A stretch of 37,006 nucleotides of DNA from a virus: IMG/VR virus record IMGVR_UViG_3300033388_002711, positions 1-37,006 of that record, one strand, 5' to 3'. Numbering within the stretch: the stretch's first letter is position 1; every line of letters begins with the position of its first letter. A program made the position numbers and the translations under genes. Below are positions 1 to 37,006 of this stretch, one piece after another. Below the pieces are notes generated by a model. That model was not told the DNA's origin. It worked only from the letters and a program-made list of their open reading frames with translations, and did not search any database.

Positions 1-124
1 TATGATAAAATATTGTTATAATAAAAACATACAGTATTGCCGGTTTCCATATTTCAACTCCACACAAAAACATAACTAAAATTATTGAGTACAGTATTGC
101 ATTAATCAAATTTACATATTTCAT
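1..124 (-). CDS. Small membrane protein, truncated by the left window edge
   Basis: The reading frame starts at an ATG at 124 and stays open to base 1, giving about 41 residues beginning MKYVNLINAILYSII. It is strongly hydrophobic with two probable membrane segments and has no recognised family. A GAGGGAG stretch just upstream, inside the end of the preceding gene, can act as ribosome binding site. It follows the 150-residue gene by a few bases and so looks like the next cistron of the erf operon. The right end of the window shows a different gene (HNH) after the same upstream gene end, which makes this end of special interest. The real C-terminus is not visible. Confidence 0.5.
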   Translation of the reverse strand, partial: MKYVNLINAILYSIILVMFLCGVEIWKPAILYVFIITIFYH

Positions 125-128
125 ATAT

Positions 129-581
129 TCATTCTCCCTCTTCAAGCTTAATATCCAGTTCCGCAGCTAATTGATGTGATTCTTCTATTAAATATTTACA
201 CTCCTCAATAGTACAATCGGCTTCTGAAATTCCCTGCTTATTGCCCCACATATCTAAAATCATTGTTCCGTTCTCATCCTCAAGTATTGGGAAACCTCTA
301 TCAATTGCGTGTTCTTTGATGTATTTCTTTATGTCATCAAATGGCTGTCCGGTTAAAGTTGCGATTTGTTGTACATGTCCATTCAGGTGATGTGACTGTG
401 AACCTTTACCAGTTGACCGTGGCCTTTTTGGTGGAGATAAAGAAAGCGATATAAAACCGCCTCTTTTCTCTACGCAATATTCAAGCAATTGTTTTTTGTA
501 TTCCTGATATGATTCAGGTATTATCAAAGATAATTTGTCATTCTTTAATAATACCTTACATGTTACTTTTAAGGCTTTCAT
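129..581 (-). CDS. Conserved phage protein downstream of erf, function unknown
   Basis: This 150-residue protein is soluble and has a central Ser/His-rich stretch (GSQSHHLNGHVQQ, about residues 60-72), followed by an alpha-helical acidic C-terminus ending in EEGE. From memory, proteins with a similar GxxSQxHHxNGHxQQI block occur beside recombination genes in other phages, but I cannot name a function. It overlaps the upstream 74-residue gene by ATGA, so translation is probably coupled, and there is no strong Shine-Dalgarno site of its own. A role accessory to ERF recombination or DNA metabolism is inference from position only. Confidence 0.75.
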   Translation of the reverse strand: MKALKVTCKVLLKNDKLSLIIPESYQEYKKQLLEYCVEKRGGFISLSLSPPKRPRSTGKGSQSHHLNGHVQQIATLTGQPFDDIKKYIKEHAIDRGFPILEDENGTMILDMWGNKQGISEADCTIEECKYLIEESHQLAAELDIKLEEGE

Positions 582-802
582 AGATCAATATCAATCGGGG
601 TTAGATTATCACCCCGTTTGTATAGTTCTACTTTTATCCTGGCAACGCTCCATTCCGGTCTCTTCTGTTCTTCCATTCGGTTCCTGTTATGGACAAACTT
701 CGATTCATAATAACCATAGATCTGATATGCTTTTCTTTCCAGTGTTGAATCCTTCGATAGAATTTCTTGGATCCGTTCGCTATTCTCATCAGGCAACATC
801 AT
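578..802 (-). CDS. Small charged protein in the erf operon
   Basis: A 74-residue, Lys/Arg/Glu-rich protein without membrane segments or known motif. Start: two ATGs in tandem (MM) preceded by GGAGGT at a suitable distance. Its start overlaps the end of the 57-residue gene upstream by 14 bases and its stop overlaps the next ATG (ATGA), which supports it as a real cistron. Function not recognised. Confidence 0.65.
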   Translation of the reverse strand: MMLPDENSERIQEILSKDSTLERKAYQIYGYYESKFVHNRNRMEEQKRPEWSVARIKVELYKRGDNLTPIDIDL

Positions 803-962
803 CTGTAACCTCCACTTCTTCTACTTGATAGATAGAATCAGATGCACAGTCACCAAGCAATTCAATTATGTGATCATCCCTAATACAGTTTAATCCTTTT
901 CTGAAGATACAGCCATCACAGGCAAACACTGAATTATTGTTAACTAGTATTATAGCTTTCAT
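789..962 (-). CDS. Small Cys-containing protein (57 aa) after erf
   Basis: Starts MKAIILVNNNSVFACDGC and ends at a TGA at 789. Three cysteines in the first half (CDGC then C nine residues later) could form a metal site, but no family is recognised. Support for the gene: an ATGA overlap with the erf stop, an AAGGTGGT box at 968-975 six bases before the ATG, and an overlap with the next gene. The acidic C-terminal half (VEEVEV) is soluble. Confidence 0.65.
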   Translation of the reverse strand: MKAIILVNNNSVFACDGCIFRKGLNCIRDDHIIELLGDCASDSIYQVEEVEVTDDVA

Positions 963-1585
963 TTATTACCACCTTTATCTATTGTTAATTTGCATCTATT
1001 GATCATATGTGCTGCATCATCAAATGTTGACAGACCATATCCTAGCAATTCATTGATTGCAGTTATAGCCTTTTGGCTTGATTCTGATCCTACCTTATCA
1101 AGCTTTACAATCTGATCTTTTAAAGTTGACTTCTGGATTGATGTCATAAGCTTTGTGTTGGTTGCTGGTATCTGGGGCTTATTGACTGTCTGAGGCTTCA
1201 CTGTCGTGTTATCCATGGTGTCTGCGTCTTTTGTATCATCTATGCAAAACAAACCGTTCAGTGAGTACTTGCGTGAATATGAGCTTGTCGCTCCTGTAAT
1301 CTGTGCGGAGTCCATTCCTTTCTTTATCTCCGCTTCTCTTGCATATGCTGAGACTGAATGAGTACTACCATCAGGGAAAGTAATAGTTGATGTAGCTTTC
1401 ACATAAAATCTATCACCTAGCATTATCATTTCATCTGATATTGTTAATAAGCATCCATGTGCTACACATAAAGGCTTTACAGCTTCCAGAATATCCTCAC
1501 AGGATCTATACTTGTATTTACCGAAATTGTTGGTTTGTCCTTTTGGCGCTTTCAGCTCATTCTGGATTGCAATTAATTCTTTCAT
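959..1585 (-). CDS. erf: ERF-family single-strand annealing protein
   Basis: A 208-residue protein matching the ERF superfamily of phage recombinases, which anneal complementary single strands during recombination, genome circularisation or repair. The family core is visible: the N-terminal GKYKYRSCEDILEAVKP, then AREAEIKKGMDSAQITGATSSY and SRKYSLNGLFCIDDTKDAD (residues about 83-122), the conserved Ser/Tyr-rich block before an acidic end. The C-terminal 80 residues are a variable Thr/Pro linker plus helix, as usual for ERF. The start is supported by AAGGTGGT at 1591-1598. It is followed without gap by three small genes, and in a circular reading by an HNH nuclease, a typical recombination operon. 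Confidence 0.93.
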   Translation of the reverse strand: MKELIAIQNELKAPKGQTNNFGKYKYRSCEDILEAVKPLCVAHGCLLTISDEMIMLGDRFYVKATSTITFPDGSTHSVSAYAREAEIKKGMDSAQITGATSSYSRKYSLNGLFCIDDTKDADTMDNTTVKPQTVNKPQIPATNTKLMTSIQKSTLKDQIVKLDKVGSESSQKAITAINELLGYGLSTFDDAAHMINRCKLTIDKGGNK

Positions 1586-1634
1586 TCTCTACCACCTTGA
1601 TTTTATTATATTTACAATATATTATTGTGCTTTA

Positions 1635-1686
1635 CCACCGTGAGGCGCAATGTCTCACTCCCCGGCTCACCACCGGGGATTTTTTT
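1635..1686 (+). terminator. Two stem-loops; the second is followed by a T-run on the plus strand
   Basis: Hairpin 1 pairs GTGAG (1640-1644) with CTCAC (1654-1658). Hairpin 2 pairs TCCCCGG (1659-1665) with CCGGGGA (1673-1679), loop of 7, and is followed directly by seven Ts (1680-1686). This is an intrinsic terminator reading in the plus direction, that is, against the minus-strand erf operon in which it lies, between the 46-residue gene and erf. On the minus strand no U-run follows. It may stop antisense transcription or act as leader structure for erf. Confidence 0.6.
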
Positions 1687-1825
1687 ACTTCTGACTTTCC
1701 TTTATCAGTCTTATCTGATATTCCATCCACGCAACATCAAGCTCTTTTGTTGACCTTGCAGAATGCTCTCTATAGAAATACTCTTTAAACTCAGCCCATA
1801 GAATGTCAATTAGTGATCTGCTCAT
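1685..1825 (-). CDS. Small protein (46 aa), first gene of the erf operon
   Basis: Starts MSRSLIDILWAEFKEYF and ends IKESQK. A helical, charged, soluble peptide without recognised family. AAGGTGGT (1830-1837) lies five bases before the ATG and a -35/-10 pair lies just upstream (1847-1875), so it is the promoter-proximal cistron. Its stop codon falls in the T-run of the plus-strand terminator. Confidence 0.65.
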   Translation of the reverse strand: MSRSLIDILWAEFKEYFYREHSARSTKELDVAWMEYQIRLIKESQK

Positions 1826-1846
1826 TTTTACCACCTTGTGATTATG

Positions 1847-1875
1847 ATACTAATGGATATAAACCGAATAGTCAA
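1847..1875 (-). promoter_or_regulatory. Promoter for the minus-strand erf operon
   Basis: On the minus strand, TTGACT (1870-1875) and TAGTAT (1847-1852) are separated by 17 bases, about 20 bases upstream of the 46-residue gene start. It is divergent from the plus-strand promoter at 1906-1933. Confidence 0.7.
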
Positions 1876-1892
1876 GTATTTATCGTACTATT
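1867..1892. promoter_or_regulatory. Possible operator between divergent promoters
   Basis: AATAGT (1867-1872) and ACTATT (1887-1892) form an inverted repeat with a 14-base gap, and the left arm overlaps the minus-strand -35 box. The arrangement would suit binding by the RHH protein encoded next to it, but the arms are short and could be chance. Confidence 0.3.
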
Positions 1893-1905
1893 GTTTATGT
1901 TTCTA

Positions 1906-1933
1906 TTGACTTTGTTTAGATTAACTCTATAAT
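1906..1933 (+). promoter_or_regulatory. Promoter for the plus-strand early operon
   Basis: TTGACT (1906-1911), a 16-base spacer and TATAAT (1928-1933): near-consensus sigma-70-type. The AGGAGG ribosome binding site (1941-1946) and the RHH gene follow directly. Confidence 0.8.
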
Positions 1934-1954
1934 GATACTTAGGAGGCATAACAT

Positions 1955-2098
1955 ATGCAGATTACAATATCAATCCCTGATCAGGCGTTTACTAAGATCT
2001 CAGAATACAGAGAAAAGAAATACCCTCACTTAAAGAAAGAATCCAGAATGATGTTACAGATTGTAATGGATAAGGTTAACGAGGAGCAGGATAAATGA
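1955..2098 (+). CDS. Ribbon-helix-helix type small regulator, paralogue of the one at 35000-35140
   Basis: 47 residues: a beta-strand-like start (MQITISIPD) followed by two predicted helices, the size and pattern of MetJ/Arc-type RHH DNA-binding proteins. It starts with the strongest SD in the neighbourhood (AGGAGG, 8 bases before the ATG) right behind a near-consensus promoter, and overlaps the next gene by ATGA. It aligns well with the 46-residue product at 35000-35140: both share ITISIPD, then YRE, YPHLKK, SRM and LQIV at the same spacing. It is probably an autoregulator of the divergent promoters. RHH assignment rests on pattern, not on a search. Confidence 0.7.
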   Translation: MQITISIPDQAFTKISEYREKKYPHLKKESRMMLQIVMDKVNEEQDK

Positions 2099-2655
2099 CA
2101 GTAAAAGAATTATCTGATTTCACAGGGAAAACAGAGAGAACTATTAGAACATGGATTTCAAAGGCAAATATTGAAGCAGTACCCAGTGAAGTTATTTCAC
2201 AGGGTATCCCATGGGATTATTCAATAGATGATACTGAAGATATATTAAATGCTGGCTCCATGTCTAAGGATGCCGTGTGGATCATAATGGAGAATGCAAG
2301 AAAGCCGGTGGTAACAATAACAGAAGCCCCGAATCAGATGGATGTACTTTTAAGATTCATGGAACATCAACAGAACATCAATCAGGAATTTATGAAGACT
2401 GTGCTATCTGAGCTGAAAGGGTTTAAACATAAGCCTTTACAGATTGAACAGCCTAAACAAGATTATTTCTCATTGATCGGTTATACATCATTACATCATA
2501 TTAAAACCAACTCATCAGAACTTAAAAAAATGGGTATGGATCTCAGGAAAATGGCTATCCAAACCGGAAAGGAATTACATAAAATTCCAGATGAGAGATA
2601 TGGACAGGTCAATAGCTATCCTGTTGAAATCCTTGACGAATATTTTAGTGAATAG
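2095..2655 (+). CDS. HTH phage regulator with antirepressor-like C-terminal domain
   Basis: 186 residues. Residues 1-60 read as a winged helix-turn-helix (MTVKELSDFTGKTERTIRTWI). A middle helix links to a C-terminal block of about 60 residues (DYFSLIGYTSLH ... DERYGQVNSYPVEILDEYF) of a type I know from phage HTH/antirepressor-like proteins, with the typical DxRxGxVNxYP signature. It overlaps the RHH gene (ATGA), so both are made together from the 1906 promoter. It probably controls early/late expression; the target is unknown. Confidence 0.7.
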   Translation: MTVKELSDFTGKTERTIRTWISKANIEAVPSEVISQGIPWDYSIDDTEDILNAGSMSKDAVWIIMENARKPVVTITEAPNQMDVLLRFMEHQQNINQEFMKTVLSELKGFKHKPLQIEQPKQDYFSLIGYTSLHHIKTNSSELKKMGMDLRKMAIQTGKELHKIPDERYGQVNSYPVEILDEYFSE

Positions 2656-2666
2656 GAGTTAATTAA

Positions 2667-2864
2667 ATGATACCAACAACATGGTTAACATTAATACAAG
2701 GTTTATGGCTTCAATCTGTTTGTGCTGTCTGTATGATTTACATAGTCAGTGCAACAAATAACATCTACATATGTGACTTGAAACATTCAATCAGGCTAAC
2801 AGCAAGGCATAGATGGGATAAACGGGACTCAATGTATTTAGGAGATGAAAATGGCATACAATAA
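2667..2864 (+). CDS. Small membrane-anchored protein
   Basis: 65 residues with one hydrophobic segment (about residues 8-30, WLQSVCAVCMIYIV) and a basic C-terminus. An AGGAG site lies about 8 bases before the ATG. Its end overlaps the start of the DUF1064 gene. No family recognised. Confidence 0.6.
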   Translation: MIPTTWLTLIQGLWLQSVCAVCMIYIVSATNNIYICDLKHSIRLTARHRWDKRDSMYLGDENGIQ

Positions 2865-3189
2865 ATATAGGAATAAAAAGACAACTATTGACGGTATAAC
2901 ATTTGATTCTAAGAAAGAGGCTTCCAGGTATTCAGAACTAATGCTTATGATTAAAGCCGGGGTTATCCATGACCTGAAAATGCAACCTAAATTCGAGCTA
3001 TGTGGACCGGTCTTATGGAATGGGAAAAAGCTTCGAGCAAGATCGTATAAAGCAGACTTTCAATATTTAGACATGGATACTGGCGAAGAAATTGTTGAGG
3101 ATGTAAAAGGGCATTTAACGGATGTGTATAAACTGAAGAGATCCATTTTCTTGACGTTGTATCCACAATACAAGTTTATTGAAACATAA
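2851..3189 (+). CDS. DUF1064 family protein, PD-(D/E)XK nuclease-like
   Basis: 112 residues from the second ATG at 2851; the ATG at 2845 touches the AGGAG site at 2840-2844 and is too close. The sequence follows DUF1064: YRNKKTTIDGITFDSKKEASRYSEL at the start, a middle QPKFEL, then YKADFQY and VEDVKG. E23, D69, E83 and K86 stand where a PD-(D/E)XK active site would need them. Such proteins sit in phage early regions and are thought to be endonucleases, perhaps junction or restriction-like; activity is inferred. Confidence 0.85.
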   Translation: MAYNKYRNKKTTIDGITFDSKKEASRYSELMLMIKAGVIHDLKMQPKFELCGPVLWNGKKLRARSYKADFQYLDMDTGEEIVEDVKGHLTDVYKLKRSIFLTLYPQYKFIET

Positions 3190-3201
3190 AGGTGGTATTA
3201 A

Positions 3202-3552
3202 ATGAATAATTACTATAAGGATCTAAGGCGCACTGAAATAACGATTCACGAAATGGTTGCAGGTGCTAACAACACAGCTAGAATAAACGGTTTGAATATT
3301 TCCAAATCAAATATTCAGTCTTTTGATGATATGATAAAGCATATTAAACTTGAATTAAAAGAGGTAAAGAAAGCAGAAAAACCATGGGTAATGAAAACTT
3401 ATTCATCAACCGCTTATGATCCTAATTCTTTTGAAGCTGAATTAGCGGATATAGTTATCAGAATTGCCTCTTATTGTGGTCTTGAACATATTGATCTTGA
3501 GCGGGCTATAATTGAAAAGATGGAATATAACCAGACAAGGAATTACAAATGA
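3202..3552 (+). CDS. MazG-like nucleotide pyrophosphohydrolase
   Basis: 116 residues, all helical, with the two acidic motifs of the all-alpha NTP pyrophosphatase superfamily: ExxE (E51, E54, in LELKEV) and ExxD (E80, D83, in AELADIVIRI), followed by a helix ending in KMEYNQTR, typical of small phage MazG proteins. It would hydrolyse NTPs or dNTPs with Mg2+, probably to tune nucleotide pools or alarmones during infection. An AAGGTGGT box (3189-3196) precedes the ATG. Confidence 0.8.
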   Translation: MNNYYKDLRRTEITIHEMVAGANNTARINGLNISKSNIQSFDDMIKHIKLELKEVKKAEKPWVMKTYSSTAYDPNSFEAELADIVIRIASYCGLEHIDLERAIIEKMEYNQTRNYK

Positions 3553-3700
3553 GAAATAGGAAGAAAGAACAGAAATTAAAAGAGAAAACATCTGTTTACG
3601 GAATAAAGAACGTGAAGTACAGGGAGAATTAAAACAGGCTATGATTGATTTATATATTGCTATGGGTTTTTCTGTTGATCATGCGGTGAAGATGGTTTAG
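3549..3700 (+). pseudogene. Small gene apparently split by a -1 frame change
   Basis: An ORF of 27 codons starts at 3549 by ATGA overlap with the MazG gene (MRNRKKEQKLKEK) and ends at 3632. The -1 frame is open from about 3561 to a TAG at 3698-3700 and ends in QAMIDLYIAMGFSVDHAVKMV, which looks more protein-like. One extra A in the run 3585-3588 would join them into one basic, helical protein of about 49 residues. Either a frameshift mutation, a sequence error, or two tiny ORFs (the second could start at ATG 3641). Confidence 0.4.
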
Positions 3701-3705
3701 TTAAA

Positions 3706-3767
3706 AGCTCATTCCCTGCGCCTTGTACGCTATGCCGCCTGCCTAGTGGATTACGGGACAATGAGCT
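3706..3767. terminator. GC-rich inverted-repeat element at the convergent junction
   Basis: AGCTCATT (3706-3713) and AATGAGCT (3760-3767) are a perfect inverted repeat, extended inward by CCC/GGG with a two-base bulge. The 38-base core is much richer in GC than its surroundings. It lies exactly between the ends of the plus-strand early operon and the minus-strand late operon, so a bidirectional terminator is likely. On the minus strand the stem is followed only by a short U-run. The large structured loop is unusual for a terminator. Confidence 0.5.
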
Positions 3768-3773
3768 GGTTAA

Positions 3774-4091
3774 TTAGCAAGAGCCGCCCTTATCTACAAC
3801 TGTATGACATGTAGGGTTCTGTTCGTGGTATGTGTTACCGTCATTTGTGCCACTTGGCTGGAATCTCCATAACCCAACCGCATTTAATATATTTTGGGCT
3901 ATATCATATGTAAAAACGCCCTCTGTACCTACTGGGATTGAGGCTTCCCACTGTCCGTCAGCCGTGTTTGTTGCGTTCCCTGGTATAAAATAATCAAAGA
4001 ATGCTTGTTCCCCGGTTAAGTCAGTGACTACACCGCCTATCTTAAATACAGCAGTTAACCTCATCGGATCATTAATTACGCTTTCACTCAT
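3774..4091 (-). CDS. Small tail-associated structural protein (last late gene)
   Basis: 105 residues, beta-rich: MRLTAVFKIGGVVTDLTGEQAFFDYFIPG, then a compact domain ending LWRFQPSG and a Cys-containing tail. The N-terminal half resembles small BppU-like/immunoglobulin-like domains that hold fibres to baseplates, but I cannot assign a family. It overlaps the end of the adhesin gene by ATGA and is the final gene before the convergent junction. Confidence 0.55.
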   Translation of the reverse strand: MSESVINDPMRLTAVFKIGGVVTDLTGEQAFFDYFIPGNATNTADGQWEASIPVGTEGVFTYDIAQNILNAVGLWRFQPSGTNDGNTYHEQNPTCHTVVDKGGSC

Positions 4092-5983
4092 ATATCACAC
4101 CCTATTTCTATAGAATTTGTTATGTCAATATTAACATCAATTACATTTATTATATCACAAACAACTTGAATTGATATTAGCGGGAATACACCACCGGACA
4201 TTATACCTGAAATGTTTATACCTATATTTACATTAGAAGTTAATTGGATCTTTTCTTGTATGTCCTGTGTTCCGTTGATCTCAATACCCATTGAGACATT
4301 ACCGGTTAATGCTATAACTCCGCCCAAGTCTTGAACACCATCGGCAGTAATTCCCATTGAAACATTGCCGATTAATGGAATAACGCCGCCTAAATCCTGG
4401 ACACCATCAACATTAATTCCCATTGAAACATCAGCAGTTAGATCTATTTTCCCTTGAATATCTTGAACACCATCAACAGACATTCCAAAATCTACATTTC
4501 CTGTCAGTGCAACAACACCCGGGTCAACTATATCTAGTATAATTACTTTATTTGGTGCTGATACGTCGGTAATCGGTGATAAGTCTAAGGCCCTTACATC
4601 ATAACCCATTTGCACCATGTGAGATAAACCAATTAAAAGGTTTCCAGGTGCTTGATAATGATATGAGCTTGCATCACCATCAGGAAAGCAGACGACATCA
4701 TATGTAATTTCTGTTACAAGTTCCTTTATCTCTTTATCAGACCTTGACATGTGGACTGTGATGCCTTCACCGGCTAACGTTGCCAATGCCCCTTGTAGTA
4801 TTCCATTATATTCTAGCGGCTGTTCCCATACTCCCCAATTTCTGAAAGGCTCTGCTTCTCTACGGAATGAATAAGCTGTTTCATAGTGTATTTCCGCTAA
4901 AGGTGAATTGCTGGAAATATCCCTCATTGTAGCGAGAAATGTAGTCTCAAAGGCGGCCGCAGTTGTTTGTCCTGGATTATCCTGTCCACCGGACTCCTGG
5001 AAAATTACCTTAGAATATGTTGATCTATTGGAGTCTGATAGATATCTCTGTCTTGATTCTTCTAATGAAGCGCCACCAACGCCATCTTTATAGACTGTTG
5101 CATCATTTTGCAATAGTGCAATTACAGCATTAGGTGAATTAGAAGGTGGATCTGCTACAACTCCATTGGTTTCTGAATCTCCAAAGAATGCCCATATAGG
5201 TAAAGCTATAGTATCTTGAACACCATCAATCTGAATTCCAAGATTTACATTACCTGTTAGTTGTATATTCCCTGAAAGTGTTTGTGTCCCGTCTACTGCT
5301 ATTCCAATAGATACATCACCAGTAAGAGCAATTACTCCACCAGATACTGGAGGTTCAAGAGCTGAAAATCCAGGTGAACCTGTAGCGGAAAATGTAAAAT
5401 TCCCTTGATCATCTACAATATCGGCTACTAACGGAAGGTATGTTCTTAAATTTATATCAGCTATTCCCAGTTCATTGGGCAATATTCCCGATGCAAAATC
5501 AGATATGTTCTGAGCTGAAAATGCAATGTCAAAAATAGCTATATGGGACAATAAACCATCAACGAAAGATGACCGTGAGCTGTCACCTGTTGCACCGATT
5601 GTTGTTCTTGTGAAGTCGTTCGGGGTCTGGTTATCTGTGTTCTGACCTACACTGCCGCCGTCAATATAAGCTCGCCTATCTGTTGAACTATTAAAGACAC
5701 CGACAACCGAGTGCCACGTATCAATAGAATATCCAGTTGTCGTTCTGGCGTGCTCTGTTCCCCCAGCACGAGAAAAGGCATCGATAGGGAATCCCGCTGT
5801 TAATCCTTGAGCCTCAAGCATCAACCATTCTGATGTTGAACCACCATTGAAAACACCAACAATTTGATGGTTTGCCGATTGGTTAGCTATCCTTATCCAA
5901 CCGCAAAAAGTAGCTGGATAAGTTGTAATTACGGCTGAGGCTGTTTCAATAAATTGGTCAACACCATTTAATAATAGAGACAT
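4088..5983 (-). CDS. Tail adhesin: LamG-like domain, SGNH hydrolase and 22-residue repeats
   Basis: 631 residues in clear modules. Residues 1-190 are a LamG/concanavalin-A-like fold (GWIRIANQS, WHSVVGVFN, RRAYIDGG), likely for glycan binding. Residues 217-260 are two repeats of the type LTGNVxxGIxxDGVQD. Residues 262-475 are an SGNH/GDSL hydrolase: GDS at 268-270, a Gly block near 303, GGQDN at 332-336 in the GxND position, and DASSYHY (437-443) as probable Asp/His block, although the D-H spacing is wider than DxxH. Residues 490-599 hold five more repeats. It probably binds and deacylates host surface sugars from the tail tip. SD: AAGAGGT. The N-terminal LamG suggests an assembly with other fibre proteins. 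Confidence 0.8.
   Translation of the reverse strand: MSLLLNGVDQFIETASAVITTYPATFCGWIRIANQSANHQIVGVFNGGSTSEWLMLEAQGLTAGFPIDAFSRAGGTEHARTTTGYSIDTWHSVVGVFNSSTDRRAYIDGGSVGQNTDNQTPNDFTRTTIGATGDSSRSSFVDGLLSHIAIFDIAFSAQNISDFASGILPNELGIADINLRTYLPLVADIVDDQGNFTFSATGSPGFSALEPPVSGGVIALTGDVSIGIAVDGTQTLSGNIQLTGNVNLGIQIDGVQDTIALPIWAFFGDSETNGVVADPPSNSPNAVIALLQNDATVYKDGVGGASLEESRQRYLSDSNRSTYSKVIFQESGGQDNPGQTTAAAFETTFLATMRDISSNSPLAEIHYETAYSFRREAEPFRNWGVWEQPLEYNGILQGALATLAGEGITVHMSRSDKEIKELVTEITYDVVCFPDGDASSYHYQAPGNLLIGLSHMVQMGYDVRALDLSPITDVSAPNKVIILDIVDPGVVALTGNVDFGMSVDGVQDIQGKIDLTADVSMGINVDGVQDLGGVIPLIGNVSMGITADGVQDLGGVIALTGNVSMGIEINGTQDIQEKIQLTSNVNIGINISGIMSGGVFPLISIQVVCDIINVIDVNIDITNSIEIGCDI
4187..4516 (-). 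repeat. Five tandem 66-bp (22-aa) repeats after the SGNH domain
   Basis: Five units of the type LTGNVSMGIxVDGVQDLGGVI are in register with a period of 22 residues (residues about 490-599). Two more units stand before the hydrolase (5204-5335). The DNA copies are similar but not identical. Confidence 0.85.
5204..5335 (-). repeat. Two 22-23-aa repeats before the SGNH domain
   Basis: The units at residues about 217-239 and 240-260 have the same consensus as the five repeats at 4187-4516. The enzyme domain thus sits inside a repeat ladder. Confidence 0.8.
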
Positions 5984-5993
5984 TTAAAACCTC

Positions 5994-6362
5994 TTATGAT
6001 ACGTAAGTAAAAGTTAAAGCTCCAATGTCAAACTCTGCGGGATCTCCTCCACTTGTGACCTCTGCTCCTGTGAATGAATCTGAAACGGCAATAAAGTTCC
6101 CGCTTGTGATTGCATCATAGAGACCAACGGCTGCAGGGGTATACGTTGCAATCGGGGTTGCAAACGTTATTTTTGCACCGTTCGACTTTACCCTTCCGGT
6201 GGCGTTTGGCCAGTTTGTGTTACCTATACGGGGTTCATTCGCAGGTGTTCCACCTGATCCATTATTATCTGGTGCAACTGTAAATAATTGTGAAAAATAC
6301 TCTGTGCTGTTTGGGATTATTGCATCTAAATGTGTGTTTGCTGTTGTATCTAATACACTCAT
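5994..6362 (-). CDS. Tail fibre-associated structural protein
   Basis: 122 residues, beta-rich. The pattern FTVAPDNNGSGGTPANEPRIGNTNWPNAT ... NGAKITFATPIATYTPAAVGLYDAITSGN resembles a common small phage tail-fibre protein type in which an LFTAAP-like start is followed by ITF and a GLYDA/GIFDA block. SD AGGAG at suitable distance. It stands between the lysis cassette and the adhesin, so it may be a fibre adaptor; function is by resemblance. Confidence 0.6.
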   Translation of the reverse strand: MSVLDTTANTHLDAIIPNSTEYFSQLFTVAPDNNGSGGTPANEPRIGNTNWPNATGRVKSNGAKITFATPIATYTPAAVGLYDAITSGNFIAVSDSFTGAEVTSGGDPAEFDIGALTFTYVS

Positions 6363-6371
6363 ATTAATCTC

Positions 6372-6761
6372 CTATCTAATTCTAATAATCGCCGGTTTAA
6401 TCGCCGGTAGTGCTGAATCTATTTTAAAAGTCTGTGGTATTCCATCTATTGTTATTACATCACCCTCAATATCTGAGCGAAGCCACTCTGAAACAGTCCA
6501 CATATCAGGTTCTGTGAATGTTTTACCCCTCACTAATATAGCAAAAGACCCATAGATCTCAAGCCCCTGTAAATCAACTAAATATTCAAGATCTGCTGTG
6601 TCACCTAGAATGATGATCTCATCAAGTCCCATCTGTATCCCGATCTCATGAAGATCTGATTCTCCGTTCCATGTTACAGTCTGGGGAGAATCTACTCTAT
6701 TTTGAGAGCAAGCCAACACTGGTAATAATACCAGTGCTGTTAATAACAAAATGCGTTTCAT
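6372..6761 (-). CDS. Predicted lipoprotein (129 aa) after the lysis genes
   Basis: Starts at ATG 6761 (TAATG overlap with the holin-like gene), not further upstream. MKRILLLTALVLLPVLACSQ is a clear lipoprotein signal with the lipobox V-L-A-C and acylated Cys at 18. The mature part (about 110 residues) is soluble and may form a globular domain (NGESDLHEIGIQMGLDEIIILGD). Candidates: a second outer-membrane lysis factor, or a superinfection-exclusion lipoprotein. No family recognised. Confidence 0.65.
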   Translation of the reverse strand: MKRILLLTALVLLPVLACSQNRVDSPQTVTWNGESDLHEIGIQMGLDEIIILGDTADLEYLVDLQGLEIYGSFAILVRGKTFTEPDMWTVSEWLRSDIEGDVITIDGIPQTFKIDSALPAIKPAIIRIR

Positions 6762-6937
6762 TAGTCTGCTATCTTTGTTACTGCATACCCAAGCGCCCCC
6801 GCAATTGCAACCACAAGAGCTGATACAGTGGAAACCCATGGAGGCAATGATGTAAATGCAACGATCATGATATTAGTGAATAGTCCTAAAACACATGAAA
6901 TTATTCCTGCTATTCCTGCTTTCTGTCTGTTTGTCAT
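6761..6937 (-). CDS. Holin-like membrane protein (two TM segments, 58 aa)
   Basis: Start chosen at ATG 6937, seven bases after GAAGGA; a TTG at 6952 in frame is less likely. Two hydrophobic segments, residues about 8-31 (AGIAGIISCVLGLFTNIMIVAFTSL) and 35-53 (VSTVSALVVAIAGALGYAV), with charged ends, are typical of small class II holins, which form inner-membrane holes at lysis. It lies directly behind the spanin pair. A second holin-like gene is at 7434-7649; which is holin and which antiholin cannot be told. Confidence 0.6.
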   Translation of the reverse strand: MTNRQKAGIAGIISCVLGLFTNIMIVAFTSLPPWVSTVSALVVAIAGALGYAVTKIAD

Positions 6938-6941
6938 TCGT

Positions 6942-7247
6942 TCATCCTTCAAAATCTTTTTTTATTCTGCGTAATTCATCTATATAATATTGTACTGAAT
7001 CCCACCCATCTGCAGCGTAGTTTTTCAGATCTACAATATAACTGGCTAATATTTTAAGATCTTCTTGTGATACTAAATAATTACTCTCATCAATTGCTGT
7101 AAACGTCCATGGTTCATGAACCGGCTCTATCTCTATAGTAGGTTCTATAATAGAAGGGACAACGTAAACAGTAGTTTTACAGGCTGTTAACGAGAAGAAG
7201 AAGCTCGTCGCCAGTAGCATTATTAATATTGTTTTTGACTGTTTCAC
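6942..7247 (-). CDS. Outer-membrane spanin-like lipoprotein (Rz1-type)
   Basis: 101 residues. Lipoprotein signal MKQSKTILIMLLATSFFFSLTACK with lipobox L-T-A-C. The mature protein has a Pro/Glu-rich start (EPTIEIEPVHEP) and a helical C-terminus. Its first 71 bases overlap the gene of the inner-membrane partner in another frame, the arrangement of Rz/Rz1 gene pairs. The two proteins would connect inner and outer membranes across the periplasm in the last step of lysis. It implies a host with an outer membrane. Confidence 0.75.
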   Translation of the reverse strand: MKQSKTILIMLLATSFFFSLTACKTTVYVVPSIIEPTIEIEPVHEPWTFTAIDESNYLVSQEDLKILASYIVDLKNYAADGWDSVQYYIDELRRIKKDFEG

Positions 7248-7437
7248 TCTCTACCTTCCTATTATTTAGTTTCACAATTAAAGCCTTATAGTTCTTCACA
7301 TTTGCAACCATACTATCATGCTCACGTTCTGCAAAATCAAGTTTAAACTTCAGTGATTTATTCTTCTTAACTAATGATCGTATCCAGAAGAACGCCACCA
7401 CTACTACACATATTATAGCACATATTAAATATATCAT
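7177..7437 (-). CDS. Inner-membrane spanin-like protein (Rz-type)
   Basis: 86 residues: an N-terminal membrane anchor (MIYLICAIICVVVVAFFWI) followed by a long charged helix (about residues 22-60), as in i-spanins, although short. It overlaps the upstream holin-like gene by ATGA and the o-spanin gene by 71 bases. It is the partner of the lipoprotein at 6942-7247. Confidence rests on topology and gene overlap, not on sequence similarity. Confidence 0.7.
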   Translation of the reverse strand: MIYLICAIICVVVVAFFWIRSLVKKNKSLKFKLDFAEREHDSMVANVKNYKALIVKLNNRKVESETVKNNINNATGDELLLLVNSL

Positions 7438-7649
7438 TCATTAGAACCTGATACAGCATTTCCTACAATCCGTTTTGCGGAGTTTGCTGTTAGTATTGCG
7501 ATGCCTGCAGTTCCCCAATATGTTGCTGCTTGCATTGCTTCTTGAAAGTCTATTGCTTTGATAAATCCTAGAATCGTTAATACCATTGCAAAGCCTAAAC
7601 AAATATAACCTGTTAATTTCATCTTCTGCACTTTTGGCGTTTCTAACAT
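7434..7649 (-). CDS. Holin-like membrane protein (71 aa)
   Basis: Two hydrophobic segments (about 13-32 and 42-58), a basic N-terminus and a polar C-terminus (KRIVGNAVSGSNE). SD AAAGGGG. It follows the M23 peptidase gene and precedes the spanins, the usual place of a holin. The other small membrane protein (6761-6937) may be its partner or antagonist. Confidence 0.6.
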   Translation of the reverse strand: MLETPKVQKMKLTGYICLGFAMVLTILGFIKAIDFQEAMQAATYWGTAGIAILTANSAKRIVGNAVSGSNE

Positions 7650-7670
7650 AATTTCCCCTTTGTCATTTTA

Positions 7671-8123
7671 TCACACTTCAAAGCCAATTAAAATATAATT
7701 ACCATACCCTATGTCTGTACCTGTTTTAATGACAGTTCCAGCACAAGATCTATTCCAATATATATCAAAACTAGTATAGCTTTTATTTTTAGGGTATACA
7801 TCATACCCAGGATGTAGAATTAACTTCCCGAATTGGTCTTTGTATTCAGGATCACAGTAATAAGAAGATATAGATATATCAGTGTCGAATAGTTCTTTGT
7901 CGATAAATAAGGCTCTTTGTCTTGCGTGCTCTCGGGATGGTTCAATCTCTGATAGTCTCCATATGTATTGATGAGTGTTTTCTATAATGTCAAGATGTAA
8001 GTGAGCCCCTGAGGATTTGCCAGTATTGCCCATTATCCCGATGTTGTCACCACGGGTAATAGTTTGACCTGTTCTGAATACCGGAACAGATCCCAAATGG
8101 CCATATTTAGCAGTGTATTTCAT
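7671..8123 (-). CDS. M23-type endopeptidase with circularly permuted domain (lysis or tail peptidase)
   Basis: 150 residues. M23 (LytM/lysostaphin-type) zinc peptidases normally run HxxxD, then a GYGNY strand, then YxHL, then HLH. Here the second half comes first: KYGHL (His9), GDNIGIMGNTGKSSGAHLHLDI (HxH at 41-43). The first half comes last: LHPGYDVYP (His104, Asp108), GTVI, DIGYGNYILIGFEV. All expected zinc ligands and the catalytic His are present, and the C-terminal strand ends exactly where the N-terminal KYGHL would continue. A linker of about 50 residues joins the old ends. It would cleave peptidoglycan cross-links at lysis. Start supported by GAGGTGGT and an ATGA overlap with the upstream gene; no signal peptide, so export through the holin is expected. 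Confidence 0.85.
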   Translation of the reverse strand: MKYTAKYGHLGSVPVFRTGQTITRGDNIGIMGNTGKSSGAHLHLDIIENTHQYIWRLSEIEPSREHARQRALFIDKELFDTDISISSYYCDPEYKDQFGKLILHPGYDVYPKNKSYTSFDIYWNRSCAGTVIKTGTDIGYGNYILIGFEV

Positions 8124-8431
8124 TGACCACCTCTGCTTTCATTAACCAGCCACTCAAGGTTTGCTTCTATCCCGAATAGCCTGGCTTGTACATCAATAAC
8201 AACAGGTTTTATTACATCTAGCTCTTTTAATAATGCTGTATCCGCACTTTCCCTAGTATCTATTTCATTGGCTATCATAGTCTCAAGCCTTGTGTCTGTG
8301 GCTTCCATTTGAGCTTTCCATGTAGCAAATGTAAATGAAGCTGTCACAACGAAGCCGACTAAAATGACAAAGTTTATTATGCCTAAAGATATCTTTGTCT
8401 TTTCGTTTAACAAGAAAGCCCCCAATTTCAC
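8120..8431 (-). CDS. Membrane-anchored coiled-coil protein
   Basis: 103 residues starting at GTG 8431. One membrane segment (about 14-38, ISLGIINFVILVGFVVTASF), then a charged helical region likely to form a coiled coil (ATDTRLETMIANEIDTRESADTALL). ATGA overlap with the peptidase gene suggests a lysis-associated role; another spanin-like or holin-associated protein is possible. Not recognised. Confidence 0.55.
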   Translation of the reverse strand: MKLGAFLLNEKTKISLGIINFVILVGFVVTASFTFATWKAQMEATDTRLETMIANEIDTRESADTALLKELDVIKPVVIDVQARLFGIEANLEWLVNESRGGQ

Positions 8432-8433
8432 AT

Positions 8434-8910
8434 TTATCCCTCTTCTCTAATATTATATAGTATATCATCGCACACATATAGCGCAATATAAACTATTATC
8501 ATGTTAGTGGCATCTGATACAGCTGCACCGTGAAATATACAACCAGCTACTATAACCATTAGTGTAACAAAATAAAGCATACAAGAAAATAATATATTAT
8601 TCGCAATCCTTTTAGCGAATAGAAGCAAAACCACTCCACCAGCTATAGTATTAGTATGTGGATCTGTATCATATATTGATAAAACCCCAAACAACATTAA
8701 AATAAAACACATATAATTATTGCTTTCTAGTAAAGCTAAAAGTAATGTGCCAACACCTAAAACACCAACATATAGGACATACTCATAAATAGGTGCATTA
8801 TCAACTATACAGTAAAATAGGTTTGTAAAAGTTGAAAATACACCAGCGGCTATAAGTATATACTTAAATACTACTATTGGTTGCTCTTTGATGGTTGGCA
8901 AAAACCTCAA
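8434..8910 (-). CDS. Polytopic membrane protein, unknown
   Basis: 158 residues with about six hydrophobic segments (around 13-36, 43-62, 66-80, 90-102, 107-126, 133-150), starting at a TTG that overlaps the previous TGA (TTGA) with GGAG upstream. It is larger and more hydrophobic than typical holins. It lies between tail and lysis genes, so a role in lysis, membrane protection or superinfection exclusion is conceivable. Confidence 0.55.
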   Translation of the reverse strand: MRFLPTIKEQPIVVFKYILIAAGVFSTFTNLFYCIVDNAPIYEYVLYVGVLGVGTLLLALLESNNYMCFILMLFGVLSIYDTDPHTNTIAGGVVLLLFAKRIANNILFSCMLYFVTLMVIVAGCIFHGAAVSDATNMIIVYIALYVCDDILYNIREEG

Positions 8911-9200
8911 TCCCTACTCCAAAAACTCATCGTACCGATCTCAGGATCAGCACCGGCAGACAACAAAGAAGCCTGTTCTTCCAGTGTATCGTCTCCGTGT
9001 TCTTTCTCTCTATGCATTGCAATTACATAGCCCAGATCTGTTATTACTGATTCTACAGCTGCAATTATTCCAGCTGCTGCCCTGTCTCTGCAAGTTACAA
9101 AATCTTCTTGTTTCAGAAAGTCTTTTTCTGCTTTCTCTTTCTGGAAGACTCCCTCGAATTTCTTCTCGAATTTGTCTGCTAATGCTTTTGATAATTTCAT
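8907..9200 (-). CDS. Small charged helical protein, unknown
   Basis: 97 residues, Lys/Glu-rich, helical (KLSKALADKFEKKFEGVFQKEKAEKDFLKQ) with a soluble C-terminus (DPEIGTMSFWSRD). Good SD (AGGAG) and ATG. It lies between the tail-fibre and membrane-protein genes. Family not recognised. Confidence 0.6.
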   Translation of the reverse strand: MKLSKALADKFEKKFEGVFQKEKAEKDFLKQEDFVTCRDRAAAGIIAAVESVITDLGYVIAMHREKEHGDDTLEEQASLLSAGADPEIGTMSFWSRD

Positions 9201-9271
9201 TATGTACTCCTAATTTATATTATCTACTCTTTTAAAAAGAATATGATTTCCACTGTAATGCTTTATTTTTG

Positions 9272-10039
9272 TTATCTCCATGGCCCAGTGGCTATCCATC
9301 CAACTTTCGGGTTTGCTGATGCGTTTGATATTCCATTCCATAATATTAAACTTCCAATAGCCACGGTTTCACCAGAACTAACTCTTGAGGCGGAGACAAT
9401 ACTAACACTTTCGGCAGAAGGGGCCATTCTAGCCGGGACTGAATTAAATGATTTCCCATAATTAAAAAGAACAGATCCTGGAGAATTTCTAAACATACCC
9501 TCATCAGCTGTGGTAACTGCAACCCCTGAAAAATCCGAAACCCCAGTTATTTCCATCTTGTTATACTTAAATTTAGACCACACACGATCAGTTTCTGTGC
9601 CACTATCCGCAATTAGTCCACTATCCTCATACTCATCAACTTGCCAATTACTACCATCTGATTCTAATGAAATAGACCCGTCCCCTTCTCCTATCCATAT
9701 AGTAGCAGCAACACCGCCAATAGTTGCTGCGTCTGAAACGGTAAAAGAAAATGTATATGTACCGTCTCCGCCTGTCCAATAATATGTTTTTCTTTGTACT
9801 TTTCCGGTTATGTTTGGCAGCCCTATAACTGTGTTAGCAGATGATATATCATAAGATTCTGGTAGGCTTACATGATACCCAAGAGCAACCCATGATTCCA
9901 CACCGTCACCGATTTTAACGTTTCCTGTATCTGTCTCTAAGCACCATTCACCGGCTAACGGCGTAGGGTTGTTACTTGTCCAGTTCGCCGCTGTATCTCT
10001 TCTTTCTTTTCGTGCTACTGTTCCAATCTGAATACCCAT
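9272..10039 (-). CDS. Tail fibre/receptor-binding protein with Mtd_N-like N-terminus
   Basis: 255 residues. The N-terminal 55 residues (RRDTAANWTSNNPTPLAGEW ... DTGNVKIGDGVESWVALGY) match the 'RxDTAANW ... NPxLxxGExxxETDT ... KIGDG' motif of many tail-fibre N-termini (Mtd_N-like). A beta-rich body and a C-terminal domain ending WIATGPWR follow. TAATG overlap with the baseplate protein gene. It probably trimerises and contacts the host surface. Confidence 0.75.
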   Translation of the reverse strand: MGIQIGTVARKERRDTAANWTSNNPTPLAGEWCLETDTGNVKIGDGVESWVALGYHVSLPESYDISSANTVIGLPNITGKVQRKTYYWTGGDGTYTFSFTVSDAATIGGVAATIWIGEGDGSISLESDGSNWQVDEYEDSGLIADSGTETDRVWSKFKYNKMEITGVSDFSGVAVTTADEGMFRNSPGSVLFNYGKSFNSVPARMAPSAESVSIVSASRVSSGETVAIGSLILWNGISNASANPKVGWIATGPWR

Positions 10040-11955
10040 TAGGACACCCCTCCATCTATATAATCGTAATCTGTTGTAGAACTACCGCTTTCATAATATC
10101 CGTAATCCGTTGTAGAATCACCACCATCGAAATAGTCAAGATCTGTGAAATCTCTGAAATATACAGCTTCAATTGTATTATCTATTTCGTTGTAATCAGT
10201 GATTTTATATATCCCGTTGTTAAATATTACCTTTTCTACGCCATTTATACAACGTATTACCGGGAATGTTACAAAATCTGCTACTCTCGCCTTAAAAGGA
10301 ATAGTCCTGTTAATCGTAACCATTCTAGGTACATTTACAAATCGTTCATAATATAAATCATATATACTGGATACATCTGCTGGGCTATTCAGGTTAACGT
10401 CAAAAACCTGGTCAACCGCGTTCCGGTTCTCGTCAATTGCCTCTTGTAATAAACTATCATCATAGTATGTTTCACTAAGATCTGTTCTGTAATTATGATT
10501 GTAATTTACTGATATTGTTTTGATTGTATCTGTTCTATTATTATTCCATGCAGGAGGATTGTCTATAATCTGATAGTTAGATATTTCCTCTACTGACTCA
10601 CGAGCTTTATTCGATTCCCTCATAGATAAAACTGACCCTTGCTGGAAGAAATCAATCTTAATGTCATCACATAGTTTTTCTATTACTTCTATTAGAGTGT
10701 TCCCTGTCCCGTCTACATAAACATGGGTTGTATAATCTAGCGCCCTAATTACTTCAATCTCTTCTTTGTTGAAATTGCTGTCAATATAAGCCATGTTGTC
10801 ATAAGAATCTAAAAGATAAAGGATAATTTCAACGGTTTCTTCCATAGTTGTAAAAACACCGTCAATATGCACATCGCCTTTAATACAATTAAGTATAGTT
10901 ACTATCCCGGTTGTTAAATTGATTGTGTATTCTGATGTAATAGTCAAATACCGGTCTACATCTCCAGAACCTAACTGACCTTTAAAGTAAACACCGCTAA
11001 CGCTCTGTATAGCCCCGATTGAAGTATCACATATTAAGTAATCAAAACTTGCGGCGGTTGCATCAGCCCGAAGGGGTACGGCTTTAACACCGCTTATAGC
11101 GCCTATTGCTATAGTTTTTCTATCGTTAATATAATTATCTGGCAAGTTTGCGAATTCTGCAACAGTGAGAAGATTCTCTCCGATTGTCTGCGTCCAGTTT
11201 GCCCTGATATCAATTGCTACTATATTAGGGTTATCAGGATCGCTATAATCAACAGTCTGTACTATCCCTTTTCTAGTCACATTAAAGTCTGAAGCTTCGG
11301 CCGCTAATTTATACGGAAACCCTGTTTCTATCTCTTCTTCTGGGCTGTCTGCAATATTAGCCACTAACAAAACCGCAGTATTTCCGGTTATACTATCGGC
11401 TATATCATCATATTCACCATCATTATTTTTGATTGATACATCCAGATCACCGAACACAAAAAGCCCGTTTTGCTGGTCGCTAATTGATTCACTTATTGAT
11501 ACATCGCTCAATCGTGGTTCATATGTCACAGACCCAACGGCTGTACTTATCGGATAATTTACCCCGTTTATGTCTACTAATTGCGCTTGGTTTATAAATC
11601 CTAACGTTTGCCCTAATGTTACAACGTCGTTGATTATGAAATTGTTATAGTTAAATAATCCTATATAAAGTATTTGGTTTATTGCATCATAATAAAAAGA
11701 TCCTTCCTGAGAATATAATTCTGATATACTATTAACCTCTGATAGCTGTATTTCGTCATAAGAAGCGCCGGTTATATCAATTTCATCACTGCTTAAAGTA
11801 GTATCCCATGTTGCAGAAAATATCGTTTCAATTGGAGATAAAGCCCGATCTTCATCTGATAGGGACATTTTGCGCCAATAGATACCGGCTGAATATGGAG
11901 TAAAATATTCTACTATTTCAGTTTTACCAACTTGATAAAGTTCAATTTTCCTCAT
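10039..11955 (-). CDS. Large tail/baseplate (hub-like) protein
   Basis: 638 residues, beta-rich and without membrane segments, placed between two fibre genes and downstream of the tape measure, where a tail hub/central baseplate protein is expected. The C-terminal about 150 residues (SVNYNHNYRTDL ... IPFKARVADFVTFP ... VFNNGIYKITDYNEID) look like a hub-type tail-lysozyme-free baseplate fold, but I rely on position and size. The C-terminus carries two 12-residue repeats (STTDYGYYESGS / STTDYDYIDGG). SD GAGGTG. Confidence 0.65.
   Translation of the reverse strand: MRKIELYQVGKTEIVEYFTPYSAGIYWRKMSLSDEDRALSPIETIFSATWDTTLSSDEIDITGASYDEIQLSEVNSISELYSQEGSFYYDAINQILYIGLFNYNNFIINDVVTLGQTLGFINQAQLVDINGVNYPISTAVGSVTYEPRLSDVSISESISDQQNGLFVFGDLDVSIKNNDGEYDDIADSITGNTAVLLVANIADSPEEEIETGFPYKLAAEASDFNVTRKGIVQTVDYSDPDNPNIVAIDIRANWTQTIGENLLTVAEFANLPDNYINDRKTIAIGAISGVKAVPLRADATAASFDYLICDTSIGAIQSVSGVYFKGQLGSGDVDRYLTITSEYTINLTTGIVTILNCIKGDVHIDGVFTTMEETVEIILYLLDSYDNMAYIDSNFNKEEIEVIRALDYTTHVYVDGTGNTLIEVIEKLCDDIKIDFFQQGSVLSMRESNKARESVEEISNYQIIDNPPAWNNNRTDTIKTISVNYNHNYRTDLSETYYDDSLLQEAIDENRNAVDQVFDVNLNSPADVSSIYDLYYERFVNVPRMVTINRTIPFKARVADFVTFPVIRCINGVEKVIFNNGIYKITDYNEIDNTIEAVYFRDFTDLDYFDGGDSTTDYGYYESGSSTTDYDYIDGGVS
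10042..10143 (-). repeat. Short imperfect tandem repeats at the C-terminus of the baseplate protein
   Basis: Period of 12 residues (36 bases): YFDGGDSTTDYG, YYESGSSTTDYD, YIDGG. The DNA shows the same 36-base units with few changes, a pattern prone to expansion and contraction. Confidence 0.6.
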
Positions 11956-11971
11956 TTATTTAAACACCTCA

Positions 11972-12985
11972 TTAAAATTTCCTGTAATAAACTGTACCAG
12001 AACCAGTGCCCATAGAAGCTCGAAAGTTTACACCATCAGAAAAAATTACATCCCCATTAGTTGTCGCAGAGAAGGTCTGCGCATGGCTTCCTGTTGAGAT
12101 GACCGCCCACCCCCCATTTACAAACATTTCAATTCGGCTATACGATAATGAGTGTGTAATGTGCTCTATACTATAAATCCCCCGAGGAATAATCGTCGGG
12201 GTTGTTGTTAATGCCCATGACGCATCCCCAGGTAAAGGAGTCGGTAATAGATTGCTTGATAAGCCGATACCGGCTGCTGGCGTTAGTTCTATTATTTCGT
12301 CTGAGAAAACCTTCCCTGTACTGGCAAGGTCAACAAGGGTTAGCCCTCCGACAAGATTAACACCTGCTCCCGGGGTTAGCTCTTCTATTTCATCAGTAAG
12401 GATCTTATTTGTAGCTGCAACTACAGTTGCCGTAACTCCTGAATCTTTAAGAACAACCCCGTCTATATCTACCCCTGCGTCTGTTGTAATTTCATTTATT
12501 TCGTCTGTATATAATATTCCATCACTGCCAATTTTTATTGTTTTGCTCTGTGCGATATATTCACTCTTAACAGTATAAACGGCGCTGGCCTTTTCCATCT
12601 CGTGAGGTAAAAACTTATCATCTGAATCATACCAACCGGCCTTATTAGCGTCCCATGCTGGAATACTGTCATTTGTAAGTGTTGGGACTACTGAACCACC
12701 ACCACCGGCAGGGACTAGCTTTATACGACAAGTACCATCAGATAGACCGCCCTCGTCTGTTAGCGCCGTGTCTGCATCGGCTTGATAGAATGAACCACCA
12801 ACCTCGATGATTGATCCTTCGGCTATTTGCGGTTTAGTTGTGGTTGCATCCCAGTTTGTTAATGTGAATATGGGTATAGATAAACCATGCCCGAGCATAT
12901 TGCCGGTTGATCTGAGTACTAATTCTGTCCACTCCGAACTATCACCCAATGTTGTCGGCGGGTTTGTTATCAATAATAGTGCCAT
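11972..12985 (-). CDS. Tail-fibre-like protein with internal repeats
   Basis: 337 residues. The N-terminal 100 residues form one domain (ending PAGGGGSVV). Three repeats follow (about 157-183, 195-224, 226-247) of the type TDEIxEITxxAGVxIDGV, as in trimeric fibre shafts, and then a beta-rich C-terminus ending GTVYYRKF. Overlaps the upstream gene by TAATG. Likely a tail-tip appendage. Confidence 0.65.
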   Translation of the reverse strand: MALLLITNPPTTLGDSSEWTELVLRSTGNMLGHGLSIPIFTLTNWDATTTKPQIAEGSIIEVGGSFYQADADTALTDEGGLSDGTCRIKLVPAGGGGSVVPTLTNDSIPAWDANKAGWYDSDDKFLPHEMEKASAVYTVKSEYIAQSKTIKIGSDGILYTDEINEITTDAGVDIDGVVLKDSGVTATVVAATNKILTDEIEELTPGAGVNLVGGLTLVDLASTGKVFSDEIIELTPAAGIGLSSNLLPTPLPGDASWALTTTPTIIPRGIYSIEHITHSLSYSRIEMFVNGGWAVISTGSHAQTFSATTNGDVIFSDGVNFRASMGTGSGTVYYRKF

Positions 12986-13728
12986 TAGAAACGCTCCTCT
13001 AATCTGTCTGATATAGCATAATTCAACGTGTTTTTATTCTGCGGGTATGGTACTGAATCACTAATTAAAACCCCGTATTTCGGTCTATATAAAACATTGT
13101 CATACGAATCGACATATTCGATTATTACAACTGGGTCTATATTCTGTTTTTCCAGTTTGATTGCTGCATAATCATTAAGCTTATCATAAGTCAAAAGCAT
13201 CGTGAAATCAACAGATAAAGCGTTATATGTTTTACCACCGTATTGTTGACCGGTTGGTGATAATGAGGAATTAGAAAAGATATCCATTGAAGCATTATGT
13301 CCAAACTCCACATAGGGAATATCTAAATAAACACCGCAATATAAATACCCGACAAATAAAGATCCTAGTGTTGCATCTGTAATCGATACCCGCCAGTATT
13401 TTTTATTAAGTGTTGAGCCTAAAAATATAACCTGGTTTAATGTGCTGAATGTTGCCATTGTGACTGTGGCGTCTGGGCTGTTTATGTCTATATCTGAATA
13501 TGACACCTCGACAACTGCTGAACTGCTCAGATTAGAACCGCATAATGATATCATATTTATATCTGGAATTGTTCCGTTAAAAGTAAAATCAATGTCAGTA
13601 TCATTTGTGAGTGTTACCATTTTATCAGTCAATTGGAAGTTCTTTAATTTCTCTGTGAATGTTGCAGATAATACATTGGTTGCCGTTACATCTGCGGCTG
13701 ATATATTTGAATCACCTAAAATAATCAT
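12985..13728 (-). CDS. Tail protein downstream of the tape measure (distal tail-like)
   Basis: 247 residues, beta-rich (SATFTEKLKNFQLTDKMVTLTND, KYWRVSITDATLGSLFVGYL, YVEFGHNASMDIF), ATGA overlap with the tape-measure gene. Position directly after the tape measure matches distal tail/tail-tip adaptor proteins of siphoviruses; the sequence itself does not decide. Confidence 0.6.
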   Translation of the reverse strand: MIILGDSNISAADVTATNVLSATFTEKLKNFQLTDKMVTLTNDTDIDFTFNGTIPDINMISLCGSNLSSSAVVEVSYSDIDINSPDATVTMATFSTLNQVIFLGSTLNKKYWRVSITDATLGSLFVGYLYCGVYLDIPYVEFGHNASMDIFSNSSLSPTGQQYGGKTYNALSVDFTMLLTYDKLNDYAAIKLEKQNIDPVVIIEYVDSYDNVLYRPKYGVLISDSVPYPQNKNTLNYAISDRLEERF

Positions 13729-15689
13729 TTTACGCTCCTTGAATCTATCACCAGTGTACCATTTTTTGCACCGTTAGCAACTGCATCAAGAATAGGTTTT
13801 TTATCAAGGTTAACAATTATACGCATATTTGATGAATTCCCGGAATTGCTACCACCCTGTATGAACTTCATAAGACTTTGCTGGTCTGCTCTGTTAATTA
13901 TAGCTTCGCCTGAATCTGCCATAACTGGGACTCTATCACCCATAAATTGACCACCAGGGACAACACCACCGGCTGCAAATGAAGGAAGCGGTGTTGCTGC
14001 TATTGCTGCCGCCTGTATTCCACCTGTAACTCCTGCGAGAACTGACAAAACAATACCTGGTAGTCCTCCAGGATTTGCTAACATCCCAATAATAGCCGAT
14101 GCTGTACTAATCCCAACATCTAAAAGCCCTATAGCTTTTTTCCTTCTTGCTCCATCTCTTGCCAACTCTCGTTTTTTATCATCAAGGGTTTCTTGTGAAG
14201 CTCCCTCATCTTCTAGCCTTTGGAGTTCTGCGTCTCCGTTTGCTGTAGATAGTGCATCAATAGCAGATAAAAAACCTGAAGCTGCCTCAAAATATGAAAA
14301 CGCTAGGTCTATTTTCGCCTGCGCTTCAATCCTTGCTTGTTCGATTCTTTCTTCAGATGCAAGTCTGTCTTCTTCCTGGAACACCACAAGCCTGGCGGCC
14401 CTTGAATCTATTTCACTATGAAAGATCTCTGTTTCTTTATGTAATATTTCGGCTCTTTCTTCTGCTGCTTTTCTCTCAATCTCTAGGGCTTCTTCAGTTA
14501 CAGCTAAGTCTTCTGTTTTGGCTTCTGTTACTGAATTGATCCCCTCTGCTAATAAAATGTTTGATTCTATCTGTTCCCGCTCTGCAATGACTGCATCTTC
14601 GGCAGCTTGTGTACCTAATTTCCTTAATACTAATTCATCCCGTAGGTCACTAACTGTATTTTCAGCTATTCTTATCGCTGCTTCTTTCTCTTTGTTTATC
14701 TGCCCTATTTGTACTTCTGAAAGATGCCTGGTATCTAAGACCTGATTCTCAGCTGCGTCAATATTTGCTAATGCCTGGGCTAACGCCTTTTCTGTCTTGT
14801 CCTGCTCAATCTGTTTTAAAGTTAAATCTTCTATGGCTGTTGCAGTCCCTGCAATAGCTTTTTTTCTTATTAAATGGGCTGTGATACTGTCATTTATTGA
14901 TTCTACTTCAAGCCTTAAACTCTCCCTATAAGGTGTCATCGCTTCGGAGATCACTCCCCCGATTGTTTCGAGTAAATCACCGAAAGAATTACTTAATTGC
15001 TTTGATACACCCTCAGCAGTCAATGCAACCGCTTTTGATACCCCGCCGAATTGTGATTCAAGTTCATTAAGTATAACGCCCTGAGCACTTGCAACATCGC
15101 CAGCCTCAACAAAACTTTTAATTAAATCTTTCTGGCTGTCTGTGAATTGTATACCAACCCGAGTTAATGCAGCAATTCCGCCAACCGGATCATTCAACGC
15201 TTTACCTAATTGAACAGTAGATGATTTTAAATCCTGCCCCATTGCTGTTGATACATCAAGAATAGATTCTAAGGCTCGCGGGAATACATCCCCGCCAATA
15301 TCTTTAAATGTTAATAGAAGACTTTCAGCCCCTATAATAGCCTCATCTCCGAATGTTGTTACTTCTTGTAGCCCTGTTGCCATCTTTTTCAGCTCGTCGG
15401 CTGTTAATCCCGCGGCTGAGGCGGTAGCAATCAATGTTGCATCGAGCTTTGTCTCTGCTAATTTCTGAACATTAAATAGATTCTCCGCTGCTTTACCCAG
15501 ATCAAATAGTTTTTTAGCTACAACGGCAAACCCGATACCGGCAAACATACCCGATAAAGATTTTCCTAACGAGGCTGTGCTTTTACCAAACTTCTCGGTT
15601 TCTTTCTTTGATGTTTTTATTGATTTATCGAGCTTCTTGTTATCACCTACAATTTCGACCCGCATTGATCCTAATAAATCACTAGCCAT
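13725..15689 (-). CDS. Tail tape measure protein
   Basis: 654 residues. N-terminus with the typical RVEIVGDNKKLDKSIKTSKKE and a hydrophobic Gly-rich helix (LSGMFAGIGFAVVAKKLFD), then a block (TSTFGDEA-like, DIGGDVFPRALESILDVSTAMGQD, VGIQFTDSQKDLIKSFVEAGD) found in many tape measures. A long charged coiled coil follows (about 300-470), and the C-terminal signature FAAGGVV ... DRVPVMADSGEAIINR (residues about 600-625). It sets tail length and occupies the tube. At the usual 1.5 angstrom per residue the tail would be near 100 nm. TAATG overlap with the chaperone ORF. Confidence 0.93.
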   Translation of the reverse strand: MASDLLGSMRVEIVGDNKKLDKSIKTSKKETEKFGKSTASLGKSLSGMFAGIGFAVVAKKLFDLGKAAENLFNVQKLAETKLDATLIATASAAGLTADELKKMATGLQEVTTFGDEAIIGAESLLLTFKDIGGDVFPRALESILDVSTAMGQDLKSSTVQLGKALNDPVGGIAALTRVGIQFTDSQKDLIKSFVEAGDVASAQGVILNELESQFGGVSKAVALTAEGVSKQLSNSFGDLLETIGGVISEAMTPYRESLRLEVESINDSITAHLIRKKAIAGTATAIEDLTLKQIEQDKTEKALAQALANIDAAENQVLDTRHLSEVQIGQINKEKEAAIRIAENTVSDLRDELVLRKLGTQAAEDAVIAEREQIESNILLAEGINSVTEAKTEDLAVTEEALEIERKAAEERAEILHKETEIFHSEIDSRAARLVVFQEEDRLASEERIEQARIEAQAKIDLAFSYFEAASGFLSAIDALSTANGDAELQRLEDEGASQETLDDKKRELARDGARRKKAIGLLDVGISTASAIIGMLANPGGLPGIVLSVLAGVTGGIQAAAIAATPLPSFAAGGVVPGGQFMGDRVPVMADSGEAIINRADQQSLMKFIQGGSNSGNSSNMRIIVNLDKKPILDAVANGAKNGTLVIDSRSVK

Positions 15690-15847
15690 TATATCAAGTC
15701 TCCATATAAGCTTTTAAGCTCTTTGCGCTCTGCTACTTTGCTCTCTACGTCCTCTTTATCTTCAAACGTAAATCCATGCAAAACATGATCATATTTATAT
15801 TTTACAGACCATAGAAAAACTATCTCTTCTATAGTCAATTCTTCCAT
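15689..15847 (-). CDS. Tail assembly chaperone, frameshift-extension ORF (52 aa)
   Basis: Starts MEELTIEEIVFLW and ends YGDLI. As a separate cistron it could start by TAATG overlap with the upstream chaperone. More likely it is the C-terminal part of a gpGT-like fusion: the -1 frame of the upstream gene is open from the A9 run (15973-15981) through this ORF without any stop. It binds the tape measure in the lambda model. Confidence 0.8.
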   Translation of the reverse strand: MEELTIEEIVFLWSVKYKYDHVLHGFTFEDKEDVESKVAERKELKSLYGDLI

Positions 15848-16329
15848 TACATAACGTTTTTTGTATCCGCAACAGACAATGAACTCCGCAATAATTCCGC
15901 TAATTGTTCTGGGCTTAGTTTTTCCATCAGTATCATCATCGCTTCCGCTGCTTTTTCCTGCTTTTTCAGCTCTTTTTTTTTAGTACCGATTATTGGTTCT
16001 AAGGCATCATCAATAAACTGTGATAACTCTTTGATTCCCAAATGCTTAAGGATATATTTCTTAGTTAACATCTGTCTATTTACCCAGTCAAATGTCTTTA
16101 GGATTCTGAAATCCTGTTGTATAAGGATAAAAGCAACATCCAACATAGCAAGGTAAAAGTCATAATCTGTTAATATAGCCTTGTTTTCGTCTGATCCCTT
16201 TACACTAATCTTATTGAATAGAGCAGTAGCTTTTAAGGATCTTTCAGCCGATACCCATATTTTAAATTTCTTTTTCCCGATTGATAAAAACTTATCTTCC
16301 GGTACTAATATTTTCAAATCTTCGTCCAT
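15689..16329 (-). CDS. Predicted -1 frameshift fusion of the tail assembly chaperone (G-GT type)
   Basis: The zero-frame chaperone ORF contains nine As in a row (15973-15981 on the plus strand as T9), read as Lys117-119. Slipping back one base gives Arg-Ala-Glu-Lys and then 40 more codons without stop (with the stretch SGSDDDTDGKTKPRTI), leading into the 52-residue ORF. The fusion is about 213 residues. Ratio of short to long form would be set by the slip rate, as for lambda gpG/gpGT. The Ser/Asp-rich linker and the position upstream of the tape measure support this strongly. Confidence 0.85.
15847..16329 (-). CDS. Tail assembly chaperone (gpG-like)
   Basis: 160 residues, mostly helical and charged (MDEDLKILVPEDKFLSIGKKKFKIW ... 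FDWVNRQMLTKKYILKHLGIKELSQFIDDALEPIIG). Placed between the major tail protein and tape measure, the canonical position of the gpG-like chaperone that keeps the tape measure soluble during tail assembly. SD AAGGGGAG immediately after an intrinsic terminator/attenuator hairpin. Contains the slippery A9 described for the fusion. Confidence 0.85.
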   Translation of the reverse strand: MDEDLKILVPEDKFLSIGKKKFKIWVSAERSLKATALFNKISVKGSDENKAILTDYDFYLAMLDVAFILIQQDFRILKTFDWVNRQMLTKKYILKHLGIKELSQFIDDALEPIIGTKKKELKKQEKAAEAMMILMEKLSPEQLAELLRSSLSVADTKNVM

Positions 16330-16341
16330 TTCGCTCCCCTT

Positions 16342-16373
16342 AAAAATGCGGCCCCCAGGAGAGAGAGGCCGCA
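16342..16373 (-). terminator. Attenuator hairpin between the tail tube and chaperone genes
   Basis: TGCGGCC (16347-16353) pairs with GGCCGCA (16367-16373), loop 13. On the minus strand it is followed by a U-run (five As on the plus strand, 16342-16346). It lies between the major tail protein and the less abundant downstream tail proteins, so partial termination would reduce the latter. Confidence 0.75.
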
Positions 16374-16378
16374 GCGAA

Positions 16379-17263
16379 TTATGAAATCACTGAATTGTAA
16401 TTTCTTGTTACCTTAAGATTCTTCCCGTCTACTCTGTCGGGGTCGCTCTCACCGATAAATCCCATAGGGACTACAACGGCTGGGCTGGTGTCGTCTTTGT
16501 TTTTGGCTGTGAATGTTTCACCAACATTAACGATACAATAGAAAATGTCATACTCTGTAACGTCCCAATATTTCGCACCAACGGAAATACTAAGCTCTGC
16601 TGCAACTACCGAATCGGCTGTATCAACAGTTCTGTTTGTCAGTCTAAGTCCGATTCTTCCAGCTGCTACAAATCCACCTGTGAATACTTCTTTAATCACT
16701 GATGGTGTATAAGCAGAGATAATAACCATATCCTGCGCTAATGTTGTAATTGTTGCTGAATCTGTAAAAACTACAAACCATTTATGAGTGCTGGCGTCTT
16801 TCTGCAATACATAATCATCTCTTACTGTTAATGTACTATCAACACTTCCCGTAATACTTGTTATTGATGGTGCTGTTCCGTCTGCTTCTTGCCCTGCAAG
16901 TTCAACAGGTACATCATATGCCCATGAACCGCTTGTTACCGTCTGAGATCCCGCCGCTACCGGTGTTCCTGCAGTGTCTACAACTGAATCAATCCCGCCT
17001 CTCATAGCGGCAAGTTTGTCTAAATCATATTCCCACATATTAAATGTGGCTGCTACTGTCTGTGATGCAATACCGTCAACTCGTCTAGGTTTAACCGCAT
17101 TATCCGGTTCACCATCTAAAGGGGTGATTGTCTCAGTCATTACAATTGAGTCGGCAGCACCAACCCCTGTAAAAGATACAAAATTATCTGTTGTGTATTG
17201 AATCGCTGCTGACCCGACTACAACCGATTTCTCATTTAAAACCGTAGTTTGATTTAATCCCAT
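16379..17263 (-). CDS. Major tail (tube) protein
   Basis: 294 residues, beta-rich (MGLNQTTVLNEKSVVVGSA, MTETITPLDGEPDN, FNMWEYDLDKLAAMRGG, SISVGAKYWDVTEYDIFYCIVNVGE), no membrane segment. Position between the tail-terminator-like gene and the chaperone, and the following terminator, fit the major tail tube subunit. An inserted domain may occupy residues about 110-190 (GSQTVTSGSWAYDVP ... IISAY), which would add surface loops. SD GGAAGGAG. Confidence 0.75.
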   Translation of the reverse strand: MGLNQTTVLNEKSVVVGSAAIQYTTDNFVSFTGVGAADSIVMTETITPLDGEPDNAVKPRRVDGIASQTVAATFNMWEYDLDKLAAMRGGIDSVVDTAGTPVAAGSQTVTSGSWAYDVPVELAGQEADGTAPSITSITGSVDSTLTVRDDYVLQKDASTHKWFVVFTDSATITTLAQDMVIISAYTPSVIKEVFTGGFVAAGRIGLRLTNRTVDTADSVVAAELSISVGAKYWDVTEYDIFYCIVNVGETFTAKNKDDTSPAVVVPMGFIGESDPDRVDGKNLKVTRNYNSVIS

Positions 17264-17319
17264 TCTAAACTCCTTCCCGTAATCGGGTACTATACATATG
17301 ATAACCTATTTTTATATAT

Positions 17320-17715
17320 TTATCTATATTGTATTCTTAATTCAACTATAACACCGCTTTGATCTGCATCGTTTACATTCCCCGTGATAGAACTATCGAA
17401 TTTGCCTGCAAATCCATCGACACCGCCCTGTGAGTCTCTGAAGAACGCATTAAGGGCAATTGCAACCTCTTGCGCCTCGTTTTCTGTCTTTGCATAACAT
17501 GAGGCTGTAATCCTACTATCTGTTATCCCAAATTGAACATCTTTGTTTAAACCGCGGAGTGATATCGCGGGCAAATTGGTTTGTTCTTCTGGGAATGTCC
17601 CGATTAACACAAGAGGGAAAGCTGTATCTGATCCACCACTTTTAAACATTCCGAGTAGATCAGTGATTGACGTTTCCTCTTGTATTAATTGTAATGTGGC
17701 TTCAATGTCATTCAT
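17320..17715 (-). CDS. Tail terminator/minor tail protein (gpU-like position)
   Basis: 131 residues: NDIEATLQLIQEETSITDLLGMF, then beta-rich (ISLRGLNKDVQFGITDSRITASCYA ... EVAIALNAFFRD). An alpha/beta protein of this size between HK97-gp10-like and major tail genes is the usual tail-terminator position. ATGA overlap with the 68-residue gene upstream. Not identified by sequence. Confidence 0.6.
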   Translation of the reverse strand: MNDIEATLQLIQEETSITDLLGMFKSGGSDTAFPLVLIGTFPEEQTNLPAISLRGLNKDVQFGITDSRITASCYAKTENEAQEVAIALNAFFRDSQGGVDGFAGKFDSSITGNVNDADQSGVIVELRIQYR

Positions 17716-17918
17716 TTGATAAAATCCTCGTCAACTTCAATACATGATAAAACAACTAAATATTTAATAATCTTTGTGCTGTTTTCCGCTTTGATTTCCT
17801 CTATCCATTCACCTAGTTTTGGCAACCCTTTTGTTTTAAAAGTACCGGAGCCGTATATTTCGCCATTTGCCAGAACTAATTTATAGCTGACATAATATAT
17901 TTTTGTTTTAGTCAACAT
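17712..17918 (-). CDS. Small protein between head-tail genes
   Basis: 68 residues, starting MLTKTKIYYVSYKLVLANGEIYGSG. Probably beta-rich. Overlaps the previous gene by 11 bases and the next by ATGA. Function unknown; may be a connector or tail-completion component. Confidence 0.5.
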   Translation of the reverse strand: MLTKTKIYYVSYKLVLANGEIYGSGTFKTKGLPKLGEWIEEIKAENSTKIIKYLVVLSCIEVDEDFIK

Positions 17919-18348
17919 ATTTACTAGCCTTGTATCGTTTCTTGAATATATTATTTATTGCCCTGATCGAAGAAAAAAACGCTGGTCTTAAAAATGGATG
18001 TGCTGGTGTTCCTGGATGATTTACTTTTTTAGTGAAAATCCTTTTCCCGCCAATCATAAATGATAGATATTTTTTATTCTTTGGCAATATTACGTGTGGT
18101 CTAGTCCCAAATTCCTCATGTGGTGCATACTCAAGAGGAGTCCCAACATATGCAGTTATCCCTTTTACCAATCTAGTAATAGACTGTCTTAACGTCCCGC
18201 CGTTTTTCTTGCCTACATGAACCTTTTCTTTTGCTTTCCCTTCTACTAAAATGGCAGATTCTTTTAATGCTTTGATATTTTCTCTGTCGAAATCTGCCAT
18301 GGCTGCAACCCCGTTCCATTCAAGTTTACTCTTTATTTCAAAGCTCAT
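17908..18348 (-). CDS. HK97 gp10-like tail component
   Basis: 146 residues with the family signature YAPHEEFGTRPH (residues 74-85) and HPGTPAHPFLRPA (111-123), a basic C-terminus, and an N-terminal helical KALKESAILVEGKAKEKV. Members lie between head-tail adaptors and the tail terminator and take part in head-tail joining or tail completion. Overlaps its upstream neighbour by ATGA. Confidence 0.85.
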   Translation of the reverse strand: MSFEIKSKLEWNGVAAMADFDRENIKALKESAILVEGKAKEKVHVGKKNGGTLRQSITRLVKGITAYVGTPLEYAPHEEFGTRPHVILPKNKKYLSFMIGGKRIFTKKVNHPGTPAHPFLRPAFFSSIRAINNIFKKRYKASKYVD

Positions 18349-18713
18349 GAAACAACCTTGCGTATAGCTGTAAACTGGATTACTTCACCCATACCCATAA
18401 TGTCATTAGGTGTGTACATTTTGAACTGAGTTAAAACGCCGTTTAATGTAATTTCGCAAACATCTGAATCTGTAAGTGTTCCTGTTATCTTTGCAGGATC
18501 TATAACTATTGAATGGCTAGAAGGATTATTGATTTTATCGTTTGCTAGAACTTCAGTAGCTGACAACATCCAAACCACGGCAGAACCGTTATATTTAACA
18601 AGTCCAGTACTGTATACTGGATGCCCTGCGCTGTCAGTGCCCGTCATAGCGCCTATACCTGTAATCTTAACATTGGTTACAGTTTCGCAATCATAATCAT
18701 CTAGCCATGCCAT
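18345..18713 (-). CDS. Head-closure-like protein
   Basis: 122 residues from ATG 18713, which overlaps the stop of the connector gene as TAATG; a longer frame to 18755 is not used. A beta-rich small protein (TVTNVKITGIGAMTG ... IVIDPAKITGTLTDSDVCEITLNGVLTQFKM) in the position of head-closure/stopper proteins between the adaptor and the gp10-like gene. Family not decided. Confidence 0.6.
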   Translation of the reverse strand: MAWLDDYDCETVTNVKITGIGAMTGTDSAGHPVYSTGLVKYNGSAVVWMLSATEVLANDKINNPSSHSIVIDPAKITGTLTDSDVCEITLNGVLTQFKMYTPNDIMGMGEVIQFTAIRKVVS

Positions 18714-19378
18714 TAGTGCCCACCTTGATATACTGGAAACGCTTTGACGAACCATGCTGGCATGCCAAAACGGTTATCAATATCCTGGTCTTTACCTGAA
18801 AACGATTTAGCCGATGGCCCGATTGATCGTGATGCAAGTGAATTAGTAGGAAGGCTTGTAGATGTTGAATTGATAAGATACTGTATCCCTTTTGCAATTG
18901 TTGTTTGCATCCCGATTGTAACACCTATGAACATCTGATTACTACCGTTGGTTTCTGTTGGTGCTGCTGATAATTTAATCACTGGCACTGAATAAGAAAC
19001 ATCGTCAAATGATACTGTGCCACCATTATAGTAGATCTCGTCAATATAACAATCTGCTGGTATTCCTGTCCCTTCTATCAACTGGCCAACCTGGATATAT
19101 TCCTCAAGATCATCAATAACATAATTATTGTTTATTCCTGAACACCAGACACGCCCTGATCTGTATGAATAATTTTTACCACAATACACAAAGCCTGAGA
19201 TGGGTACATATAATACATCTTCTGTAACATCACCGGATATTTGATCATTATATCTATAGTTTGATATCTGTTTTACCTTTGAGTCTATGATAGGGATATT
19301 TGCAGTTATAGCCGCATCGCTTGCAGTGTCGGAGATTCCTAGAAGTGTTTTTGTTTTTGGTAATGTTATTACTTTCAT
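18713..19378 (-). CDS. Head-tail connector/adaptor protein with inserted domain
   Basis: 221 residues. The N-terminus (LPKTKTLLGISDTASDAAITANIPIIDSKVK) and C-terminus (IAKGIQYLINS ... RFGMPAWFVKAFPVYQGGH) resemble short gp6-like adaptors. About 120 residues of beta-rich sequence with two Cys (FVYCGKNYSYRSGRVWCSG) stand in between, an apparent insertion. SD TAAGGGG. Confidence 0.6.
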   Translation of the reverse strand: MKVITLPKTKTLLGISDTASDAAITANIPIIDSKVKQISNYRYNDQISGDVTEDVLYVPISGFVYCGKNYSYRSGRVWCSGINNNYVIDDLEEYIQVGQLIEGTGIPADCYIDEIYYNGGTVSFDDVSYSVPVIKLSAAPTETNGSNQMFIGVTIGMQTTIAKGIQYLINSTSTSLPTNSLASRSIGPSAKSFSGKDQDIDNRFGMPAWFVKAFPVYQGGH

Positions 19379-19395
19379 TTCAACCCCTTACTATA

Positions 19396-19401
19396 TATAC
19401 T
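19396..19401 (+). promoter_or_regulatory. Possible -10 element of the YkgJ-like gene (leaderless start)
   Basis: TATACT lies eight bases before the ATG at 19409, so a transcript would begin at about the start codon itself. No SD is visible upstream and no clear -35 box is seen. Confidence 0.35.
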
Positions 19402-19408
19402 ACAACAT

Positions 19409-19816
19409 ATGATCAATAAATGTAATCAATGCGGTCAATGTTGCACGAAAACTCATGTAGGCGAAAAAGCCCATCTTTTAGTTCTAAATAACAATAGTCT
19501 AAAAGGAACATTAAAATTCATTTCTGAAAACTGGGTATTCCAAAATAAATCAGTTATGAAATTCGGTGCTAAGTTCTACATTTATTCCTGCAAGCTCATC
19601 AACCCTGATAACACATGCTCTATTCATGGCTCACACCCTTACATTTGTTCCGGGTATCCCTGGTATGAATCAGAAGGATCAAACATCTGGGACAATCAGC
19701 CGTGGGATTATCCTGGGTGCGGGTATGAACTTGACCACTATAAAATGAGGCTCATTAGAACCTTACATTTTATTATTGAGGATCAATCTACAACATGCCC
19801 TTGTACTACTGAATAA
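19409..19816 (+). CDS. YkgJ-like cysteine-cluster protein (plus-strand moron)
   Basis: 135 residues. CxxCGxCC at residues 5-12, then C61, C70 (with the CSIHGSHPYIC pattern ending in C80), C104, C130 and C132. This is the spacing of YkgJ-family metal-binding cysteine-cluster proteins (zinc or iron-sulphur). It is the only plus-strand gene in this part of the structural operon, overlaps the convergent 263-residue gene by 34 bases, and has no SD. Typical of a moron carrying its own promoter. The role in infection is unknown. Confidence 0.8.
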   Translation: MINKCNQCGQCCTKTHVGEKAHLLVLNNNSLKGTLKFISENWVFQNKSVMKFGAKFYIYSCKLINPDNTCSIHGSHPYICSGYPWYESEGSNIWDNQPWDYPGCGYELDHYKMRLIRTLHFIIEDQSTTCPCTTE

Positions 19817-20574
19817 AATGTAACAAGATCTGTTAAATCATCCTGTATAATAATTTGTAGTTGGTCGTTAGTAGTTGCCTCTAATCTCAAAACCACACCG
19901 TTCTTACTTTGCCCTCCGAATGTTCTACGTGACCGAAACCCATAAAACCCCTTTTTAGCATTATCAGCATAAGATGCATCATAATTCCTAAGAGCAAACT
20001 CTCCGTTTGTTTTAACATTGAAAATATTCTTAGAATGTCCGTTTACTTGCCTTAACACTAAACCTTTTGGTAGTGCTGCAATTCCACCAAAAAGGCCATC
20101 ATCCATTTCCGCTTCATCTACCATACTAAATAAGATTCTTACTATATCCCACTCCTGCCCATCGTCTAAGTTCCCCGGCCCAACTCTAAATATTACCGGT
20201 GTAACTGACCCGTCGACATTCATGTTTCTGTTGCCAAAAGAACATCCACCAGCGGTAGAAAATGCGAAGTCAAAAGGTGTATCAATTGTAAGAACTAGAG
20301 AGTTTATTTCTAATATAATAGCTTGGAAAAAGTTTGTGCCCTCCTGAAAGCATAAAACATGCCCGGCTACCATCCCTGTTGTGCTAACTACAGATACTGT
20401 TAAATCATCGATATCGACCGGTGCTGATATCTCAAAAGTACTTATTTGATGAAACATATACAGATCAACAACAGTTGTTGTTTGATCCTGGATATTTACA
20501 TCTAGCCCACCATTTGGGTTTAATGCACCGTTTTTTATGTCACCGATTAGTTCTGTGGTTCTGTCTACGCTCAT
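19783..20574 (-). CDS. Virion structural protein
   Basis: 263 residues, beta-rich, with repeated folds: a Pro/Val-rich first half (ISTFEISAPVDIDDLTVSVVS) and a C-terminal half with PKGLVLRQVNGHSKNIFNVKTNGEFALRNYDASY and FRSRRTFGGQSKNGVVLRLEA, a conserved block in phage virion proteins of unknown role. It sits between a decoration-like gene and the head-tail connectors. Confidence 0.65.
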   Translation of the reverse strand: MSVDRTTELIGDIKNGALNPNGGLDVNIQDQTTTVVDLYMFHQISTFEISAPVDIDDLTVSVVSTTGMVAGHVLCFQEGTNFFQAIILEINSLVLTIDTPFDFAFSTAGGCSFGNRNMNVDGSVTPVIFRVGPGNLDDGQEWDIVRILFSMVDEAEMDDGLFGGIAALPKGLVLRQVNGHSKNIFNVKTNGEFALRNYDASYADNAKKGFYGFRSRRTFGGQSKNGVVLRLEATTNDQLQIIIQDDLTDLVTFYSVVQGHVVD

Positions 20575-20576
20575 AA

Positions 20577-20867
20577 TTAAACCTCAAGAAGATCTAATAG
20601 TACTTCTTTTTTATCTCTGGGATTATGTTTTATTCCTGCTTCTGATAACAGTGCTAGAACTTTTTTTTTGGTTAGCTCTTTTTCATCAGATACAACTATC
20701 TTTTCAGGTGCTGGCATTGCTCCTGATTCTTCGGTAATATATCCGCTTAACCTTAATAGTCTAATTTCTTCGTGGTTTGCTGTTTCGTATTCAGGTGTCT
20801 TTTGAAAATCAACTATCATTTTTCTTTTAGCTGAATTATATATTGATCCATAACCTTTAAAAATCAT
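20577..20867 (-). CDS. Small head protein with HeH/LEM-like C-terminus
   Basis: 96 residues. The N-terminal half is short and beta-like (VDFQKTPEYETANHEEIRLLRLSGY). The C-terminal 35 residues (KKKVLALLSEAGIKHNPRDKKEVLLDLLEV) match the helix-extension-helix motif common in small capsid-proximal phage proteins. SD AAGGAG. Confidence 0.65.
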   Translation of the reverse strand: MIFKGYGSIYNSAKRKMIVDFQKTPEYETANHEEIRLLRLSGYITEESGAMPAPEKIVVSDEKELTKKKVLALLSEAGIKHNPRDKKEVLLDLLEV

Positions 20868-20879
20868 GATATCTCCTTG

Positions 20880-20904
20880 AAAAAAAGAGGCTAATTAAAG
20901 CCTC
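20880..20904 (-). terminator. Intrinsic terminator after the 142-residue gene
   Basis: GAGGCT (20887-20892) and AGCCTC (20899-20904) form a 6-bp stem with a 6-base loop. On the minus strand it is followed by seven Us (20880-20886). Confidence 0.8.
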
Positions 20905-20909
20905 TTATA

Positions 20910-21338
20910 CTATGCTGTGAATGTTTCTACTGATGTACCGCCGGTAACTGTATAGCCTAAGATAGTCATGTTTGCGACTGTCAACGTGTCGGTTTCGGTG
21001 TCTGCCCATGTTGCCGCTGTTCCTGAGACCACCACTGTTGTCTCACCTTCGACTAAAGTTATTGTAGTAGCAACTATAGAAGCTGTACCGCCTCCATCGT
21101 CTGCAATAGAAAGGATTGTAGCAACGGCTGTATTAAGCCATTTATGCACTTCGCCCGCTGCTGTCTGTACTGATATTTTGACATCTCTTGTCCATGCGGA
21201 GGTGGTCGGTGCTGGCGCTACTGTTTCGGGATCTATTACAATTACCATATCACCGGCCATTGCTTTCGCTTGTAGTGCTATATATTCTCTAAGCTCTGGC
21301 TGAATCCCTGGCATGTTTTCAATATTTCTTGCTGCCAT
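20910..21338 (-). CDS. Capsid-associated (decoration-like) protein with Ig-like domain
   Basis: 142 residues. A helical N-terminus (MAARNIENMPGIQPELREYIALQAKAMAGD) is followed by an Ala/Thr/Val-rich beta-domain (KISVQTAAGEVHKWLNTAVAT ... TLVEGETTVVVSG). Located straight after the major capsid gene, between two terminators, as for decoration or fibre proteins on the capsid. Function by position. Confidence 0.6.
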   Translation of the reverse strand: MAARNIENMPGIQPELREYIALQAKAMAGDMVIVIDPETVAPAPTTSAWTRDVKISVQTAAGEVHKWLNTAVATILSIADDGGGTASIVATTITLVEGETTVVVSGTAATWADTETDTLTVANMTILGYTVTGGTSVETFTA

Positions 21339-21349
21339 AATTTACTCCT

Positions 21350-21370
21350 AAAAAGGGGCTGTAAAGCCCC
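21350..21370 (-). terminator. Intrinsic terminator after the major capsid gene
   Basis: GGGGCT (21355-21360) pairs with AGCCCC (21365-21370), loop of 4, with a U-run on the minus strand (21350-21354). Limits expression of genes downstream of the capsid gene. Confidence 0.8.
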
Positions 21371-21376
21371 TATTAT

Positions 21377-22348
21377 TTATGATGATGTAGTTCCTGTTAT
21401 TGTTCCATGGAAATAAGAAGATCCATAATCAATCCCAGCCTGAGCAAATAATTGCCAATCTTCACCGGCTCCTGTTTTTGCAAGAGGCTCAAGGATGACT
21501 CTATCATCTCCGGTAGGTTTACCGACTACAGGCTGAAATGCTATAGCCATTTTAGACATATCAAGAACCGCAATAGTTGTTGCTGGGACTCTAGGAACAT
21601 AAACGATTTCAAAGATTCCGAAGTCAGTTTCAATCAGAGTAATGTTTGATCCACCGATATTTCTATCAGTAGGAACATAACTGTAAATGTCACTTAACAA
21701 TGTTTTATTGAAAGAGTTGCACATAATTGTGTGAGATCCACCCTGATCAAAAGCACCATTATCAGCCATTTTGATTAAAAGACTATCCATAATAGGCTTA
21801 GTGATATCAACAGATCCGGCTGCTACTGTATTAGTAGTTGAGCCAGTGATCACACCTCTTGTCTGATAGCTTACGTTTGCAGCTGTTGAAAGCGCATAAG
21901 TACCATTTAAGAAAGTATATTCCATGTCCATTTTCATCTGATCCATATGTCTAGCTGTCTGAAATGCTAATTCATCTGTTACAGGGTTTGATCCTGCTTC
22001 ATCATAAGCAAAGCCTGAAGTACTAACTTCAACTCTTTTCATTCTTCCTGCTGAAGAAAGTTTAGCATAAGATACAGACACTTTAGACTGGAAAATCTGG
22101 GCAACGTTTTTCTCATTGCTTCTAACATAGCTTAATGCTGTAGGTGCGGAAAGAGAATCTGTTTCGTCGATATCGGGCTGGCTTGCAGCTTCCATGTCAT
22201 ATGAAGAACTCATAGCAAATTCGGGAGACGCTACGTCTCCTGCTGCTGAGATTCTGTCAAGAAAAGGGGTTGCAACTTTTGACGGTGTAAATAGCTGTCC
22301 TGCAAAGTTGGGTAAATTCCATAGTGTTCCGGCTGTAGTATTTGCCAT
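21377..22348 (-). CDS. Major capsid protein (SU10/DUF5309-like)
   Basis: 323 residues. Recognised by overall type: N-terminal LPNFAGQLFTPSKVATPFLDRIS, TARHMDQMKMDMEYTFLNGT, TNRNIGG-like segment PTDRNIGGSNITLIETDFG, and a C-terminal LAKTGAGEDWQLFAQAGIDYG. This fits the SU10-type HK97-fold family. Good SD (AGGAG). It follows the scaffold gene and precedes a strong terminator, as expected for the most abundant protein. Confidence 0.85.
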   Translation of the reverse strand: MANTTAGTLWNLPNFAGQLFTPSKVATPFLDRISAAGDVASPEFAMSSSYDMEAASQPDIDETDSLSAPTALSYVRSNEKNVAQIFQSKVSVSYAKLSSAGRMKRVEVSTSGFAYDEAGSNPVTDELAFQTARHMDQMKMDMEYTFLNGTYALSTAANVSYQTRGVITGSTTNTVAAGSVDITKPIMDSLLIKMADNGAFDQGGSHTIMCNSFNKTLLSDIYSYVPTDRNIGGSNITLIETDFGIFEIVYVPRVPATTIAVLDMSKMAIAFQPVVGKPTGDDRVILEPLAKTGAGEDWQLFAQAGIDYGSSYFHGTITGTTSS

Positions 22349-22357
22349 TGATTACTC

Positions 22358-23008
22358 CTATACACCCTTTGGTGCATTTTTTAGCATTTGGAGCTTAAGA
22401 GCCAGGTCTGAATTCCCCGATTTCCTTGCTTCCATTATTTGTGAATCTATATCCTCTATTTTCACCGATGATGTCTTTGGCTTAATAGGTGAATATTGAT
22501 CTTTAATTTTATTACTCAATCTTGTTGTAATAGTCTCATTCATCCAACCGGCATATTCTTCCAGCTTCCCTATGGCATTTTCACCATGGATCGCAAAATC
22601 ACGGGCCTTAATTGGATCAAATTCTAATTCTTTTGCTTTGACTGATAGCTCATCTTTTAAATCAGAAAGCTTTTGACTGTTGATAGATTCATGTTTCCAC
22701 TCTTTCAACTCTCTAATTTCTTTCTGTTCTGCAGTCTCTTTAGGGTTTATTTCTGCCCTGATCCCTGCCTCTTTTTCTTTCCATTCTGCTAACATTTTAC
22801 CAGACTTAAAATTATTCACGCCGGTTTCAACACTAGACCGATTTACACTATCATAGGCGCTTATTGCATGGGGCACTTTCTTTAAAGTCTCAATTATATT
22901 GCCTGCTGTCAGTTCGGAAAGGTTCGTATAAGACCCTATCTGCTCTGATAGCCCACTAAAGTCTGCGTCTTCTTTCGCATAAGATTTCACTATTTCTTCA
23001 AGATTCAT
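22358..23008 (-). CDS. Scaffolding protein
   Basis: 216 residues from ATG 23008, preceded by AAGGAAGGTG; the frame extends to 23062 but without SD. Highly charged, helical, coiled-coil prone (KEKEAGIRAEINPKETAEQKEIRELKEWKHES), as usual for DUF4355-like scaffolds placed directly before the capsid gene. The C-terminus (KIEDIDSQIMEARKSGNSDLALKLQMLKN) would contact the capsid protein. Confidence 0.75.
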   Translation of the reverse strand: MNLEEIVKSYAKEDADFSGLSEQIGSYTNLSELTAGNIIETLKKVPHAISAYDSVNRSSVETGVNNFKSGKMLAEWKEKEAGIRAEINPKETAEQKEIRELKEWKHESINSQKLSDLKDELSVKAKELEFDPIKARDFAIHGENAIGKLEEYAGWMNETITTRLSNKIKDQYSPIKPKTSSVKIEDIDSQIMEARKSGNSDLALKLQMLKNAPKGV

Positions 23009-23051
23009 TTTTACACCTTCCTTGTCTGTACATGCCAAACAAGTAATTATT

Positions 23052-23081
23052 TCTATAATCATTGTACTACATATGCGTCAA
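23052..23081 (-). promoter_or_regulatory. Probable promoter for scaffold and capsid genes
   Basis: On the minus strand, TTGACG (23076-23081) and TATAGA (23052-23057) are separated by 18 bases, just behind an intrinsic terminator. It would restart transcription for the structural genes after the accessory island. Confidence 0.5.
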
Positions 23082-23118
23082 CTAATCAATTGTTAAGTAA
23101 TTCATGCAATTTGAGCAT

Positions 23119-23142
23119 AAAAAAAGCCCCCGTTAAGGAGCT
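23119..23142 (-). terminator. Intrinsic terminator at the end of the accessory island
   Basis: AGCCCC (23125-23130) pairs with GGAGCT (23137-23142), including one G-U pair, and is followed on the minus strand by a run of seven Us. It separates island genes (upstream) from the scaffold promoter. Confidence 0.75.
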
Positions 23143-23184
23143 ATCTGGATAATCTATCATTTTTATTGTCTTCTCATCGCCTTA

Positions 23185-23358
23185 TCATGCCGGTGGTGGT
23201 GGTAATGGTTGCCAGTGGGTAATCCCGTATAAAACAAATCCTTCAAGTCTTATAAATTCATCTGCATAATATCCATCTCCAAATACATCATCTCCGTCAT
23301 ATACAATACATTCACTATCAGGTTCAGGTAATCTATCTTCAACGCTTATCCATTCCAT
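23185..23358 (-). CDS. DUF551 family small protein (57 aa)
   Basis: Starts MEWISVEDRLPEPDSECIVYDGDD and ends GITHWQPLPPPPA, the two halves of DUF551 (N-terminal W-I-x-V-x-x-x-L-P; C-terminal ITHWxPLPxPP). SD AAGGGGG. A second DUF551-like protein is encoded at 36406-36615. Function of the family is unknown. Confidence 0.85.
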   Translation of the reverse strand: MEWISVEDRLPEPDSECIVYDGDDVFGDGYYADEFIRLEGFVLYGITHWQPLPPPPA

Positions 23359-23388
23359 AATCCCCCCTTATCATATCTCTGAGTATTT

Positions 23389-23619
23389 CTAGTGTATTAT
23401 GATCTCAATCGTATCTGTTACCATTTTCTGAACACTACACTTTAAAGTTGTATCATTTGAAAATATTGCGTTCTCTGCTTCTATCAAAGCCTTAACAGCC
23501 TTCCTTAGATTCTCGGTTTGCTGTTGAACTTCTTCTGTTCTAAATACACCCTTATTTGACGTTGACCCGTTTAATGGCTCTATTGGTTTTATCAACTCTT
23601 TTAATTTATCATCTGTCAT
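23389..23619 (-). CDS. Small acidic helical protein, unknown
   Basis: 76 residues, coiled-coil-like (TEEVQQQTENLRKAVKALIEAENAIF). SD AGGGGG, starting straight behind the 120-residue gene. No family recognised. Confidence 0.55.
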   Translation of the reverse strand: MTDDKLKELIKPIEPLNGSTSNKGVFRTEEVQQQTENLRKAVKALIEAENAIFSNDTTLKCSVQKMVTDTIEIIIH

Positions 23620-23620
23620 A

Positions 23621-23983
23621 TTATCCCCCTATGCTATCTGGTTTCCCGTAACAAGTTGCTACGATAATCTCGACTAATGGCTCTTCTGTAGATTGATCTG
23701 CACCTTTTATTGAGTGGTGTTCCATCAGTGCCCATTCATGACGTGGGATCATTTCTCCATATCTTGCGTAAACAGGAGCTGAATTAGGATATGTCTCTCC
23801 TGTCCTATCTTCCCATTGCTCTACTGTTTCGTGTTTGATCTCAGGTGGGTTGTCAATATAGTCTCCAAGCTTCCTATTGCCATCCATCAGCTCATTGAAT
23901 CCATTCTCTGAAATACCACCACAATTATAATTATCAATAATAGCCTGTTCAATATCTATCTGGATTTCTCTCAACTTCTCCAT
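23621..23983 (-). CDS. Accessory protein with VEQWEDRTGETYP motif
   Basis: 120 residues. The helical N-terminus is followed by HETVEQWEDRTGETYPNSAPVYARYGEMIPRHEWALMEHH, a short block I have seen in small phage/prophage proteins of unknown role. SD GGAGG. Part of the island between MuF and scaffold genes. Confidence 0.6.
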   Translation of the reverse strand: MEKLREIQIDIEQAIIDNYNCGGISENGFNELMDGNRKLGDYIDNPPEIKHETVEQWEDRTGETYPNSAPVYARYGEMIPRHEWALMEHHSIKGADQSTEEPLVEIIVATCYGKPDSIGG

Positions 23984-23995
23984 ATATCCTCCGGT

Positions 23996-24181
23996 TTATC
24001 CGAATATTCCATTTATCAAACCAAGTCTGAATTGCTCAACCATATCTTCGATTTGCATTTCATTAGTTAATACAGCGGTTTCTATAGCACCTCTTGGAAG
24101 GTCTTCGTCTTCTTTGCGGTCGTAATACAGAAAATCTCCAACAAGATCTTTTACAGTATTAAGGATTAACTCTTTATTCAT
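23996..24181 (-). CDS. Small acidic protein in the accessory island
   Basis: 61 residues, acidic helical (KDLVGDFLYYDRKEDEDLPRGAIETAVLTNEMQIEDMVEQF). ATGA overlap with the nuclease gene upstream suggests a functional tie, perhaps as partner or inhibitor. No family recognised. Confidence 0.6.
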   Translation of the reverse strand: MNKELILNTVKDLVGDFLYYDRKEDEDLPRGAIETAVLTNEMQIEDMVEQFRLGLINGIFG

Positions 24182-24879
24182 CTCTCTAACCTCTTTACTT
24201 CAAACAGTGGTTTTAATGTATCTTTTATTTCATTGTATTGCTTGTCTAGTTCCAGTAGTGGTTTTATCAGGGATTCTGCAAGCACCTGTCTAAACGTAAA
24301 ATATATAATGTCATTCCGTTTACTATTAACCTCATCAACAGATATGTTTATCAATATAGGATTATGGAAAAATGTTGCATACGAACGCAATTGCTTATAT
24401 CCATTCGTTGATCCTTTCTTAAGTTCAATGATAACATCTCTGCCAGACTCGATGTCTTTTGCTAAAATATCAACCATATCCCTGTCTGGAAGAACATGTT
24501 GTGATTTTACGAGATGATACGTCATCCCAAGGCTTGAATTGTCCCAGTTATTAATTAATAATTCTTCATAGTCTTTTTCTGAAACGTTAGTTTTTTTCTT
24601 TTTAGAATTTCTCCATGCCAACGTTAAGGTATATTGCAAATCTGAAAGATAATAATATAAACCACTCCTGCAATGTAGCTCACAAGATATATCTTTACAC
24701 GTCTGGACTAGATTTATTAAATCAAAGTCTGTTGATAAATCTTTATTGTCATAATAACTTTCATACCCCATTATTATTGCATTATGTATTATCCTCTCTG
24801 TATAATCTGAGTTATGATCACTTAAATATATAGGGATGGATGGCAGTTTTTTGATAATGTCCTCTATGTCTTTTATCAT
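24178..24879 (-). CDS. PD-(D/E)XK nuclease (NucS/DUF91-like)
   Basis: 233 residues. Residues about 100-175 show the PD-(D/E)XK pattern of NucS-like endonucleases: EKDYEELLINNW, then QHVLPDRDMVDILAKD (Asp137), VIIELKKG (E152, K154) and YKQLRSYA (Gln163). The N-terminal 95 residues are helical and unassigned. It may cleave host or competing DNA, or act in repair; its place in an accessory island with an RHH gene in front also fits a defence or anti-plasmid function. Overlaps both neighbours by ATGA. Confidence 0.75.
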   Translation of the reverse strand: MIKDIEDIIKKLPSIPIYLSDHNSDYTERIIHNAIIMGYESYYDNKDLSTDFDLINLVQTCKDISCELHCRSGLYYYLSDLQYTLTLAWRNSKKKKTNVSEKDYEELLINNWDNSSLGMTYHLVKSQHVLPDRDMVDILAKDIESGRDVIIELKKGSTNGYKQLRSYATFFHNPILINISVDEVNSKRNDIIYFTFRQVLAESLIKPLLELDKQYNEIKDTLKPLFEVKRLER

Positions 24880-25022
24880 TTCCCTAACTCCTTGAGTCCT
24901 TCATTTATCTGCATCACAATATATGCACTGACAGACATATTAAGATAGTCTGCTGCTTCTTTGATCCTTGCTTTGTATTCAGGCAAACATCTTATCTGGA
25001 TTGCCACTTCTTTTTTGTCCAT
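24876..25022 (-). CDS. Ribbon-helix-helix small regulator (48 aa)
   Basis: MDKKEVAIQIRCLPEYKARIKEAADYLNMSVSAYIVMQIN: a beta-strand followed by two helices with the NMSVSAYI turn typical of Arc/DUF1778-like proteins. SD AGAGGT and its own promoter (25040-25068). ATGA overlap with the nuclease gene, so both are co-transcribed. It may repress its own operon and the divergent plus-strand genes. Confidence 0.7.
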   Translation of the reverse strand: MDKKEVAIQIRCLPEYKARIKEAADYLNMSVSAYIVMQINEGLKELGK

Positions 25023-25039
25023 AATTACCTCTTGATATA

Positions 25040-25068
25040 ATATTATTACATATTTAATATATTTGCAA
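25040..25068 (-). promoter_or_regulatory. Promoter of the island minus-strand genes
   Basis: TTGCAA (25063-25068) and TAATAT (25040-25045) on the minus strand, spacer 17, upstream of the RHH gene. It is divergent from the plus-strand promoter at 25078-25106. Confidence 0.55.
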
Positions 25069-25077
25069 TACTTTTGT

Positions 25078-25106
25078 TTGACTTATCTGTTATCATGCTG
25101 TAGTAT
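25078..25106 (+). promoter_or_regulatory. Promoter of the plus-strand island genes
   Basis: TTGACT (25078-25083), 17-base spacer, TAGTAT (25101-25106). The 90-residue gene starts 30 bases downstream with TAGGAGAG as SD. Confidence 0.75.
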
Positions 25107-25135
25107 TTAATTATCAATAAATTATAGGAGAGATT

Positions 25136-25408
25136 ATGGATAACAAGATCAATTTAAAAGGGATTGATAAAGCTGTTATATTAGCAAAGCTTTACAACAA
25201 CTCGAAAGTACAGGGGATGGGCTTTCTCCAGGCACAATCAGGAGATATGACCACTGAGCAAGCAAGGGACTTGCTAAAAGAGTCTACTTACTTTGATTAC
25301 CTTCACGGGAAGATTATGAAGGTCGATCTATCAGGGGACTCTTTTGACCCATGGCTCTATGATCGGGACAATGGGAAAGGGTCGGCTATTAAGGCTTGTA
25401 TGTCATAA
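25136..25408 (+). CDS. Conserved small phage/bacterial protein, function unknown
   Basis: 90 residues. Pattern LKGIDKAVILAKLYNNSKVQGMGFLQ ... MTTEQARDLL ... YFDYLHGKIMKVDLSGDSFDPWLYDRDNG, known to me from many phages and mobile elements as a conserved protein without assigned role. Plus strand, own promoter, within the island between head genes. An inverted repeat follows at 25419-25446. Confidence 0.75.
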   Translation: MDNKINLKGIDKAVILAKLYNNSKVQGMGFLQAQSGDMTTEQARDLLKESTYFDYLHGKIMKVDLSGDSFDPWLYDRDNGKGSAIKACMS

Positions 25409-25418
25409 TAAATCAAAC

Positions 25419-25446
25419 CTACCGTATCCATACCGGCTTACGGTAG
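25419..25446 (+). repeat. Inverted repeat (possible terminator or processing site)
   Basis: CTACCGT (25419-25425) and ACGGTAG (25440-25446) with a 14-base loop between the two plus-strand island genes. No T-run follows, so terminator function is doubtful; RNA processing or protein binding are alternatives. Confidence 0.4.
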
Positions 25447-25469
25447 TATCAAATATAAGGTGGTAGAGA

Positions 25470-25664
25470 ATGGACGATGATGAAGCATTAGATAAATGGA
25501 TTAAAAAACGTTACCCTATCAGACATGGATTTAATAATGCTGACTGGAAAGCCATAAAAGAATGTGAACAGGAATCCACAGAGTTTAAATTAGCATGTGC
25601 AGTGCAGGAGCTTAAAGAAAGCATTAAGGATGCATTACCTAAATGGTTAAAATGGGTTATCTAA
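25470..25664 (+). CDS. Small helical protein, unknown
   Basis: 64 residues (MDDDEALDKWIKKRYPIRHGFNNADWKAIKECEQ), charged, helical, Trp-rich at both ends. AAGGTGGT box (25457-25464) before the ATG. It ends 12 bases before the convergent zinc-ribbon gene. Confidence 0.6.
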   Translation: MDDDEALDKWIKKRYPIRHGFNNADWKAIKECEQESTEFKLACAVQELKESIKDALPKWLKWVI

Positions 25665-25675
25665 CTACTAATAGA

Positions 25676-25852
25676 TTAAACAGCATCATCCCGCTTTGAA
25701 TCATTGGAGTAGTACCCGTTACCCTTAAGGGCAAACGCTCCACCGTATACCTTTTTTACAGTCATTCCACATTTACATTTTGTCTTATCGTTCTTTTCCC
25801 TGAACTCCTGGAAATCACCGCAGTTGTTACAGTGGTATGTGTATAAGGTCAT
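25676..25852 (-). CDS. FmdB-like zinc-ribbon protein (58 aa)
   Basis: MTLYTYHCNNCGDFQEF with C8xxC11 and CKC (C26, C28), then GAFALKGNGYYSND, the pattern of the small FmdB-type regulatory zinc ribbon frequently encoded next to phage head genes. ATGA overlap with the MuF-like gene. Probably a regulator or assembly helper. Confidence 0.8.
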   Translation of the reverse strand: MTLYTYHCNNCGDFQEFREKNDKTKCKCGMTVKKVYGGAFALKGNGYYSNDSKRDDAV

Positions 25853-26967
25853 TTAGATACTATTCTCCCTTGATCGTTATATTTCAGTTTGTGCTTTGTC
25901 ATCCAGTCATCGAAATTGTTAAACGTTGCGTCTGTGTGTTTGCCTGTTGCTGGATCTCTTCCGGTCCTTTGCCCTGGTGGAGTCCCTGGAACTACATCAA
26001 TGCTTGTACCACGCTCATTAATATCATAGGCGGCAACGCCTGAATTCCCGATTATCATGACTTCCAACCCACCAGGATATATAAAAGGCTGATTACCTGG
26101 AACCTCTTGATCGTCAATCTGGGCTGATTGCTCCCGGGTATTACTATCTAGCGTTTCAATTACTTTCCTGTTGAGCTCCAATCCTGCATCAATAGCCGCC
26201 TGTGTGTTGGCAAATGCCCCGCTGTTCATATTCCTTGCGCCTTCGGTTCTGGCTATCCTCAGAGCGTTGCTGGCTGATACTTCCATGCGTTCCTTAACAT
26301 CATCTGTGATATCTTTGAATACTTTTTGCAGATCCTTTGCTGTTTTGACTGATGATTTGCCCTTCAATAGTCCCTGTGTAATAACCTCTTGTAATTTCAG
26401 GAGGTCTTTTTCTCTGTTGTCCATGAGCGTCTTTATCAGTGTTCCATGTTTCGGAAATGTCGGCTTTAATAGTTTCTTCTGTGCTTTTGTGAGTGAGTCC
26501 CAGACTTTAGGCGTTCCCAGTACTGAAGATTCAATGGTTGCTTTATTCAGCACCGCAAAGTATGTAAAATCATGTATCCCATGAAAAGCATCTGCACTGA
26601 ACCAGTTAACAGCATACATATTTTCATAGTACTTATTGCTTAGTGCAAGAGTAGAGGATTCAACTTGTAGTAACCCAGCCTTCCCTGCTGCATCGTTGTA
26701 AAATCCTGCTATCTGAGATTTAAGAGCTGATAATCGGCCATGTTTGACAACCTCATTATAGTAGTCCTCTGGTTTAACAGTAGATATCTTGTTTTCTATG
26801 GCCTTGAGTGATTTTGCTATATCCTCATAGGCTTTTTTATATTGATCGGTTATCTGCTTAGAGATACCGATAGGAACAGGGTTGCCGTTTTTATCCCTGT
26901 TCCATGCGCCTATCAGGTCTTTAGTTCTTTGTGTTGATATCTCTTGTAAATCCTCAAGTGTTGACAT
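25849..26967 (-). CDS. Minor head protein, Mu gpF-like (SPP1 gp7-like)
   Basis: 372 residues. The C-terminal two-thirds carry the MuF signature: ALRIARTEGARNMNSGAF, TLDSNTREQSAQIDDQEVPGNQPFIYPGG, with a helical N-terminus (about 1-150) expected to bind the portal. Directly downstream of the portal gene, as usual. It takes part in capsid assembly or DNA ejection. Confidence 0.85.
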   Translation of the reverse strand: MSTLEDLQEISTQRTKDLIGAWNRDKNGNPVPIGISKQITDQYKKAYEDIAKSLKAIENKISTVKPEDYYNEVVKHGRLSALKSQIAGFYNDAAGKAGLLQVESSTLALSNKYYENMYAVNWFSADAFHGIHDFTYFAVLNKATIESSVLGTPKVWDSLTKAQKKLLKPTFPKHGTLIKTLMDNREKDLLKLQEVITQGLLKGKSSVKTAKDLQKVFKDITDDVKERMEVSASNALRIARTEGARNMNSGAFANTQAAIDAGLELNRKVIETLDSNTREQSAQIDDQEVPGNQPFIYPGGLEVMIIGNSGVAAYDINERGTSIDVVPGTPPGQRTGRDPATGKHTDATFNNFDDWMTKHKLKYNDQGRIVSK

Positions 26968-28547
26968 TATTCAGTAACCTTTGATTTCTCATCCCCTGTT
27001 TGTTTGTTGCCAAGTACTAATTCTGCCTGCTGTTTTGACATATTCAGAAAGATCATTAGCTGATTAATTGCCGCTTCTCTTGTTATCCCGCCAGCATCTA
27101 ATGGAAGGCCAACCAATGTAATAATATCATTTGCTGCCTTAATCTGGATACCTGATAGCTTAACCGCTTCTGTTGCTGCTGCCGGTTCTTCTCCGTCAAT
27201 TCCTGTAGCGTCAAAATCTACTGTGCTTGCTGGCAATTCACCTTTCATCAATTCCAGCTCTTTATCTGCATTAGGTATAATCTCTTTAGGGAGAAACCTT
27301 ATAGCAGATTCTCTAGATATAACACCTGCTAATAATTGTAAGATTTCAGCCTTTGCTTTCATGTCTACCGGTATGTTTCTTTTGGCTGTAACCACTGCTT
27401 TATAGTCTGTGATATCTATACTTGCTGTGGATGCGTTATATAGATCACCATATAGTTGTAATCTCCGGTCTAAACCCTGGTTAAAATATGTCTGGATCTG
27501 TGAAGCTTTAAACTCCATGCCCATAAGCTTAAATGCTATTGCAATTCCAGATTGATCACCACCTGCAAAGGCTTCGCTAGTCATATCAGGATCTTTTATT
27601 GATTTGTGGAATAGTCTCTCGAATCTGTCCATAAGATCGCTGTAAAATTCCTTGATTCCACCGAACTCTTTTTGAAGATATTCTGGCCAGTGAGAGACTT
27701 CCTCTCCCAGCTCATCCAATATGCTGATATCACCGTCACCTAGTTTTTTGGCTAATGCTGTTGACACTTTTTTACCAAATAGCATAATCATTGCATTAAA
27801 CCTATCAACTTCATTCAATGATTTAGATAGTACATTGTCATGGGCATCAATAAGGCTCTTTTCAGCTTCAAAATAAGGCATTGACCGCCGGTTTGATCGG
27901 AAAACGTTTACAGGTACAATCTTGTAAGGATATCTGGTTTCCTCTTCTGATCTTGCCCAGGCTCCTGCTGATTTTTTCTTGATCCATGTCTCTTTATATT
28001 CAGGAAAATATACATCTGCTGTGGTGCTGTCTATCTGCGTTGTAAAATGAACTGCTGATAATAGCTCTTGTTTTAGGTCTGTAGAATGATTTAGCAATAT
28101 CTCTGAATTAGGTACTATCTTATATTCGGCTGTAAGTAATCCACCAGGTAGATTCTTTTCGTTTGATGTCCACCATAGCTCATATGATTCACCTTGATTC
28201 AATGATTCTTCGTATAGCTCAGAGTTTTCCAGATCAACTTTATTGTAGGTATCCATTGTCGTCGCATACTCGATAAATGGGTTAACTACATCCGTAACCT
28301 CTTCTTTGACTTCTACCTCTTCGTAAGCTGTTGTTACATCTCCAGCACGTCCAGCATATCCTGTCATATCCTCAACGGCTGATTTAGCTAGTGGCGTGGG
28401 TATTCGATTATCGGGAGATTTCCCAGGCTGTTTATCCAGTATAGCGGGATTATTCCCTATTACATACCGTTCGTTTTCTGCTATTGTAAGCCGTTTTAAT
28501 TGCATTTTTGAATATAATGTATCTAAATCTTCTGAGTTTATTGCCAT
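26967..28547 (-). CDS. Portal protein (SPP1 gp6-like)
   Basis: 526 residues. N-terminus MAINSEDLDTLYSKMQLKR, NNPAILDKQPGKSPDNRIPTPLAKSAVEDMTGYAGRAGD, and a helical stem and acidic crown, characteristic of SPP1-type portals. It forms the dodecameric ring at the capsid vertex and joins terminase and tail. Located between terminase and MuF genes. SD AAGAGGT. Confidence 0.88.
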   Translation of the reverse strand: MAINSEDLDTLYSKMQLKRLTIAENERYVIGNNPAILDKQPGKSPDNRIPTPLAKSAVEDMTGYAGRAGDVTTAYEEVEVKEEVTDVVNPFIEYATTMDTYNKVDLENSELYEESLNQGESYELWWTSNEKNLPGGLLTAEYKIVPNSEILLNHSTDLKQELLSAVHFTTQIDSTTADVYFPEYKETWIKKKSAGAWARSEEETRYPYKIVPVNVFRSNRRSMPYFEAEKSLIDAHDNVLSKSLNEVDRFNAMIMLFGKKVSTALAKKLGDGDISILDELGEEVSHWPEYLQKEFGGIKEFYSDLMDRFERLFHKSIKDPDMTSEAFAGGDQSGIAIAFKLMGMEFKASQIQTYFNQGLDRRLQLYGDLYNASTASIDITDYKAVVTAKRNIPVDMKAKAEILQLLAGVISRESAIRFLPKEIIPNADKELELMKGELPASTVDFDATGIDGEEPAAATEAVKLSGIQIKAANDIITLVGLPLDAGGITREAAINQLMIFLNMSKQQAELVLGNKQTGDEKSKVTE

Positions 28548-28558
28548 GTTATACCTCT

Positions 28559-29809
28559 TTAGTGAAAACTTTGCTCACTTATATAATACCTTCTTTTAAC
28601 CAAACTTGCAAACGAGTCTGGAGCATCATCATGCCCGGCGTTCTCGTTATAGTCCATAATTTCCGCTATATATGCAGTGTCGCCGTTATCCAGATCAAAT
28701 ATCACATCTTTCCAACGTGCTTTTCCGTATGTGGATATCTTATAGTATTTGTTCATGCCCTCATGGTATCCTGTCCCTGAAATACTCGTTAGCCTGGAAA
28801 GGTCTTTTCTCAAGAATCCTTTATCGGCGTTATTCTCACAGTCATAAGAATGGCACTGATAACGCTCCATTTTAGACACTATCTCGTTATAATGCTTATC
28901 GATGTGACCTTCCATCATCCAGCCTATAGTGTGCAGTTTGCCGTCCACCTCTGCAATTATAGTCAGTGCTGTTCTGTCCTCTCCACCATAAGCAGCGTCT
29001 ATATGAGCCTGTGTGCTTGCTCCTACTGGAAACGCTCCATACTGTGGCTCTGGGAATAATATGTCACCGTCGGCAATATGCTTAAGCTCATAGTTTGCAG
29101 CAAATAGAGAAGGGGGAAGAATACCTTTTCTTTCCTCTATCACTTCAGGTGATAATATCCCGGTCTCATATACCGTGTAAGTGTCTGGTCTCGGCATTAC
29201 TGTAAAAGCATCATCTTTATGCCATGGCGTGCCCGTGTTGAATATCCTATGGTTATCTTCAGATGCAATATTGATCAGCTCGTGATATTGGCTTTTGGTT
29301 GCTTCTCGCTCTGCAGTAGATACGCGGTCTTTTACCGTGATTATATCATCAGTAAAAACAGATCCATGTTTACCGGTTATTGATGATTTTAAACCCATAC
29401 CTAATAATTGCCGTCCCATTTGGCCCTTATATGTTGATAGTTCATATTCAGAATAATTGTCTACTGCTGGTGTGGGATAAACTCCGTATATAGATTTGAA
29501 TAAGGTTTGGACAATAGGCTTCTGCATATTCCTAGAAACAGCTTCCAGGACGTCTTTGACATCTTCGGCTGTTTTCCTTAAAAATATGATATTCTCTTTA
29601 GGCTTTAATATAAGCCATATTGTTAATGCAATAATTAGGCATGTTGTTTTGTATGATCCCCTATGTGCTTGTAGTGTTCCGTTTTTCTTGAGCATTACCA
29701 TTCTGATAATCCAGTCTTTGTGTATCGTATCATTCAGCTTAGTGAATCCCAGCTCATGAGCAAACGGTATCGGGTTATCTAGGATCTTTGATAATAGGTT
29801 TATGCTCAT
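28559..29809 (-). CDS. terL: Terminase large subunit
   Basis: 416 residues. ATPase: Walker A-like HRGSYKTT (49-56), Walker B VFTDD (151-155), coupling TGTP (192-195). Nuclease: Asp271 in HIDAAYGGEDRTAL, DCENN (323-327), and a DDAPDS acidic cluster near 394-399. It packages DNA into the prohead and cuts concatemers. Follows TerS with an ATGA overlap. The Walker A is a variant (GSYKTT), which is common in terminases. Confidence 0.95.
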   Translation of the reverse strand: MSINLLSKILDNPIPFAHELGFTKLNDTIHKDWIIRMVMLKKNGTLQAHRGSYKTTCLIIALTIWLILKPKENIIFLRKTAEDVKDVLEAVSRNMQKPIVQTLFKSIYGVYPTPAVDNYSEYELSTYKGQMGRQLLGMGLKSSITGKHGSVFTDDIITVKDRVSTAEREATKSQYHELINIASEDNHRIFNTGTPWHKDDAFTVMPRPDTYTVYETGILSPEVIEERKGILPPSLFAANYELKHIADGDILFPEPQYGAFPVGASTQAHIDAAYGGEDRTALTIIAEVDGKLHTIGWMMEGHIDKHYNEIVSKMERYQCHSYDCENNADKGFLRKDLSRLTSISGTGYHEGMNKYYKISTYGKARWKDVIFDLDNGDTAYIAEIMDYNENAGHDDAPDSFASLVKRRYYISEQSFH

Positions 29810-30222
29810 TTGCTCTCGTATAATTCTTGTAGTTTATCCAGTACTGTTTCATCTATATCAAGTTTAATATTTCTGTTCTCTGTCCACATTGCAAGATATT
29901 TACCTAACATTTCAAGTGCCTTTAATTTATCATTGATTCTAACGTCTATAACCTCTCCATCTTTTTCTATTAGGTCTATCCCTATCCCAGTAAATGACAC
30001 ATCTTTAAGCTCTTTTATTATCCTATGTTTTAAAACTGATTTGCTTTCTTGCATGATATCATCAAGCTGTTTATCTATATATCCTTTGATATTAGGTTTT
30101 CTTAGGTTTTCAAATCCTATTATTTCTGCTGAATCTTTACTGTAACCTGATCTTATAGCCGCCTGAGTAGCGTTTAAGTCTTTTAGGTATTCTATACAGA
30201 ATTTCTTTTGTTTTTCTGTCAT
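29806..30222 (-). CDS. terS: Terminase small subunit (Terminase_2 type)
   Basis: 138 residues. MTEKQKKFCIEYLKDLNATQAAIRSGYSKDSAEIIGFENLRKPNIKGYI is the classic N-terminal HTH of Terminase_2, followed by oligomerisation helices. It recognises the packaging site. No strong SD (TAAGAT); translation may be coupled to the upstream gene that ends 3 bases before. Confidence 0.93.
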   Translation of the reverse strand: MTEKQKKFCIEYLKDLNATQAAIRSGYSKDSAEIIGFENLRKPNIKGYIDKQLDDIMQESKSVLKHRIIKELKDVSFTGIGIDLIEKDGEVIDVRINDKLKALEMLGKYLAMWTENRNIKLDIDETVLDKLQELYESK

Positions 30223-30225
30223 ATC

Positions 30226-30591
30226 TTATTTTACTACTTTTTTGTTAATAGGTCTATTCTCTTGTTCATAGATGTATTTTAGGGCTGCTTCTTTGGCTTG
30301 ATCTGGCCATAAATATAAATCACCATTAAGCTGATACTTGCAATTCATAAATGGTTTCCATGCTATAGAGCCACCAGTATCAGGTGATATCAATATCTGT
30401 ATCCATATGTCAGAAATCATATTTAACCCCTCTATAGCTCGCTGTAGTAGGAGTGGGTATCTAGCTTTATTTTTAACTATTAAATATTCTCCAATATACA
30501 TCTGATCTGGGCACTCTATATCATGCATTTTTTCTACATGTCTAAACCCTTCAGCCCTTTCACACATCCATTTAATAAAATCCATGTCCAT
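30226..30591 (-). CDS. Conserved unknown protein before terS
   Basis: 121 residues (MDMDFIKWMCERAEGFRH ... YIGEYLIVKNKARYPLLLQRAIEGLNM ... WPDQAKEAALKYIYEQ). Soluble, mixed alpha/beta, without catalytic motif that I recognise. SD AGGGGGAG; TAATG overlap with the 26-residue ORF upstream. Confidence 0.65.
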   Translation of the reverse strand: MDMDFIKWMCERAEGFRHVEKMHDIECPDQMYIGEYLIVKNKARYPLLLQRAIEGLNMISDIWIQILISPDTGGSIAWKPFMNCKYQLNGDLYLWPDQAKEAALKYIYEQENRPINKKVVK

Positions 30592-30671
30592 TATCTCCCC
30601 CTCCTCTTTACTATCCTTTTGTGTAATGCTTTTAATTCTCTTTTAGTGTATGTTGTTCCTGTTGTTGGCAT
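30591..30671 (-). CDS. Tiny basic peptide ORF (26 aa)
   Basis: MPTTGTTYTKRELKALHKRIVKRRGR: a basic helix, possibly nucleic-acid binding. GGGGAGAC before the ATG, and its stop overlaps the next ATG (TAATG), which speaks for translation. Confidence 0.5.
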   Translation of the reverse strand: MPTTGTTYTKRELKALHKRIVKRRGR

Positions 30672-30816
30672 TGTCTCCCCTTGTCATATCTCTAAGCATT
30701 TCTTCATAACACTCTTCACAGTATGGGCCTGAATCTCCTATATATAAGCTGTCGTCCATTATTCCGGCTATTCCAGTTGCCTCATCACATTCTACACAAT
30801 ATTCAAGACTCATCAT
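30643..30816 (-). CDS. Small zinc-finger-like protein (57 aa)
   Basis: MMSLEYCVECDEATGIAGIMDDSLYIGDSGPYCEECYEEML: two CxxC pairs about 25 residues apart, as in a single zinc ribbon. The first ATG (30816) overlaps the preceding TGA, and AGGGG stands upstream; the second ATG (30813) is an alternative. Confidence 0.6.
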   Translation of the reverse strand: MMSLEYCVECDEATGIAGIMDDSLYIGDSGPYCEECYEEMLRDMTRGDNANNRNNIH

Positions 30817-30896
30817 CTATCCCCTATAAGTATGTCTATGATATCCATCATTATCTGTTTCTTTATCATGTATAGCTGGTATTTAATTTCCTTCAT
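30813..30896 (-). CDS. Tiny helical peptide ORF (27 aa)
   Basis: MKEIKYQLYMIKKQIMMDIIDILIGDR, amphipathic helix. Both ends overlap neighbouring genes by ATGA, which suggests it is translated. Confidence 0.45.
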   Translation of the reverse strand: MKEIKYQLYMIKKQIMMDIIDILIGDR

Positions 30897-31078
30897 CACT
30901 CTCCATCCTTTTTGGGTTGTTGTTCTATTTTCTCTATTATTGGAAAATAAAGGCCAACTATGATAAATAAGACTCCTGTTATCAACCATAGAAATGTAAA
31001 CTTGTCATAATCTAGATATAAATCTACGACACCTATAGTAAATTGACATACCCCTTGAATTAATAATAAATACTTCAC
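30896..31078 (-). CDS. Small two-TM membrane protein (60 aa)
   Basis: MKYLLLIQGVCQFTIGVVDLYLD and FTFLWLITGVLFIIVGLYF are two membrane segments with a charged C-terminus (EKIEQQPKKDGE). ATGA overlaps with both neighbours. Function unknown; far from the lysis cassette, so probably not the holin. Confidence 0.6.
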   Translation of the reverse strand: MKYLLLIQGVCQFTIGVVDLYLDYDKFTFLWLITGVLFIIVGLYFPIIEKIEQQPKKDGE

Positions 31079-31455
31079 CTCTCATCCTCCTTGGTATCGA
31101 CACTGATGTCGGGAGCCGGTTGCCAGTTGTCTTGGTAATAACGACCTTCATCTTCATTTCCTTCATACCTTATGCAATATTCACACTTTGCAGATGATTC
31201 TTGGTTCTCTTCATTCCCACAATTCCCACAACACTTCATAGTCTCGATTTGTTTCTCAAGCTCATCATATTTATTTGCTAAATCTGAATAATCGGAAATA
31301 GCTTTTTCATATTGCTGTGCAAAAAGCTTTCTTTCCTCATCAACTTCTTTATAATCTTTTTCAAGTTCTCTGACTTCTCCCGCTTTACAAATATCACAGT
31401 CAGATTGTCCTTTAAACATTGGAACTGACCTTATCGGTTTTCTATCTTTCATCAT
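31075..31455 (-). CDS. Coiled-coil protein with Cys pairs
   Basis: 126 residues from ATG 31455 (ATGA overlap with the HTH gene; a TTG at 31476 is ignored). A long coiled coil (residues about 33-78) is flanked by CDIC and by CCGNCGNEENQ ... CEYC, which could make a zinc ribbon. Acidic C-terminus. Family not recognised. Confidence 0.6.
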   Translation of the reverse strand: MMKDRKPIRSVPMFKGQSDCDICKAGEVRELEKDYKEVDEERKLFAQQYEKAISDYSDLANKYDELEKQIETMKCCGNCGNEENQESSAKCEYCIRYEGNEDEGRYYQDNWQPAPDISVDTKEDER

Positions 31456-31943
31456 GTTACTATCCTTTGTTGACAATTTAACGCCCAGTAAGGTGATATG
31501 CGGTTATATAATCCTTGCTGTCTGTTCCCTGTTGGTTTGACACCTGTTGAAAAGCTCATATGATCATCGTGTGAAACAGTTTGTTTCTTATTCCCTACGA
31601 TAATATTATATTGCTCGGGAGAATAACACCGGCATACAGTGTCGCCGCTTCCATCTCTTCTAATCCTCACACCTGAAATGCCTTTTTCTTTTGCCATGAT
31701 AACCGCATTGTTAGCCGTTATATGTAGCTCTTTTGCAATCTCAATTGATTTTATATAATAGATCCATTTCTTAGGTTTTATGTAATCTTTAACTAAAATA
31801 GCGTCTTCCTCGGTTATATATGCTAATGATCCACCCCTGCCCTGGATTATCTTTTTCTTTTTAATGTTTAGCTTTTTGATTCTGGCATCAATCGTAGATC
31901 TGGCCATACCTGTTGTTTCTATTAAATCAATTACTTTTACCAC
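31452..31943 (-). CDS. HTH DNA-binding protein, apparently two tandem domains
   Basis: 163 residues from GTG 31943 with AAGGGG upstream. Residues 1-50 (VIDLIETTGMARSTIDARIKKLNI ... AYITEEDAILVKDYI) and 65-115 (SIEIAKELHITANNAVIMAKEKGISG ... CYSPEQYNIIV) both read as MerR/excisionase-like winged HTH with the wing ending in a Tyr-containing strand. Probably a phage transcription factor. Confidence 0.65.
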   Translation of the reverse strand: MVKVIDLIETTGMARSTIDARIKKLNIKKKKIIQGRGGSLAYITEEDAILVKDYIKPKKWIYYIKSIEIAKELHITANNAVIMAKEKGISGVRIRRDGSGDTVCRCYSPEQYNIIVGNKKQTVSHDDHMSFSTGVKPTGNRQQGLYNRISPYWALNCQQRIVT

Positions 31944-31944
31944 C

Positions 31945-32049
31945 TCAGCACCCCTTATGTATCAATGCAGCCACCACCGCAAATGTTATCAATGAAAGTA
32001 AAGCCCATGTTACACCGTGAGTCAATTTATCAAACACTTGCTTCAGCAT
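31945..32049 (-). CDS. Single-TM mini-protein (34 aa)
   Basis: MLKQVFDKLTHGVTWALLSLITFAVVAALIHKGC: one membrane segment near the C-terminus and a terminal Cys. Lies between two DNA-binding genes and overlaps the end of the 118-residue gene. Translation not proven. Confidence 0.45.
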   Translation of the reverse strand: MLKQVFDKLTHGVTWALLSLITFAVVAALIHKGC

Positions 32050-32386
32050 GTTTGCGCCTCGCTTTGACTTTCTCTGTAATCAGTCTGGTATTTTCTATAC
32101 GCAGCTCTTTGTTCTGGTCTCTCTCACGTTTCAGTAATTCCCATAGCTCTGCAATCTCTCGATTCTTAGCAGCTACTTTACCAGACAACACGGCAACAAC
32201 TGCCGATTCTTTCTTCTTCCGCTTTTTGTTCTTCGGGTTTTCTCTAAACATCTTTCTCATCTGTACCCGTGATTGTATATACCCTACTTTTTCATTGAGT
32301 GCGTCAGCACAAGCTCTTGACCCTTCTTTTGGGTAATGCTCATCTAAATAATTATCAATATCGATTAGCCGTTCTTTTGTTCTCAT
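32030..32386 (-). CDS. Basic HTH/coiled-coil protein
   Basis: 118 residues. N-terminal 50 (DIDNYLDEHYPKEGSRACADALNEKVGYIQSRVQMRKMF) could be an HTH of the kind found in transcription factors that scan DNA, followed by a Lys-rich stretch (NPKNKKRKKK) and a coiled coil (KVAAKNREIAELWELLKRERDQNKEL). AAGGTGGT box (32390-32397). Probably binds nucleic acid. Confidence 0.6.
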   Translation of the reverse strand: MRTKERLIDIDNYLDEHYPKEGSRACADALNEKVGYIQSRVQMRKMFRENPKNKKRKKKESAVVAVLSGKVAAKNREIAELWELLKRERDQNKELRIENTRLITEKVKARRKHAEASV

Positions 32387-32604
32387 CTTACCACCTTCTG
32401 ATTAAATACCCCGGGGAAGTCCGACCCACCCCGGGTTTATGAATTTCCAGAAACTATTCTATGCAGCACCTCCATAATTCAGTAACGATTTAATATATTC
32501 TCCCATAAGGGATATACCACCGGATAACCTTTGACAGTCTCCGATGATCGGTTAAGAAGTACCACCTCCTCAATTTTTTATATAAACCCTATACAGGATT
32601 AAAT
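32387..32604 (-). promoter_or_regulatory. Structured 218-base leader without a long ORF
   Basis: On the minus strand there are two SD-like boxes not followed by a good start (GAGGAGGTGGT near 32565-32575; CCGGTGGT near 32515-32523), a GC-rich stem of 7 bp (CCCGGGG 32410-32416 with CCCCGGG 32429-32435) and small hairpins (CCGATCATCGG). A 15-codon ORF (32459-32506, MGEYIKSLLNYGGAA) follows the second box. It may be a regulatory leader or leader peptide for the 118-residue gene. Confidence 0.4.
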
Positions 32605-32763
32605 TTATTTATTAGCCCATTTGAATATATAAAATGCCTTGTTGGTTTCTGAACTTCTATAAAATGATTTACCCTTCCCTGCAAGATAACTAAAATCATA
32701 TTCAAGGTCATTTACACTGCAGAACCACTCGAAGGCTATCTGGTTTTCTTTCTCTGATTTCAT
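32605..32763 (-). CDS. Small protein (52 aa), unknown
   Basis: MKSEKENQIAFEWFCSVNDLEYDFSYLAGKGKSFYRSSETNKAFYIFKWANK: aromatic-rich, alpha/beta. ATGA overlap with the upstream 45-residue gene. Confidence 0.55.
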   Translation of the reverse strand: MKSEKENQIAFEWFCSVNDLEYDFSYLAGKGKSFYRSSETNKAFYIFKWANK

Positions 32764-32897
32764 GATACAGCACCGAAAGCACGTTGCAACAGATCTCTTT
32801 TCTTGTATAGCTGTGACAATCTTCCATCTTTCCCGATCTCTGTTTCCAGGATCTGCTCATCTAGTTTTTTAATCAATGTGTAATATATAATTTTCAT
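32760..32897 (-). CDS. Small helical protein (45 aa)
   Basis: MKIIYYTLIKKLDEQILETEIGKDGRLSQLYKKRDLLQRAFGAVS, helical, charged. AGGTGGT box (32903-32909) upstream. Function unknown. Confidence 0.55.
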   Translation of the reverse strand: MKIIYYTLIKKLDEQILETEIGKDGRLSQLYKKRDLLQRAFGAVS

Positions 32898-32948
32898 CTT
32901 TTACCACCTATTCATAATACTAATCTATTTATGTGTAGTTTACTTGTA

Positions 32949-33083
32949 CTATATGTGTTTTGTTCGTGTTTGTTGTGTGTTTTTCTCATGAAGATTGTTA
33001 ATTATCATTTCAGCATATTGGAAACAATCGATTTTAATATCCTTTATTTCGCAGTAATTATCAAATATTTCATGTTTTGTCAT
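32949..33083 (-). CDS. Small protein (44 aa), unknown
   Basis: MTKHEIFDNYCEIKDIKIDCFQYAEMIINNLHEKNTQQTRTKHI. Overlaps the upstream stop by ATGA. No family recognised. Confidence 0.5.
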   Translation of the reverse strand: MTKHEIFDNYCEIKDIKIDCFQYAEMIINNLHEKNTQQTRTKHI

Positions 33084-33307
33084 CTTTCTATAATCCTTAT
33101 GTCTTCATAAATCACGCTAAATAAAGTGTGGTGTTCCATTAGTTTAGATTCTGGAATTATATACAGTGGCAATTTGTCCTGAAATGTGACACCTCTTGAA
33201 TCTTTCGTTTCAACATCATATCCAAATACCATTAGATAAACTAAATACTCTTTATCTCTTTTTTCAAAACATACAACTTTTCTTGTTATTGTTCCATTTG
33301 GTTTCAT
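33080..33307 (-). CDS. Small beta-rich protein (75 aa), unknown
   Basis: MKPNGTITRKVVCFEKRDKEYLVYLMVFGYDVETKD, probably a beta-barrel-like small domain. SD GGGAGAAG. No family recognised. Confidence 0.55.
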   Translation of the reverse strand: MKPNGTITRKVVCFEKRDKEYLVYLMVFGYDVETKDSRGVTFQDKLPLYIIPESKLMEHHTLFSVIYEDIRIIER

Positions 33308-33332
33308 CTTCTTCTCCCTGTCATATGATCAA

Positions 33333-34169
33333 TCATTTCTTTGAAGACCATTTCACCCTTTTTGACTTCGCTAGTTCTTCAATGTTTACACCGAAAAATG
33401 AAGGCTTCTTATGCCGTTCTCCTTTCTTCTCTGGGAGAGAAAGTCTTTTTTCATCTCTTATGTGCATTGATACAACTAAATTCTTCCCTATCCATTTCAT
33501 TGGGTCAACGCCGGCACTTTTTATATTATCTGTATATTCCCTTGGATCTTCTGTATATAATTTGAATGCTTCACAGCACACCTTGCATTTACATTCACCG
33601 CAAGATGTATTCGGATAATCACTTGTACCGTATTTATCACACTCCGGCCCATGTACATCATTTTGTAAATTGATATCATGATCCATATCAAAGTTAATAC
33701 ATTTATGACAATCCTCTTTTAATATAATCACTTCTTCTGGTAATGATTCACCGTTATATTTTATCAGTTCAGAATCAGTACTGTGACAATTAGGGCAACC
33801 ACTAGAGCCAAATAGATACGAAGTATTACATCTGATATGATCATGGTATTTTACCTCTCTTCCATTTTCCAGTTTTTCTATACGAAGCTGAGTAAATCCC
33901 TTGCATTTGTAATATAGAATATAGTCTTTCTTTTTTACGTACTTTTTTATATATCCTTGCTCTTTTGCATAATCAACAAGTTTCCAAACGTCGAAAGGAG
34001 TAGAGTATTTATGAAATGATGGAATATATTCATACATTTCCTGTAGATTATTCTCAGGGCATTTGTCAATAAACCGTAATAGATCTTCTTTAAATACTAA
34101 ATTTCTATCTCTGTTTTTACTGTCTTTATACTTGGTTGTTAAGTTAAATACAAAATCATCTGCTATCAT
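33333..34169 (-). CDS. Cys-rich multi-zinc protein of the replication region
   Basis: 278 residues with 13 Cys. An N-terminal helical part (about 1-85, FKEDLLRFIDKCPENNLQEMYEYIPSF) resembles a winged helix. Then CxxC pairs CPNC (125-128), CHKC (154-157) and a dense CGECKCKVCC (190-199), interpreted as two or three zinc-binding sites, and a basic C-terminus. ATGA overlap with the replication-initiation-like gene suggests a DNA replication or primosome role, not recognised as a known family. Confidence 0.6.
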   Translation of the reverse strand: MIADDFVFNLTTKYKDSKNRDRNLVFKEDLLRFIDKCPENNLQEMYEYIPSFHKYSTPFDVWKLVDYAKEQGYIKKYVKKKDYILYYKCKGFTQLRIEKLENGREVKYHDHIRCNTSYLFGSSGCPNCHSTDSELIKYNGESLPEEVIILKEDCHKCINFDMDHDINLQNDVHGPECDKYGTSDYPNTSCGECKCKVCCEAFKLYTEDPREYTDNIKSAGVDPMKWIGKNLVVSMHIRDEKRLSLPEKKGERHKKPSFFGVNIEELAKSKRVKWSSKK

Positions 34170-34993
34170 GCTCGTGCTCTCCTTTCCTCAATCTCTCTTC
34201 TTATTTCTGCACGCTGTTCTTCTTCTGTCAATACAATTTCTGATTCGTCTATTTCATCCTCCCATCTTCTTTGATTCATCCATGTTGAAAAATGAGGTAC
34301 ATATCCCTCTTGCCATGATTTAGTTTTCTTTGATTCTTCAATGTGATCAATAAGGGTTTGATTATCAGGAACAGACTCTAGTCTTCTATACTCTTTGTAT
34401 TTCTTCAATGCTGGAGTTTTCCCTTTTTTCCCTGATGATGGATAATGCAAATAAATAAGATCAAAATCTATATCAATCTTGCTTGGGGATTTATTCCCCT
34501 CTTTATTCTTCTTCTTATTCTTTTCTAATTCTTCTTCTAATTCTTCAGATTTGTCATTGCATGTCTTGTTTTGTCTGTGACTGTCTGAGACATGTTGTGA
34601 CCTATCATGGTTTTCAGCCTCTAATAGCTTTGTAGACGTTTTATAGTTACTAATCATTAGTCTCAATTTCTCTGATCTTGTCTGGGAAGTGTCTAAAAAC
34701 TTATAAACCTTGTTACATAAAATTGAACCTGTGATTTCATCAATATTGAATAAACCCTGATTTATCATAAAGTTCATCATCTCATTTACCTTAGCTGTAT
34801 TCCCATTATAGAACTCTGCAATGTCTTCGCAATTCTCCTGAAGATCTGGTAATGGGCTGTCAGTAGATAATGATTCAGTTATTGATTCAATTATCAGATT
34901 ATACAAACCATATCCCTCTAGTCCGAATTTAGAGATAACACGTTTTATTTTAAGGTCGTTTCTCATGTTCGATTGATGCTTGAAATATTGCAT
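34166..34993 (-). CDS. Replication initiation/replisome organiser-like protein
   Basis: 275 residues. N-terminus YFKHQSNMRNDLKIKRVISKFGLEGYGLYNLIIESITES is the DUF4373/Lin1244-like domain found in phage replisome organisers. A hydrophilic Lys/Glu linker (about 150-170) leads to a C-terminal domain (PALKKYKEYRRLESVPDNQTLIDHIEESKKTKSWQEGYVPHFSTWMNQRRWEDE) typical of the same proteins. It would recruit the host helicase to the phage origin. No separate helicase loader is recognised nearby. Confidence 0.75.
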   Translation of the reverse strand: MQYFKHQSNMRNDLKIKRVISKFGLEGYGLYNLIIESITESLSTDSPLPDLQENCEDIAEFYNGNTAKVNEMMNFMINQGLFNIDEITGSILCNKVYKFLDTSQTRSEKLRLMISNYKTSTKLLEAENHDRSQHVSDSHRQNKTCNDKSEELEEELEKNKKKNKEGNKSPSKIDIDFDLIYLHYPSSGKKGKTPALKKYKEYRRLESVPDNQTLIDHIEESKKTKSWQEGYVPHFSTWMNQRRWEDEIDESEIVLTEEEQRAEIRREIEERRARA

Positions 34994-34999
34994 GCTTAC

Positions 35000-35140
35000 T
35001 TACCTCTTATCATTGAGCATTTTTTCTACAACAATTTGAAGAAACATTCTTGATACTTTTTTTAAATGAGGATAGTTAACCTCCCTATATTTTTCAAGAT
35101 CCTTAAAAACATTGTCCGGTATTGATATTGTTATTTTCAT
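35000..35140 (-). CDS. Ribbon-helix-helix type small regulator, paralogue of the one at 1955-2098
   Basis: 46 residues: MKITISIPDNVFKDLEKYREVNYPHLKKVSRMFLQIVVEKMLNDKR. Clearly related to the 47-residue protein at 1955-2098. SD AAGGAG. It is the first gene after a consensus promoter and precedes the replication-initiation-like gene. Likely a regulator of the divergent promoters at 35159-35234. Confidence 0.75.
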   Translation of the reverse strand: MKITISIPDNVFKDLEKYREVNYPHLKKVSRMFLQIVVEKMLNDKR

Positions 35141-35158
35141 TTTAACTCCTTATCTATT

Positions 35159-35186
35159 ATTATACATATTGTTTAACCTTTGTCAA
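35159..35186 (-). promoter_or_regulatory. Consensus promoter of the replication/late operon
   Basis: On the minus strand, TTGACA (35181-35186), spacer 16, TATAAT (35159-35164): full consensus. Drives the RHH gene and replication genes. Confidence 0.85.
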
Positions 35187-35205
35187 TCAATTCTGCTTTT
35201 TTTAG

Positions 35206-35234
35206 TTGACTATTCTTTTATACCGTCCTATAAT
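35206..35234 (+). promoter_or_regulatory. Near-consensus promoter of the right plus-strand operon
   Basis: TTGACT (35206-35211), spacer 17, TATAAT (35229-35234). The first ten bases TTGACTATTC are the same as at the minus-strand promoter at 1875, hinting at a shared operator around the -35 box. Confidence 0.85.
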
Positions 35235-35251
35235 CTAATCAAGGTGGTAAT

Positions 35252-35893
35252 ATGAAAACTAATTATATATATATTATGCATGACAAGAAAACAGATAATT
35301 TCAAAGTAGGGATTTCTGTTGATCCACTAAAGAGGGCATTGGTTTTACCAAACGATATTGATTTTAATAAATCAGTTTGCTCTATAGGAGAGGACTCTCT
35401 TATTAAGAACGCAGAAAAAGGAGTTCATAGAACATTTTTCAGCAAAAACATAAACCATGATAATAAGTTTGACGGTCATACAGAATGGTTTTGTGGGTCA
35501 ATCCTTAAAGATGTGACGAACTATTTAAGTGACTACTTTAAAATAAACGACTGGGTTATGTTTGGAGATAGTGAAGCTCTTAAAAAAGAAGAAATAACAT
35601 TTAGAGAAGCCAACAAGCCAGAAACAAAAACAAGATATTCATATGTTATAGAATTTAAGGATGATTCAGAAGAAGACCAAAACATAGGAATTACAGAAAC
35701 TGGAGATGATATTGATGAAAACATATTCAATTATACAACGTTTAAAGATCTGTGGAGATGGTTTTATTTGAAAGATTCGGAAATATACAACACAACATAT
35801 AAAGATGGTAAAAGTAGAATTATGAAGACTGTTACAAGAGATGAAATTAAGAAAATTTATGGGAAAATAGAGGATGTAACGGAACCATTTTAA
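35252..35893 (+). CDS. GIY-YIG-like protein (T5orf172 type)
   Basis: 213 residues. The first 95 match the T5orf172/MUG113 GIY-YIG-like domain: YIYIMHDKKTDNFKVGISVDPLKRA, a middle AEKGVHRTFFS, and FDGHTEWFCG. Related domains are nucleases or DNA-binding modules. The C-terminal half (about 120-213) is acidic and unassigned. It is the first gene of the plus-strand operon, behind an AAGGTGGT box (35241-35248). Confidence 0.75.
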   Translation: MKTNYIYIMHDKKTDNFKVGISVDPLKRALVLPNDIDFNKSVCSIGEDSLIKNAEKGVHRTFFSKNINHDNKFDGHTEWFCGSILKDVTNYLSDYFKINDWVMFGDSEALKKEEITFREANKPETKTRYSYVIEFKDDSEEDQNIGITETGDDIDENIFNYTTFKDLWRWFYLKDSEIYNTTYKDGKSRIMKTVTRDEIKKIYGKIEDVTEPF

Positions 35894-35932
35894 AGGCATA
35901 TAAAATGAAATAAGAGAAAAGGAGAAAGTAAA

Positions 35933-36085
35933 ATGACTATAGCATTATGGGTAGTATTTTCCGCATTAGCAGGAGTATACGCAAGCAGTAAAGGCAGATC
36001 TGGAATGGGGTATACATTTTTAAGTTTAGCATTAAGCCCAGTAATAGGGTTTATTATTATAGCAATAGCAGGGGAGAAGGCATGA
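35933..36085 (+). CDS. Small membrane protein (50 aa, two TM)
   Basis: MTIALWVVFSALAGVYASSKG and FLSLALSPVIGFIIIAIAGEKA, with AGGAG in AAAAGGAGAAAG upstream. ATGA overlap with the next ORF. Function unknown. Confidence 0.6.
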   Translation: MTIALWVVFSALAGVYASSKGRSGMGYTFLSLALSPVIGFIIIAIAGEKA

Positions 36086-36207
36086 AAAAAATATTGTATG
36101 TATTGGCTATTATAGCAATTATATTTATTGCGATGAAGGGATCTTGTTATACACAGGATACAAACATAGAAACTATTTTATCTGAGATTTGGGAAGGCAG
36201 GAATTAA
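36082..36207 (+). CDS. Small exported protein (41 aa)
   Basis: MKKILYVLAIIAIIFIAMKGSCYTQ is a signal-peptide-like or lipoprotein-like start with a Cys after GS (not a strong lipobox), followed by a short hydrophilic tail (ETILSEIWEGRN). Overlaps its upstream gene by ATGA. Confidence 0.55.
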   Translation: MKKILYVLAIIAIIFIAMKGSCYTQDTNIETILSEIWEGRN

Positions 36208-36208
36208 A

Positions 36209-36397
36209 ATGAAAGCAGAAATATCAAGAAAGTTTGACTATACATATGCAATAGTACGGAATGAAGGCGGGATGAGTACATTTATGGATCGTGATATTGA
36301 ATCGATAGAAGCGGCAATTATGAGCCTGGAACGCAATAAAATTCTAGACAATGCAACCAATCAGATAATTGTAATGTATGCAGAAGTCAATCAATAG
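36209..36397 (+). CDS. Small protein (62 aa), unknown
   Basis: MKAEISRKFDYTYAIVRNEGGMSTFMDRDIESIEAAIMSLE: alpha/beta, soluble. Two bases after the previous stop. No family recognised. Confidence 0.6.
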   Translation: MKAEISRKFDYTYAIVRNEGGMSTFMDRDIESIEAAIMSLERNKILDNATNQIIVMYAEVNQ

Positions 36398-36405
36398 GAG
36401 AGACA

Positions 36406-36615
36406 ATGAGTGAATGGATAAGTGTAAAAGATAGATATCCATATTTAATGCAGACAAAAAACAAAGCCGGAATGTCATCAAAAGATGTATTGATAACAGA
36501 TGGAATAAGGATAATGATTTATTCTGCTCACTCATTTGATGGTCTTAAAATATCTTTTGGATGTTTAAATGCAACACACTGGATGCCATTACCAGAACCA
36601 CCAATATCGGCATAA
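36406..36615 (+). CDS. DUF551 family protein (69 aa)
   Basis: MSEWISVKDRYPYLMQ (family start W-I-S-V) and the end GCLNATHWMPLPEPP (family end HWxPLPEPP). SD AGGAGAG. Same family as the 57-residue product at 23185-23358. Confidence 0.85.
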   Translation: MSEWISVKDRYPYLMQTKNKAGMSSKDVLITDGIRIMIYSAHSFDGLKISFGCLNATHWMPLPEPPISA

Positions 36616-36648
36616 TAAAAAAGCCTCTCACATCGAGAGGCTATATTT
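36616..36648. terminator. Convergent terminator between the DUF551 and HNH genes
   Basis: AGCCTCTC (36622-36629) pairs with GAGAGGCT (36635-36642), loop 5. On the minus strand a run of six Us follows (strong terminator for the HNH gene); on the plus strand only a weak U-rich stretch follows. Confidence 0.85.
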
Positions 36649-36985
36649 ATCTACGGTTATGTACCTTGTTTAGTATATCCTGCCTGATTGCTTCGATATG
36701 ATATTTTCCTGTTTGCGATTCTGGATTACTTATTATAGCTTTACTATTACAATCTGAGCATGTGATTTTAAAGTTTAATCTATGGTCAAGTATATACCAT
36801 CCGTATTTTAAAATATTTGTACTAGAAGGAATTAAAACATGTGCTGCATGTGGGTATATACCATCTCTATTAAAATCTAACTTGCAATAATAACACCTGC
36901 CACCTTGTTCTTCACATAGAGAATCTTTCTGCTCCTGCATTGCTTCTTTCTGTTTCCAGGTTAATTTTCTTTTCTGTTTCATCAT
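36647..36985 (-). CDS. HNH endonuclease
   Basis: 112 residues. CYYC (31-34) and CSDC (76-79) supply zinc ligands; PHAAHV (45-50), ILDHRLNF (65-72) and the Asn after the second Cys pair form the HNH core. Similar nucleases accompany phage recombination genes. In front of its ATGATG stands a sequence coding for the end (IKLEEGE) of the 150-residue protein of the left end, so on a circular map it follows erf and its partners by ATGA overlap. Confidence 0.85.
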   Translation of the reverse strand: MMKQKRKLTWKQKEAMQEQKDSLCEEQGGRCYYCKLDFNRDGIYPHAAHVLIPSSTNILKYGWYILDHRLNFKITCSDCNSKAIISNPESQTGKYHIEAIRQDILNKVHNRR

Positions 36986-37006
36986 TCCCCCTCTTCAAGC
37001 TTAATA

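Follow-up and report, generated by a model that had tools for sequence, protein, structure and literature searches.

The gene at 7671..8123 (minus strand) of the window, meaning here the whole 37,006-nucleotide stretch of viral DNA that was analysed, very probably codes for a phage endolysin that has a circularly permuted M23 (LytM-type) zinc metallopeptidase as its catalytic domain. The open reading frame (ORF), annotated as a permuted M23 endopeptidase gene from the frame itself, a Pfam match, its homologues and hydropathy, starts with an ATG at 8123 and stops at 7671–7673 to give a protein of 150 amino acids. The upstream gene runs 4 bases into this ORF, its stop overlapping the start. A hydropathy scan found neither a signal peptide nor a transmembrane (TM) segment in this protein or in its homologues. 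The first-pass annotation had reported that the motifs of the M23 domain occur in swapped order and had attributed this to circular permutation. The swapped order was borne out by the ORF, by Pfam, by a family profile and by rotated BLAST pieces, and the permutation itself is strongly supported by its occurrence on ten separate contigs, by a profile alignment running through the junction and by the position of the break in a beta-hairpin.

The InterPro M23 domain spans the sequence from Hx3D to HxH (PMC9662197). The window protein does not follow this linear order, as the C-half motifs KYGHL and HLH come first and the N-half motifs HPGYD and GYGN last, placing HxH at residues 41–43 and Hx3D at residues 104–108; likewise in the nine homologues described below. 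The Pfam M23 profile scored 46.4 bits against the window protein, above the curated cut-off of 28.7, with the best stretch being profile positions 45–92 of 96 only, matched at residues 3–51. Thus the C-terminal half of the M23 domain (residues 1–50, YxHL ... GNTGxSxGxHLHLD; 7974..8123, minus strand) sits at the N-terminus of the protein. The last 60 residues alone gave no Pfam M23 match, so other evidence was needed for the N-terminal half, which was assigned to residues 84–150 (ISSYY.DP.Y ... HPGYD ... WNRS..G.V ... GYGNYILIGFEV; 7674..7874, minus strand) using hhalign with shuffled controls and the rotated BLAST pieces.

Comparison by hhalign of a profile of residues 84–150 with one built from 26 normal M23 domains gave a probability of 94%, an E-value of 1.1e-7 and a score of 42.3, whereas 60 column-shuffled controls for the N-half profile scored 16.0 or less. 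A permutation-aware alignment to M23, of the kind proposed in the first-pass annotation, was obtained by matching the whole permuted family to a doubled normal M23 profile. Residues 2–149 were covered in one alignment (E 1.2e-24), which runs across the old C-to-N junction. For many pairs of permuted and normal M23 proteins, pairwise BLAST also split the match into two pieces whose order is rotated. When the permuted protein of contig L004 was compared with the normal-order phage M23 protein at L018:2324-3184, residues 81–144 aligned to 1–67 (E 1e-5) and residues 7–45 to 78–115. The N-half of the L018 protein, ITQKYKNNPTYYAQFGLKGHEGLDLVPLSGSWDI, resembles the permuted N-half of L004, ITTYYGCPDYQQRFKKVHTGYDVIPESGDWSI, and is its best BLAST match. 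Going by this similarity, the L018 protein may be related to the ancestor that preceded the permutation.

Full-length proteins of the swapped order were found, in answer to the earlier call for such homologues in other phages, on nine further IMG/VR viral contigs (L004, L006, L009, L010, L087, L088, L089, L090 and L102), making ten with the window, each on its own contig. A DNA pattern for the swapped order gave one match in the window and matched three viral contigs, two of which (L004 and L006) hold full-length homologues; the third, L005, was rejected as a normal-order fragment. The others were added by profile-guided scans of IMG/VR. Identity to the window protein is 39–48% for the eight homologues in alignment A3, L102 having been aligned later. 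One family member, L010:6001-7221, is a fusion protein of 406 amino acids that combines two enzymes, the permuted M23 and, C-terminal to it, a phosphodiester glycosidase domain (PF09992 NAGPA, E 6e-16).

A scan of IMG/VR with the window protein as single query found no relative. With three family members as queries, tblastn against 50,697 phage records gave no credible permuted homologue among the few matches inspected. The best apparent full-length match, MT836027 (L002), has its M23 in normal order with another domain after it, and the remaining high-coverage matches are of low identity. Among plasmids, a single record had 80% coverage, and its annotation is that of a tape measure protein. 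Two degenerate patterns, run once across 84,980 species genomes, brought up no full-length permuted member, and in 399 + 399 genomes sampled from two phyla, searched without a positive control genome, nothing matched a connector-plus-N-half profile. The matches to a shorter-connector pattern were all normal-order or chance. Within the collections searched, the permuted family is known solely from uncultured virus contigs.

The positions that are invariant in all ten aligned proteins are M1, T4, H9, L10, G19, G29, M31, G32, G35, S37, H41, L42, H43 and D45 in the C-half, L57, Q69, F73 and D75 in the connector, and Y89, Y94, K100, H104, D108, I121, W123, N124, R125, G129, Y140 and G141 in the N-half, where an invariant WNR motif is found; for M1, the GTG with which L102 begins was counted as Met. 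His9, His41, His43, His104 and Asp108, which had been numbered correctly in the first-pass annotation, are thus invariant in 10/10. In M23 enzymes Hx3D and the second HxH His hold the zinc, and water is activated by the first HxH His, perhaps together with a His ∼30 residues ahead of that motif (PMC9662197). Following these roles, His104 and Asp108 of HPGYD (7800..7814, minus strand) and His43 of HLH (7995..8003, minus strand) are putative zinc ligands, His41 of HLH is the putative water-activating residue and His9 (8097..8099, minus strand), the equivalent of LytM His260, is a putative catalytic His, its spacing of 32 residues from His41 fitting the expected position.

The permuted protein is probably still an active zinc endopeptidase, since the zinc and catalytic residues are invariant, purifying selection is strong and the gene lies in a neighbourhood of lysis genes. 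The oxyanion-stabilising residue in M23 enzymes is Tyr204 in LytM or an Arg in EnpA. No clear equivalent of either could be seen in the alignment of the permuted family, and the invariant Y94 or K100 might, judging from their conservation, be candidates for this role.

The two halves are joined by residues 51–83 (7875..7973, minus strand), as delimited from alignments, AlphaFold2 and dN/dS in close relatives. A new linker of 50 residues had been postulated previously. A joining segment is indeed present but its length is ∼33 residues: residues 84–103 are the first-strand region of the M23 domain (ITTYY.DP.Y...GK) ahead of H.GYD, as in the normal phage M23 of L018, and therefore belong to the N-half. 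The connector is conserved and probably structured; its length is similar in all ten permuted proteins and AlphaFold2 predicted helices at residues 64–73 and 76–79. It possibly includes the old C-terminal M23 tail, as its FIDxxLF can be overlaid, with weak similarity (E 0.13), on the vDPxxyL found in the tails of normal M23 domains. If this similarity is true, the old tail would have been retained, as a tandem duplication would predict.

The dN/dS ratio was computed for the close trio L088/L089/L102. For the whole gene it was 0.03 (L088/L089), 0.05 (L088/L102) and 0.06 (L089/L102). By segment it was 0.08–0.13 for the C-half, where the synonymous distance between L088 and L089 is saturated and the ratio for that pair is without value, 0.02–0.05 for the connector and 0.03–0.05 for the N-half. 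Purifying selection maintains the entire chain, both halves and the connector.

The AlphaFold2 model, made with nine family members, is beta-rich and fairly confident, with a pLDDT of 80.5 and a pTM of 0.79, and the main strands of both halves are predicted with high confidence. Its free ends are strands 2–10 and 141–149, which correspond, by sequence alignment, to the hairpin preceding YAHL in normal M23 domains. Foldseek searches against the PDB and BFVD gave no meaningful match. As this tool aligns in sequence order, the empty result is neither for nor against a permuted fold.

The neighbouring genes resemble a lysis cassette, the holin and spanin assignments being made from hydropathy, layout and weak matches. 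Directly upstream, with its stop overlapping the lysin start, is a gene for a 103-residue, single-TM, holin/antiholin-like protein (8120..8431, minus strand; weak PHROG 10340 match, E 0.004; TM at residue 11). A small membrane protein of 71 residues (7434..7649, minus strand) is a possible holin from its hydropathy and position, with no confident family match. The gene at 7177..7437 (minus strand) encodes a probable inner-membrane spanin (Rz-like; weak matches to Rz-like PHROGs, the best at E 0.002; N-terminal TM), and that at 6942..7247 (minus strand), which overlaps it, a probable outer-membrane spanin lipoprotein (Rz1-like; lipobox LTAC; PHROG 812 Rz-like, E 2.6e-4). These spanin-like genes suggest that the host of the window phage is diderm. 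Small TM (holin-like) proteins adjoin the permuted gene in all ten contigs and proteins of spanin-like layout follow it in most of the other nine. The L010 cassette has two small TM proteins before the permuted gene, and no spanin-like gene was seen. In L004 and L009 a class 3 lipase-like protein (PF01764) is encoded inside the cassette (L004:8732-9322, E 2e-7; L009:6698-7285, E 0.005), right before a lipoprotein with a C-terminal TM, the layout of a unimolecular spanin.

Elsewhere in the window, right past the spanin genes, a lipoprotein-like ORF of 155 residues (6372-6839, minus strand) overlaps a two-TM ORF of 63 residues (6761-6952, minus strand). A protein of 631 residues (4088-5983, minus strand) carries several degenerate ALTGNVSMGIxVDGTQD-type repeats around its central region and a match to a PHROG virion structural protein at residues 18–161. 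The terminase large subunit (28559-29809, minus strand) shares ∼43% identity with the terminases of Enterococcus and Lactococcus phages, and the matched records also include Leptospira phages; it had no match in the other permuted-gene contigs, which are possibly fragments.

The window is a metagenomic virus contig and an assembly or sequencing artefact could in principle have reordered a normal gene; a sequence error that split or reordered the gene was also what the first-pass annotation had named as fatal to its own proposal. However, nine diverged contigs share both the order and similar neighbours, and the reading frame is intact and overlaps the upstream gene. The artefact is extremely improbable and is refuted by the homologues. 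A C-half followed by an N-half is also what a tandem M23 duplication leaves after losing both ends, and the protein could then be a degenerate remnant, two half-domains without catalysis and perhaps capable of binding only. This is highly unlikely given that all the ligands are invariant in 10/10, that dN/dS is 0.03–0.06 in close relatives and that the permuted M23 is the sole recognisable lysin, with no other peptidoglycan hydrolase found, in the set of window proteins that was scanned (PHROGs for 27 and Pfam for some, including part of the small ORFs).

Identical order and conservation would be displayed by a domain-swapped dimer with an intermolecular active site, the C-half of a chain being completed by the N-half of its partner. 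We regard such a dimer as quite unlikely, because the similar connector lengths in all ten proteins and the placing of the monomer model's free ends at the strands of the normal M23 hairpin make an intramolecular site the simpler explanation. It is doubtful, too, that the permutation is non-neutral, with the new ends giving the lysin a property which the normal order lacks and for which it was kept and spread. Such a property might be another folding order, tighter control over completion of the zinc site or new sites for fusion, as in the L010 protein. The earlier idea that assembly of the zinc site only after folding of both halves is a special trait fails since the normal order likewise needs both halves, and no finding favours the altered regulation which had been suggested to follow from permutation.

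Returning to the intramolecular permuted M23 enzyme, it most likely originated once. An M23 gene would have been duplicated in tandem and in frame, the N-half of the first copy and the C-half of the last would have been lost, and the permuted product would then have spread among phages. The ancestral domain would in this way have been cut at the beta-hairpin that connects the GYGNxxxI and YAHL strands, with the old C- and N-terminal regions now linked by the conserved segment 51–83. A normal-order sister gene at the same locus, which would be a direct witness of the event, was not found in the collections searched. After folding, zinc would be bound by His104, Asp108 and His43 and water activated by His41/His9. 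Opening of the inner membrane by the holin would allow the enzyme to reach the periplasm and cut the peptide cross-links of the peptidoglycan, and the spanins would complete lysis by fusing the membranes.

Linear profile and fold searches see only half of such a variant: what Pfam and PHROG recognise is the C-half, and the variant goes undetected by Foldseek. The family suggests that other permuted hydrolases may hide in phage genomes. M23 enzymes are among the most studied cell-wall hydrolases, and a natural permuted form indicates that the fold tolerates ends at the hairpin before YAHL and offers a natural template for lysin work. The view of how an M23 enzyme works is unchanged by the variant.

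The likeness to Peptidase M23 (PF01551; LytM, lysostaphin, MepM, ShyA) lies in the Hx3D and HxH motifs, the His ∼30 residues before HxH and the recognisable sequence of both halves. The window family differs in that HxH precedes Hx3D, with the break in the hairpin before YAHL, and in having the conserved connector and the invariant WNR motif. By its motifs and sequence the window protein is derived from M23 and, lacking the linear order by which the domain is defined, is not a standard member. The best PHROG matches of its C-half are normal-order phage M23 proteins (PHROGs 14988, 7767 and 3578), and L018 shares the N-half pattern NP.YY..FG.KGHEGLDLVP.SG.W.I. For PHROG 14988, L018 covers positions 5–126 in normal order and the window protein covers 83–216. 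The possibility that PHROG 14988 is itself a permuted family, raised by the match of window residues 2–124 to 83–216, was rejected because L018 shows normal order. Searches of the open literature, which take in few subscription journals and no preprints, turned up no permuted M23, and 'permut' occurs nowhere in the M23 review PMC9662197. The ten proteins are a real, conserved and rearranged form of a common family, with no prior description found in that literature. The known precedent for permutation is provided by the circularly permuted NlpC/P60 families (YaeF, LRAT-like), a natural permutation within a peptidoglycan-related peptidase superfamily (PMC6403190). These differ from the window family in being cysteine peptidases of an unrelated fold and not M23.
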